From the NCBI GenBank assembly GCA_949299615.1, contig CASGBM010000002.1, positions 1 through 45,724 of the forward strand: DNA of 45,724 nt, read 5' to 3'. The stretch is from an uncultured Eubacteriales bacterium (GTDB lineage: Bacteria > Bacillota > Clostridia > UBA1381 > UBA9506). Position numbers and translations under genes: made by a program. Numbering within the stretch: position 1 is the first letter of the stretch; every line of letters starts with the position of its first letter. Under the pieces are notes generated by a model, which searched no databases, had not been told where the DNA came from, and saw only the letters and a program-made list of their open reading frames with translations. This document shows, one piece after another, positions 1 to 45,724 of this stretch.

Positions 1-50
1 TCTTTTGGATAGTTTGAGTGTAACATATTATTTTTCGCTTCGCCATAAAC

Positions 51-941
51 CTACATTTTTTCCTCGGCGTTTTCTTTCATTTTATCACTGGCGTTGACAG
101 CAAAATCAATAACAGCCTCCAGCTTGTCAAGTTCATTGTTTTTTTCTGCCCTTTCAACTGCGCACAGCACATTATTTGCCGCATACAGATTTTCGCTTGC
201 TGTAATATCCTGTATTCTTTCAAACCACAGATTATCCGTTTCTTTATCCTCTAACTTGATACTGCATTCATCAGTATTTGTTGCTCCGAGTCTTTTCAGC
301 GCTTTTTTTATCGTAAGTTCATGTGTCGGCAAATACAGATATTCTTTTCTGTCTTCCTTTTTCAGTTCAACAAATATCCTGCATTGGTCATAAAGGTATT
401 CCGGAAAATTATTCCCGTCATATTCATTTATGAACTTCGCTCCCTCGTGTTCAAACAGCATTCCTTTTTCAGTAATTTTACCTTTTCCTGAATTCATAAG
501 CTCTCTTCCTATTTTAGCGAGATTAACATTTTCCATCTCGCCGGGATTCCACCCGATATGTACTGCCTTAAAATGTGTCCTTCCGATGCATTCCATACTG
601 CTCATATCCTGCACAAGCGTGTAATTATGTATGTTATATGTAACATTGATTATCTCCGTAAGACTATGCGGCGCTCTTGCTTCGCACACGGCTTCAAAAA
701 TATTTAATTCGTTCTTATCAAAACTGTCAAGGCATTTCGCAAGAAAGTTCAGTTCATCGACATCGGCAAAATCAGTTACAAGCCATTTTAATGCGGCATA
801 GTTCGTTCCTATCACATACTGACTCGTTTTTAACTTATCCTTCACCCCCAACTCATCAAACTTTGACGACAAATATTCCTCATTGCAAGGGAACTCTATG
901 GTTGTTTGATTTTCCTCAAATCTAAAATCAACGGTAAACAT
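51..941 (-). CDS. ArdA-like antirestriction protein of a conjugative element
   Basis: A 296-residue acidic cytoplasmic protein with no signal peptide or membrane segment. The stretch around residues 60-115 (DELNFLAKCLDSFD, then a YNIHNYTLV segment) resembles the long ArdA-like proteins carried by integrative conjugative elements of Clostridia. Classical ArdA mimics DNA and blocks type I restriction enzymes during conjugative entry, and the acidic composition fits that role. ArdA proper is about 165 residues, so the C-terminal half is extra and I cannot assign it. The start has an AAGGGTGAG ribosome site. It begins 16 bases after the stop of the gene at 958-1617, so the two are probably co-transcribed. 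The function is inferred from remembered family resemblance, not from a search. Confidence 0.55.
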   Translation of the reverse strand: MFTVDFRFEENQTTIEFPCNEEYLSSKFDELGVKDKLKTSQYVIGTNYAALKWLVTDFADVDELNFLAKCLDSFDKNELNIFEAVCEARAPHSLTEIINVTYNIHNYTLVQDMSSMECIGRTHFKAVHIGWNPGEMENVNLAKIGRELMNSGKGKITEKGMLFEHEGAKFINEYDGNNFPEYLYDQCRIFVELKKEDRKEYLYLPTHELTIKKALKRLGATNTDECSIKLEDKETDNLWFERIQDITASENLYAANNVLCAVERAEKNNELDKLEAVIDFAVNASDKMKENAEEKM

Positions 942-957
942 TTAACTCACCCTTTCG

Positions 958-1617
958 CTACATTTTTTGTTCCTGCTGCTGATCCTGCTCATCAAGCGTT
1001 GTCAGCCGTTTATCAAAATCGGGAATACTTTCTTTTAGTTTTTCCTTCACATCGGCAAGTATATTTTCAACATCGCTGCTTAATTCAAATCCGGCAGACA
1101 ATGTATCTTCAACACATCTGTATAATTCAAACCGTTCATCAGCAGAGAATATTTGATTTTCAGGCAATAACTCTGATCGTTTTACAAAATCCTCTTTTGC
1201 TCTTTCGTAATCTTCATAATAGTGTCCGTGATCTAAACTGTTGTTTTTACAGTCCCAAGTCACAAATTCAAAGCTGCCGTCACTATGCTCCGTTCCGGCA
1301 AGAACAACATCGTTATACTCCAACAGCTTTTTATATGGTGCATTAAGGTCAACTGCCGTTAATTCCGGACTGTTATCCATCACTTTAAGAAACTCTTTTG
1401 TGTTGCGTACATCATTCTCTATTTTGCCATGAAGCTTGTTAACGATATTTAAGAATTGCTTGTCCGCCGAATAAAGCACATCGCCTTTACTGTCAATTTT
1501 GAAAATAGCTTTATCGCCCTCTGAAATTTCAATGCTGTCATCTGCAAGTTTCACCTCCTGTTCTAATTGATTTTCAAGTTTGCCGTACATCTGTTGTAAA
1601 AATTTTTTCTCATTCAT
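958..1617 (-). CDS. Conserved accessory protein of conjugative elements, function unknown
   Basis: 219 residues from the ATG at 1617, chosen because AAGG lies 8 bases before it; an in-frame ATG at 1626 is also possible. The protein is soluble and highly charged. Its C-terminal half carries the pattern F-x-x-W ... GHYYEDYERAKEDFVKRSELL ... YRC, which I recognise as recurrent in proteins from clostridial conjugative elements but cannot name. The C terminus is Gln-rich (DEQDQQQEQKM). It lies just upstream of the ArdA-like gene on the same strand, which supports an element origin. No catalytic motif is visible and no function is claimed. Confidence 0.5.
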   Translation of the reverse strand: MNEKKFLQQMYGKLENQLEQEVKLADDSIEISEGDKAIFKIDSKGDVLYSADKQFLNIVNKLHGKIENDVRNTKEFLKVMDNSPELTAVDLNAPYKKLLEYNDVVLAGTEHSDGSFEFVTWDCKNNSLDHGHYYEDYERAKEDFVKRSELLPENQIFSADERFELYRCVEDTLSAGFELSSDVENILADVKEKLKESIPDFDKRLTTLDEQDQQQEQKM

Positions 1618-1708
1618 TTTTTTCATCCTTTCCTTTTTTGAGTACAAAAAAAGACGCAACTTCCTGTGATAGAAATTACCTCTGATTATGCTATTTAGTT
1701 GTTAAGTA

Positions 1709-1787
1709 TGCAGGTTCAAATCCGTTAAGATGAACCTTATATTCTTTGCTGTTTTTGCCTCTGTCGCAGTTCAAATCCTACAAAACA
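1709..1787 (+). repeat. Two tRNA T-arm-like fragments near the tRNA-Arg
   Basis: GCAGGTTCAAATCC at about 1710-1723 and GTCGCAGTTCAAATCCT at about 1763-1779 both resemble the T-arm of the neighbouring tRNA-Arg (GTCGCAGGTTCAAATCCTG). They lie on the plus strand, opposite to the tRNA. Neither has a complete cloverleaf around it. They could be decayed attachment-site or tRNA fragments, or chance matches to the T-loop consensus. Confidence 0.35.
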
Positions 1788-1816
1788 GAAGCATATATCT
1801 CTGAGAATCGAGTACG

Positions 1817-1847
1817 AAAAAGGGTTTGCGGAAATCCCGCAAACCCT
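1817..1847 (-). terminator. Intrinsic terminator of tRNA-Arg
   Basis: On the minus strand AGGGTTTGCGG, a 5-base loop and CCGCAAACCCT form a perfect 11-bp stem, followed by TTTTCG. It lies 48 bases past the tRNA 3' end and separates the tRNA from the conjugative-element genes. Confidence 0.8.
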
Positions 1848-1895
1848 CGTCATTGCTGACCAAATCGACATTATATCTTTTTGGTTCGGCTTTCG

Positions 1896-1972
1896 TGGTA
1901 CGCCCGACAGGATTTGAACCTGCGACCTTGTGAGTCGGAGTCACACGCGCTATCCAGCTGCGCTACGGGCGC
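1896..1972 (-). tRNA. tRNA-Arg (anticodon CCG)
   Basis: A full cloverleaf reads on the minus strand. The acceptor arms are GCGCCCG and CGGGCGT. The anticodon stem TGTGA/TCACA encloses the loop CTCCGAC, giving anticodon CCG for codon CGG. The T-arm is GCAGG-TTCAAAT-CCTGT. The discriminator A and an encoded CCA end the gene at 1896-1899. It is followed by its own terminator and then by conjugative-element genes, a common arrangement because tRNA genes serve as integration sites. Confidence 0.95.
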
Positions 1973-2031
1973 TTATTATAAAAACCACTGCTGTGGATTT
2001 TGACACAAATAAAATTGTTATTCTTACCATC

Positions 2032-2064
2032 TCGGATTTGGACGCATTATGCGTCCAAATCCGA
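2032..2064 (-). terminator. 15-bp hairpin whose loop is the rex stop codon
   Basis: Bases 2032-2046 and 2050-2064 are perfect inverted repeats of 15 bp (TCGGATTTGGACGCA and its complement) separated only by 2047-2049, which is the TAA stop codon of rex on the minus strand. A second, shorter hairpin with a T-run (CCAC-AGCA-GTGG-TTTTT, about 1978-1993) lies between it and the tRNA. The first stem has no strong T-run directly after it, so it may act in mRNA 3'-end protection as well as in termination. Confidence 0.55.
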
Positions 2065-2706
2065 TGCTGTATTTCCCTCTGTTATTTTATAAGACAGCGT
2101 CATCAAGCTGTCGCTCAAATGCACGTTTTCTACTGCAACATCATCCGGCACATCAATATCTGTATACGAAAAATTCCAAAGACCCTTAATGCCAAGAGCA
2201 ACCAAGCGGTCAACCACTTCTTTTACGCTGTGTTTCGGCAGGGCCAAAATGGCGATATCCGCCCCTTTTTCACGGAAAAAATCCTCAATGGTATCAATGT
2301 GCGATACTGGGATTTGATTAATCCTGCTCCCGACCAGCTCCGAATTATTGTCGAAAATACCAACCAAATGAAAACCGCGTTTTTCAAAATTAGAGTGATT
2401 TGCCAAAGCATGACCCAAATTTCCCGCACCGATAATAATTGTCCGGTAGCCGCGGGAAAGGCCCAAAATTTCCCCGATCTCATGATACAGGTTCTCGATT
2501 TTATAGCCATATCCCTGCTGGCCAAATCCGCCGAAACAGTTTAAATCCTGGCGAATCTGCGACGCTGTAACGCCCATTTTTTCGCTCAAATGCTTTGACG
2601 AAATCCGCGTCACTCCTTGTTTGAGCAATTCTCCCAGATAACGATAGTATCGGGGAAGACGTTTAATCACAACCAAAGGCACGCTTTTATTATTTTCGCT
2701 CTTCAT
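2047..2706 (-). CDS. rex: Redox-sensing transcriptional repressor Rex
   Basis: 219 residues, the usual Rex length. Residues 1-80 form the winged-helix DNA-binding domain (KRLPRYYRYL; ISSKHLSEKMGVTASQIRQDL; CFGGFGQQGYGY). Residues 87-200 form a Rossmann NAD(H)-binding domain with GAGNLG at 93-98 and a domain-swapping C-terminal helix. Rex binds its operators when NAD+ is high and releases them when NADH accumulates, inducing fermentation and hydrogenase genes. The ATG has an AGAGGA site upstream. It lies 92 bases after the isocitrate dehydrogenase gene and is probably in the same operon. Matching Rex operators are present elsewhere in this window, at 26818-26835 and 18797-18814. Confidence 0.95.
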   Translation of the reverse strand: MKSENNKSVPLVVIKRLPRYYRYLGELLKQGVTRISSKHLSEKMGVTASQIRQDLNCFGGFGQQGYGYKIENLYHEIGEILGLSRGYRTIIIGAGNLGHALANHSNFEKRGFHLVGIFDNNSELVGSRINQIPVSHIDTIEDFFREKGADIAILALPKHSVKEVVDRLVALGIKGLWNFSYTDIDVPDDVAVENVHLSDSLMTLSYKITEGNTASDLDA

Positions 2707-2798
2707 CGGTAAATTCCTCTTTTTATTGCTAAATTTTTTTCAAAATTTTTTGAACTATCCGTGCAAATACAATTTTGATTTCTTCTCGTTTCCCAAAA

Positions 2799-3959
2799 TT
2801 ACAGTTTTTGAATGGTTTCCATGACATAATCTGCAAATTCTTCGCCCGTTGCGCCTGTATCCCGTCCGGTAATGACCAATTTCTTCTCTTCATACATACA
2901 AATATCCAGCGCACGCTCCAGTTTTTTCGCTTCCTGCGCATAACCAATATGGGACAGGAGCATGACTGCCGCACGGATAATACTGCAAGGATCCGCATAT
3001 TTGTCGCGGCCCTCCTGCACCATGCGCGGCGCACTGCCGTGAATCGCTTCAAACATCGCATAGCGCTTGCCCAGGTTAGAGCTGCCGGCTGTGCCGACGC
3101 CGCCCTGGAATTCTGCCGCCTCATCCGTAATGATGTCTCCGTACAAATTCGGCAGGACAACGACCTGGAAACCGGTGCGGCGTTTTTCATCTACCAGTTT
3201 TGCGGTCATAATATCAATATACCAGTCATCAAATTCAATGCCCGGATATTCTTTCGCTACTTCTTTGCAAATATTTAAAAACTTCCCGTCTGTCGTTTTA
3301 ATGACATTGGCTTTTGTTACGGCAGTCACACGGGTTTTCCCATTTTTCTTCGCATAGTCAAACGCCGCGCGCGCAATGCGCTCAGAACCTTCCTGCGTGG
3401 TAACGGTAAAGTCAACCGCCAGATCGTCATTGACATGCACGCCTTCGCTTCCCACCGCGTAGGCGCCTTCTGTATTTTCACGGAAAAATGTCCAGTCAAT
3501 CCCTTTTTCCGGGACTTTCACCGGGCGGACATTTGCAAACAGGTCAAGCTCCTTTCTCATTGCCACATTGGCGCTTTCGATATTCGGCCACGGGTCTCCT
3601 GCACGGGGGGTGGTAGTAGGTCCTTTTAAAATTACATGGCAAGCTTTAATTTCCTCTAAAACGTCATCCGGGATCGCTTTGTTGGCTTTCACCCGGTTTT
3701 CAATCGTCAAGCCGTCAATCACACGAAATTCTACCTTGCCTTTTTTCACTTCGCCTTCCAGCAAAAACTCCAAAATTTTGTGGGCAGCCCGCGTAATGGC
3801 AGGACCAATCCCATCGCCGCCGCATACGCCGATAATAATGGTATCCAGCTTGCTGTAATCAATAAAATCCTTCTGCGCTTTCATCCTGTCAACCCGCGCC
3901 AGCTGTTTTTCCAAAAGCTGCGCAAACTGTTCGGTTGCTTTTTGTATGGTTTCGTTCAT
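2799..3959 (-). CDS. icd: NAD-type isocitrate dehydrogenase (isocitrate/isopropylmalate dehydrogenase family)
   Basis: 386 residues from the ATG at 3959, which has AAAGGAAA upstream. The family signature is clear: GGDGIGP near residue 48, the substrate loop ANVAMRKELDLFANVRP, the metal and substrate segment NLYGDIITDEAA, and GSAPR. These enzymes decarboxylate isocitrate, isopropylmalate or homoisocitrate. The position directly behind aconitase, 61 bases away, makes isocitrate the likely substrate, giving 2-oxoglutarate for glutamate synthesis. The first 35 residues are a helical extension ahead of the core. NAD rather than NADP use is inferred from the overall family type and not shown by a decisive residue. 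Confidence 0.85.
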   Translation of the reverse strand: MNETIQKATEQFAQLLEKQLARVDRMKAQKDFIDYSKLDTIIIGVCGGDGIGPAITRAAHKILEFLLEGEVKKGKVEFRVIDGLTIENRVKANKAIPDDVLEEIKACHVILKGPTTTPRAGDPWPNIESANVAMRKELDLFANVRPVKVPEKGIDWTFFRENTEGAYAVGSEGVHVNDDLAVDFTVTTQEGSERIARAAFDYAKKNGKTRVTAVTKANVIKTTDGKFLNICKEVAKEYPGIEFDDWYIDIMTAKLVDEKRRTGFQVVVLPNLYGDIITDEAAEFQGGVGTAGSSNLGKRYAMFEAIHGSAPRMVQEGRDKYADPCSIIRAAVMLLSHIGYAQEAKKLERALDICMYEEKKLVITGRDTGATGEEFADYVMETIQKL

Positions 3960-4020
3960 GTTGTTTTTCCTTTCCGTGCCGGGGCACAAAATAATGTCTT
4001 TTCCAAATCAAACCGGGCAA

Positions 4021-5949
4021 TCAGGCATTTGCCTTTTTGATAAAATTAATGAGTCCGCCGGCATAGAGCATTTCTTTCTGTCTGTCAGAAACGGTCAGAA
4101 TCGTAACGTATTCCCGATTTTTCGTCAGGTTCTTCACCACAATTTTATCTCCGGCTTTGATCTGCTCTTGCGCATGCGCAATCGTCAGTTCATCCATCAT
4201 ATCAATGGTATCATAATCCGCTTCGTTTTCAAACACCAGCGGTAAAATTCCGGAATTAATCAGGTTTGCCATATGAATCCGGGCAAACGACTTTGCCAAA
4301 ACTGCTTTAATCCCAAGGTAGAGCGGAGCGAGCGCCGCATGTTCCCGGCTGGAACCCTGCCCGTAGTTGGAACCGCCCACGATAAATCCGCCTTTGTTTT
4401 CCTGCGCCCGTTTTGGAAATTCCGGATCGCAGGGAGTCAGGCAAAATTCCGAAAGATACGGCACGTTGGAACGGAAAGGCAGCAGCTTGGCATTCGACGG
4501 CATAATATGGTCTGTCGTAATATTGTCGCCCACCTTGATCAGCGCCTTGCCGATTACATTTTCCGGCAATTCTGTATTAAGCGGGAACGGCTTGATATTC
4601 GGGCCGCGAACCACTTCTACATCATTTCCTTCCGGAGCCGGAGGAGTCACCATATTATCATTGGCTAAAAATTCACTCGGCATGCTAACAGAAGGCGCCT
4701 CGCCCAATTCTCTCGGATCGGTCAAAACACCGGTAATTGCGCTGACTGCCGCCGTTTCTGGGCTGACGAGATACACCTGTGCAGAAACTGTTCCGCTTCT
4801 GCCTTCAAAGTTACGGTTAAACGTACGCAAAGAAACCGCATCCGTCTTCGGAGACTGGCCCATTCCGATACACGGACCGCAGGAAGATTCCAAAATTCTT
4901 GCGCCTGCCGCAACCATGTCCGCAAGAGCACCGTTTTCCGCCAGCATGGTAAGAACCTGTTTCGAGCCCGGGGAAATAACAAGGCTTACATCCGGGTGAA
5001 CGGTTTTCCCTTTTAAAATTTTTGCCACTTTCATCATATCAACAAAAGAGGAGTTTGTGCAGCTTCCGATCGCCACCTGATCCACTTTGATTTTTCCGAT
5101 ATTATTCACTTCTTCCACGTTGTCCGGGCTGTGCGGTTTTGCCGCCAGCGGCTCAAGCGCAGATAAATCAATCGTGATTTCTTCGTCATACGTACAATCT
5201 GCATCCGGCTTAAGCTCTACAAAATCCTGCTCTCTGCCCTGCGCTTTTAAAAATGCGCGGGTTGTTTCATCACTCGGGAAGATCGAGGTGGTAGCGCCCA
5301 GTTCTGCGCCCATATTCGTAATCGTAGCGCGCTCCGGAACCGTAAGGCTTGCCACGCCTTCGCCGGCATATTCCACCACTTTGCCCACGCCGCCTTTTAC
5401 GGACAGCTTGCGGAGTACTTCTAAAATTACGTCTTTTGCAGTCACCCACGGGCGAAGCTTACCCACAAGATTGACTTTTAAAACTTTCGGCATCATGAGA
5501 TAATACGCGCCGCCGCCCATGGCAACCGCAACGTCCAAACCGCCTGCGCCGATTGCGAGCATCCCCAGGCCGCCGCCCGTCGGCGTGTGGCTGTCAGAGC
5601 CCAAAAGTGTCATGCCCGGAACGCCGAACCGCTCCAGCTGAACCTGGTGACAAATTCCGTTCCCGGGGCGGGAGAAATAAATCCCGTGTTTATTCGTAAC
5701 TGTCTGGATATATTTATGATCGTCCGCATTTTCAAAACCGGATTGCAGCATATTATGGTCTATGTAGGCCACCGATTTTTTCGTTTTGACCCGGTCAATT
5801 CCCATTGCTTCAAACTGAAGGTACGCCATCGTACCCGTAGAATCCTGTGTCAGCGTCTGGTCAATCCGAATGGAAATTTCCGTTCCGGGCACCATTTCGC
5901 CGCTCACCAGATGCTCTTTAATGATTTTCTGCGCTAAATTCAAACCCAT
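4021..5949 (-). CDS. acn: Aconitate hydratase
   Basis: 642 residues from the ATG at 5949, preceded by AAAGGA at good spacing; an ATG two codons earlier is possible. It interconverts citrate and isocitrate. The [4Fe-4S] ligands are Cys297 (GSCTNSS), Cys357 and Cys360 (SSCGPCIG). The active-site segments LLGSDSHTPTGGG, SNYGQGSSREHAAL and ANLINSGILPL are present. It is first in a likely operon with isocitrate dehydrogenase and rex, driven by the promoter at 6011-6038. This is the partial TCA branch that strict anaerobes use to make 2-oxoglutarate. Confidence 0.95.
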   Translation of the reverse strand: MGLNLAQKIIKEHLVSGEMVPGTEISIRIDQTLTQDSTGTMAYLQFEAMGIDRVKTKKSVAYIDHNMLQSGFENADDHKYIQTVTNKHGIYFSRPGNGICHQVQLERFGVPGMTLLGSDSHTPTGGGLGMLAIGAGGLDVAVAMGGGAYYLMMPKVLKVNLVGKLRPWVTAKDVILEVLRKLSVKGGVGKVVEYAGEGVASLTVPERATITNMGAELGATTSIFPSDETTRAFLKAQGREQDFVELKPDADCTYDEEITIDLSALEPLAAKPHSPDNVEEVNNIGKIKVDQVAIGSCTNSSFVDMMKVAKILKGKTVHPDVSLVISPGSKQVLTMLAENGALADMVAAGARILESSCGPCIGMGQSPKTDAVSLRTFNRNFEGRSGTVSAQVYLVSPETAAVSAITGVLTDPRELGEAPSVSMPSEFLANDNMVTPPAPEGNDVEVVRGPNIKPFPLNTELPENVIGKALIKVGDNITTDHIMPSNAKLLPFRSNVPYLSEFCLTPCDPEFPKRAQENKGGFIVGGSNYGQGSSREHAALAPLYLGIKAVLAKSFARIHMANLINSGILPLVFENEADYDTIDMMDELTIAHAQEQIKAGDKIVVKNLTKNREYVTILTVSDRQKEMLYAGGLINFIKKANA

Positions 5950-6010
5950 TTGCATTATTCCTTTCCGGAGGCTTGTCCCCTCTTTGCCCCCTAAAACTAT
6001 CATAAATAAT

Positions 6011-6038
6011 ATTATATCAATTTTTAAAAATTTGTCAA
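6011..6038 (-). promoter_or_regulatory. Sigma-A-type promoter of acn-icd-rex
   Basis: On the minus strand TTGACA (6033-6038), a 16-base spacer and TATAAT (6011-6016). This would start transcription about 55 bases ahead of acn. No Rex operator is visible in it. Confidence 0.8.
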
Positions 6039-6122
6039 GAAATTATCAACGCATTTCCCGTGCGGAAAACAGAATCAAGCGCCCGTTTTCCTCCGCGGTA
6101 TCCGGCAGAAAAGCAGGCGCGT

Positions 6123-6146
6123 AAAAAGCGGTCTGCAAAGACCGCT
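6123..6146 (-). terminator. Hairpin with T-run after the zinc-ribbon gene
   Basis: On the minus strand AGCGGTC, a 6-base loop and GACCGCT, then TTTTTAC. It lies about 90 bases past the zinc-ribbon gene and upstream of the acn promoter. Confidence 0.55.
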
Positions 6147-6183
6147 GCCGCGCTTGCAAACCGCCTCTTATTTCCATATTTTC

Positions 6184-6210
6184 GTTTTGATTCCAGCTCG
6201 GAATCAAAAC
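6184..6210. repeat. Perfect 11-bp inverted repeat
   Basis: GTTTTGATTCC and GGAATCAAAAC are separated by 5 bases, 24 bases past the zinc-ribbon stop codon. Neither strand has a T-run after the stem, so it may be an mRNA-stabilising hairpin or an operator. Confidence 0.5.
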
Positions 6211-6234
6211 ACGGCAAGCGGCGCGCCTGTCCGT

Positions 6235-6639
6235 CTATCTTTCGCCGCCCTCGTCATCGTCGTCTTCTGTTTCCGCCTCTACCGAATCTTCCGGAAATTT
6301 TGTTCCGCACTTGCTGCAAAACGCCGCATCTGCCTCACACGCATATCCGCAAGCATCACACATTTTCTGTTTTTTCAGCGCTGCCAGCTTCAGCTCCTGA
6401 TTTTTCAAAATTTCAAACAGCTCATCAATTTCCAAAATAATTTCCTGCGTCTGGGAAAAATCCCCTTCCTGATCCCTTTGTGCCAGATACGTTTTTTCTC
6501 CCAGCACGGCATATTTGGCGCGGATTTCTCCTTTGGTATCACTGATTGCCATTTTCACTTTTGTAATTTCCAAAATTTCTCCTGATTTTTTTACCGCACT
6601 TCCAACGGAACTCTTAATGTCGGAAAAAATTTTATCCAT
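6235..6639 (-). CDS. Zinc-ribbon domain protein, function unknown
   Basis: 134 residues. Residues 1-90 are predicted helical and probably coiled-coil. A C-terminal zinc ribbon is formed by CDAC, a further Cys in the next turn and CSKC (residues about 93-112), followed by a strongly acidic tail rich in Glu and Asp. No membrane segment is seen. The ATG has AGGAGAG upstream. A promoter at 6727-6756 makes it monocistronic and divergent from murA. Proteins of this layout are common in Clostridia and are usually uncharacterised. Confidence 0.7.
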   Translation of the reverse strand: MDKIFSDIKSSVGSAVKKSGEILEITKVKMAISDTKGEIRAKYAVLGEKTYLAQRDQEGDFSQTQEIILEIDELFEILKNQELKLAALKKQKMCDACGYACEADAAFCSKCGTKFPEDSVEAETEDDDDEGGER

Positions 6640-6726
6640 TTGACTCTCCTCCTTTTATATTACCGTTTGCTAAAATGTCCGGTTTGGTTTTCTTAAAATT
6701 TACAAACGTAAAACTTTTCTTTTTAT

Positions 6727-6756
6727 ATTATATCACATTCTTCTATCATTGAACAA
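6727..6756 (-). promoter_or_regulatory. Promoter of the zinc-ribbon gene
   Basis: On the minus strand TTGTTC (6751-6756), an 18-base spacer and TATAAT (6727-6732). The rest of the divergent 6640-6860 region is AT-rich. I see no confident plus-strand promoter for murA, only ambiguous hexamers near 6749-6775. Confidence 0.6.
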
Positions 6757-6860
6757 TTATTTTGCATAAAATTATAAATTTATTAAAAAATTGCATGGTA
6801 TTGATCCCAGCGAATCGCAAATAATTTTAATAAAGAAATTTTTAAAATCAGGAGGCCGCT

Positions 6861-8120
6861 ATGAAACAATTACTGATCCGCCATTCTTCCCCGCTTTGCG
6901 GCGAAATTTGCATTTCTGGCTCCAAAAATGCCGCGCTTCCGATTTTAGCTGCCTCTTTGCTCAGCACAGAACCCGTCCGAATTGCCAACATTCCCAACCT
7001 GAGCGATATTAAAATTCTCTGCGAAATTTTGACCTGCCTCGGCTGCACTGTTAACACCAAAGGAGGCCATGTTTTGTCCGTTGATGCTTCCCAGGTAAAA
7101 AACCTCATCGCTCCTTATGATCTTGCGGGAAAAATCCGCGCCTCTTTTCTCATTATGGGGCCTTTGCTGGCCCGCTTTGGAAAAGTAAGGATGGCGCTGC
7201 CGGGCGGCTGCCCGATCGGTTCCCGCCCGGTAAACCTTCACCTGAAAGGATTTGCCGCGCTTGGCGCGGAAATTTCCCAAGGGTATGGCTATATCGAACT
7301 GCGCGCGCCCCGGTTAACCGGCGCGCGGCTGTATTTTGATTTTCCCAGCGTAGGGGCAACAGAAAATATTTTAATGGCGGCTACGCTCGCCGATGGCGTT
7401 TCCATATTGGAAAATGCGGCCGCCGAACCGGAAATTGTTGACCTTGCCAATTTCCTTTGTTCTATGGGGGCGTCTATTTCCGGCGCCGGAACGGATACGA
7501 TCCGGGTGCAGGGCGTCCCATATCTTTGCGGAACAGACTATACCATTATTCCGGACCGGATAGAAGCCGGCAGTTTTATGATTGCCACGGCGATTACGCG
7601 AGGGGACGTCACGCTGCGCGGCGTAATTTGCGACCATTTAAAACCCGTTACTGCCAAAATTCAGGAAGCAGGCGCTAAGGTTTTTACAAACGACGAGTCG
7701 ATACGGGTGTGCGCCGATTCCCCGTTTCATTCCCTGGATATTAAAACATTGCCCTTTCCCGGCTTTCCGACCGATATGCAGGCACAGATGATGGCTCTGC
7801 TCTCCACGGCAAACGGCACCAGCATCATTACAGAAACCATATTTGAAAACCGCTTTATGCACGCCGCAGAATTGACGCGTATGGGGGCGGACATTCAAAT
7901 CGAAGGACGGACCGCTGTCATAAAAGGCACCAAGCGCCTGACCGGCTCCCGCGTCTGCGCAACAGATCTTCGCGCCGGGGCATCTCTTGCCCTCGCCGGT
8001 CTCGCCGCCGACGGCTATACCACCATAAGCGGAATTCATCACCTTGTGCGCGGGTATGAAAATTTTGATCAAAAACTGCGCACTTTAGGCGCGGACGCCG
8101 AATTTATTACTCTGTCTTAA
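6861..8120 (+). CDS. murA: UDP-N-acetylglucosamine 1-carboxyvinyltransferase
   Basis: 419 residues, normal length. It transfers enolpyruvate from PEP to UDP-GlcNAc, the first committed step of peptidoglycan synthesis, in the cytoplasm. Visible active-site residues are Lys22-Asn23 (GSKNAALP), Arg93 (KIRAS) and the catalytic Cys117 in LPGGCPIG, which is the residue attacked by fosfomycin. The two inverse-barrel domains repeat as expected. The start follows AGGAGG. It stands alone, divergent from the zinc-ribbon gene. Bacillota often carry two copies (murA and murZ); which one this is cannot be told here. Confidence 0.95.
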   Translation: MKQLLIRHSSPLCGEICISGSKNAALPILAASLLSTEPVRIANIPNLSDIKILCEILTCLGCTVNTKGGHVLSVDASQVKNLIAPYDLAGKIRASFLIMGPLLARFGKVRMALPGGCPIGSRPVNLHLKGFAALGAEISQGYGYIELRAPRLTGARLYFDFPSVGATENILMAATLADGVSILENAAAEPEIVDLANFLCSMGASISGAGTDTIRVQGVPYLCGTDYTIIPDRIEAGSFMIATAITRGDVTLRGVICDHLKPVTAKIQEAGAKVFTNDESIRVCADSPFHSLDIKTLPFPGFPTDMQAQMMALLSTANGTSIITETIFENRFMHAAELTRMGADIQIEGRTAVIKGTKRLTGSRVCATDLRAGASLALAGLAADGYTTISGIHHLVRGYENFDQKLRTLGADAEFITLS

Positions 8121-8185
8121 TTTGACCTTGCGCCATCCAAACGCATCGGTTTATAAAAACTTTAGAAAAACCGCGGCGGTGTGTC

Positions 8186-8211
8186 ACAAGCGACAACCTT
8201 CGACATATACT
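8186..8211 (+). promoter_or_regulatory. Possible sporulation (sigma-K/E-like) promoter
   Basis: AC at 8186-8187, 16 bases, then CATATACT at 8204-8211 match the sigma-K pattern AC-N16-CATANNNT, and CATATACT also fits a sigma-E -10. It would start transcription about 35 bases before the Ala/Cys-rich gene. Short degenerate motifs occur by chance, so this is tentative. Confidence 0.35.
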
Positions 8212-8250
8212 GTTATTGTAACAAACATCAAAATGTTGGAGGTAATTCCT

Positions 8251-8625
8251 ATGTGTAATTGTTTTAATACCGGCCGTACCGGCAGCTGCGCAGCCCTGAG
8301 TGCAAATGAAGTCCGCGAAGCTGTACGTACAGCCGAAGCTGCTGCTTGCGCAGCAGAAGCTGCCGCCCGCGAAGCGGAAGAAGCTGCCTGCAAGGCCGCC
8401 AAAATCGTAAAAAGCGCTGACAATGCTGTGTGTGCAGCGGAAGCCGCCGCGCAAAAAGCTTGCCATTGTGCAAAAGCCGCAGAAGCTGCCAAAGACCGCA
8501 TTGCCTATATGTTAGAGCAAATGAACGGTGCCTGCGGCCAGACTTGCCAACCATCTGCCAGCGGCTGCGCGGCAGAAACGGATGACAGCCCGTCTGCCGG
8601 CTGTGGATGCGAATATCGGTACTAA
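8251..8625 (+). CDS. Small Ala/Cys-rich repetitive protein, possible spore-coat-type protein
   Basis: 124 residues from an ATG with GGAGG at good spacing; the frame extends upstream but the ribosome site decides the start. Three parts are visible: a Cys-containing N terminus (MCNCFN), a central heptad-like alanine region (AEAAACAAEAAAREAEEAAC and similar, about residues 25-85) that should form a long helix or coiled coil, and a Cys-rich tail ending CGCEYRY. It has eleven or more cysteines and no signal peptide or membrane segment. I do not recognise a family. Terminal CNC/CGC motifs, low complexity and the sigma-K-like promoter suggest a disulfide-linked or metal-binding spore-layer protein, but this is inference only. 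Confidence 0.6.
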   Translation: MCNCFNTGRTGSCAALSANEVREAVRTAEAAACAAEAAAREAEEAACKAAKIVKSADNAVCAAEAAAQKACHCAKAAEAAKDRIAYMLEQMNGACGQTCQPSASGCAAETDDSPSAGCGCEYRY

Positions 8626-8644
8626 GTTTCCGATGTCTCTTTTA

Positions 8645-8692
8645 CCGGCTCTCCGTCTGCATAAAATGCAGCCGGGGATCTGTGTTTTTTTG
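8645..8692 (+). terminator. Terminator of the Ala/Cys-rich gene
   Basis: CCGGCT (8645-8650) pairs with AGCCGG (8670-8675), enclosing CTGCAT-AAA-ATGCAG. A GT-rich stretch and a T7 run follow. Confidence 0.7.
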
Positions 8693-8775
8693 TTTTAAAT
8701 ACGCGGCTGCCGCAATTTTGAAAGGGACGCACAGCAGGATTTTTACAAAATTCACAAAAAATTAAAATACTTGAC

Positions 8776-8803
8776 TTGACAAAAAAATGTTTTGTGCTAA
8801 AAT
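8776..8803 (+). promoter_or_regulatory. Sigma-A promoter of htpG
   Basis: TTGACA (8776-8781), 16 bases, TAAAAT (8798-8803). The predicted start at about 8810 falls inside the CIRCE operator. Confidence 0.85.
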
Positions 8804-8807
8804 AGAG

Positions 8808-8834
8808 TTAGCACTCGATAGAGCAGAGTGCTAA
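8808..8834 (+). promoter_or_regulatory. CIRCE operator (HrcA binding site)
   Basis: TTAGCACTC, 9 bases, GAGTGCTAA: an exact match to the CIRCE consensus. It overlaps the predicted transcription start of htpG, so HrcA binding should repress htpG and misfolded protein should induce it. Confidence 0.95.
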
Positions 8835-8866
8835 TAATACCACAAATAGCAGGAGGCATTTTAAGA

Positions 8867-10768
8867 ATGGCTAAAAAACAATTTAAATCTGAATCCAAAC
8901 GTTTGTTGGACCTGATGATCCATTCTATCTATACGCACAAGGAGATTTTTCTGCGCGAGCTGATTTCCAACGCCAGCGACGCTATCGACAAGCTGTATTA
9001 CCGCGCGCTCACCGATGACTCCCTCTCGTTTGACCGCGAGAATTATTATATCCGCATCGATGTTGACAAAGAAGCGCGCACGCTTACCATCACAGATACC
9101 GGTATCGGCATGAGCAAAGAAGAACTCGAATCAAACCTTGGCACCATTGCCAAAAGCGGCTCTTTAGACTTTAAGAAAGAACATAAAATTGAAGAAGACG
9201 CCGATATTATCGGACAGTTCGGCGTAGGGTTCTATTCCGCGTTTATGGTGGCGGATACCGTCACCGTTACCAGCAAGCAGCTCGGCAGCAATGAGGCGTA
9301 TCAATGGCAGTCTTCCGGCGCCGACGGCTATACCATAGAACCGTGCGGGAAAGATTCTGTCGGAACCCAGATCGTGCTGAAACTAAAGGAAAATACCGAA
9401 GAGGAATCTTATGACGAGTTTTTAGAGGAATATCGTCTGCGCAGTATAGTAAAAAAATATTCCGACTATATCCGTTACCCCATTAAAATGCTGGTAACCA
9501 AAAGCCGTCCGAAGCCGAAAAAAGACGAAAACGACAAGGATGAAAAAGTGGAATACGAAAGCTATCAGGAAGATGAAATTTTAAACTCGATGATTCCGAT
9601 CTGGCGCAAAAACAAATCGGAATTGACGCAAGAGGACTATAACAATTTTTATAAAGAGAAGTTTTATGACTATGAAGACCCGCTGCTTACGATTCATACC
9701 AGTGCAGACGGTGTCACCAGCTACAAAGCGCTTTTGTACATCCCCGCACACGCTCCGTTTGACTATTATACGAAAGAATATGAAAAAGGGCTTCAGCTGT
9801 ATGCAAACGGCGTTATGATTATGGATAAGTGCGCAGATCTCCTGCCGGATTGCTTTGGTTTTGTCAAAGGTCTGGTGGATTCTGCAGATTTGTCTTTAAA
9901 TATTTCCCGAGAGATCCTGCAGCATGACCGTCAGTTAAAGGTAATTGCAAACCATTTGCAGAAGAAAATCAAAAGCGAACTGAGCAATTTGCTGAAAAAC
10001 GACCGGGAAAAATATGAAAAATTTTACCAGGCGTTCTCCCGTCCTCTGAAATTTGGCATTTATAACGAGTTTGGAAGGGACAAAGATTTGCTAAAAGATC
10101 TTTTGATGTTCTGCTCGTCCAAAGAGAAAAAGATGGTTACGCTTTCGGAATATGTTTCCCGTATGCCGGAAGACCAAAAATATATTTATTACGCCAGCGG
10201 CGAAAGCGTAGACAAAGTGGAAAAACTGCCGCAGACGGAACGGATTATGGACAAAGGCTATGAAATTTTGTATTTTATCGAAGATGTGGATGAATTTGCC
10301 ATCCAGATGCTGCGCGAATTTGAAGGGAAAGAATTTAAATCCGTATCGGCAAGCGACTTAGGACTTGATAACGAGGAAGAAAAGAAAGAGGAAGAAAAGA
10401 AAGAAACAGAGAACAAAGAGCTGTTTGCCTTTATGAAAGATGTGCTGGAAGGTAAAGTGAAAGATGTAAAAGCATCAACAAGGCTCAAAACGCATCCGGT
10501 TTGCCTATCTAGTGAAGGGATGCTCTCCATTGAGATGGAAAAAGTGTTAAATTCTATGCCGACAGACAACAAAGTAAAAGCGGAGCGGATTTTAGAAATT
10601 AATGTAAACCACCCCATTTTTGATAAGCTGACCGATATGCTCAAAACCGATAAGGACAAGCTGAAAAAATATACCGAGGTTTTATATGACGGCGCACTGT
10701 TAATCGAAGGGCTCTCGGTTGACGATCCGGTTGCTTTTTCCAATAACATCTGCGATTTGATCGGATGA
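8867..10768 (+). CDS. htpG: Hsp90-family molecular chaperone HtpG
   Basis: 633 residues from the ATG at 8867, set by AGGAGG at 8851. The N-terminal GHKL ATPase is evident: [20 protein letters not shown], and the lid-side [15 protein letters not shown]. The middle domain (with NISREILQ) and the C-terminal dimerisation domain follow. A charged [12 protein letters not shown] linker near residue 510 precedes the C-terminal domain. It is a cytosolic chaperone that acts on partly folded clients. It is monocistronic, with a strong promoter and CIRCE upstream and a terminator downstream. Confidence 0.97.
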
Positions 10769-10818
10769 TTTTAAAACTGTATTGAAAACGGATACCGCGC
10801 AGAATTTGCGTTGTTCCT

Positions 10819-10852
10819 GCCCCGGCTCCGACTGAGAGCAGGGGCTTTTTTC
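10819..10852 (+). terminator. Terminator of htpG
   Basis: GCCCCGGCTC and GAGCAGGGGC (one mismatch) around a 7-base loop, followed by T6. Confidence 0.85.
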
Positions 10853-10887
10853 TCTCTATGCAGAATGTTATCCTCGGTTCCGCACCA

Positions 10888-10916
10888 AAAAAGGCGCTCT
10901 CTCAAAGCGCCTTTTT
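10888..10916. terminator. Bidirectional terminator between htpG and the SGNH gene
   Basis: AAAAAGGCGCT, 7 bases, AGCGCCTTTTT. It works on both strands and ends the SGNH hydrolase transcript from the right. Confidence 0.8.
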
Positions 10917-10963
10917 GGGGTGTCAATATCCGTTTTAACCTATCCTTTGGTTTGCGCTTTCTC

Positions 10964-11596
10964 TCACATTGCTCCGACAGCCTTAAGCCACTCTATCGCA
11001 AGCAGTGCATGCCCTTCCGGCGTTGGGTGCACACCGTCTGCCGACCAGGTGTGTTCTCCCTTTTTCGTTTGGTAAGCACGGTTCATAATCCCGTCACAAG
11101 GGATAAACACATCCGCATAGCTAAGCGCCAGTTCGCGCATGGCATGGATTTTCGGATCAAGATCCTCGCGCCAAGCGATACGGTCTTGCGGATAGGGGAG
11201 CAAAAACGGTTCCATCATAATAATTTTGGTATTGGGAAGTTCTTTTTTCACCCTGGATAAAAGGAGTTCATAATTATCCCGATAGCGCTCCACCGGCGTT
11301 ATCTGATCGCTGTCAAACCGTCTCCAGCAATCGTTGATCCCGATTAAAATGGAGAGCACATCCGGTGCCAAGCGAATGCAATCCTCCGTCCACCGGTCTA
11401 TCAAATGCGTTGTTGTATTGCCGCTGACGCCGCGGTTTAAAAATGTTACATCCATCTCAGGATGCAGTGCAGAAAATAAAGATGCGGCATAGCGCGGGTA
11501 GCCCAGGCCCAAATCCTGTGCATCTTCCCGGACACGCATAGCGTCCGTTATGCTGTCCCCCTGAAACAAAACGGTCGAATGATTTTCAATAAACAT
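10964..11596 (-). CDS. SGNH/GDSL-type hydrolase (lipase or esterase family)
   Basis: 210 residues with all four SGNH blocks: block I FQGDSITD (nucleophile Ser15), block II NRGVSGNTT, block III GINDCWRR, and block V DGVHPTPEGH with the catalytic Asp and His. There is no signal peptide, so it is probably cytoplasmic. Family members deacylate or deacetylate lipids or sugars; the substrate is not evident. It is monocistronic, with AAGGAGAG before the ATG and its own promoter at 11628-11656. Confidence 0.85.
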   Translation of the reverse strand: MFIENHSTVLFQGDSITDAMRVREDAQDLGLGYPRYAASLFSALHPEMDVTFLNRGVSGNTTTHLIDRWTEDCIRLAPDVLSILIGINDCWRRFDSDQITPVERYRDNYELLLSRVKKELPNTKIIMMEPFLLPYPQDRIAWREDLDPKIHAMRELALSYADVFIPCDGIMNRAYQTKKGEHTWSADGVHPTPEGHALLAIEWLKAVGAM

Positions 11597-11627
11597 ACAC
11601 GCCTCTCCTTTTCTTCAAATTAAACCT

Positions 11628-11656
11628 ATTGTAACACAAAAAATTAAGAAACACAA
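11628..11656 (-). promoter_or_regulatory. Promoter of the SGNH hydrolase gene
   Basis: On the minus strand TTGTGT (11651-11656), 17 bases, TACAAT (11628-11633). Confidence 0.65.
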
Positions 11657-11855
11657 TGTACACTTTTTCATATACTTTCCCAAATATGAAACAACCGTGA
11701 TACGGCAAACGGGTTTCAGCCGGCGAAAGCTGTACGTTTTCTGCTGCGCTGGCAAACGGCTGCACGTCTTATTTTATTCTCCGCCCCTTTTCATGAGCGC
11801 CTTTACAAAAAGGAAAATATTTTTCTTTGTCCCGGTAAATTGCATGGTATTATGC

Positions 11856-11884
11856 TTGCAAATAATACGGTTCCATTTTATAAT
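11856..11884 (+). promoter_or_regulatory. Promoter of the DUF5131 gene
   Basis: TTGCAA (11856-11861), 17 bases, TATAAT (11879-11884), about 30 bases ahead of the ATG at 11916. Bases 11660-11850 hold no gene I can support. Confidence 0.75.
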
Positions 11885-11915
11885 AAAAGAAAATGGATCG
11901 GCTGGAGGTGGATGT

Positions 11916-12635
11916 ATGGCTACATGGAATTTATGGCACGGCTGTCATAAAATCAGCCCAGGCTGTCAGCATTGCTATGTTTACCGTCAGGATGAGCAGC
12001 ATGGAAAAGACAGCTCGATTGTTACCAAAACTGCCAATTTTTATTTGCCAATCAAAAAAGACCGGCACAAAAACTATAAACTTGCGTCCGGCAGTTTGGT
12101 TTACACCTGCTTTACCTCTGACTTTTTCTTAGAAGACGCAGACTGCTGGCGCCAGGAGGCATGGGAGATGATCCGCACACGCAGGGATCTTCATTTCCTG
12201 TTTGTCACCAAGCGGATCCATCGGTTTTACGATTGTATTCCATCTGACTGGGGCAGCGGATACCCCAATGTCACCATTTGCTGTACGGTTGAAAACCAAG
12301 ACCGCGCCGATGCGCGCCTTCCCATTTTTTTGTCTGCGCCGATTTGCCGCAAGGAAATTGTCTTGGAGCCGCTGCTTGAGCCTGTTGACCTTTCCGCTTA
12401 CCTCTGTCCGCAGATCAAAGGTGTGACCGTAGGCGGCGAATCCGGTCCGCAGGCGCGTCCGTGCAATTATGATTGGATTTTATCTCTTCGCAGGCAGTGC
12501 ATGGATGCCGGCGTGCCGTTTCATTTTAAACAGACCGGAAAGCGGTTTGTAAAAGACGGAAAGTTATATGTAATTGCGCGCAAATATCAGCACGCGCAGG
12601 CAAAAAAAGCCGGAATTGATTTTACGCCGCTTTGA
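11916..12635 (+). CDS. DUF5131 (phage Gp37/Gp68) family protein
   Basis: 239 residues from the ATG at 11916, set by GGAGGTGG and by the promoter just upstream; the open frame further upstream is not used. The family hallmark WHGCHKISPGCQHCY at residues 5-19 gives a C-x6-C-x2-C cluster resembling radical-SAM iron-sulfur motifs. GGESG near residue 175 and FKQTG near 210 are also typical of the family. The protein is soluble. Its biochemical role is not established. It occurs in phages and on chromosomes, and no phage genes surround it here. Confidence 0.75.
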   Translation: MATWNLWHGCHKISPGCQHCYVYRQDEQHGKDSSIVTKTANFYLPIKKDRHKNYKLASGSLVYTCFTSDFFLEDADCWRQEAWEMIRTRRDLHFLFVTKRIHRFYDCIPSDWGSGYPNVTICCTVENQDRADARLPIFLSAPICRKEIVLEPLLEPVDLSAYLCPQIKGVTVGGESGPQARPCNYDWILSLRRQCMDAGVPFHFKQTGKRFVKDGKLYVIARKYQHAQAKKAGIDFTPL

Positions 12636-12660
12636 TCTATTTGCTAAGTTTTACAACACG

Positions 12661-12688
12661 ATAGGAGGACGGGACGCCGTCCTCCTAT
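12661..12688 (+). terminator. 12-bp hairpin after the DUF5131 gene
   Basis: ATAGGAGGACGG, loop GACG, CCGTCCTCCTAT: a perfect stem 25 bases past the stop codon, followed by GGTATTTTC. A terminator is likely but the T-run is weak. Confidence 0.55.
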
Positions 12689-12729
12689 GGTATTTTCATT
12701 GTGCGTATCTTTATATTTTACACTTTCTC

Positions 12730-12817
12730 CGTAGGGTGCGGCGCTTGGTGCGCACCGCTAATTTTGCACGATATTGCAAATCTATTCAAACGGGACGTTG
12801 AGGCGCCGTCCCCTACG
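12730..12817. repeat. 88-bp element with imperfect terminal inverted repeats
   Basis: The ends CGTAGGGTGCGGCGC and the complement of GCGCCGTCCCCTACG match at 13 of 15 positions. The interior is AT-rich and non-coding. This resembles a small MITE-like or structured intergenic repeat. Copy number elsewhere cannot be seen. Confidence 0.4.
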
Positions 12818-12876
12818 ATTTTTCTATTTTCAAATAACAATATTTTTTCCATACCTATGCCTCAAACCAGCAAAAT

Positions 12877-12909
12877 ACAAAAATACAGCAGCTGCAAATT
12901 TGCAGCTGC
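12877..12909 (-). terminator. Terminator of the rnf-corA operon
   Basis: The 22-bp palindrome GCAGCTGCAAATTTGCAGCTGC (written here as GCAGCTGC/AAATTT/GCAGCTGC) at 12888-12909 is followed on the minus strand by TGTATTTTTG. It lies 27 bases past the corA stop. Confidence 0.75.
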
Positions 12910-12936
12910 CGCAGACAAAGGTTTTTCAATATGTCT

Positions 12937-13842
12937 TTAAAACCATTTTTTCTTTTTAAATATGATAATGTTCACCAAAATGACCAAAATGCAAAAAATG
13001 ATAACAACGGGATAGGCATATTTGGCGTGGTATTCCGGCATTTTGAGGTTCATCCCATACCAGCCGGCAACCAACGTAAGGGGCAGGAAAATCGTTGTAA
13101 CCACAGTAAAAAAACGCATGAGCGAATTTTGTTCATAGTCTTCCTGCGCCTGATAGGCTTCGCGCACCTGCGCGATATAGTCACGAAGCGTGGTCACGCT
13201 CGACAAAAGCCGGTTTGCCCGATTGGAAATCATATGAAAATACCGCAGCTTTTTCTCCGCGATCAGCCCATTTTCGTTATCTTCCAGCTCTTCTAAAATC
13301 TCCACCAGCCGTTCATAATGCCGCCGCAGAATCAAAAGCTTTTTGCGTAGAGACATGATTTCTGTAATATAATTCTTTTTCTTTCTCCCGGAAAACAGGC
13401 TCTCCTCCAAAGATGAAATCGCGGTTTCAAACTGTTCTAGCTCCAGGTTATCTTCATGCGTGATCCGGTCGAATACGCGGTACAGCACCCGGGAAAGATC
13501 GTCCGCCGCCGTATCGCCGTTTTCTAATATTTGCAGCAGCTGCTCACGCAAACGGCTGTCGCTGTAAAAAAACAGCAAATAATCCTTTGAAAAAAAGATA
13601 CAAAGCTTCCGTGGGTTTCCGGAAATTAACCCGGCATCCATTACATGAATTGTAATAAAATCAAATCCCTCGTGGCTTTCATATTTGGATACGTTTTCAT
13701 TGCCGCACGAATGCGCGATGGCTTCCGGAATCAGATGAAGCGCGGCCGCTTTTTGCGCGTCCTGCACCGGCAAAACAGCGGTAAAAATTCCTGTCTTCTT
13801 TTTTTCCCATTCTTCCAGTGACCGAAAAACCGAAACGCTCAC
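12937..13842 (-). CDS. CorA-family divalent metal ion transporter
   Basis: 301 residues starting at a GTG (13842) with AGAGGTG upstream; no ATG fits better. A cytoplasmic alpha/beta domain and long helices occupy residues 1-235. Two C-terminal membrane segments follow, with the signature YGMN between them (GWYGMNLKMPE), the selectivity motif of CorA channels for Mg2+, Co2+ or Zn2+. The C terminus is basic (KKKKWF). It starts 12 bases after rnfB and has no separate promoter, so it is most likely the seventh gene of the rnf operon. The ion carried is not shown by sequence. Confidence 0.85.
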   Translation of the reverse strand: MSVSVFRSLEEWEKKKTGIFTAVLPVQDAQKAAALHLIPEAIAHSCGNENVSKYESHEGFDFITIHVMDAGLISGNPRKLCIFFSKDYLLFFYSDSRLREQLLQILENGDTAADDLSRVLYRVFDRITHEDNLELEQFETAISSLEESLFSGRKKKNYITEIMSLRKKLLILRRHYERLVEILEELEDNENGLIAEKKLRYFHMISNRANRLLSSVTTLRDYIAQVREAYQAQEDYEQNSLMRFFTVVTTIFLPLTLVAGWYGMNLKMPEYHAKYAYPVVIIFCILVILVNIIIFKKKKWF

Positions 13843-13854
13843 AAAAGCACACCT

Positions 13855-14655
13855 CTATTCTTCTCCGCGCTTTTTAAACTCAATCACGTGTCTCGGGCAT
13901 TTAGACGCGCAGATTCCGCAGTTTACGCACTTATCATAATCGATTTTCGCAATATTATCCACAACGTGGATTGCGTCTTTCGGGCAATTCTTTTCACAGA
14001 TTTTACAGCCGATACAACCCGCCTGGCAAATATCTTTAATCACAACGCCTTTTTCTTTCGAGCGGCAGACCACAAACGTCCGCTGTTTTGCCGGGACAAG
14101 CTCGATGATCCGCTTCGGGCAGGTGGAAACACACGCACCGCATCCTGTACATTTGTCCCGGTCCACATGCGCTACGCCGTCGATGACATGAATTGCATCA
14201 AACAGACAGGCGCGCACACAGCTGCCATATCCCGTACAGCCGTACAGGCAGGTTTTTTCTCCGCCGCCGAACCGGTACACCGCCACACAATCCGTAATCC
14301 CGTCGTATTGATATTTTACCGATGTTTTGTCACACGTGCCGCTGCAAAGGACTTTTGCAACCATTTTTTCGCCGTCCTCCACCGAAACACCCATGATTTC
14401 TGCAATTTGATGGATATTTTCTTTTTTCGTGCTGGGACAGGCAGAAGGGTTTGCTTTTCCTGCCACAACTGCCTCGGCAAACGCCGAACAGCCGGCATAA
14501 CCGCAGCCGCCGCAGTTTGCGCCCGCCAAAAGCTCCTGCACCTGTTCAATGCGCTCATCTTTTTCCACCCGGAACGCCTTTGCCGCAACGCCGAGTAGCG
14601 CGCCGAACACCAGCCCCATAACTCCGAGAACTATAACCGGAATGATGATTTCCAT
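13855..14655 (-). CDS. rnfB: Rnf complex iron-sulfur subunit RnfB
   Basis: 266 residues. An N-terminal membrane anchor (residues 3-27) is followed by a [4Fe-4S] domain with Cys48, Cys51, Cys56 and Cys73 (NCGGCGYAGC ... CP). Several ferredoxin-type C-x2-C-x2-C-x3-CP motifs then run to the C terminus (CTGCGACVSTCP, CIGCKICEKNCP, CVNCGICASKCP, plus an atypical CLYGCTGYGSCVRAC). RnfB is the likely entry point for electrons from reduced ferredoxin. It starts 12 bases after rnfA with AAGGAGG. Confidence 0.95.
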   Translation of the reverse strand: MEIIIPVIVLGVMGLVFGALLGVAAKAFRVEKDERIEQVQELLAGANCGGCGYAGCSAFAEAVVAGKANPSACPSTKKENIHQIAEIMGVSVEDGEKMVAKVLCSGTCDKTSVKYQYDGITDCVAVYRFGGGEKTCLYGCTGYGSCVRACLFDAIHVIDGVAHVDRDKCTGCGACVSTCPKRIIELVPAKQRTFVVCRSKEKGVVIKDICQAGCIGCKICEKNCPKDAIHVVDNIAKIDYDKCVNCGICASKCPRHVIEFKKRGEE

Positions 14656-14667
14656 GTACCTGCCTCC

Positions 14668-15255
14668 TTAAAATTTCAAACCCTGGAATCCTAAAAACGC
14701 CATGGCGATCAGCCCCGCCGTAATCAGCGCGATCGGGAACCCCTGCAACGGTTTCGGAATGTCTGAGGTTTCCAGCCGCTCGCGCACGCCGGCAAACAGC
14801 ACAATCGCCAGCATGAACGAAATCCCGCCGGAAAAGCCGAACACAACCGAATGGATAAAATCGTACTGTTCCTGCACATTTAAAAGCGCAACGCCCAGCA
14901 CGGCGCAGTTTGTCGTTATCAGCGGGAGATAAATCCCCAGCGCATTATAAAGCGACGGGCTGAATTTTTGAATAACCATCTCCACAAACTGCACCAGCAC
15001 GGCGATCACCAAAATAAACGCCACCGTCTGCATATAGCCGATTCCGAGCGCATCCAGCAAAAAGACCTGCACGAGGTAGGTGCACGCGGAAGCCACCGTC
15101 ATGACAAACGTAACCGCCAGGCTCATCCCCACCGCGGTTTCCACTTTTTTTGAAACACCGAGAAAGGGGCAGATCCCGAGGAATTTTACCAATACAAAAT
15201 TGTTTACTAATATCGTACTCAAAGAAAGCAAGACCAATTCCACAAGCAAGCTCAT
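14668..15255 (-). CDS. rnfA: Rnf complex membrane subunit RnfA
   Basis: 195 residues with six hydrophobic segments, homologous to RnfE/NqrD/NqrE. The conserved [18 protein letters not shown] near residue 18 includes the Cys of the membrane-embedded iron-sulfur centre shared between RnfA and RnfE. Its ATG overlaps the rnfE stop by 4 bases, implying translational coupling. Confidence 0.95.
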
Positions 15256-15860
15256 TCTTTTGCGCCCCCTTTCTCCTTCCGGCTGCGGATCAGGTTAATG
15301 CCGCCGATTAAAAGCCCCAGCACCATAAACGCTCCCGGAGGAAGAATTAAAATCGTCGCAGGGGAAAAACCGCTGCCAAAGACCGAGATTCCTAAAAATG
15401 TACCGTTTCCTAATATCTCGCGGATGGCGCTGATAATTGTGAGCGCGCCGGTAAAGCCCAGCCCGATTCCCAAGCCGTCGAGCGCAGAATTTCCGACCGT
15501 GTTTTTTGACGCGAACGCCTCGGCGCGCGCCAAAATAATACAGTTTACCACGATCAGCGGGATAAACAGCCCCAGCGATTTTGCAATGTCCGGCAAAAAT
15601 GCTTTTAAAAGCATTTCAATCGCGCTGACAAAGCCGGCGATAATGACAATATAAGAAGCAATTCGTATTTTATTCGGAATGAATTTGCGGCACAGCGAAA
15701 TTACGATATTTGACGCTACCAATACCGCCGTGGCAGAAAGCCCCATCCCGATCCCGTTTGTTATGCTTGTTGTTACGGCAAGGGTCGGACACATGCCCAA
15801 AAGCAGGACAAACGTCGGGTTTTCCTGAATCAGCCCTTTGGTAAATTCTTTTATCTGCAT
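15252..15860 (-). CDS. rnfE: Rnf complex membrane subunit RnfE
   Basis: 202 residues with six membrane segments. It carries the paired motif [17 protein letters not shown] near residue 15 and the internal-repeat counterpart [13 protein letters not shown] near 115. It works with RnfA in moving electrons across the membrane. The start follows GGGAGGG, 13 bases after rnfG. Confidence 0.95.
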
Positions 15861-15873
15861 CCTGCGTCCCTCC

Positions 15874-16446
15874 CTACTGTAAATTTTTCACGGCATCTAC
15901 GGCGGCATTTACGCCCTCCGTCACCGCGTTTGACGTAATGGTCGCGCCGGAGATTGCCACAACTTCATTGTCTTTCGGCGTACCGCTTTTAATCACAGAA
16001 AGCGGATCTTTTACCGTTTTCCCATCAAACTGATCTTTAAATTTCGGCTCCTGTGCTTTCGAGCCCAGGCCCGGTGTTTCCGACAGAGAAACGATTTTGA
16101 TTCCTGTAAGCGTTTCATCCGGCTTTACGCCGACCATAATTTCAATCGCGCCGCCAAAGCCATTCGGGCTGACGCTCACGCAATAGCCGATCCGCTCTCC
16201 GGATGCGTCTTTTGCCGCATAAATTTCTTTCACGGGGACAGCCTGCTCCGCAAGGCCTGTCTCAATTTTTTCAAACTCTGCCGCGTCCGCCATAACCTCC
16301 TGGCGCGCCGCGGTTTGCTCTTTTTCGGTATTTTCTGCGATTTTCTGCTCCGTTACATCATTGGTAAAAGCCAAAAGCAGCGCCACCACAGCAGTAATGG
16401 CGAACAGGATCCCTGCCAGCACGATGGGGTTTTCATTTTTCTGCAT
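15874..16446 (-). CDS. rnfG: Rnf complex flavoprotein subunit RnfG
   Basis: 190 residues from the ATG at 16446, which has AGGAGG 8 bases upstream and overlaps the end of rnfD by 14 bases; upstream in-frame starts lack a site. One N-terminal membrane segment (residues 8-28) is followed by an extracytoplasmic FMN-binding domain. The covalent FMN-threonine motif is SGAT at residues 166-169. ApbE-type flavin transferase, needed for attachment, is not encoded in this window. Confidence 0.93.
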   Translation of the reverse strand: MQKNENPIVLAGILFAITAVVALLLAFTNDVTEQKIAENTEKEQTAARQEVMADAAEFEKIETGLAEQAVPVKEIYAAKDASGERIGYCVSVSPNGFGGAIEIMVGVKPDETLTGIKIVSLSETPGLGSKAQEPKFKDQFDGKTVKDPLSVIKSGTPKDNEVVAISGATITSNAVTEGVNAAVDAVKNLQ

Positions 16447-17428
16447 TCTTGCCGCCTCCTTTTGCCACTGTGCCAAACGTTTTCGGCCGGCAGTATTTAT
16501 CAATCAGCGGCGTTGCAATATTCATCAGCAAAATCGCGTAGGAAACGCCTTCCGGATAGCCGCCGAATTTTCGTATAATAAACGTAATCACCCCACAGCC
16601 GATTCCCATAATGACCTGACCCTTTGCCGTCATCGGCGAGGTCACGTAATCTGTCGCCATGAAAATCGCACCTAAAAACAAGCCGCCGCCCAAGAGGTTA
16701 TAGAGCATGCTGTCAAACGCGCTCAAATCCCCGGACGAGAACAAAAAGGTCAGCACTGCTACCGTGCCGATAAAGCAAAGCGGGATCCGCGGGCTGATCA
16801 CCTTGCGGATGACGAGGTAAATTCCGCCCAAAAGCAGCGCAAGCGCCGAGGTTTCCCCCATGCAACCGCCGATGTTTCCCAAAAACATATCCAGAAGGGA
16901 AGGAAACTCCCCCTCCGCCGTTCCTTTTAAAATCGCGAGCGGCGTTGCGCTGCTGACCAAATCCGGTGCAACCGTAAATCCTGTGGTAAACGGAAGCACC
17001 CAGCGCGTCATCAAAACCGGCCAGGAGGCGAGCAAAAACGCCCTGCCAGCCAGGGCAGGATTGACAAAATTATGCCCCGTTCCGCCGAACAATTGCTTTG
17101 CAATGATGATTGCCACAAACGAACCAACTACCATCATCCACCACGGCGCTGTGACCGGCACGTTCATTGCCAAAAGCACGCCTGTCACCACAGCGGTCCC
17201 ATCGGATATGGTCACCGGCTTTTTCGTTATTTTCTGCCACAAAAACTCAAACCCCACGCACGAAAGCACCGTGACCGCCACCAAAAACAGCGCGCGGAAG
17301 CCAAAATAAACCACGCCGCACAAAAGCGCCGGCACAAGCGCAATCAGCACATCGCGCATAATGACCGAGGTTGTCTCTTTCGACCGGATATGCGGCGACG
17401 AGGATACCACCAATAATTGATCAGCCAT
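16433..17428 (-). CDS. rnfD: Rnf complex membrane flavoprotein RnfD
   Basis: 331 residues with about nine membrane segments. The FMN attachment threonine is Thr162 in SSATPLA. TDYVTSPMT near residue 255 and GGTGHNFVNPALAGRAF near 115 are standard RnfD/NqrB segments. It forms part of the ion-translocating core. It overlaps the rnfC stop by 8 bases. Confidence 0.95.
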   Translation of the reverse strand: MADQLLVVSSSPHIRSKETTSVIMRDVLIALVPALLCGVVYFGFRALFLVAVTVLSCVGFEFLWQKITKKPVTISDGTAVVTGVLLAMNVPVTAPWWMMVVGSFVAIIIAKQLFGGTGHNFVNPALAGRAFLLASWPVLMTRWVLPFTTGFTVAPDLVSSATPLAILKGTAEGEFPSLLDMFLGNIGGCMGETSALALLLGGIYLVIRKVISPRIPLCFIGTVAVLTFLFSSGDLSAFDSMLYNLLGGGLFLGAIFMATDYVTSPMTAKGQVIMGIGCGVITFIIRKFGGYPEGVSYAILLMNIATPLIDKYCRPKTFGTVAKGGGKNAEK

Positions 17429-18764
17429 TTTTGTTCCCCCTTGCCCTCTCTTTTGCTCTTTTAATCTGGAGCTGTTGTTTGCCCCAACGAATCGACTGTA
17501 CCAAGTGCCTCTGCGCCGGGCAGGTATACGAACAGCTGCCGCATTCGATACAATCCATCAAGTGATATTTTTCACACTGCTCCAAATTTTTGCGGATAGA
17601 ATGTGCGCTCAGCATCGCCGGAATCAAATTCATCGGGCAAACCTCCACGCACTTCCCGCACCGGATACAGTTCGACGTCGAACGGATCGAAACTTCACTT
17701 TCCGTAAACGCCAAAATCCCGGACGTCCCTTTTACCACCGGCACATCCAGCGAATATCCGCTAATTCCCATCATGGGACCGCCCATCACAATTTTTTTCG
17801 GTTCCTCGGTAAATCCGCCCGCCTGCTCGATGACATAACGAAACGGCGTACCGATCCGCACCCGAAAGTTAGCCGGATGTTTTACCGCGCCGCCGGCAAC
17901 GGTGACCACCCGCCGCATGAGCGGCAGACCAAGGCGCACAGCGCGGGAAATTTCCACCGCCGTATCCACGTTAATCACCACACAGCCCACATCCATCGGC
18001 AGTCCGCCGGAAGGTACCTCGCGCCCGGTTACCGCACGGATCAGCTGTTTTTCCGCCCCCTGCGGATATTTTTTCGCAAGCGTAAGCACGTGGATTCCTT
18101 TTGCCTTTTCTGCGGCAGATGATATGGCAGAAATGGCGTCCGGTTTGTTTTCTTCAATCCCGATATATGCCTCATTAAGAGAAAAAATCTTCATCACTGC
18201 GCGCAGTCCGAAAATGACGTCTTCCGGCTGTTCGAGCATCACCCGGTGGTCTGATGTTAAATACGGCTCGCACTCAGCGCCGTTTACAATGATATATGTA
18301 ATCTTTTTCTCCGGCGGCGGCGAAAGCTTGACATGCGTCGGAAACCCTGCGCCCCCCATGCCGACAATACCGGCTTCGCGCACAAGCCCGACCAGTTCTT
18401 TCGGCGCTAGTTCCTCCAGTGTCTTCGTGTTCAGCGGCTCCTCCGGCGTATCTTTGCCGTCGTTTTCAATGACAATCGTCGGCATTTTTAAACCAGTCGG
18501 ATACAGATAAAGCCCAATGTCTTTTACCGTTCCCGAAACACTCGCATGCAGCGGCACGCTCATGTATGCGTCGCTGTCGGCAATTTTTTGCCCCATTTTG
18601 ACGGTATCGCCAACCGATACCAAAGAAGAAAGCGGCGCGCCGATGTGCTGCTGCATCGGAAAATACAGCGTATCCGGCGGCGCAAGCTCCCGGATGGGGA
18701 TTTGATTGGTGGCGGATTTGCTATCGTTTGGGTGGATTCCGCCCTTAAAGGTCAATTTTTGCAT
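17421..18764 (-). CDS. rnfC: Rnf complex NADH-binding subunit RnfC
   Basis: 447 residues. The order is an N-terminal barrel-like domain, an NADH/FMN-binding region (GMGGAGFPTHVK near residue 137; NGAECEPYLT), a SLBB segment, and two [4Fe-4S] motifs CIRCGKCVEVCP and CIECGSCSYTCP near 370-415. RnfC exchanges electrons with NAD+/NADH. It is the first gene of the operon. AAAGGA precedes the ATG. The 5' leader holds a Rex-type operator at 18797-18814 and a terminator-like hairpin at 18821-18850. Confidence 0.95.
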   Translation of the reverse strand: MQKLTFKGGIHPNDSKSATNQIPIRELAPPDTLYFPMQQHIGAPLSSLVSVGDTVKMGQKIADSDAYMSVPLHASVSGTVKDIGLYLYPTGLKMPTIVIENDGKDTPEEPLNTKTLEELAPKELVGLVREAGIVGMGGAGFPTHVKLSPPPEKKITYIIVNGAECEPYLTSDHRVMLEQPEDVIFGLRAVMKIFSLNEAYIGIEENKPDAISAISSAAEKAKGIHVLTLAKKYPQGAEKQLIRAVTGREVPSGGLPMDVGCVVINVDTAVEISRAVRLGLPLMRRVVTVAGGAVKHPANFRVRIGTPFRYVIEQAGGFTEEPKKIVMGGPMMGISGYSLDVPVVKGTSGILAFTESEVSIRSTSNCIRCGKCVEVCPMNLIPAMLSAHSIRKNLEQCEKYHLMDCIECGSCSYTCPAQRHLVQSIRWGKQQLQIKRAKERARGNKNG

Positions 18765-18796
18765 AAAAACCGTCCTTTCAGCCTGAAATATCCAAA

Positions 18797-18814
18797 TTGT
18801 GAATCATTTCACAT
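18797..18814 (-). promoter_or_regulatory. Rex-type operator in the rnf leader
   Basis: TTGTGAATCATTTCACAT on the plus strand holds both half-sites TGTGAA and TTCACA with a 4-base spacer, the classical Rex pattern (TTGTGAA-N4-TTCACAA). It lies 33 bases before the rnfC ATG. Confidence 0.65.
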
Positions 18815-18820
18815 TCTCTC

Positions 18821-18850
18821 AAAAAGACAAAAACGGCGCCGAAGCACCGT
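18821..18850 (-). terminator. Terminator-like hairpin inside the rnf leader
   Basis: On the minus strand ACGGTGC, loop TTCG, GCGCCGT, then TTTTTGTCTTTTT. It sits between the predicted promoter (18922-18950) and rnfC, so it could attenuate rnf transcription. The upstream methyltransferase gene already has its own terminator. Confidence 0.65.
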
Positions 18851-18921
18851 AATCATCCTCATTTTTCCGGCAGGACCGCCGCGTTGTCTTAAAAAGATAG
18901 GCGGTTGCCGAAACCATTCTT

Positions 18922-18950
18922 ATTATAATACAAAACTTTCTGTTTGGCAA
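18922..18950 (-). promoter_or_regulatory. Sigma-A promoter of the rnf operon
   Basis: On the minus strand TTGCCA (18945-18950), exactly 17 bases, TATAAT (18922-18927). It predicts a leader of about 150 bases. Confidence 0.75.
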
Positions 18951-19067
18951 TCCTTTTTCAAAACACAGCGGTTTTCGTGTTTTGTTTACGTGTACAAGCT
19001 TCATTTTTATTGTATGCTGCGAAAGGGAAAACATTCCATTCTCTTTGCGTTCCGTATTTTTATATGC

Positions 19068-19106
19068 AAAAATCAAAACGCCCGGCGCTATATCGTCAGG
19101 CGTTTT
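19068..19106 (-). terminator. Terminator of the UroD-family methyltransferase gene
   Basis: On the minus strand AAAACGCC, a 16-base loop and GGCGTTTT, followed by GATTTTTGC. Confidence 0.7.
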
Positions 19107-19127
19107 CTCTCTGCTGAAAAACAAGTT

Positions 19128-20147
19128 TTACTCGTGCGTATGATAATATTCCTCTACCGCGGCAAAAAATGCGTCAATATTCGTCCACGGCGAAAGCGGC
19201 GGAACATCGCAGCCGGTAGAGATGATAAAATTCGGGTATTTGCAGCATTTTTCCATGATGCCGAGCGTTGCCGCCCGAACCGATTCCGGCGTACCGTTTC
19301 TGATTTCTGCCGCTGGGTCAACGTTGCCCATGGCAATGATCCCTTCCGGAATATGGGTCATCATTTCTGCCATATCAATTGCGTTTCCAAAATGATAAGC
19401 GGAGGAACCAGTAGAAAGGATGGAGTCAATCATCCGAATCGTTCCGTCTCCGCAGTTGTGATAAATGACAATAAAATCATCGCTCTTGACCGCGTCAACG
19501 ATGCGTTTTACATACGGGCTGGAAAACTCTTCTGCCAGGTCCGGAGAAAGAAGGCCGGTGAGCGGCTCTGCCATCACGATACCGTGCGCGCCGACCGCTT
19601 TATACGCACGAATATAATCAATTAAAAATGCCGTCGTCTTGTCCATAATGGTATGTACCATTTCCGGTTCTTCATAGCAGTAAATCATCGCTTCTGTAAC
19701 GTCCATGAGCCTGCCCGCCAGGGAAAACGGACCGATCACTCCGGCAAAAACCGGACGGTCGGTAATCCTTTTTACCGCTTTTTCAATCGCTTCAATATAA
19801 ATTCCCGTGCGCCCTGCGCCCACTTTGGGAATTTCGAGCGCCTGTGCGCTTTCCAAATCGGAAACCACGCTGCCAACCACTGTCGGCACTTCATCATCAG
19901 AGACACGGATTTCAGATCCGAAGCATTCCGCCTCTACCGAAAGGTCCATCAAGCTGACGGACGCCGCTGATTTTGTGCGGTCGGCGACCGCTTTCATCCC
20001 GGTAGCCTGGGTGTCGCTGTTTGAGATTAAATCTTTTACGCTGATTCCCAGCAGCTGGATACTCGGAAAAGACAGCACCGGCATAGAAAGTTTGCGTTTT
20101 GCCTCCAGCTGCTCCGTGAGCCACTGTTTCATATTACGGTCTGACAT
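19128..20147 (-). CDS. Uroporphyrinogen-decarboxylase-family (corrinoid-type) methyltransferase
   Basis: 339 residues with the UroD TIM-barrel fold (GPFSLAGRLMDV near residue 150, GIVMAEPLTGLLSP near 205). Zinc-ligand-like residues H-x-C at YHNCGDG (near 240) and a later Cys in STGCDVPP (near 310) are those of the MtaA/MtbA-type methylcobamide methyltransferases, not of true haem-pathway UroD. It probably moves a methyl group between a corrinoid protein and a thiol or folate acceptor. No corrinoid protein or partner methyltransferase is adjacent, so the substrate is unknown. GGAGGAA precedes the ATG. It has a long upstream region and its own terminator. Confidence 0.75.
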   Translation of the reverse strand: MSDRNMKQWLTEQLEAKRKLSMPVLSFPSIQLLGISVKDLISNSDTQATGMKAVADRTKSAASVSLMDLSVEAECFGSEIRVSDDEVPTVVGSVVSDLESAQALEIPKVGAGRTGIYIEAIEKAVKRITDRPVFAGVIGPFSLAGRLMDVTEAMIYCYEEPEMVHTIMDKTTAFLIDYIRAYKAVGAHGIVMAEPLTGLLSPDLAEEFSSPYVKRIVDAVKSDDFIVIYHNCGDGTIRMIDSILSTGSSAYHFGNAIDMAEMMTHIPEGIIAMGNVDPAAEIRNGTPESVRAATLGIMEKCCKYPNFIISTGCDVPPLSPWTNIDAFFAAVEEYYHTHE

Positions 20148-20293
20148 GATTCATTCCTCCATCATTCATCGTTTCCATTTCTTATCCTTCAGCAAGATCA
20201 AAGCATCCTTAAAAACGCCTAAGCGATGCATTTTTCTCCTGCTTTTTCTCTTAATTTCGATTGTATCATAGCAAAAAAAAAGAAGGTCGTATT

Positions 20294-20337
20294 GTAAATT
20301 TTTACGCTATTTCGGGGTGTTAATTGTAAAAATTTGC
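20294..20337. repeat. Imperfect inverted repeat upstream of the methyltransferase gene
   Basis: GTAAATTTTTAC (20294-20305) and GTAAAAATTTGC (20326-20337) are inverted copies (11 of 12 positions) around 20 bases, about 150 bases before the ATG at 20147. This could be an operator or leader stem-loop. The rest of 20148-20529 is non-coding, and I could not fix a promoter with confidence (TATGAT/TACAAT-like hexamers near 20262-20272). Confidence 0.35.
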
Positions 20338-20474
20338 GATCGGCTCTTCTTATCTTAGAATATTCATATTTGTCTTAGAATTTATATCCTCACAAAAGCT
20401 TTCCGCCTCATTTTGCGCTTTGCGCTGGCCCTCTTTTTCCAAAAAACCTCCGGCTTTTGCGGATAACATCAGAA

Positions 20475-20530
20475 TGCACCCCGCGAGGCGGGACGTACCC
20501 CGCCGGGCAGGCCCACGGGGCGCCGTCTGC
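20475..20530. repeat. GC-rich structured segment after the GNAT gene
   Basis: Several short GC stems overlap here (for example GGCGGG-6 bases-CCCGCC at 20487-20504) in an otherwise AT-richer gap, ending at the GNAT stop codon. It may be the transcript end of that gene or a copy of a small GC-rich intergenic repeat. It has no good T-run. Confidence 0.35.
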
Positions 20531-21021
20531 TATAAAACGTGGTAATGCGGGATAATGTCCTCATAGTTTCCGTCTTTTTTCAAAAACCCGTCTGGTATTA
20601 CGCCCAGCTGCACAAACCCAAGCTTTTGATACAGAGCAAGCGCCGGCGCGTTGCTTTTTACCACCGCGTTAAACTGTAAGATCCGAAACCCCAGCCGTTT
20701 GCCCTGTTCCATTGAATGTCTCACCAGCATTTCGCCGACATGCTGTCCGCGAAGCCCTGCCTTTACCGCATAGCTTGCGTTACAGATATGCCCGCAGCGC
20801 CCGACATTGTTTGGGTGGAGGATATAGAGTCCCACAAGCTCTCCTGTTTCACAGTTTGCGGCAACACCGGTGTATGACTGGCTGTTAAAAAATTCCTTGC
20901 CTGTTCTTTCATCCAACGGCTCCATTTGAGGAAAAGCGGCTCCTTCGGCGACAACCTCGTTCCAGATCCGGTTTGCCTGTAAAATGTCTTTTTCTTCAAA
21001 CGGCCTAATCTGAATTTCCAT
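20530..21021 (-). CDS. GNAT-family N-acetyltransferase
   Basis: 163 residues from the ATG at 21021, which has AAGGAG 8 bases upstream. The acetyl-CoA-binding loop reads GLRGQHVGEMLVRHSMEQGKRLG (shown in part: R-G-Q-H-V-G near residue 95). The C-terminal strand-helix with ALALYQKLGFVQLGVIPDGF matches the L-amino-acid or phosphinothricin-type acetyltransferase subgroup. The substrate cannot be read from sequence. It is monocistronic, with a promoter at 21074-21102. Confidence 0.85.
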   Translation of the reverse strand: MEIQIRPFEEKDILQANRIWNEVVAEGAAFPQMEPLDERTGKEFFNSQSYTGVAANCETGELVGLYILHPNNVGRCGHICNASYAVKAGLRGQHVGEMLVRHSMEQGKRLGFRILQFNAVVKSNAPALALYQKLGFVQLGVIPDGFLKKDGNYEDIIPHYHVL

Positions 21022-21073
21022 CCTCATTTCTCCTTTTTCCCTGTGATATGGCACCTCGGTTCCTTATGTCTTT

Positions 21074-21102
21074 ATTATAGTACAAAACTTAAAATTTCGC
21101 AA
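21074..21102 (-). promoter_or_regulatory. Promoter of the GNAT gene
   Basis: On the minus strand TTGCGA (21097-21102), 17 bases, TATAAT (21074-21079). Confidence 0.7.
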
Positions 21103-21211
21103 ATAGGATAAAATATAAAATTTTTTGACAATATCTGTGCTCTTTCGCGCCTGTTTTTACAGTAAAGTCGAGTTTTGTCGACCGATTTCCGGTCCATTTT
21201 CCAATGTTTCA

Positions 21212-21240
21212 TTGAATTTGACAAAAGCTTGTGGTACAAT
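21212..21240 (+). promoter_or_regulatory. Promoter of the HAD hydrolase gene
   Basis: TTGAAT (21212-21217), 17 bases, TACAAT (21235-21240), giving a leader of about 15 bases. A TTGACA at 21218 is too close to the -10 to be the -35. Confidence 0.6.
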
Positions 21241-21261
21241 AAAGGGGAAATGAGGGATTGG

Positions 21262-21945
21262 ATGAAAAAATATATTTTTTTTGATCTGGGCGGAACCCTG
21301 ATCGCCTCACGCAAAAGTATGGATCACGCGCTGCTTTATGCCTTTCATAAATTACACCTAAACGCGCAGATTCCTAAAAACACCGCCTCATACCTCGGTC
21401 CGCCGCCGATGGATTCGCTGATAGATTTTTGGGGATTTGACCGCCAAACCGCAAAACAAGTTCTGGATGCAGGCGTGGAATATTATCAGGAAAAAGGGCT
21501 TTATGAAAGCCATTTGTATGAGGGTGTACGGTTTATGCTAAAACGTTTGAGCGAAGAAGGGATCCATCTGTTCGCGGTTTCCTCACAAATGCAGCCGATG
21601 GTGGAAAAAAAATTAGAATATTTTCAAATAATATCTTATTTTACGGACATTGGCGGGGCAAACTGCGACGGGACGCAAAGCAGCAAAGAAGACATCATCC
21701 GAACGCTAATGTGCCGCCGCGGCTTGGCGCAAAAAAACGCCGCTGATTTTTTAGTGGTTGGAGACCGGTGGCAGGATGCGATGGCCGCTGATATTTTTTC
21801 CTTTGATTTTGTTGCGGCGCGGTATGGTTATGCCGAGCCGGGCGAGTTCCGGTCGGTCGACGCCTGCCGGGTTGCAGAAACTGCCGAAGATCTGCAAAAG
21901 ATTTTGTTTGGCTGCTGCGGCATTTTAGAAAAAGCAAACGCCTAG
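21262..21945 (+). CDS. HAD-family hydrolase
   Basis: 227 residues from the ATG at 21262 (GAGGGA upstream, promoter just before). Motif I is FFDLGGTL at the N terminus, motif II VSSQM near residue 113, and motif IV VVGDRWQDAMAAD near 170. The helical cap between residues 15 and 85 marks a subfamily I phosphatase such as a phosphoglycolate phosphatase. Motif I has D-L-G rather than D-x-D: the nucleophile Asp is present but the acid/base Asp is Gly, as in some sugar-phosphate phosphatases. The substrate is unknown. Confidence 0.8.
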   Translation: MKKYIFFDLGGTLIASRKSMDHALLYAFHKLHLNAQIPKNTASYLGPPPMDSLIDFWGFDRQTAKQVLDAGVEYYQEKGLYESHLYEGVRFMLKRLSEEGIHLFAVSSQMQPMVEKKLEYFQIISYFTDIGGANCDGTQSSKEDIIRTLMCRRGLAQKNAADFLVVGDRWQDAMAADIFSFDFVAARYGYAEPGEFRSVDACRVAETAEDLQKILFGCCGILEKANA

Positions 21946-21972
21946 CGCCGCGCATAAAAACAGAAAACAAGC

Positions 21973-22018
21973 AAAAACACCGCCCCCGCCGGGCAATTCC
22001 GGCGAGGGCGGTGTTTTT
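21973..22018. terminator. Strong bidirectional terminator
   Basis: AAAAACACCGCCC-C-CGCCGG and CCGGCG-A-GGGCGGTGTTTTT around a 6-base loop. It ends both the HAD gene (plus) and the hydrogenase operon (minus). Confidence 0.9.
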
Positions 22019-22046
22019 CCTGTGGTCCTTTTTTTGGGAAATCCGG

Positions 22047-23495
22047 TTATTTATCGATAATATGCAGCACGCTGATGGTATCTTTAATCTTCTTTTCCTT
22101 CGCCAGCATACCATATTGATCTACCAGGCTCTTGTCCTTGGGCTCATGCGTAAGGCACGCTGCGCCGCCGATGCAGCCGCCGACACAAGCCATTCCTTCA
22201 ATAAAGTTTTCTTTGAGTACGCCTTTTTTCTCTTTTAAAAGAGCAATCCGGCACTGCTCAATCCCGTCGCAGACCGCCGCATGCAAACGGAATTGCTCCT
22301 CGGTGATCCCGTGTTCGGAAAGCGCCTGCGCTACAGCATCGGACAAACCGCCGCTGCGAGCAAAAATCCGTCCGAAATAGGATGCGTTGTCTAAAATGTC
22401 TTCCTCCAGCTCAGACAGCTCAATATCGCGGCTGTCGATCATCGCTTGCAGTTCTTCAAACGTCAGGACGCAGTCCATAATCCCGGCAAGCTCTTCTTTT
22501 TGATATTCCATTTTCTTTGCCGTACAGGGCCCGATAAAGATCGTTTTGCAGTCTGGGTGCGACGCTTTGATATATTTCGCAATTTCCATCATCGGAGATA
22601 TGTTGTGCGAAACGATCGGTTTGAGTTCCGGAAAACTTTTTTCTATGTACGATACAAAAGCCGGGCAGCAAGAGCTGGTCAGCTTTCCTTTTTCTGCCAG
22701 TTCCGCCGCTTCTTTATACGCAACCATATCGGCGCCGAGCGCCGCTTCTACAACGCTGTAAAAACCAAGTTTTTTCAGCCCGGTGACAACCTGTCCGATT
22801 TTGGCATAGGAAAACTGTGCGCTGATGGACGGGGCGATAATGGCATAGACCTGATATTTGCTGTTATTTTCGGATTCTTTTAAAATTCGGATGGCGTCTG
22901 TGATAAACGACTTATCTACGATAGCGCCAAACGGGCATTGATAGACGCAGGCGCCGCAGGAAATACAGATTTCGTTATCAATTTTCGCCTTTTTATTTTC
23001 ATCCATATGGATCGCGTTGATTTTGCAGGCATTTTCACAGGGGCGCACCGAGTGCTTAATGGCAGAAAACGGGCAGACAGATGCGCATTTGCCGCATTCA
23101 ATGCACTTATCATAATCAATCTGCGCCTTTTGGTTTACAATGGTAATCGCGCCGACGGGGCAATTATTCTCACAGCGGTGTGCAATACAGCCGCGGCAGG
23201 AATCGCCGACGGAGTAGCTTTGTACCGGACATTCGTCGCAGGCAATGGAAAGCGTTTCGATCACGTTCGGGTTATTTTTATTGCCGCCGAGCGCCAGTTC
23301 AATGCGCTCTTCCACAATGGCGCGTTCTTTATAGATACAGCAGCGCATAGTAGCTTCGGGTCCTTCTACAATTTTCTGCGGAATTTCATAGTGGCAGCGC
23401 TCTAGCTTATCTTCAAAAGCGTATCGCGCAACTTCTTTCAGCACTTTATACTTTAAAAGCTGCACATCCGTATCAAAAATGCGTGTTTTTTTCAT
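22047..23495 (-). CDS. [FeFe]-hydrogenase, multi-cluster monomer (group B-like)
   Basis: 482 residues. A Cys-rich N-terminal half binds several [4Fe-4S] clusters (CDEC near 86, CRGC-x4-C-x3-CP near 100-112, CIECGKCASVCP at 131, CENAC at 153, CISCGACVYQCP at 177). The H-cluster domain follows, with L1 SCCPAF (275-280), L2 PCTAKKME (323-330) and L3 MACVGGCIGGAA (435-446). The L1 Phe replaces the usual Trp, and L3 has GGAA where group A has GGGG, so group B is more likely. There is no [2Fe-2S] N-terminal domain. It probably oxidises ferredoxin to make H2. It is the last gene of the operon, 38 bases after the phosphatase. Confidence 0.85.
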   Translation of the reverse strand: MKKTRIFDTDVQLLKYKVLKEVARYAFEDKLERCHYEIPQKIVEGPEATMRCCIYKERAIVEERIELALGGNKNNPNVIETLSIACDECPVQSYSVGDSCRGCIAHRCENNCPVGAITIVNQKAQIDYDKCIECGKCASVCPFSAIKHSVRPCENACKINAIHMDENKKAKIDNEICISCGACVYQCPFGAIVDKSFITDAIRILKESENNSKYQVYAIIAPSISAQFSYAKIGQVVTGLKKLGFYSVVEAALGADMVAYKEAAELAEKGKLTSSCCPAFVSYIEKSFPELKPIVSHNISPMMEIAKYIKASHPDCKTIFIGPCTAKKMEYQKEELAGIMDCVLTFEELQAMIDSRDIELSELEEDILDNASYFGRIFARSGGLSDAVAQALSEHGITEEQFRLHAAVCDGIEQCRIALLKEKKGVLKENFIEGMACVGGCIGGAACLTHEPKDKSLVDQYGMLAKEKKIKDTISVLHIIDK

Positions 23496-23533
23496 GATTT
23501 CTCCATTCCTTTATTCATATTTCCATTCTCTCT

Positions 23534-24703
23534 TTAAAAATACATTACTTTCACATGTTTACCCATTTCCTCCAGCCGTTTGGTCAGCTCTTCAATCAGT
23601 TTCAGCTTCAGGCTGAAGCTAAGGGGCAGGCTGGGGTTTTGGTGCGCGGCGTTTTTTGCACGTCCCACAAAAAAATTGATGTCCGTTGCCTCTTCAAACA
23701 GCATCTGGGCTATCAGCGACGCGCCGTCGTGCTTATCGCGAAACTGCGTGTAAAAATCTGTGTTATTGGAAAAACTTTCGGCGATTTCCAGTACTTTTCC
23801 CAAAGTCAGCACGCCTTCTGTCACCAGGTCAATCCCCTCAATGTGGGCAATCGGCGGAATAGAAGGGTCCTCATAATTAATTTCCGTTTTAATCGGTTTG
23901 TTAAGGTATCGGCTGATGATATTCGACGTGGTGCCGCCGCAGACAATCCGCTTGCCTTCTTTGGAAAAATAAAGCTGCATCACTTTTTCATCATCTTCCG
24001 GGTTTACCGGCGGCCCGATGATCAGATTTACCAGCTGGCGCTCGCGGATACGCAGCGCGGCAATGGTGGTGTCATCGCCCGGCTTTTCCATGTACAAATC
24101 CTTGCAGGCTTCCCCAATCCGGCTTGCCATTGTCTGCGCAGACATGTCCGGCCGAAAATTACCCTCGGCAAACTCCGTCACCTGGGGCAGCTGCCAGCCG
24201 TAATTGAGCGTACGCTCAATCCCGGCGTGAATCACACCGTCGCTCATCAGGATAAACATATCACCCAGCTCACAATGAATGTGCGACTCACAAATGGTCT
24301 TGCCGCAAATCGTTTTTTTCTCCATTTCATAAGGAAACGCATGGCCGCCGCGCAGCAAAATCACGCTGGGGTTGTCAAACTGCACAAGATAGGCTTCTCT
24401 GCCATGATGCACCTGCAAAATAGTAAAGGTTGAATAGGCAACACCGCGCACCTGGCAAACCGGCAGCGTTTCCGCAATCGTTTCCACACAATCTTCAATC
24501 GGCATTCCGCTTGCCATCATCGTCCCGATAATTTTTGATGTCAGCGTAGAAAGGATATTCGCTTTCACGCCGCTGCCTAAACCATCTGCCAAAACGATCG
24601 TAAAATCATCTTCATAGCTGATGGTTTCCACCTTGTCCCCGCACAGCTGCTCGCCGTATTTATTTAAGCTGACATATCCGCTTTCCACAAACATATTATT
24701 CAT
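23534..24703 (-). CDS. SpoIIE/PP2C-type serine phosphatase linked to a sensory hydrogenase
   Basis: 389 residues. The N-terminal 210 residues form a PP2C/SpoIIE phosphatase fold: metal-binding DGLGSG near residue 40, MSDGVIHAG near 155, and PGDDTTIAAL near 213. The C-terminal 160 residues (from NLIIGPPVNPEDDEK) form a second domain I cannot name, also containing CGGTTSNI. The ATG at 24703 overlaps the sensory hydrogenase gene by 8 bases, so the two are translationally coupled. This supports a pathway in which the hydrogenase-like sensor controls dephosphorylation of a partner. No cognate kinase or anti-sigma factor is encoded nearby. Confidence 0.85.
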   Translation of the reverse strand: MNNMFVESGYVSLNKYGEQLCGDKVETISYEDDFTIVLADGLGSGVKANILSTLTSKIIGTMMASGMPIEDCVETIAETLPVCQVRGVAYSTFTILQVHHGREAYLVQFDNPSVILLRGGHAFPYEMEKKTICGKTICESHIHCELGDMFILMSDGVIHAGIERTLNYGWQLPQVTEFAEGNFRPDMSAQTMASRIGEACKDLYMEKPGDDTTIAALRIRERQLVNLIIGPPVNPEDDEKVMQLYFSKEGKRIVCGGTTSNIISRYLNKPIKTEINYEDPSIPPIAHIEGIDLVTEGVLTLGKVLEIAESFSNNTDFYTQFRDKHDGASLIAQMLFEEATDINFFVGRAKNAAHQNPSLPLSFSLKLKLIEELTKRLEEMGKHVKVMYF

Positions 24704-26402
24704 CGGAGGATCCCTCCACTGAAATCGCTTCTTTCAGTTTAGTGAGTGCGATTTTCGTTTCCGCTGTGGTTTCGCCCAAAAGCGATGCGATTTCCTGTAC
24801 AACGCGCATTTGTTTTTCAATGACCTTGTCCGCCGTATTCACTGTTTTTTGACGGATTTCATTTACTTTCTGCTCTTCCAGCTGCTCATCAGTAATATCT
24901 TTCATAATGCTGATAATCAGCTTATGCTCTTTATCGTACAAAATGGATTCTTTAACATATTTTTCATATTCCGCTAAATACCTTCGCTGTTCCATGCGCG
25001 TTTGACCGCTTGACAAAATTTCCAAATACGGCTTGGGATCAAGCACCTCTACCGCCGGCATGTTTTTCACCTGCAGCGAACCGGCAAGGTTAAACAGGCG
25101 TTTTGCCGCGCGGTTCATCTGCTGAATGTTGAGCTGATCGTCAAAAACAACGATCGCATTCGGCGTGAGCATAATGATTTTATCGGAAAAAGACTCCGCC
25201 TTTTCCATCATAAACGGCAGGCACATGCTCGGTTCGGCTTTTCCCAGGAAAACCGCCACCGCTTTTTCCCGGCAGGTTGCATAGCCGCAGGTACCGCAGT
25301 TTAGCTCGTGTTCCGGCTTCGTTTTTCCCATGCTTTCCAAAATCGCCGTAATCTGTTCTTCGCTCGGCATCACATGGCTTACGGTTGCCGGAGTAAAGTT
25401 CTGCGCAAGGTCAATCTTCGTCTCAATATTAAAATCATCGCGGCTTTTTGCTTCAAGCGGCTTGGCAAAATCGCGCAGCTTAATGGTGCAGTCCAGCATT
25501 TCTTCGCGATACCGGCGCACCATCGGCCCGTTAATGCAGCTGCCGCGGCAAATGCTCATTTCAACAAAACAATGGCTTAACTTTCCGCTGACAATGTTTT
25601 TTAAGGCGGCAATGCAGTCTTTTACGCCGTCAACGGCAAGATAGCGAAAATCGCTGCCGTCCGTATTCATGGACTCAATAATGCCGCCCGTTTCCGGGAA
25701 AAAGCGCGACATGCGCGTATCCTGTGTGACATCATCTGCCGGCGCAAGGTTTGTGTTTTCTTCAGCAAACCATTCTCTGAGCTCCTCATAGGTTAAAACG
25801 CAGTCAACCAGCCCCGGGTTTTCATCCGCCTCGTCCTTTTTGGAAATACAAGGACCGATAAATACAACATAAGCATTTGGATCTTCTTCTTTTATCATTT
25901 TTGCGTGCGCAAGCATCGGCGAAAGCACATGTGCAAGATAAGGGATTGCTTCCGGATAATATTTGCGCACAAGCAGGATCGTAGAATGGCAGCAGGTAGA
26001 AATAATCACGTCCTGGCTGGCGCTTGCTACCATCCGCTCGTATTCGCTTTTCACCACATAGGCTCCCTCTGCGGTTTCGCGCGCAGAATCAAAGCCCAGC
26101 TTGCGGAGCCAGCCTTCCATCTCTCCAAGGTCGCGCGCGTCAAAATCAACGATAAAAGACGGGGCAACGCTTGCGATTACACGCTTGCCGGCACGAATGG
26201 CGTCCTTTACTTTAGAAACGTCGTGGCGCACATCTTTTGCGTTTTGCGGACAGGCAACCACACAGCGGCCGCATAAAATACATTCCTGCGGCAGAATATT
26301 TGCCTGCTGGTCAGAAAACTGGATGGATTTGACCGGGCACTCGCGGATACACTTATGACAATTTTTACAGTTTGCCTTTTTAAGACCTAAAATTTGATTC
26401 AC
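24696..26402 (-). CDS. hydS: Sensory [FeFe]-hydrogenase with PAS domain (HydS-like, group C)
   Basis: 568 residues, GTG start with a GGGGGG site. Two ferredoxin-type clusters lie at residues 12-51 (CKNCHKCIRECP, CILCGRCVVACP). The H-cluster domain has L1 STCCH (135-139), L2 PCISKKDE (184-191) and L3 SICRGSC (283-289), all diverged from catalytic forms as in the group C proteins. An RnfB-like cluster motif CGTCGYATC-x16-C follows at 369-394. A PAS domain covers about 410-510, and a coiled-coil tail ends the protein. Group C proteins are thought to sense H2 or redox state. It is coupled to the phosphatase gene, so the PAS region may pass the signal to it. Confidence 0.85.
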   Translation of the reverse strand: MNQILGLKKANCKNCHKCIRECPVKSIQFSDQQANILPQECILCGRCVVACPQNAKDVRHDVSKVKDAIRAGKRVIASVAPSFIVDFDARDLGEMEGWLRKLGFDSARETAEGAYVVKSEYERMVASASQDVIISTCCHSTILLVRKYYPEAIPYLAHVLSPMLAHAKMIKEEDPNAYVVFIGPCISKKDEADENPGLVDCVLTYEELREWFAEENTNLAPADDVTQDTRMSRFFPETGGIIESMNTDGSDFRYLAVDGVKDCIAALKNIVSGKLSHCFVEMSICRGSCINGPMVRRYREEMLDCTIKLRDFAKPLEAKSRDDFNIETKIDLAQNFTPATVSHVMPSEEQITAILESMGKTKPEHELNCGTCGYATCREKAVAVFLGKAEPSMCLPFMMEKAESFSDKIIMLTPNAIVVFDDQLNIQQMNRAAKRLFNLAGSLQVKNMPAVEVLDPKPYLEILSSGQTRMEQRRYLAEYEKYVKESILYDKEHKLIISIMKDITDEQLEEQKVNEIRQKTVNTADKVIEKQMRVVQEIASLLGETTAETKIALTKLKEAISVEGSSDE

Positions 26403-26417
26403 AAATCATCCCCCCTG

Positions 26418-26663
26418 TTAACGGCAGGCGTCTAAGACGTATTTTTGAAACACCTCGTGCATGTTCTCCCGGTTTACGCCTAAAACCAACTCATCATCTA
26501 CCTTTACCGTCACGCCGTCCATGCATTTTCCCAGACAAAACGCGGCGGAAAGCTCCACTTTGTCCTGCAACTGGTTCTTTTCAATCAGTTCTTTAAACGT
26601 ATTGATGATGTCATACGACCCTTTTAAGTGGCAGGAACTGCCGATACACACACTAACGACCAT
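26418..26663 (-). CDS. Thioredoxin-like [2Fe-2S] ferredoxin
   Basis: 81 residues from the ATG at 26663, set by GGAGGAGG. Cys at CIGSSC (residues 6 and 11) and at CLGKC (near 45-50) form the [2Fe-2S] pattern of the NuoE/HydC-like thioredoxin-fold ferredoxins. It is first in the hydrogenase operon, 15 bases before the sensory hydrogenase, and probably passes electrons to or from it. Confidence 0.85.
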   Translation of the reverse strand: MVVSVCIGSSCHLKGSYDIINTFKELIEKNQLQDKVELSAAFCLGKCMDGVTVKVDDELVLGVNRENMHEVFQKYVLDACR

Positions 26664-26785
26664 TTTTCTTCCTCCTCCAAAGACAATTGGGCACTTTTTC
26701 ACCATTTTCATGCAGCGCCTGCGGGCGCGTGTTTTCATGTACGGCGCAACGTTTTAAGCGCCGCGCAAAAGCTATAATTACTCTC

Positions 26786-26814
26786 ATTATACAATATATT
26801 TCCCGCATTTTCAA
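26786..26814 (-). promoter_or_regulatory. Promoter of the hydrogenase operon
   Basis: On the minus strand TTGAAA (26809-26814), 17 bases, TATAAT (26786-26791): a near-consensus promoter about 120 bases before the first gene. Confidence 0.85.
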
Positions 26815-26817
26815 CAG

Positions 26818-26835
26818 CTGTGAAAAATTTAACAT
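26818..26835. promoter_or_regulatory. Rex-type operator at the hydrogenase promoter
   Basis: CTGTGAAAAATTTAACAT holds TGTGAA, 4 bases, TTAACA: one half-site of the TGTGAA type and one of the clostridial TTAACA type. It ends 3 bases from the -35 hexamer, a position where Rex would hinder RNA polymerase. ACAGCTGT, a palindrome, overlaps the -35 side (26814-26821). Confidence 0.6.
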
Positions 26836-26879
26836 ATAAAAACTTTTTTATTAAATATTTCTTAAATGCAGAAAATAAA

Positions 26880-26908
26880 TTGTATTCGCCAAAGGGATAT
26901 GATATAAT
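26880..26908 (+). promoter_or_regulatory. Promoter of the MATE operon
   Basis: TTGTAT (26880-26885), 17 bases, TATAAT (26903-26908), divergent from the hydrogenase promoter and about 90 bases before the MATE start. Confidence 0.75.
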
Positions 26909-26998
26909 AAAACAATCAGGAAAAAACTGGCGGTGCTTTTGCTGCACCGATTCATGATGGTGTGAAAACATGGGTTTTTAGAGGAGTGAGCGGCAAGC

Positions 26999-28432
26999 AT
27001 GAAAAACATTAACGATCTCGGCAGCGAAAAGCTGTCCCGGCTGATTGTCCGGTTATCCCTTCCTGCCATTTTGGGCATGGTTGTCAATCTGTTATATAAC
27101 ATCGTAGACCGGATTTTTGTCGGACAGCTGGGAAGCGAAGCGCTGGGAGCCATTACGGCGGTAGCGCCGTATATGACAATTTTAACCGGGTTTGCTGTTT
27201 TAGTTGGGACTGGCGCCGCCGCTCTGATTTCCATTAAATTGGGCGAGCGCAAACCCAAAACATCCGCACGTATTTTATCCACTTCGCTGGGTCTGCTTCT
27301 CATCCTCTCTGTGCTGATCATGATCCCGTCCTTTTTCCTTCAGGATGCGATTTTAAAACTTTCGGGCTCTGCGCATACGTCACAGATGATGGTGGATTAT
27401 GCAAAAGATTATCTGTTTGTGATCATCATCGGCGTTCCGTTCCAGCTGATCAGTCTGGGAATGGATCAGAATATGCGCGCAGAAGGAAACGCCAAGGCCG
27501 CGATGTATGCGATGGTTTTGGGCGCAGTTACAAACATTGTGTTAGATCCTGTTTTTATCTTTGGCTTTGGCATGGGGACGCGCGGCGCGGCGATTGCAAC
27601 TATAATCGGCCAGGCGATGACCTCTGCTTTTATTCTCATTTACTATTTCGGAAACCACAGCCATTTGAAAATCAATATGAAGCATTGCCGGTTTCGGTAC
27701 TCGTTTAAGATCATGTCGCTGGGCATGCCGCAGTTTTTAATTCAGCTCGCCAGCGGAGCAATTATGCTGGTATACAATAATAGTCTGGTGCGCTACGGCG
27801 TAATATTAGACGCAGAACGCGGCGCAGACGTTGCGCTTGCGGCGTTTGGCATTATCACGAGCGTTTCCATGGTGCTCCTCATGCCTCTTAACGGCCTCAG
27901 CCAGGGCATTCAGCCGATTATCGGCTATAACTATGGCGCGAAAAATTATCTTCGCGTGAAAAAAACTTTTTTGACTGCTGTCTTTTACGCGACCGTTTGG
28001 ATGACCCTTGGTTTTTTGGCGGCGGAAACAGTTCCGCGCTATATTTTTATGGCGTTTAACAACAAAGACCAGGACCTTTTAAATTTTGGTTCGCAGACGC
28101 TTCGGATCATTGCGATTTTCCTGCCTTTGGTCGGTTTCCAAACGCTGAGCTCCAACTACTTTCTTGCGGTAGGAAAGCCAAAGGCATCGATCTTTTTGAG
28201 CGTTTCGCGGCAAATTTTATTATTTATTCCCTTGATTTTATTATTGCCTCTGTTTTTGCCCGATCAACTTAAAATATATGGCGTCATCTGGGCTTCGCCC
28301 GTTGCCGACTTTTTATCGGCGGTGATTGCCGGAATATACATTTTATTTGAAATGAAGCGGCTCAGCCGCCTGGAGCAGGACCATTTAAAACGGATGCAGA
28401 AACAGCCGGTTCAAGAAGGTGCCGTCAAATGA
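26999..28432 (+). CDS. MATE-family efflux transporter
   Basis: 477 residues with twelve hydrophobic segments arranged as two MatE repeats (N-terminal PAILGMVVNLLYNIVDRIFVGQLG; the second begins near residue 235). Family members export cationic drugs or metabolites, driven by Na+ or H+. AGGAG precedes the ATG. The stop overlaps the next start as ATGA, so it is coupled to the CAP-domain gene. The substrate is unknown. Confidence 0.92.
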   Translation: MKNINDLGSEKLSRLIVRLSLPAILGMVVNLLYNIVDRIFVGQLGSEALGAITAVAPYMTILTGFAVLVGTGAAALISIKLGERKPKTSARILSTSLGLLLILSVLIMIPSFFLQDAILKLSGSAHTSQMMVDYAKDYLFVIIIGVPFQLISLGMDQNMRAEGNAKAAMYAMVLGAVTNIVLDPVFIFGFGMGTRGAAIATIIGQAMTSAFILIYYFGNHSHLKINMKHCRFRYSFKIMSLGMPQFLIQLASGAIMLVYNNSLVRYGVILDAERGADVALAAFGIITSVSMVLLMPLNGLSQGIQPIIGYNYGAKNYLRVKKTFLTAVFYATVWMTLGFLAAETVPRYIFMAFNNKDQDLLNFGSQTLRIIAIFLPLVGFQTLSSNYFLAVGKPKASIFLSVSRQILLFIPLILLLPLFLPDQLKIYGVIWASPVADFLSAVIAGIYILFEMKRLSRLEQDHLKRMQKQPVQEGAVK

Positions 28433-29460
28433 TCAAAAAAACAGCGGCGGCGCTTTTACTGGTTTTTATTTGTATTGTATTTTTTGACATTGATGTGACA
28501 AAGCTCACGGAACAAGCGGTTGACTTTGTGCTGCAAAGGCAGGAGGAACTGCCGCCGCCGTCAGGAGAGATCACTCCGTCAACGCTTGCCGTAGCCGGCA
28601 AAACGGTAAATATTGGGGATGGGCTTGACACGGTGATGGATGTTTTCGGCGATGCGATGGATACGATTGCCAGCGAATATGGCTTTACATGGTATATTTA
28701 CCACCAGGATTATCAAAATTATATACAAATCGGACTGGATGAAACCGGTACGGTGCGCGCGGCATATAGCAATTCGCCGAATTTTGAATTTGACGGCCTG
28801 CACGTTGGTTCCACCATGGACGAGACGCGCATGGCGCTGGGCGAGCCTTTAGAAAGCATTCAAAAGGGCAACGTGATTTTTCAGCTCAATCATGGCGTTG
28901 ACGGCAAACGGGAAGTGGATGTGTTTTTCTTCCGCGGTTTATATGTCCGAATTTTTTATGACTGTTTTAAGAATAATACGGTAACTGCAATCCATATAAT
29001 AGAAGAGGGTACGGAACTTTCTTTTGACAGGCGGTATGCCCAGGGCACCGCAGAATTTGCGCGTGCGATGGAAAAGGAAAATTTTTACGTGACAAACGCG
29101 CTTCGCGTCCGCGAGGGGTTTTCGCCGGTTAAATGGAGCGAAAAAACACACGAGGCGGCGCTTTCCCACTCCAAAGATATGGCGGAGAACAATTATTTCA
29201 GCCACACTGACCTTTCGGGGAAGTCCGCAATAGACCGCGTTAAAGCGGCGGGTGTTTCGGTTTCGTCTGTGGCAGAAAATTTAGCCGCCGGCGGGCAGAA
29301 CGGAATTATTATGCATGAGCTTTTAATGAATTCTGAGGGGCACAGAAAAAACATCCTCGGATATTATGAGTTTATGGGCGTCGGCGTTGCGTTTGATGAA
29401 GAAAACCGGCCGTATCTGACACAAAATTATTATAATCCGCCAAAAATTCTGATCGGATGA
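28429..29460 (+). CDS. Exported CAP-domain protein with N-terminal CAP-associated domain
   Basis: 343 residues. A signal or anchor segment lies at residues 4-22. A CAP-associated N-terminal domain spans about 55-195 (MDVFGDAMD; LHVGSTMDETRMALGEP). The CAP/SCP domain runs from about 210 to 343 with SHSKDMAENNYFSHT, AENLAAG and MNSEGHRKNIL, and keeps the His/Glu residues of the family. Close relatives are the YlbC/YkwD type of Bacillota, extracellular and mostly of unknown function. It is translationally coupled to the MATE gene. Confidence 0.88.
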   Translation: MIKKTAAALLLVFICIVFFDIDVTKLTEQAVDFVLQRQEELPPPSGEITPSTLAVAGKTVNIGDGLDTVMDVFGDAMDTIASEYGFTWYIYHQDYQNYIQIGLDETGTVRAAYSNSPNFEFDGLHVGSTMDETRMALGEPLESIQKGNVIFQLNHGVDGKREVDVFFFRGLYVRIFYDCFKNNTVTAIHIIEEGTELSFDRRYAQGTAEFARAMEKENFYVTNALRVREGFSPVKWSEKTHEAALSHSKDMAENNYFSHTDLSGKSAIDRVKAAGVSVSSVAENLAAGGQNGIIMHELLMNSEGHRKNILGYYEFMGVGVAFDEENRPYLTQNYYNPPKILIG

Positions 29461-29475
29461 CAGGAAGGTGGCAGA

Positions 29476-29991
29476 ATGGAAAAAAATATTGTACTCATTG
29501 GTTTTATGGGGTCCGGCAAAACCACGGTCGGGCGCCGTGTGGCAGCGCAGCTGGGACGGGATTTTTACGACACGGATGAATGGCTGAAAAAAAGCGAAAA
29601 AATGCCGCCGGCACAGATTATAGCCAAAAAAGGCGAAAAGTACTTTGAGGGGGCGCAGCGTTTTGCGGTTATGAACCTCTGCGAAAACGAACACTGTGTC
29701 ATCTCGACCGGCGGCAACACGATGAAGGACAGGCAAAACCGTGATTTACTAAAGGAAAACGGTATCTTGGTATGGCTCAAAGCGGATGCCAACACGGTTT
29801 ATCAAAACACCAGCTCCTCGCATAACCGCCGTCCGGAGCTGGCCGGCGCATCGGTTGAAGACATTGCCGCAATGCTTAAAGAACGGGAGCCCTATTATGA
29901 AATATGTGATATTTGCGTTGAGGTAGATGAGCGCGACATGGACCAGATTGTCGCAACTGTTTTGGAAGAAATTCAAAAATTTAACAATTAA
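29476..29991 (+). CDS. aroK: Shikimate kinase-like protein with altered substrate residues
   Basis: 171 residues. The P-loop GFMGSGKTT (9-17), Asp34 in DTDEW and the RRP lid segment (118-120) match shikimate kinases. Two shikimate-contact positions differ: the conserved FR dipeptide reads F57-E58 and the GGG loop reads G-G-N at 79-81. It may still phosphorylate shikimate (Arg62 could stand in) or may use another substrate. It lies 15 bases after the CAP gene and no other aromatic biosynthesis gene is adjacent. GGAAGG precedes the ATG. Confidence 0.7.
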   Translation: MEKNIVLIGFMGSGKTTVGRRVAAQLGRDFYDTDEWLKKSEKMPPAQIIAKKGEKYFEGAQRFAVMNLCENEHCVISTGGNTMKDRQNRDLLKENGILVWLKADANTVYQNTSSSHNRRPELAGASVEDIAAMLKEREPYYEICDICVEVDERDMDQIVATVLEEIQKFNN

Positions 29992-30022
29992 AAACCGCCT
30001 ACATGAGAGAAAGGGGTCACAA

Positions 30023-30370
30023 ATGATGGAAGAAAACTGTATTTTTTGCAAAATTATTCGGGGGGAAATCCCATCCCAAAAGGTGTATGAGGATGAATGG
30101 GTATATGCTTTTCGCGATATTAACCCCGCTGCGCCGACACATATCTTAATTGTGCCAAAAGAACACCTCGCATCGGCAAACGCATTAGAAGAAAAGCACG
30201 AGGCGCTGGTTGGGCATATATTAGTGTGCGCCCGCAAAATTGCCGAGGAACAAGGATTTGCCGAATACGGGTACCGTATTGTCAACAACTGCGGAGAAAA
30301 CGCGGGACAGACGGTGTTCCATCTGCATTTCCATGTGCTTTCCGGTGCAAAATTTGACCGGATGGTATAA
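30023..30370 (+). CDS. HIT-family nucleotide-binding protein (HinT-like)
   Basis: 115 residues from the ATG at 30023, with AAAGGGG upstream. The N-terminal CIFCKI pair may bind zinc. The histidine triad is FHLHFHVL near residue 105, where the middle of the triad is the nucleophile in the HinT purine nucleoside phosphoramidases. GEIPSQKVYED is also typical. It is last in the MATE-CAP-kinase-HIT run, 31 bases after the kinase gene. Confidence 0.92.
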   Translation: MMEENCIFCKIIRGEIPSQKVYEDEWVYAFRDINPAAPTHILIVPKEHLASANALEEKHEALVGHILVCARKIAEEQGFAEYGYRIVNNCGENAGQTVFHLHFHVLSGAKFDRMV

Positions 30371-30437
30371 AAAGTTTGCAAATATGGATTCGCAATGGCT
30401 CAATGCGGTTGGCAGTGTCCATACGGTCCGACATCAT

Positions 30438-30476
30438 AAAAAACAAAGCGCAGAAAATTCTGCGCTTTGTTTTTTT
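30438..30476. terminator. Bidirectional terminator, 18-bp perfect stem
   Basis: AAAAAACAAAGCGCAGAA and its complement around an AA loop. It ends the HIT operon on the plus strand and the DUF4190/DUF2752 genes on the minus strand. Confidence 0.93.
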
Positions 30477-30505
30477 ATTTGTTTACAGATTTGGCCCTTT
30501 GAGGA

Positions 30506-30802
30506 TTAGCCCATAATCGCATCCATAAATCCCATGGAAAGACCGATTGCGGCTAAGATAATTAAAATAACAACCAAAACCAGACCAATTATTGACAGCA
30601 CAATACCGGCTGTTGCCATACCGTTTTTCTTTGCTTTGTTTGCTATGATTCCGAAAATAAGGCCCAAAATGGCAGCCGGGATTCCCAGATACCACACACA
30701 CATGAAGACCACAGAAACTATACCAAGCACCAAAGATGCAATGGCAAACCCTTTCTTGTCCTGACTGCCGTTCGGCATGCTTGTGTTGTTCATTTCTTCC
30801 AT
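30506..30802 (-). CDS. DUF4190-type small membrane protein
   Basis: 98 residues from the ATG at 30802, with GAGGAGG upstream. A short polar N terminus (NNTSMPNGSQDKKG) is followed by two or three hydrophobic segments with FAIASLVLGIVSV, IPAAILGLIFGIIA and a basic loop KAKKNG, the DUF4190 pattern. It is a membrane protein of unknown function, paired with the DUF2752 gene 37 bases upstream. Confidence 0.8.
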   Translation of the reverse strand: MEEMNNTSMPNGSQDKKGFAIASLVLGIVSVVFMCVWYLGIPAAILGLIFGIIANKAKKNGMATAGIVLSIIGLVLVVILIILAAIGLSMGFMDAIMG

Positions 30803-30839
30803 AATAATCCTCCTCATTTTATCATTTTCTGTTTCCGTG

Positions 30840-31244
30840 TCAAAAAATCCATAAGATAAGATTTCGCGCCACGGCAAATATCCAGGCCGCAATGCAAAAC
30901 AAAATCCATATCTTATAATTCCCGACTGCAGAAAACAGTTTATAAACCTTGCCATTGTTTGAAAAACAAACGACATTTGCTAAAACCAATAATCCTGTCA
31001 AATATACTCCTAAGAGCAATATAAAACCATTCTTACAAACCGCTCCCCAAAAATCCAGGTTCAGCACACAGCGCAGTGCATGGGTTGCTCCACAGGTTGG
31101 GCACATCCATCCCGTCACCGCAGCAACCGGGCAAACCGGATGCAAAATTTCGGAAAGGCGGATGAGGGCAGGCGCAAAGAGCAACAGCAAAAAAAACATC
31201 GCGTCAACCAAAATGATACCAATTTTTTTTCTTTTCGTCTGCAT
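30840..31244 (-). CDS. DUF2752 membrane protein
   Basis: 134 residues with three or four membrane segments and the family motif CPTCGATHA near residue 48, preceded by CPVAAVTGW. The role is unknown. It is commonly found beside DUF4190-type genes, as here. Start context: the ATG at 31244 has a weak ribosome site (GATTGAAACAGG). Confidence 0.8.
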   Translation of the reverse strand: MQTKRKKIGIILVDAMFFLLLLFAPALIRLSEILHPVCPVAAVTGWMCPTCGATHALRCVLNLDFWGAVCKNGFILLLGVYLTGLLVLANVVCFSNNGKVYKLFSAVGNYKIWILFCIAAWIFAVARNLILWIF

Positions 31245-31343
31245 CCTGTTTCAATCTTTCGTTTTTATTTTCCATGAAATCCAACGCCAAAACAATAGAA
31301 ACTTCTGGTTTTCCTGTCAGTTTCTTATGGCGCTGGCTTCCGT

Positions 31344-32507
31344 TTATTCTTCCAACTCTGACTCTTGTGTGGATTCCGTATTTTCCGTTTCTTGTGTATC
31401 CTCTGCGTTGTCTGCATCGTCTGCATCCGTTTCCGTATTTTCTGTCTCTTCCGTTGTCTCTTCTGTTATTTCTTCGGTATTATCTGCCGTTTCCGTGTCT
31501 TCGGAATCATTTTCTGCTATCTCCGTATTTTCTGCCTCTTCGGAATTTTCTTCCCCGTCTGCACTCTCTGTTAAGCCTTTAACGACTTCACGGTAGCCAT
31601 GAACAAAATTAACCGCTTTTTCCGTATCTAAAACGGAGGAAATGAACAGGCGTTCCACGTTTTGGTTACGTTCCACCGGGAAAGCAACAATACTTCCGTC
31701 CGAAGCGGTGACCATGTTTTTCACCTCTTCATCCCCTTCAATCCATTCCATAGCGCTCGGAGAGTATTTTGCGATAGCATCGTCCAATTTGGCAAAAGCG
31801 CCGGATGTGACCTTTTCTTCTATTACCTCATCCGTTAAAGTCCCCTCGTCTAAAACGATCAGCGGCTCGCCGGCAGCAAGCATAAGATTTAATTTTTCCA
31901 GCCAGGCATCGTCTTGCAAGACAACACAGGTAACCGCGTTCACCCCGGTGACCGCTGCGGCAACTTCCATCAGTTTATCTACGCCGGCGTCCATCGCCGC
32001 TTGCGACATGCCGATCGTAAATGCGGTATAAGCCGGCGATTTTACCGAAAGCAGGCTGTGCTTTCCTTCTTCCGGCATGGCTTCGTAAAAAGTTGCCGTA
32101 CAGCCAAACACATGATTGATAAAACGCATGGGCACAAAAGTGCGGTCACTTACAATCCGTGATGCACAGCTTTGTTCTATTCCAATCGTAAGCGAAATTT
32201 CTTCGCCGTTTACACTAGCGGTATCCTCGCCGACCATCAGTGAAATGGACAGCTCTTGTCCGTTCGGCGTTCCCGAAATGGAAACAAGCCCGTCAGAGAA
32301 AGTAATATTCTCATCCGCTATCCCCAATGCCACGCTAAACGCGCGGATTGGTACAAGGCAAATGTCATTTTCCATAAAAGGCGCGGCGTCAAGCTCCAAA
32401 AGGCTGCCATCAACTTCTACATCAATCGGCACTTCCTCTGCAAAAGCCGGAATGCCCACAGCCAAAACCAACAAACACGACAAAACAAGCGCTAAAAACT
32501 TTTTCAT
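31344..32507 (-). CDS. Exported copper-amine-oxidase-N-type protein with acidic tail
   Basis: 387 residues. A signal peptide covers 1-23 (cleavage after AFA). Residues 30-145 carry the copper amine oxidase N-terminal-like pattern (VPIRAFSVALG; DRTFVPMRFINHVFG), a wall- or stalk-associated module in Clostridia, not an oxidase. A middle region of unknown fold follows. The last 75 residues are a low-complexity Glu/Thr/Asn/Asp tail built from repeats such as ENTE and TEET. It is 37 bases after the GerMN gene and probably in its operon. GAGGAG precedes the ATG. Confidence 0.75.
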   Translation of the reverse strand: MKKFLALVLSCLLVLAVGIPAFAEEVPIDVEVDGSLLELDAAPFMENDICLVPIRAFSVALGIADENITFSDGLVSISGTPNGQELSISLMVGEDTASVNGEEISLTIGIEQSCASRIVSDRTFVPMRFINHVFGCTATFYEAMPEEGKHSLLSVKSPAYTAFTIGMSQAAMDAGVDKLMEVAAAVTGVNAVTCVVLQDDAWLEKLNLMLAAGEPLIVLDEGTLTDEVIEEKVTSGAFAKLDDAIAKYSPSAMEWIEGDEEVKNMVTASDGSIVAFPVERNQNVERLFISSVLDTEKAVNFVHGYREVVKGLTESADGEENSEEAENTEIAENDSEDTETADNTEEITEETTEETENTETDADDADNAEDTQETENTESTQESELEE

Positions 32508-32544
32508 AAAAATCCTCTCCTCATACGTAATATAAATGGTTCCT

Positions 32545-33504
32545 TTAAGATTTCTGAATCATGCTGATGTCCCGCGCAATTGGTTCATTAAATATCATGT
32601 GAACAAATACATCTTTTTTCTTTCCCTCAATTAAAAACTGTACTTTATCTACATTGGACAACTCTGTGAGGGAATTGACAATAGAATATACCGTAAGCTG
32701 TTCTGCTGATGTTCCGCCATTATATTTTGTAATAAACTCATCCGACAGATTGACAAAACAAACGCCGTCTTTAATTTCTACCGACCGCACTTTGGTTTCT
32801 GCCGGAATGGTCCGGTATCGTTTGTCTTGCTGCGGACCCTTAATCAGCTCCGTTACGATCAGCTTTTCCATCGATTCGCCTTTTGGAACTTTTACCCGGC
32901 GAATTTCCCGTACCAAGCAGCTGGCGTCAGCGTCGCTGAAATACAGCGTAATATTGGCCTCATCCTGCATCAATGCATCTGCATCAAATACAAGGTCGTT
33001 CTCTTTCACTCCGCTGGCAGTTCCTCCCTCTGAATTTTCATCGTCTAAAACCAGGGGCGTCCCCTCAACCAAAATGTTCACATTTCCGATTCCGGGAACG
33101 GAACAAAGCGATTTTACAATAGAGGCCGAAGCCAAAACATCTAAAATGTTTTCTTCATTATAAAATTCTTTAGAGACATTTACCGTGGCAGTTCCTTTTT
33201 CAACGGAAATGCCCAGCAAACTGGTTCCGGCACGGATGACACGTCTGTTTTCCGGCTGTTTTGGCCCCGCTAAAAGCTGATCCATAACATATTTCGGCAA
33301 GTCTTCCTGTTTTACATCTTTGACAGAAATGGTTTCTTCGGTAAGAGCCGTTCCATCTTTATTGCCAAAGTAGAGGTTTATTTCGTCCTGTGTCTCTCCC
33401 GCCGTTTCCGGCGCCTGGCCGCTGTTTGAACGCATACAGCCGCTGCATAACACTAATATCAAAGAAAGCAGCAAAATTGCCGCAGTCCGTTTTTTCATTC
33501 GCAT
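32545..33504 (-). CDS. Lipoprotein with two GerMN domains
   Basis: 319 residues from the ATG at 33504, which has AGGAGG 7 bases upstream. A lipobox LCSGC at about residues 17-21 makes it a lipoprotein. Two GerMN repeats follow (about 45-155 and 190-310), each with a pattern like INLYFGNKDG...LTEET and a later VNVSKEF or VNLSDEF. GerM of Bacillus is needed for sporulation and germination. The role here is inferred from domain content only. Confidence 0.82.
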   Translation of the reverse strand: MRMKKRTAAILLLSLILVLCSGCMRSNSGQAPETAGETQDEINLYFGNKDGTALTEETISVKDVKQEDLPKYVMDQLLAGPKQPENRRVIRAGTSLLGISVEKGTATVNVSKEFYNEENILDVLASASIVKSLCSVPGIGNVNILVEGTPLVLDDENSEGGTASGVKENDLVFDADALMQDEANITLYFSDADASCLVREIRRVKVPKGESMEKLIVTELIKGPQQDKRYRTIPAETKVRSVEIKDGVCFVNLSDEFITKYNGGTSAEQLTVYSIVNSLTELSNVDKVQFLIEGKKKDVFVHMIFNEPIARDISMIQKS

Positions 33505-33637
33505 GTTTCTTCCTCCTGTTAACGCCGCACAAACCGGGAAAACGAGCCAGACAGGTCTTAAAACATTTGTTAAGACGCGCCGCCTTTTTCTGCCGCTTCC
33601 TTTGCGGTTTGCATTTTTACATATAAAAAACATTTCC

Positions 33638-33708
33638 CTTATGGAAAAGCGCCTTAAGACCGTTAAAAAAGGGGGGATTTAAGATTGTCTTGAGGCGCTT
33701 TTCATAAG
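33638..33708. repeat. 71-bp imperfect hairpin between zapA and the GerMN gene
   Basis: CTTATGGAAAAGCGCCTTAAGAC (33638-33660, given in two parts: CTTATGGAAAAG and CGCCTTAAGAC) pairs with 33687-33708 with one bulge and one mismatch. The loop is 26 bases and holds C6T6 on the minus strand. TGTTTTTT follows on the minus strand, so it may terminate the carD-zapA transcript. Confidence 0.6.
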
Positions 33709-33730
33709 AGTAATAAGATATCAGCAAAAA

Positions 33731-34075
33731 TCAGTTGTTTCTTCCTCCCGGGCGGGATTCTGCATGCTGCGCAGACGCCCTTTGGCGCAGCTGGTCCAGC
33801 TGTGCTTGCAGTTCTTCTACTTTTTTAGTATATTCTATGATTTTTTTTGCAGATTCATCCTCTTTTTTCTTGGATTTAAAATAGTCATCGGCAATGTTAA
33901 TTGCCGTTAACACCGCAACCATTGTCGTACTCATAAAAGAATTCAATCTGCTGATTTTTTTCATCTGCCGATCCACATAGTCGGACACTTCCAGCATATA
34001 CTCTCTGGAATCTTCAGAAACCAAAGTGTAATCCTTGTTTGCAATTTGCACAGTAAGTCTGTTGCGATCCGCCAT
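33731..34075 (-). CDS. zapA: Cell division protein ZapA
   Basis: 114 residues from the ATG at 34075, with GGGAGG upstream. The N-terminal domain reads NRLTVQIANKDYTLVSEDSREYMLEVSDYVD (first part shown: RLTVQIANKDYTL), then a long coiled coil (residues about 70-100), as in Bacillus ZapA, which bundles FtsZ filaments at the division site. It overlaps no gene and starts 20 bases after carD. Confidence 0.88.
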   Translation of the reverse strand: MADRNRLTVQIANKDYTLVSEDSREYMLEVSDYVDRQMKKISRLNSFMSTTMVAVLTAINIADDYFKSKKKEDESAKKIIEYTKKVEELQAQLDQLRQRASAQHAESRPGGRNN

Positions 34076-34094
34076 AGTGTACCTCCCAGCTTTG

Positions 34095-34586
34095 TTATGC
34101 GAGCTGCGCATCAACAATTTCATTCATTATATTTTCAATATCCGTCTGTGTGAGAGATTTGGCAACGACCAATTCACTGACTAATATTTGCTTCGCACTG
34201 TTTAGCATTTTTCGCTCGCCGGTAGAAAGGCCGCGGCTCTTATCCCGAAACATCAAATTTTTCACCACATGTACTACTTCATAAATATTCCCGCTTTTAA
34301 TCCGCGTCATGTTTTCCCGATAACGCTTGTTCCAATTGGGATCCATTTCCGTATGACAATCTTTAAATTCCTTTAACACACGGTCGGCTTCTTCGGTATC
34401 AATTACGTCACGAAGACCGATTTCTTCTGCATGATCCATGGGAATCATCACGCGCATATCGCCAATCGGTATCCTCATGATATAATAATTTTGTACCACT
34501 CCCATAATTTCCCGCTCTTCAATTGCTTCAATGATTCCGGCTCCGTGCATCGGATACACGATTTTGTCGCCTATGCCGTACTTCAT
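34095..34586 (-). CDS. carD: CarD-family transcription regulator (CdnL-like)
   Basis: 163 residues from the ATG at 34586, with AGGAGG 11 bases upstream. The N-terminal RNA-polymerase-interacting Tudor-like domain begins KYGIGDKIVYPMHGAGIIEAIEE (start shown). The helical C-terminal domain (RDKSRGLSTGERKML; AKQILVSELVVAK) binds upstream promoter DNA. CarD proteins stabilise open complexes, for example at rRNA promoters. It is co-directional with zapA. Confidence 0.92.
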   Translation of the reverse strand: MKYGIGDKIVYPMHGAGIIEAIEEREIMGVVQNYYIMRIPIGDMRVMIPMDHAEEIGLRDVIDTEEADRVLKEFKDCHTEMDPNWNKRYRENMTRIKSGNIYEVVHVVKNLMFRDKSRGLSTGERKMLNSAKQILVSELVVAKSLTQTDIENIMNEIVDAQLA

Positions 34587-34742
34587 GTCCCCCAAAACCT
34601 CCTGTAGAGCAACCCCTAAAAACGGCTATATTATGTTACTGTAATCTTTGCTCTTTTTAACCCAAACAGAACAAACATATCTTCCAGCGGTTGTTTATAC
34701 AATCTCCACATTTTCATATGATAATTATAACTACTTTATTTT

Positions 34743-34771
34743 ATTTTATTATAAATTTTAATTCCTGTCAA
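34743..34771 (-). promoter_or_regulatory. Promoter of carD-zapA
   Basis: On the minus strand TTGACA (34766-34771), 17 bases, TAAAAT (34743-34748). It gives a leader of about 150 bases. The remainder of 34587-34987 holds no gene I can support. Confidence 0.75.
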
Positions 34772-34987
34772 GTGTTTGTTCCGATTGGTTTTGTGCCGGG
34801 GCGTTTCTCTCAAGCTTGCTGTTTTTTCCTCTGGTTAAAACACAAAAAGCCGCGTAATTTTTGCCTGTTTTCGTTTAAACTGTTGCCGCGCTCTGCGGGG
34901 AAAGTGCAACAACATAAATGGATCGCAAAAGCACAAAGGTGATACGAAACCAAAAGTTCGTGCAAAACCAAAGCAAATAAAAATTTC

Positions 34988-36274
34988 CTATTTTTCTGCC
35001 GAACCGTTTTCCATCATTCTGCTGACCGCACAAAGCACTGCAAGTTTTCCGCTTTCATATGTCAGGCCGCCCTGCATATAGGCAATATATGGCTTACGAA
35101 GCGGACCGTCTGCAGATATTTCAATGCTTGCGCCGGACACAAACGTCCCCGCCGCCATAATCACCTGGTTTTCATAACCCGGCATATCCCACGGCTCCGG
35201 CGTAACATATGAATCCACCGGCGAACCTGCCTGAATCCCCTCGCAAAACGCGCAAAGTTTCTGCGCGCTGCCAAGCTTTACCGCCTGGATAATATCCCCA
35301 CGTGCATCATCGGATGCCGGGCATACTTCATAGCCCAAAAGCTCCAGCATTTTCGCAGTCAAAAGCGCCGTTTTCATGCTTTCTGCCACCGTGTGCGGCG
35401 CCAGGAAAAACCCCTGGTACATACTGCGGTTCATGCCAAGGCTTGCGCCGACCTCTGCTCCGATTCCGGGAGAAGTGAGCCGGTATGAAACCTGCTCGAT
35501 GAGGTTCTTTTTCCCCGCGATATACGCTCCCGTCAACGCAAGACCGCCGCCGGGATTTTTAATCAGCGAACCGACAACCAAATCTGCACCTGCCTGGCAG
35601 GGCTCCTGCCGCTCGGCAAACTCCCCGTAGCAATTGTCCACCATGCAGATGATGTCCGGATTTACCGCTTTTGCACACTCACAAATGGCGCGGATGTCCG
35701 AAATTAAAAGGGACTTCCTCCAGTCATAGCCTTTCGAGCGCTGAATTTCGATCAGCTTAACCTCCGGCGTAATGGCTTTTCGGATTGCCGCAAGGTCCGG
35801 AGAGCCGTCGGGCAAAAGAGCCACCTCGCGGTAGGAAACTCCCCAGTCGGCTAAGGAGCCGTTCCCCTCTCCGCGGATTCCGATGACCTCCTCCAGCGTG
35901 TCATACGGGTGTCCCGTCACGGAAAGCATGACATCACCGGGCCGAAGCACGCCAAACAGGCAGACCGATAGCGCGTGCGTGCCCGAAACAATGCTGTGCC
36001 GCACCAGCGCAGCTTCTGCGCCGAAGACGTCGGCATAGACTGCATCGAGCGTGTCGCGGCCGACGTCGTCATAGCCGTAGCCGGTGGTAAGCCCCAGGTG
36101 CTGTTCGCTGATTCTGTGCCTGCGAAAAGCAGAAAGCACCTTTGCCTGGTTATATGCCGCGGTCTCCGCTATTTGGTCAAACGCCTCTTTAAGCTCTGCT
36201 TCTGCCTGCCGCATCAGCGCCAAAACCTCCGGATGAATCTGATATTCTTTTTGTAGCAATTCCTGATAATCCAT
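34988..36274 (-). CDS. Methionine gamma-lyase family / aluminium-resistance-type PLP protein
   Basis: 428 residues from the ATG at 36274 (GGTTGGAG upstream). It is a PLP-dependent enzyme of the YnbB/aluminium-resistance family: SGTHALSVCLFGVLRPGD near residue 80, IQRSKGYDWRKS near 190, VDNCYGEF near 225, and the PLP lysine in SLIKNPGGG near 250. Members are annotated as methionine gamma-lyase family, but the reaction is not firmly established. It is separated by 173 bases from the ACT-domain gene and may have its own promoter. Confidence 0.85.
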   Translation of the reverse strand: MDYQELLQKEYQIHPEVLALMRQAEAELKEAFDQIAETAAYNQAKVLSAFRRHRISEQHLGLTTGYGYDDVGRDTLDAVYADVFGAEAALVRHSIVSGTHALSVCLFGVLRPGDVMLSVTGHPYDTLEEVIGIRGEGNGSLADWGVSYREVALLPDGSPDLAAIRKAITPEVKLIEIQRSKGYDWRKSLLISDIRAICECAKAVNPDIICMVDNCYGEFAERQEPCQAGADLVVGSLIKNPGGGLALTGAYIAGKKNLIEQVSYRLTSPGIGAEVGASLGMNRSMYQGFFLAPHTVAESMKTALLTAKMLELLGYEVCPASDDARGDIIQAVKLGSAQKLCAFCEGIQAGSPVDSYVTPEPWDMPGYENQVIMAAGTFVSGASIEISADGPLRKPYIAYMQGGLTYESGKLAVLCAVSRMMENGSAEK

Positions 36275-36447
36275 TTTCTCCAACCTTTCAAGGATTTTTC
36301 CGCACAGCTGCGGCCTTTTTATCCGAGAAAAAGGACCGGCACAAACCACCGATTTGCGCGGTTGTCTGGCTGATCCTTTTGTGAATACGTTCGTTTCAAG
36401 CGCGCGCGTCTGCTTTTTCTAAACAAACGCCGCAGATATAAAAATAT

Positions 36448-36882
36448 TTACAGTTCGTAAACTTCTTTCGACGGAACGACGCGGACGCCTCCCTCTGTCA
36501 GTGCTTTGACGGCTTGCTCCGCATTATCCGATTTCAAAATGACATACGCTTCGTTTTCCCGTTTGCTGACAAAAGCGTACATATACTCCACCGCCACACC
36601 GGCATCGCGAAGCAGCACCAGCGCACTGTTTAAGCCGGAGGGTTTGTCATCAATTTCAACTACAATTACGTCTGTTGACTTTACGGTTATTTCATTTTCT
36701 TTGAGTACGGCAAGCGCCTTGTCCGGATCCTGCACAATCAGGCGAAGGATTCCGAAATCCGTAGTATCCGCGATGGACAGCGCGCGAATATTAATTCCGT
36801 TTTTTGCAAGAATTTCTGTCACTTTGGAAAGCTTTCCTCTTGCATTTTCCACGAAGACTGAAATCTGTTTTACTAACATCAT
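36448..36882 (-). CDS. Tandem ACT-domain regulatory protein of the aryl-acid operon
   Basis: 144 residues made of two ACT domains (about 1-70, beginning VKQISVFVENARGKLSKVTEIL, and 72-144). ACT domains bind amino acids. The position next to paaK and iorAB suggests it senses an aromatic amino acid and modulates the ligase or oxidoreductase. A hairpin CCGGGC-GCA-GCCCGG (36905-36919) lies in the gap after paaK. GGAGC precedes the ATG pair. Confidence 0.85.
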   Translation of the reverse strand: MMLVKQISVFVENARGKLSKVTEILAKNGINIRALSIADTTDFGILRLIVQDPDKALAVLKENEITVKSTDVIVVEIDDKPSGLNSALVLLRDAGVAVEYMYAFVSKRENEAYVILKSDNAEQAVKALTEGGVRVVPSKEVYEL

Positions 36883-36941
36883 AAAAATCAGCTCCTTCTT
36901 TGTTCCGGGCTGCGCCCGGTTATTTTATTTCTGCCGCCGCA

Positions 36942-38246
36942 TTATTTCTTTCTTTTATCAATAACACGCACAGCTTTTCCTTCGCTTCTTGAAATGCTTT
37001 TCGGCTCAACCAGCTTGATTTTTGTTGCCAAGCCCAGAGCGCTCTTTAGTTTTTCGAAAATTTCTTTTTCCAGTTTTTCCAGCTGCTTCACTTCGTCTGA
37101 GAAGAACTGTTCGGTCATTTCCACCTGTACCTCGAGCGTATCGCGCGTCCCTTCGCGGTCCACAATCAGCATATAGTGCGGCGCAACATCGGTAATATCC
37201 AAAAGCGCGCTTTCCACCTGCGACGGGAATACGTTTACACCGCGGATGATCATCATGTCGTCCGATCTGCCCTGAATCTTCTTCATTCGCGCCAGCGTAC
37301 GGCCGCAGGCACAGGCCTCGTGCGTGATGCTTGTGATATCGCGCGTGCGGTAACGCATCATCGGCATACCCTCTTTGGTCACGCAGGTAAATACCAGTTC
37401 GCCCAGTGTGCCGTCCGGCAGGACTTCCCCTGTTTCCGGATCAATAATCTCGGGGATAAAATGGTCTTCATTAATATGAATGCCGCATTCCTGATCACAG
37501 GAAAACGCAACGCCGGGACCGATAATTTCGGTTAAACCATATACATCCACTGTGCGTATATTGAGAAGACGTTCAATTTCGTGCTGCATTTCTACCGTCC
37601 AAGGTTCTGCACCGAACACGCCCGCCTCAAGCTGAAACTCATTAATGTCAAGCCCCATGTCGCGGATCGTCTCGCCGATGTAGAGCGCATAAGACGGCGT
37701 ACAGCAAAGAATCGTTGTGCCCATATCGTGCATCAGGCGAATCTGCCGCTCCGTGTTTCCCGAAGAAGTCGGCAGCGCCATCGCGCCCATAGTCTGCGCC
37801 CCATAGTGCGCGCCAAGACCGCCGGTAAACAGCCCGTAGCCATATGAGGACTGCACAACAGAATTCTCATCACCGCCGGCAGCCGTTAAGGTCCGCGCCA
37901 TAACCTCGCCCCAGATTGCAAGGTCATTTTTGGTGTAGCCGGCAACAATCTGTTTTCCTGTTGTGCCGCTGGTTGCATGGATTTCAACAATATCTTTGTT
38001 CGGACGCGCGAACAACCCGTAAGGATAGGCTTCTCTCAGATCCTGCTTGCTGGTAAACGGCAAAAGGTGCAGATCATCCACCGAACGGATATCTTCCGGC
38101 TTCACACCCGCCTGATCCATTTTTTCCCGATAGTAAGGCACGCTGTCATATACTTCCTTTATTTTGCTGCACAGCCGCTCGCTTTGCAGCGAATGCATTT
38201 GTTCCCGGCTCATACATTCCGCTTCCGGGTTCCAATATTTTGCCAT
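36942..38246 (-). CDS. paaK: Phenylacetate-CoA ligase family protein (copy 1)
   Basis: 434 residues from the ATG at 38246, with AAGGAG upstream. The AMP-binding motif is ATSGTTGK (91-98). Also present are YGLTEIIGPGV near 250, MMRYRTRDI near 320 and the C-terminal lid GRSDDMMIIRGVNVFPSQVE. It activates arylacetates to CoA thioesters with ATP, or runs in reverse to make ATP from aryl-acetyl-CoA. It follows iorB by 84 bases and is the second ligase of the operon. Confidence 0.92.
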   Translation of the reverse strand: MAKYWNPEAECMSREQMHSLQSERLCSKIKEVYDSVPYYREKMDQAGVKPEDIRSVDDLHLLPFTSKQDLREAYPYGLFARPNKDIVEIHATSGTTGKQIVAGYTKNDLAIWGEVMARTLTAAGGDENSVVQSSYGYGLFTGGLGAHYGAQTMGAMALPTSSGNTERQIRLMHDMGTTILCCTPSYALYIGETIRDMGLDINEFQLEAGVFGAEPWTVEMQHEIERLLNIRTVDVYGLTEIIGPGVAFSCDQECGIHINEDHFIPEIIDPETGEVLPDGTLGELVFTCVTKEGMPMMRYRTRDITSITHEACACGRTLARMKKIQGRSDDMMIIRGVNVFPSQVESALLDITDVAPHYMLIVDREGTRDTLEVQVEMTEQFFSDEVKQLEKLEKEIFEKLKSALGLATKIKLVEPKSISRSEGKAVRVIDKRKK

Positions 38247-38330
38247 GTTATGCCACTCCTTATTATCAGCCGCATCTTGCTGGTGCGGCAAAATTTACCT
38301 CGTTTCTGCTTTTCTTTCGCGCCAAAATTT

Positions 38331-38909
38331 TTACTCCGCTGCATCGTATCCCAATTGGAACGCTTTCCGGTTCACTTCCAAAAGTTTTGCCGGCACGGTC
38401 TGTTCCACGGCCTTTTCCCATTCTTCTTTTGAAATATTCGTATGCTTTGCCATCACGCCGATCAAAACCACATTCGTTGCCTTAATATTTCCGGCTTCTT
38501 TGGCCAAGGCAAGCGCATCGCACGCCGTAATAGAAACGCCCATTTTTTCCATTTTTTCTAAAATATCGGAGGGATACTCCGCGGCGCCGGTGATTACCGG
38601 CATGGGATCGGTTTCCTGGGTATTAATAATATATTTTCCGCCTTGTTTTAAATACGGCAGGTAGCGGTATGCTTCCAGCTTTTCAAACGCTAAAATCAAG
38701 TCCGCTTCGCCTTCGCCGATGATCGGTGATGCCACTTTTTCTCCGTAGCGCACATAGGTAACCACGCTTCCGCCGCGCTGGCTCATTCCGTGCACCTCAG
38801 AAAGTTTCACATCAACGCCGAGATTGATTGCGGCCGCGCCGATGATCCGGCTGGCAAGCAGCGTACCCTGTCCGCCGACTCCGACTATCATAATATTCAT
38901 GTTCTTCAT
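38331..38909 (-). CDS. iorB: Indolepyruvate:ferredoxin oxidoreductase, beta subunit
   Basis: 192 residues, the usual IorB length. The gamma-type pyruvate-ferredoxin-oxidoreductase fold shows MIVGVGGQGTLLASRIIG at the N terminus and SEVHGMSQRGGSVVTYVRYG near residue 37. It pairs with IorA to convert aryl pyruvates, CoA and oxidised ferredoxin into aryl-acetyl-CoA, CO2 and reduced ferredoxin. It is separated from iorA by an unusual 161-base gap. Confidence 0.95.
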   Translation of the reverse strand: MKNMNIMIVGVGGQGTLLASRIIGAAAINLGVDVKLSEVHGMSQRGGSVVTYVRYGEKVASPIIGEGEADLILAFEKLEAYRYLPYLKQGGKYIINTQETDPMPVITGAAEYPSDILEKMEKMGVSITACDALALAKEAGNIKATNVVLIGVMAKHTNISKEEWEKAVEQTVPAKLLEVNRKAFQLGYDAAE

Positions 38910-38945
38910 CCTTTCAAACTCCGTCTGACCCGTCTTTTTAACAAC

Positions 38946-38965
38946 AGAAAAAATTGCGCAGCAAT
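38946..38965 (-). terminator. Terminator-like hairpin between iorA and iorB
   Basis: On the minus strand AAATTGC-TGC-GCAATTT followed by TTTCTG, within the 38910-39070 gap. The stem is short (7 bp), so partial termination or RNA processing is more plausible than full termination. The rest of the gap shows no gene. Confidence 0.4.
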
Positions 38966-39070
38966 TTCTTCACACCGCTAAAAGCTCGCAAAGAGGAAAG
39001 CGTTTCCCGCCGTTTGCTTGAAGAAAGCGGAAAGCGCCGCCCAAAAGGCAGAGGGAACTTCTTTGCAAAA

Positions 39071-40804
39071 TTATTTCACGCGTTCAATCGCGCCGAATTT
39101 ACAAACATTCGGGCAAAGTCCGCACCCAACGCACAGGGTTTCATCAATCTGCGGACCCTTTTTCTTAAGCGAAATCGCCGGACAGCCCAGCTTCATGCAC
39201 ATTTTGCAGTTTTTACATTTATCATTAATGACATAAAGCCCGGAATACCCCGCCTTTTTAATCAGCGCGCAGGGACGCTGCGCAATAATCACAGACGGTT
39301 CTTCCGCCGCAATTTCTTCCTTCACAATTTTCTCAAACTTGTCAACATCAAACGGGTCGGCAATCACCACGCGGTCCACACCAACGGCATGGCACAATTG
39401 TTCCAAATCGACCTGGCGTGTCGGCTCGTTGCGAATCGTAAATCCGGTGGATGGGTTTTGCTGGTGTCCCGTCATGCCGGTGATGGAATTATCCAAAATA
39501 ATCGTGGTGGTTGTGCCTTTGTTATACACCACATCAATCAAACCCGTAATTCCGGAATGAACGAAAGTAGAATCGCCCAGCACCGCAACCGTTTTGCGCG
39601 CAAACTCCCTGCCGCGCGCTTTTTCCATTCCGTGCGCGCCGGTGATACTGCCGCCCATGCAAACGATGGTGTCAATGCTCGCCAGCGGCTTTGCACAGCC
39701 CAAAGAGTAGCAGCCGATGTCACCTGCCACCGTAAGCCCCAGCTTGGACAGCACATAAAACACGCCCCTGTGCGAACAGCCCGGGCACATCACCGGCGGA
39801 CGCACCGGCACATCTTCCTCTGCACAAAGGAGCTTCGGCGCTTTTTCCCCTAGGATTTTCTCTTTCAAAAGCGCAGCGCTGTATTCGCCAATCATGGTAA
39901 ATGCTTCTTTTCCAATCACTTTCACGCCGATCGAACGGCAAAACGTTTCAATTACCGGATCGAGCTGCTCTGCGACATAAACTTTTTCCACTTTCGACGC
40001 AAAATCACGAATCAATTGCTCCGGCAGGGGATTCACCATGCCGAGCTTTAAAATAGACGCATTGGGGCACGCTTCGCAGGCATATTGATACGAAATGCCC
40101 GCGGCAATGATCCCAATTTTTTTATCTTTAATCCATACCTGATTCAGATCCGTGGTTTCTGCAAACGCCGCCAGTTTTTTCGTACGTTCCTCCACCATCA
40201 CATGCTTTGGTTTCGCATTCGCCGGCACCATGACGTTTTTTGCAATATTTTTCTGATATTCACGAAGCGGCACATCTTCGCGCTCACAAAGCTCAACCAG
40301 GCTCTGCGAATGCGCCACACGCGTCGTCAGGCGCAGAATGACTGGCGTATCAAACTGCTCGCTGAGCGCAAACGCCTGTTTTGTAAATTCCTTACACTCG
40401 CTGCTGTCTGCCGGCTCAAGCATCGGCACTTTTGCGCCGATGGCATAGTGCCTCGAATCCTGCTCATTCTGCGAACTGTGCATTCCCGGGTCATCTGCCA
40501 CAACAATGACCAGCCCGGCATTTGCGCCGATATAAGACACCGTAAAGAGAGGGTCTGCCGCCACGTTTAGTCCCACATGCTTCATGGCAGAAAGCGCTCT
40601 GCCGCCCGCGGTTGCCGCGCCGATTGCCGTCTCCACCGCCACCTTTTCATTTGGCGCCCATTCCGCATATATCTCATCATATTTTGCGATAAATTCTGTT
40701 ATTTCCGTACTCGGCGTTCCCGGATAAGACGACGCCACACGGACTCCTGCCTCATAGGCGCCGCGCGCAACCGCTTCGTTGCCGAGCATTAATTTTTTTG
40801 CCAT
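39071..40804 (-). CDS. iorA: Indolepyruvate:ferredoxin oxidoreductase, alpha subunit
   Basis: 577 residues. The N-terminal pyrimidine-binding domain (GNEAVARGAYEAGVRVASSYPGTPSTEI, partly shown: SSYPGTPSTE) is followed by a TPP-binding domain with GDSTFVHSG and DNSITGMTGHQ near residues 405-435. Two C-terminal [4Fe-4S] motifs are CKNCKMCMKLGCP and CVGCGLCPNVCK. It catalyses the ferredoxin-dependent oxidation of indolepyruvate and other aryl pyruvates. It is 38 bases after the second paaK gene. Confidence 0.96.
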   Translation of the reverse strand: MAKKLMLGNEAVARGAYEAGVRVASSYPGTPSTEITEFIAKYDEIYAEWAPNEKVAVETAIGAATAGGRALSAMKHVGLNVAADPLFTVSYIGANAGLVIVVADDPGMHSSQNEQDSRHYAIGAKVPMLEPADSSECKEFTKQAFALSEQFDTPVILRLTTRVAHSQSLVELCEREDVPLREYQKNIAKNVMVPANAKPKHVMVEERTKKLAAFAETTDLNQVWIKDKKIGIIAAGISYQYACEACPNASILKLGMVNPLPEQLIRDFASKVEKVYVAEQLDPVIETFCRSIGVKVIGKEAFTMIGEYSAALLKEKILGEKAPKLLCAEEDVPVRPPVMCPGCSHRGVFYVLSKLGLTVAGDIGCYSLGCAKPLASIDTIVCMGGSITGAHGMEKARGREFARKTVAVLGDSTFVHSGITGLIDVVYNKGTTTTIILDNSITGMTGHQQNPSTGFTIRNEPTRQVDLEQLCHAVGVDRVVIADPFDVDKFEKIVKEEIAAEEPSVIIAQRPCALIKKAGYSGLYVINDKCKNCKMCMKLGCPAISLKKKGPQIDETLCVGCGLCPNVCKFGAIERVK

Positions 40805-40842
40805 GGTTTTCCTTCCTTTCCCGTTCTGCCCGCAGAACTGAG

Positions 40843-42138
40843 TTATCTATTATCAATGACATGTTTTGCTTTTCCGGTGGTTCGTTCAATGGTTTTCGGC
40901 TCAACGAGCTTGACTTTTGCCACCAAACCCAGCACCACATGCAGTTTGTGCTGAATTTCTTTTTCCAGCGCCTCCAGCTTGGAAAAGCTGTCAAGCAGGC
41001 TGTCGTCGGTCAGTTCCACCTGCACTTCCAGCTGGTCGGTATACCCTTTTTTGCTGACAATTAGCTGATAATACGGCCCAATGTGGTTAATCCCCAAAAG
41101 GACACTTTCCACCTGCGACGGGAACACATTGACCCCTTTTATAATCAGCATGTCGTCCGTGCGCCCCTGCATTTTCGCAAGCTTGCGGCTGGTTCTGCCG
41201 CACTCGCACGGCTCGCTGATCAAATAAGAAATATCATGCGTGCGGTATCTCAAAACAGGGATTCCTTCTTTTTTAATCGTTGTAATGACAACCTCGCCCG
41301 GCTTGCCTTCCTCTACGGGTTCGCCGGTCTCCGGATCAATAATTTCAATGATAAAGCAGTCCTCCGCGATATGCTGTCCGTTCTGATAAATACACTCACC
41401 GGCAACGCCCGGCCCCATGACCTCGCTTAAGCCATAGTTTTCTGTAGAAATAATCCCGAGGCGGCTCTCTAAAATCTTGCGCATTTCTTCGGTGTGTCCT
41501 TCGCCTCCGAACATTCCGATTTTTAATTTAATTTCTTCCTTCGGAACGTTCATTTCTTCCAGCACATCGGCAATATGCAGCGCATAAGTCGGTGTGGCAA
41601 TTAAAAGGGTTGTGCCAAAATCACGCATTAGCATAATCTGTTTTTCCGTGTTGCCCGAAGACATGGGAACAACGGTTGCGCCCACTTTTTCCAGACCCTG
41701 ATGCAAGCCAAATCCGCCGGTAAACAAGCCGTAGCCAAACGCCACCTGCGCGATGTCCTCATCACTTCCGCCCACCATATAAACGAGGCGCGCAATCAGG
41801 TCCGACCAGGTGTTCATGTCGTTTCTTGTATAGCCGACAACCTTCGGTTTCCCCGTGGTGCCGCTGGATGCATGAATCCGCACAATTTCCTTCATCGGGC
41901 GCGCAAACATCCCAAAGGGGTAATTATCCCGAAAATCCTCTTTTGTTGTAAACGGAAGTTTTCGCAAATCCTCGAGAGTCTGAATATCCGACGGCTTTAC
42001 CCCCGCCTCGTCCAGCTTATTTTTATAAAACGGTACGCGCTGGTACACGTCCTCCACCGTATGTTTCAGTCTTTCCAGCTGAAGCTTGCGCATCTGCTCT
42101 CTTGGCATGCGCTCAATTTCTTCTTGAAAGTATTTCAT
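40843..42138 (-). CDS. paaK: Phenylacetate-CoA ligase family protein (copy 2)
   Basis: 431 residues. The AMP-binding motif SSGTTGKPK (91-99), YGLSEVMGPGV near 245, LRYRTHDIS near 315 and GRTDDMLIIKGVNVFPSQVE (part shown) match PaaK. It is clearly paralogous to the ligase at 36942-38246 and the pair flank iorAB. The two may differ in substrate (phenyl-, hydroxyphenyl- or indole-acetate) or direction. It starts 42 bases after the symporter gene. Confidence 0.92.
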   Translation of the reverse strand: MKYFQEEIERMPREQMRKLQLERLKHTVEDVYQRVPFYKNKLDEAGVKPSDIQTLEDLRKLPFTTKEDFRDNYPFGMFARPMKEIVRIHASSGTTGKPKVVGYTRNDMNTWSDLIARLVYMVGGSDEDIAQVAFGYGLFTGGFGLHQGLEKVGATVVPMSSGNTEKQIMLMRDFGTTLLIATPTYALHIADVLEEMNVPKEEIKLKIGMFGGEGHTEEMRKILESRLGIISTENYGLSEVMGPGVAGECIYQNGQHIAEDCFIIEIIDPETGEPVEEGKPGEVVITTIKKEGIPVLRYRTHDISYLISEPCECGRTSRKLAKMQGRTDDMLIIKGVNVFPSQVESVLLGINHIGPYYQLIVSKKGYTDQLEVQVELTDDSLLDSFSKLEALEKEIQHKLHVVLGLVAKVKLVEPKTIERTTGKAKHVIDNR

Positions 42139-42180
42139 ATCCCTATCTCCAATCTATTCGGTTTCACACCGATTCATCCC

Positions 42181-43719
42181 TTATTTTGCGCGGATTTGTG
42201 TAAATGTCTGATCTAAATGTTCCGCCGGCAGCTGTTTTGTGAACAAGCTGACGACAGGCGTTATCACGAGTGACACCGCCATGGCGCACACGCCCATGTT
42301 CTGCGACAGGTTGCTCGCGATTTTAAATCCGGCCGCCGGACCTTCGGCACAGGTAAACGTGAAGTAAAGCGTTCCTCCGCCAACCACCACGATTCCTGCC
42401 AGCATTCCTGCCCACGCGCCTGCCCGGGTAATTTTGCGGCTATAAAGCCCCCAAATATACGGTCCAATAAAACAGCCGGCCACAACGCCCCAGGAAAACG
42501 ACATCAGCTGCATGATAAATGCAATTTTAAACGATGCAAACACAAAGGACGCCGCAATAAATAAAAAGCAAAGTATACGCATTAAAATCATTTGTTTGGT
42601 TTTGTTATATTTTGAATACACCACCGGCATCAAATCCACAGCAATTGCCGAACTGGATGTGAGTACAATCGACGAAAGCGTCGACATGGACGCGGAAAGC
42701 ACCAATAAAAGAATGACGCTCAGCACAATATTGGTAAATATATTTCCCGAAAGCGCCTGCATCAGCATCTGCGGAATGACTGCGTCATAATTGCCGCCGT
42801 CAGGAAGCTGATTGTTTAAGTAAAGCTTAGCAAAAGCACCAACGACATATGCTCCCACGCCGATTACGGTTGCAAACACCGTGGAAACCACCGCCGCTTT
42901 ATGAATATTGCGCTCATCGTCAATCGCGTAATATTTATGGATCATCTGCGGAAGTCCCCAGGTTCCGATGCTGGTAAGCAAAATGTTCATTAATAGAAAA
43001 GACCACATGTTCCCGCCGGTAATGCTCACATACTGCGGGTCAATCGCACGCAGTTTGGAAAATCCCTCAGCAAAGCCGCCGACAACAGGGTTTGACACAA
43101 CCACCGCCACCATGACAACCACGCCGACCAGCATAATAATCCCCTGAATAAAGTCGGTCATTACCGTTGCGACATAGCCTCCCAAAACAAGGTAAATGGC
43201 TGTGAGCACTGCGATAATCAGCATACATACAACATCGCCGTGTGCGCCGAAAACCGGGAAAATCTGAGAAAATAAATAACCCAAACCTTTATATACCGTT
43301 GCACAGTATGGAACCAAAAACACAAAGATAATCAAGGCGGTATACACTTTCATATTTTTGCTTTGATAGCGCGACTCAAAAAACTCCGGCATGGTCGAAG
43401 ATTTCAGCGTATGTGTCATAATCCTGGTACGGCGCGCAAGCAAAAGCCATGCAAATAAACACCCAATAATTGCGTTTCCGAGACCAATCCAAATTCCGCC
43501 GATTCCTACCTGCCAGCCGGTGTTGCCGGCATAGCCGATAAAAATTACCGCCGAAAAATAAGAAGTGCCATAAGCAAAAGCGCTGATCCACGGCCCAATA
43601 TTTCTGCCTCCCAATAAAAATCCTTCCATTGTTTTTGATTTTTTGGAGGCATAAACACCGACCAACACCATCATTATGGTAAATAAAATCAAAAATATGA
43701 ATGCAATTGCCTGTGTCAT
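42181..43719 (-). CDS. Sodium:solute symporter (SSS family)
   Basis: 512 residues with about thirteen membrane segments in the SSS/LeuT-like arrangement. Hallmarks are FLLGGRNIGPWISAFAYGTSYFSAVIFIGYAG near residues 34-65 (part: GGRNIGPW) and the Na2-site-like SASMSTLSSIVLTSSSAIAVD near 340. The substrate is not evident. As first gene of the aryl-acid operon it may import an aromatic acid or amino acid with Na+. Rnf in this window could maintain the gradient. Confidence 0.88.
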   Translation of the reverse strand: MTQAIAFIFLILFTIMMVLVGVYASKKSKTMEGFLLGGRNIGPWISAFAYGTSYFSAVIFIGYAGNTGWQVGIGGIWIGLGNAIIGCLFAWLLLARRTRIMTHTLKSSTMPEFFESRYQSKNMKVYTALIIFVFLVPYCATVYKGLGYLFSQIFPVFGAHGDVVCMLIIAVLTAIYLVLGGYVATVMTDFIQGIIMLVGVVVMVAVVVSNPVVGGFAEGFSKLRAIDPQYVSITGGNMWSFLLMNILLTSIGTWGLPQMIHKYYAIDDERNIHKAAVVSTVFATVIGVGAYVVGAFAKLYLNNQLPDGGNYDAVIPQMLMQALSGNIFTNIVLSVILLLVLSASMSTLSSIVLTSSSAIAVDLMPVVYSKYNKTKQMILMRILCFLFIAASFVFASFKIAFIMQLMSFSWGVVAGCFIGPYIWGLYSRKITRAGAWAGMLAGIVVVGGGTLYFTFTCAEGPAAGFKIASNLSQNMGVCAMAVSLVITPVVSLFTKQLPAEHLDQTFTQIRAK

Positions 43720-43791
43720 GAATGGATATCCTTTCAGCCTGCAGAATCAATTCGCACCGGGCAGCAGACCTTGCACAGCGCGGCTGGTACC

Positions 43792-43808
43792 TATGCTTTT
43801 AAAGCATA
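43792..43808. promoter_or_regulatory. Palindrome at the aryl-acid operon start
   Basis: TATGCTTT-T-AAAGCATA, a perfect 8-bp inverted repeat around one base, lies about 10-25 bases after the predicted transcription start: a good operator position for a dimeric regulator. Confidence 0.5.
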
Positions 43809-43823
43809 CACCCATACTATTTA

Positions 43824-43852
43824 ATTTTATTATTTTTCGTTTCAAAAGTCAA
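43824..43852 (-). promoter_or_regulatory. Promoter of the aryl-acid operon
   Basis: On the minus strand TTGACT (43847-43852), 17 bases, TAAAAT (43824-43829), about 100 bases before the symporter ATG. The region 43860-44123 holds no gene I can support; it contains an ATCCTTTTT/AAAAAGGAT 9-bp stem near 44069-44094. Confidence 0.75.
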
Positions 43853-44123
43853 CTGTAAATATATATTTTACGTTGCTTTTTGTCGATTTTTCCTTTTACA
43901 CGCCTCACTTCATATCAAATAAAGCCTCGGGTTTGCAATCAAAATGGCTGCTGGCAGGAAAGAGGGGCTTTCTTTAAAACAGTTTTGGCGTGCAAATCCA
44001 TGTAGGAAACGAATATATAAATTGCAGCGAAACAAAATAATAAAATAGATGTGCAATAAAATCCTTTTTATGCGAACAAAAAGGATACGTGCTGGGCACA
44101 AACAGTGCGCGGGTGTCCCCCCC

Positions 44124-44158
44124 AAAAAAAGCCGGAGCAAAGCAAGCTTTGCTCCGGC
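44124..44158 (-). terminator. Terminator of the SLH-protein gene
   Basis: On the minus strand GCCGGAGCAAAGC, a 2-base loop, and GCTTTGCTCCGGC (13-bp perfect stem) followed by T7. Confidence 0.92.
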
Positions 44159-44197
44159 ACATCTTTCCTTGCCGATTCGGCTGATTCCCACTATTTT

Positions 44198-45691
44198 TTA
44201 TTTGTCCTGAATCACCGCATATAACATTTTTGCGGCTTCTGCTCTTGTGGTGGAGTTTTTCGGCGCAAAAAGGTTGTCGCCCACGCCGGAAATGACTCCT
44301 TGACGATGCAGCCGTTCCACACGAAATGCAGCATAGGACGAAATTTGATCCTGGTCACTAAAATCCTCTGTCACCTGTCCCGAACTGATAACGACACCGG
44401 TTTTTTCCATCACACGGTCCAGCATCACCGCTGCATCCTCTCGGCTGATCGGATCTTCGCCGTTGAAGTTTCCTTCATCGTCACCGGTAACAATCCCATT
44501 CTCCTGGGCACACGCGGCATACGAATAATACCAGTCTGCTTCGCTTACATCATTAAACGATGCCGCGCTGCCTTCGTGGTATAAATCAAATGACAAAAGC
44601 AGCATTTTTACAAATTCTGCGCGTTTTACCGGAGCGTTTGGCTCAAAGGTTGTTTCCGTTCTGCCGTTAATAATTCCGCGCTGAGCCATTGCGTTTATAC
44701 TTTCCTCCGCCCAGGATACGGATGCGTGATCAGAAAATTGCGATGCCTCCGTCTGGTCTGTTTCCGTATCCTGTCCCGGCAGGTTTCCGCTGCCAATGAT
44801 CACCGTGCCGCCCGAATTTCCTTTGCTTGAACTGGAGCTTCCGCTTGAGCTTCCGCTCGAGCCGGAACCCGAACCGGAACCCGAACCGGATTGTTTTTCC
44901 GCATTTGATACTGTTTGCTGAAAATCATTTACAAACTCTTCCGCGGTATTAAAGTCAATCCCTGTAATGGCTTGCAGCACAGAGGTTTCTTCTTGATTTG
45001 ATGCCAGTTCACGATAGCCGTCCATATCCATGCTGAGCTGGAACGGTTCGTTTTCCAAATCTTCTGCAAGCGTTGTTAGAACATCTTCTAAGCTTTGTGA
45101 ATTCCAGCGCAGGGTTTTGAGCAGTTTAATCCGGCAGCCAACCGACGCTTTGATATCAAAATCCGCCGGGTTTGCAAACGGTTTTTCCTCCAGCAGAAAT
45201 GCTGCCAATCTTGCGTTATCATTTAACTCCTGATAATACGGCAGGGATTGCAAACCAAGCACAGCCTCCTGATTTTTCAGATAATCCCCGGCTTCGCTGC
45301 CCGAAAGATCCTCAAAATGAAGAATTGCCATCATTTTTTGATAAGCGGCAGAAAACGCAGCAATGGTAGAAAAGGGTTCCATATCTATTACGCCTTGCTC
45401 CTGCCGTTCCTTTTTGTCACCCAAGGCATTGTGCGCATCCATATCAACTCCGAACTGCTCACCATATTGCGTAAGCCAATCCGCCAGCTGTTGCGTTGTC
45501 GTTGACTGATTCAGTGCTTCTAGCGCCTGATTGTTATTCACATATTGAAACGTCTCGCTTTTGCAGCTGAATCCCCCAGACCCCGCCAAAACATAATACA
45601 TCCCGCTCGGCGTATCCAGGTCTATTTTAATGCCTACTGAATAATAGCCATTTCCGAAACAATATAAATTTCTAACAGTTTTTGAAACCAT
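44198..45691 (-). CDS. SLH-domain surface protein, probably missing its N terminus
   Basis: 497 residues in frame from the ATG at 45691. Three C-terminal SLH domains (about 325-375, 385-435 and 445-497) would bind pyruvylated secondary cell-wall polymer. A Gly/Ser linker (GSGSGSGSS...SSSS) at about 270-295 is encoded by a 12-base near-tandem repeat at 44861-44892. The N-terminal 60 residues look like the end of a beta-sandwich domain (GYYSVGIKIDLDTPSGMYYV). There is no signal peptide, no ribosome site before the ATG, and a stop codon 27 bases upstream in frame beside a T7 run. The gene probably begins beyond the window, with a frameshift, or is a truncated copy. Confidence 0.75.
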   Translation of the reverse strand: MVSKTVRNLYCFGNGYYSVGIKIDLDTPSGMYYVLAGSGGFSCKSETFQYVNNNQALEALNQSTTTQQLADWLTQYGEQFGVDMDAHNALGDKKERQEQGVIDMEPFSTIAAFSAAYQKMMAILHFEDLSGSEAGDYLKNQEAVLGLQSLPYYQELNDNARLAAFLLEEKPFANPADFDIKASVGCRIKLLKTLRWNSQSLEDVLTTLAEDLENEPFQLSMDMDGYRELASNQEETSVLQAITGIDFNTAEEFVNDFQQTVSNAEKQSGSGSGSGSGSSGSSSGSSSSSKGNSGGTVIIGSGNLPGQDTETDQTEASQFSDHASVSWAEESINAMAQRGIINGRTETTFEPNAPVKRAEFVKMLLLSFDLYHEGSAASFNDVSEADWYYSYAACAQENGIVTGDDEGNFNGEDPISREDAAVMLDRVMEKTGVVISSGQVTEDFSDQDQISSYAAFRVERLHRQGVISGVGDNLFAPKNSTTRAEAAKMLYAVIQDK

Positions 45692-45724
45692 GATAAAAAA
45701 ATTGTAAAAAGAACCTTACCGATT

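Follow-up and report, generated by a model that had tools for sequence, protein, structure and literature searches.

Rnf is a complex that couples electron transfer to ion pumping. Its regulation by Rex is not a new proposal, as Rex sites have already been predicted before acn, hydA and rnfCDGEAB in Caproicibacterium lactatifermentans, where rex itself is part of an acn-icd-rex operon (PMC9600882). A clostridial Rex consensus, TTGTTAANNNNTTAACAA, is available from DAP-seq in C. thermocellum (PMC8457756), and typical targets of clostridial Rex proteins include hyd, adhE, adh and acn (PMC8457756, PMC9600882). Independently of Rex, the arrest of elongating RNA polymerase by CcpA, CodY, PurR, GalR or LacI bound downstream of the start site (roadblocking) is an established mode of repression (PMC10310618, PMC4132739).

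The stretch of DNA analyzed here (the window, 45,724 nucleotides) carries rnfCDGEAB on the minus strand (18764 to 13855), composed of rnfC (17421..18764, TIGR01945, E 1e-175, start at 18764) and rnfD, rnfG, rnfE, rnfA and rnfB (13855..17428). On the same strand, a ribosome-binding site, AAGGACGG, is located at 18770..18777 and the best promoter candidate, TTGCCA-17-TATAAT (11 of 12 consensus positions), at 18922..18950. Upstream of rnfC, the palindrome TTGTGAATCATTTCACAT (18797-18814; ATGTGAAATGATTCACAA on the rnf strand) spans positions -50 to -33 relative to the ATG. The initial annotation had described a near-perfect TGTGAA-N4-TTCACA Rex-type site, 33 bases before rnfC and about 100 bases downstream of the best promoter. 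We confirm the palindrome, and the distance agrees with the promoter at 18950-18922; the Rex-type assignment is supported by the sequence, and the site is indeed close to rnfC, with an exact count of 32 bases to the ATG.

The site is an 18-base inverted repeat with half-sites 4 bases apart and differs at a single position from TTGTGAAN4TTCACAA. With at most one mismatch allowed, TTGTGAANNNNTTCACAA (TTGTGAA-N4-TTCACAA) matches the window once versus 0.02 expected, and such a match was found in two of 100 shuffled windows. The degenerate pattern WTGTKAANNNNTTMACAW (WTGTKAAN4TTMACAW) has only two exact matches in the 2.39-Mb genome, the second being located upstream of an operon for a NuoE-type, electron-bifurcating-type hydrogenase (contig C86), and none in 6 Mb of simulated first-order Markov sequence. 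At one mismatch, the genome contains 13 matches versus 13 for the reversed control pattern, and no excess over this control was seen at one to three mismatches. Because the pattern is no more frequent than its reversed version at this level, weaker matches were given no weight when they were not conserved. The rnf palindrome is genuine, and a chance origin is very unlikely.

The presumed binder is encoded in the window as well, which the initial annotation had not pointed out. The rex gene (2047..2706, minus strand), encoding the NADH/NAD+-sensing repressor, is the third gene of acn-icd-rex, with acn and icd (2799..6003, minus strand) upstream. The protein scores 318.6 bits against NF003990 (cut-off 233) and matches PDB 3wg9, which we take to be the Rex of Thermoanaerobacter ethanolicus, with an E value of 5e-79 and a nearly identical winged-helix region (KMGVTASQIRQDLN-FGGFGQQGYGY). 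A Rex-like site with the best core score in the window (6032..6049) lies over the -35 element of the acn-icd-rex promoter, and the sequence suggests autoregulation by Rex; among the congeners, only the TTGACAA half is well kept at this promoter. In all, two overlapping Rex-like palindromes cover this -35 element (6020-6049), of which TTGATAATTTCTTGACAA is the best core-scoring site of the window. Further strong Rex-type sites in the genome precede hyd (C86), adhE (C8), an iron-type adh (C122) and acn (identities of hyd, adhE and adh assigned from translations). At adhE, two such sites flank the -10 element.

For comparison, the window genome (G000) was set beside three MAGs of the same genus from goat and water-buffalo gut (RGIG1666, RGIG7507 and RGIG1636; G001-G003, with G002 being RGIG7507), whose RnfC proteins are 67-75% identical. 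Such a comparison of rnf leaders had been proposed in the initial annotation, and it shows the palindrome to be kept in all three congeners, together with a terminator discussed below. The congener sites are located 30 bases before the rnfC ATG and read TTGTGAAATGCTTAACAT once and TTGTGAAACGATTATCAA twice. They were scored with a position weight matrix of the 7-base half-sites, since a matrix including the spacer bases favored AT-rich spacers and was replaced. With half-sites derived only from other genes, the three sites are the best three of 80 rnfC upstream regions, and the score of each is reached by at most one of 150 simulated leaders. The remaining genera of the family lack this operator before rnfC. 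Rex-like sites located farther upstream of rnfC were seen in Petroclostridium, Christensenella and a few others. As a separate observation, Petroclostridium and a Clostridiales MAG have in common a sequence of the type TTGTTAA-WTAA-TTAATTAATTTGTATTTTGTATAC immediately upstream of the rnf promoter, possibly another operator arrangement. Given the uniqueness of the site, the presence of rex in the window, the other Rex-type sites and the conservation among congeners with changes of the Rex type in the half-sites, we predict with high confidence that 18797-18814 is a Rex operator.

These half-site changes also bear on two other readings of the palindrome. The window copy, TGTGAATCATTTCACA, matches the TGTGA-N6-TCACA pattern of CRP/FNR-type regulators, but the congener halves TTAACAT and TTATCAA destroy TCACA and fit Rex, and the site lies downstream of the promoter without CRP-type activation geometry; we therefore rejected such a site, which is very improbable. 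The palindrome might also act in the leader at the RNA level, as a hairpin affecting translation or mRNA stability, and the window copy is able to fold. However, the pairing is broken in every congener (two of seven pairs in G002 and G003, an inner pair and the end pair in G001) while the DNA half-sites stay Rex-like, so that this reading was likewise rejected and is given hardly any probability.

An intrinsic terminator, unremarked in the initial annotation, is located between the promoter and the operator (18821..18850, minus strand). Its stem, ACGGTGC-TTCG-GCGCCGT (18850-18833), is followed by a T-tract to 18821, and 19 bases (18815..18833) separate the base of the stem from the operator. 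A GC-rich stem with a T-tract is present in all four rnf leaders of the genus, with folding energies of -8.6 to -15.3 kcal/mol, and the stem-to-operator spacing is exactly 19 bases in all four, in a small sample in which G002 and G003 are closely alike in the rnf leader and share most of the terminator-operator block. The spacer sequence itself drifts, with 10-15 of 19 bases identical (4 to 9 differing) between genome pairs; the absence of indels may partly reflect limited divergence. When the same terminator rule was applied to the 77 remaining regions upstream of rnfC, a single match was returned, an unrelated sequence next to the start codon, and the terminator-operator arrangement was found in none of these 77. 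A DNA similarity search with the leader recovered only the terminator-to-operator block, in two congeners. Three 1-mismatch matches to this element elsewhere in the four genomes were examined and discarded, as they lie inside genes and appear chance-like.

The possibility that the terminator is a property of the upstream gene was rejected. In the window, that gene has its own terminator-like site (19089-19077), so that, barring another promoter behind it, the terminator is part of the rnf transcription unit, and the upstream neighbor in G002 likewise has its own terminator, ending at -209. A promoter candidate of the type TTGCMA-17-TATAAT is found in all four genomes, ending at -119, -135, -157 or -254 from the rnfC ATG. 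Separately, the G003 leader contains about 150 extra bases between about 100 and 300 bases before rnfC, with an imperfect inverted repeat, GTCAGACTGCGAAAAAG / CTTTTTCGACGGTCTGA, at the borders, perhaps an inserted small repeat element. Taken together, the sequence evidence supports an operator, a cognate rex, a terminator, a fixed spacing and the lack of a closer conserved promoter.

From this arrangement, we infer Rex binding, a roadblock and, above all, a coupling between Rex and the terminator, the latter from geometry. Transcription of rnf would start about 100 bases upstream of the operator. The polymerase would pass a leader hairpin (18865..18913, minus strand) and the intrinsic terminator, after which the operator would still have to be crossed on the way to the ribosome-binding site. 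With NAD+ predominant, Rex would occupy the operator and halt the elongating polymerase. When a tightly bound protein stops a polymerase, the active center is positioned about 14 bases or more short of that protein. From 18814, this distance leads back to about 18828-18830, inside the T-tract. The RNA end of a Rex-halted polymerase would thus lie in the T-tract, and because the operator 19 bases behind the stem puts it there, Rex binding would probably raise termination by favoring release. When NADH rises, Rex would leave and read-through polymerases would enter rnf. For polymerases to get past a strong terminator, some mechanism of read-through is required; no conserved antiterminator or other read-through element was found in the rnf leaders of the four genomes. 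As Rnf normally makes NADH, derepression at high NADH would be a positive feedback with no evident homeostatic role, unless the complex operates in the reverse direction or contributes, together with hyd, to the production of hydrogen.

The initial annotation had left two options for Rex at rnf, namely a roadblock or an action on a closer, weaker promoter. The second is not supported by the four genomes, among which no conserved -35/-10 pair is found between the terminator and the rnfC ATG. The roadblock is favored, on sequence grounds, as the one promoter candidate shared by the four genomes precedes both the terminator and the operator, and the 19-base placement in all four suggests that Rex blocks a moving RNA polymerase, not the promoter. 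We consider it rather probable that Rex acts on the elongating polymerase. The additional step, in which NAD+-bound Rex halts the polymerase in the T-tract and thereby switches the efficiency of a redox-tuned terminator, is proposed only tentatively.

Two other arrangements have to be weighed against this. Rex could repress conventionally by blocking initiation at a weak promoter behind the terminator that overlaps the operator, the terminator then ending a separate short, leader-derived small RNA. A terminator directly before a gene indeed often separates transcription units, and promoter-like pairs do occur: a poor TTGAGA-15-CACAAT over the operator, ending at -31, in G000 alone, and a weak GTGAAA-18-TAAAAT ending at -16 in G002 and G003. 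These candidates are, however, weak and differently placed, transcripts in G002 and G003 would start inside the ribosome-binding site, and the only promoter common to all four genomes precedes the terminator, which makes initiation block unlikely.

It is also conceivable, though doubtful, that the terminator belongs to an independent attenuator in which the leader RNA answers another signal, with an adjacent but uncoupled Rex roadblock; terminator and operator may simply have been retained as neighbors. The rnf leader folds better than shuffled sequence (z -2.44), which is in line with such an attenuator. On the other hand, Rfam covariance models gave no match to the rnf leader, and the leader before the terminator varies in sequence and length within the genus: the RNA is unlike and not alignable across the four genomes, and the hairpin at 18865..18913, which has no Rfam family, is not kept in sequence in the congeners. 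A riboswitch was rejected for the same reasons. The invariant spacing between stem and operator also speaks against two uncoupled devices and for the roadblock next to a coupled terminator.

The hydrogenases provide a second point of comparison. It had been proposed that one sensor may set both ferredoxin outlets, which is plausible, although the site on which this was based, at the hydrogenase cluster of the window (26818..26835), is Rex-like but weaker and located immediately before the -35 element, and no such site was seen at the closest ortholog in RGIG7507. A related operon in G002 and G003 has TTGTTATATAATTAACAA exactly over the -10 element. Since the window site is upstream of the -35 element and is not seen at the RGIG7507 ortholog, the proposal is better based on the C86 hydrogenase operon, whose Rex site is conserved in G002 and G003. 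In three genomes, the Rex site of this bifurcating-type hyd operon begins 24-25 bases downstream of the -10 element, and a Rex site in the transcribed leader is therefore not unique to rnf in the genus. Two side observations concern the hydrogenases. The Rex site of the G002 hyd operon lies within a longer inverted repeat (TTTGTATAC...GTATACAAA). In the window, a SpoIIE-type phosphatase gene (23534-24703) is flanked by two [FeFe]-hydrogenase-like genes, and a gene for a 2Fe-2S thioredoxin-like ferredoxin lies upstream; this region (22047-26738) is possibly a sensory hydrogenase module.

For an uncultured lineage of the gut, this work supports NADH/NAD+ control of Rnf, one of the main complexes by which anaerobes conserve energy. 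The rnf leader also offers a small natural system in which to ask whether the efficiency of a terminator can be determined by a repressor bound to the DNA behind it. If this is so, roadblocking and attenuation, commonly regarded as separate mechanisms, would here form a single switch, and an ordinary DNA-binding repressor would control attenuation without an RNA ligand. In the literature searched, which included few subscription journals, neither a Rex roadblock nor a repressor operator at a defined distance from a terminator was found.

In its overall layout, the system resembles that of Caproicibacterium lactatifermentans, with an acn-icd-rex operon and Rex-type sites before acn, the hydrogenase and rnf (PMC9600882). 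The rnf site of that species, TTATTCAATCTTTAACAA, is predicted at -101, and a terminator is not mentioned in the accessible text (PMC9600882), whereas the site described here lies at -50 to -33 behind a terminator. The operator type, the hydrogenase targets and the inclusion of rex in its own regulon are shared with the Rex regulon of C. thermocellum (PMC8457756); the paper nowhere uses the word rnf, and the rnf site here has TTGTGAA half-sites. As in the roadblocks by CcpA, CodY, PurR, GalR and LacI (PMC10310618, PMC4132739), a repressor within the transcribed leader would stop the elongating polymerase, but unlike in those systems, the operator is preceded here by an intrinsic terminator at a constant distance of 19 bases.

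Follow-up and report, generated by a model that had tools for sequence, protein, structure and literature searches.

Among the closest described arrangements is that of Ruminococcus albus, for which Zheng et al. 2014 are said to have described a HydS-HydA2 transcription unit with a PAS-bearing HydS beside a catalytic hydrogenase and a phosphatase. The unit was reportedly linked to an alcohol dehydrogenase and a redox-sensing repressor. A study of Thermoanaerobacterium saccharolyticum terms HfsB a homolog of the R. albus HydS and reports more ethanol upon deletion of hfsB, together with a correlated expression of adhE (PMC5707799). In the same organism, a Rex site is listed as predicted ahead of hfsABCD (Tsac_1550; PMC5886521, Table 5) and the link between Rex and hfs genes is, therefore, not new. 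Rex control of hydrogenases is supported by gel shifts in Caldicellulosiruptor bescii (PMC6391272) and by DAP-seq in Clostridium thermocellum, where the hydrogenase Clo1313_1885-81 is a target (PMC8457756). The regulons described in the sections of both reports that bear on hydrogenases include an [FeFe]-hydrogenase operon and rex, joined in C. thermocellum by isocitrate dehydrogenase and phosphofructokinase; no HydS-type operon is named there as a target (PMC8457756, PMC6391272). The terms for the C. thermocellum hfs genes (Clo1313_1793-1796) are likewise absent from the main text of the DAP-seq paper (PMC8457756). The literature searched, a set of papers with most subscription articles outside it, yielded no Rex binding test on an hfs-type operon.

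The window, by which we mean the whole 45,724-nucleotide stretch of DNA analysed here, comes from an uncultured Eubacteriales bacterium and carries on its minus strand an operon that resembles these systems. The promoter pairs a -35 element (TTGAAA, 26809-26814) with a -10 element (TATAAT, 26786-26791) across 17 bases, agrees with the sigma-70 consensus in 11 of its 12 positions and would start transcription near 26779. The first gene (26418-26663) encodes an 81-aa NuoE-like thioredoxin-fold 2Fe-2S protein, identified with PF01257 (run on the longer ORF, 26418-26738) and from orthologs; we set its start at the ATG behind GGAGGAGG within that longer ORF. It is followed by a HydS/HfsB-type [FeFe]-hydrogenase with a C-terminal FeS domain (24696-26402; PF02906, PF04060), a SpoIIE-type (PP2C-like), HfsC-like phosphatase (23534-24703; PF07228) and a monomeric HfsD/HydA2-like [FeFe]-hydrogenase (22047-23495; TIGR04105, 560 bits against a cut-off of 450). 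The sequence-only reading had spoken of a hydrogen-sensing operon, a description that fits the predicted gene set and domains, with four genes in the same direction that correspond to an hfsABCD/HydS set. The PAS_8 match in the window's HydS is weak (18.3 bits, under the 21.8 cut-off); a PAS domain is over the cut-off in the HydS ortholog of locus L078. No kinase gene was seen within the operon. The inferred 5' leader (26664-26779) could fold into two G+C-rich hairpins (GGCGC..GCGCC and GCGCC..GGCGC) for which there was no Rfam match. A tRNA was the sole Rfam match in the whole window and, thus, the leader holds no known riboswitch.

As is reported for R. albus, HydS in the window lies beside a catalytic hydrogenase and a phosphatase. 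Unlike the R. albus unit, however, the window's rex is about 20 kb away with the aconitase and isocitrate dehydrogenase genes, and adhE is on another contig. Two relatives come closer to the arrangement reported for R. albus: L078, with adhE, and L126, where hydS directly follows an alcohol dehydrogenase gene and two Rex-family genes, all in the same direction.

A candidate Rex operator adjoins the operon promoter at 26818-26835 and reads CTGTGAAAAATTTAACAT on the plus strand and ATGTTAAATTTTTCACAG on the operon strand. The initial claim was of a 16-mer, TGTGAA-AAAT-TTAACA, at 26819-26834; the sequence there is indeed TGTGAAAAATTTAACA and, because the -35 element occupies 26814-26809 of the minus strand, the 16-mer stops four bases ahead of it, as had been proposed. 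The candidate matches the 18-bp inverted repeat TGTKAANNNNTTMACA (TTGTKAA halves, 4-base spacer) at all specified positions, departs from the strict TTGTTAA form at three bases, the two outer ones and one inner one, and has three mismatches to the strict clostridial consensus TTGTTAANNNNTTAACAA. Its centre lies about 47 bases ahead of the inferred operon start, which leaves the core promoter uncovered. The predicted T. saccharolyticum site, TTGTTAATAAATTAACTA, is likewise a Rex-type palindrome upstream of an operon that encodes two [FeFe]-hydrogenases, one sensory-type and one catalytic, together with a sporulation-type phosphatase, but it is more symmetrical, of the TTGTTAA type, and listed at 78 bases ahead of the gene (PMC5886521). 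The window site, in contrast, has mixed TGTGAA/TTAACA halves, lies about 154 bases ahead of the operon's first ATG and stands against the -35.

From its sequence and setting, we consider it probable that 26818-26835 is the operator through which the genome's single Rex represses the hfs-like operon at low NADH/NAD+. In the proposed mechanism, a Rex dimer would occupy the operator when the ratio is low, prevent RNA polymerase from contacting the -35 next to it and keep expression of the operon low. A build-up of NADH, for example when H2 cannot escape, would release Rex and allow the cell to make HydS as the putative H2 sensor, the phosphatase that would partner it and the proton-reducing hydrogenase. 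Further candidates for this regulon (adhE, Fe-ADH, hydAB, rnf and acn-idh-rex) would be expressed as well, and the operon would rise along with other genes that dispose of NADH. As a computational prediction, the assignment of a Rex operator to the hfs-like operon is well supported; Rex binding, the response to NADH and repression as the sign of control are what we infer from it.

The sole Rex gene found in the genome is at 2047-2706 on the minus strand of the window, where the sequence-only reading had placed it, and was confirmed with the NCBIfam equivalog model NF003990 (318.6 bits, cut-off 233). The protein has an N-terminal winged helix and a C-terminal Rossmann NAD(H) domain, both over the cut-off (PF06971 and PF02629). 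It aligns over nearly its entire length with PDB 3WG9, which we take to be the Thermoanaerobacter Rex, and differs from it by one residue in the recognition stretch (residues 46-68, VTASQIRQDLNxFGGFGQQGYGY). We also considered an operator for a CRP/FNR-type regulator. The form TGTGA-N6-TCACA resembles the CRP/FNR motif, the candidate operator has one TGTGA half and the window's rnf site likewise forms a CRP-type palindrome. Against this, the sites in relatives are mostly of the TTGTTAA/TTGACAA type and the genome has no matches to the cNMP-binding domain PF00027 and none over the cut-off to the CRP-type helix PF13545 (three weak matches). The genome is 97.66% complete and, thus, a missing CRP/FNR gene is possible but unlikely. 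As such a protein was not found, we rejected this assignment as extremely improbable. A catabolite (cre) site is also unlikely, because the centre of the operator is without the CG step found at the centre of cre motifs.

The operator lies in a 335-base intergenic region that the hydrogenase operon has in common with a divergent MATE transporter gene (26999-28432, plus strand; promoter TTGTAT-17-TATAAT at 26880-26908) and could, in principle, serve the latter. The operator is, however, centred about 88 bases ahead of the start inferred for the MATE gene yet adjoins the hydrogenase -35, and in relatives the site tracks the hydS operon while the upstream neighbours differ. We therefore regard control of the MATE gene in place of the hydrogenase operon as very unlikely.

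Two further Rex-like sites, neither assigned to a strand, are present in the window. One (6032-6049) overlaps the -35 of a promoter that matches the consensus at 12 of 12 positions ahead of the aconitase, isocitrate dehydrogenase and rex genes, a position consistent with predicted Rex autoregulation. The other (18797-18814, TTGTGAATCATTTCACAT) is a near-perfect Rex-type palindrome about 32 bases ahead of rnfC in the rnfCDGEAB operon (13855-18764), which suggests possible NADH control of Rnf. Unlike the Rex regulons described for C. thermocellum and C. bescii, the motif in the window's genome also marks the rnf and mtrB-pfkA leaders. When scored with a Rex matrix built from ten sites (the rnf site included, the candidate operator excluded), the candidate operator reached 15.4 and ranked third within the 45.7-kb window, behind the acn-idh-rex (16.4) and rnf (16.0) sites. 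The ORF script placed sites 18798 and 26819 inside ORFs, both of which we judged spurious: 18546-19625 (plus strand, 359 aa) overlaps rnfC and a URO-D gene, and 26735-26971 (minus strand, 78 aa) is a short, unsupported frame. For the site on C86 the script assigned no gene, and the first gene start was located by eye near position 6955 of L049.

That the operator is a fortuitous match in AT-rich intergenic sequence is, in our estimate, improbable, although part of the evidence points that way. At the three mismatches that separate the operator from TTGTTAANNNNTTAACAA, the genome has 201 places against 454 for the control, which is no enrichment, and at one mismatch or less to TGTKAANNNNTTMACA signal and control are equal (25 each). 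Furthermore, when the 335-base intergenic region was shuffled 2000 times by dinucleotides, 7 of the shuffles reached the operator's matrix score. Exact matches to TGTKAANNNNTTMACA, on the other hand, number four in the 2.39-Mb genome against one for a reversed-pattern control, and none appeared in the 2000 shuffles of the intergenic region. All four stand in the leaders of genes with redox or glycolytic roles, namely ahead of rnfC, the hfs-like operon, the hydAB cluster and mtrB-DUF2007-pfkA. The site had been expected to rank among the top hits of a motif scan of the full genome, and its place among the four exact matches is broadly favourable to that expectation, with the genome-wide rank resting on pattern matches and the matrix ranking covering the 45.7-kb window. 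Of the 21 one-mismatch places, long ORFs contain 17 and the other 4 are intergenic, two of these ahead of adhE and an Fe-ADH. The match ahead of mtrB (TRAP)-DUF2007-pfkA (L047, about 2890-2939; G000:C80) belongs to a 12-base inverted repeat (AAATATTTCACA/TGTGAAATATTT), of which it makes up one arm, and may, for this reason, be a hairpin rather than a Rex site. By itself, the operator sequence is moderate evidence for a predicted Rex site; its place in the promoter region of redox and fermentation genes, next to the 11/12 promoter, and the company it keeps turn the evidence strong.

The HydS loci of relatives bear on the same question. Genome contigs yielded 47 loci in one scan, and 20 of 21 HydS-type loci of relatives were extended. 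L021 (G054), which carries TTGATTATTTTTTAACAA at -64, was left out of the count, and L106 was excluded as a duplicate of L068. In the 67 loci compared, window included, the 600 bases ahead of hydS contained a Rex-like site scoring at least 13 in 14 cases, against 1 of 67 with a control matrix. The threshold of 13 was chosen after two Anaerotruncus loci at 13.4 were known; at 14.5 or above there were 8 loci against 0, and at 16 or above, a score that the window site does not reach, 5 against 0. Sites were found in all seven of the Anaerotruncus/Marasmitruncus loci. Both this excess over the control and the matching position of the sites in relatives argue against chance. At the other 53 loci, which include those of most distant relatives, there was no site of this score within the 600 bases, and the predicted Rex-HydS link is therefore a lineage trait rather than a universal one. 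In L078, L079 and L126, a strong site is found at adhE or adh genes that precede hydS and share its direction.

Closer to the window's organism the picture is mixed. HydS is encoded by two of the four genomes examined in its genus, and in the congener (G002, HydS 77% identical), whose upstream region differs, no site occurs within 500 bases, an absence that favours a chance match. Thus, the expectation that the motif be retained in orthologous promoters held for the nearest named relatives, two of which have it at the same place by the -35, and failed in the sole operon-bearing congener. We assigned counterparts in relatives by their positions; in a MAFFT alignment of six promoters, the window operator fell out of register with the others. 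A separate block, ATTGAAAAA...TAGTATSCT, precedes the hydS operon in L107, L110, L127, L145 and L149 (there upstream of nuoE), all of the Anaerotruncus lineage, and is conserved beyond the level of an ordinary promoter. HydS genes about 46-50% identical to the window's also occur in contigs labelled as distant taxa (L118 and L119, Myxococcales MAG records; L134, a Coriobacteriaceae MAG), through either transfer or mislabelled bins. The HydS gene of L018 (G004:C10) contains one in-frame TAG.

The position of the sites also bears on the sign of control, because Rex could bind the operator not simply to repress but to activate or to block an activator. The upstream side of the -35 is a typical place for an activator, the operator being centred near -47 in the window, and the distance to the -35 varies in relatives. 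It is 1 base in A. massiliensis (TTGTTAAAGAATTAACAC ahead of TTGAAA-17-TATCCT), 0 in an Anaerotruncus MAG (TTGTTAAATGATTGACAA, same promoter), 31, or about three helical turns, in L107 and L110 (TTGAAA, score 13.4) and 67 in Marasmitruncus (TTGAAA). The -10 elements of relatives of the Anaerotruncus lineage are weak (TATCCT, TATGCT), and the Fe-ADH site of the window's genome also lies upstream of its own best promoter-like -35. The acn-idh-rex and adhE sites, by contrast, overlap the -35 or the start in the ordinary layout of a repressor. In two genomes labelled A. colihominis, the site directly follows a -10, which is a repressor's place. Furthermore, the window promoter matches the consensus so closely that an activator is not needed, and the Rex proteins treated in the relevant parts of the literature are mainly repressors (PMC5707799, PMC6391272, PMC8457756). 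Within the literature surveyed on Rex as an activator, Rex with Anaerotruncus and Rex with Rnf, no entry settles either the sign of control or the link to rnf. We hence regard activation or anti-activation as unlikely and repression by Rex as the preferred reading. A more elaborate and decidedly doubtful scheme would have Rex at the upstream edge of the -35 act as activator or anti-activator, so that the NADH sensor sets the level of an H2 sensor that in turn tunes adhE and the hydrogenases, in two layers of opposite sign.

The predicted hydrogen-sensor operon under a candidate Rex site would be a further case of the link predicted for hfsABCD in Table 5 of the T. saccharolyticum study (PMC5886521). 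Control of the hfs genes matters because, in T. saccharolyticum, deletion of hfsB raises ethanol with adhE in step (PMC5707799). The layout with the site next to the -35 is found in Anaerotruncus, which are cultured organisms. If the prediction is right, the H2 sensor of fermenting gut clostridia would itself be under NADH control, a connection that would tie together two readings of one redox bottleneck and bear on the yields of H2, ethanol and acetate.
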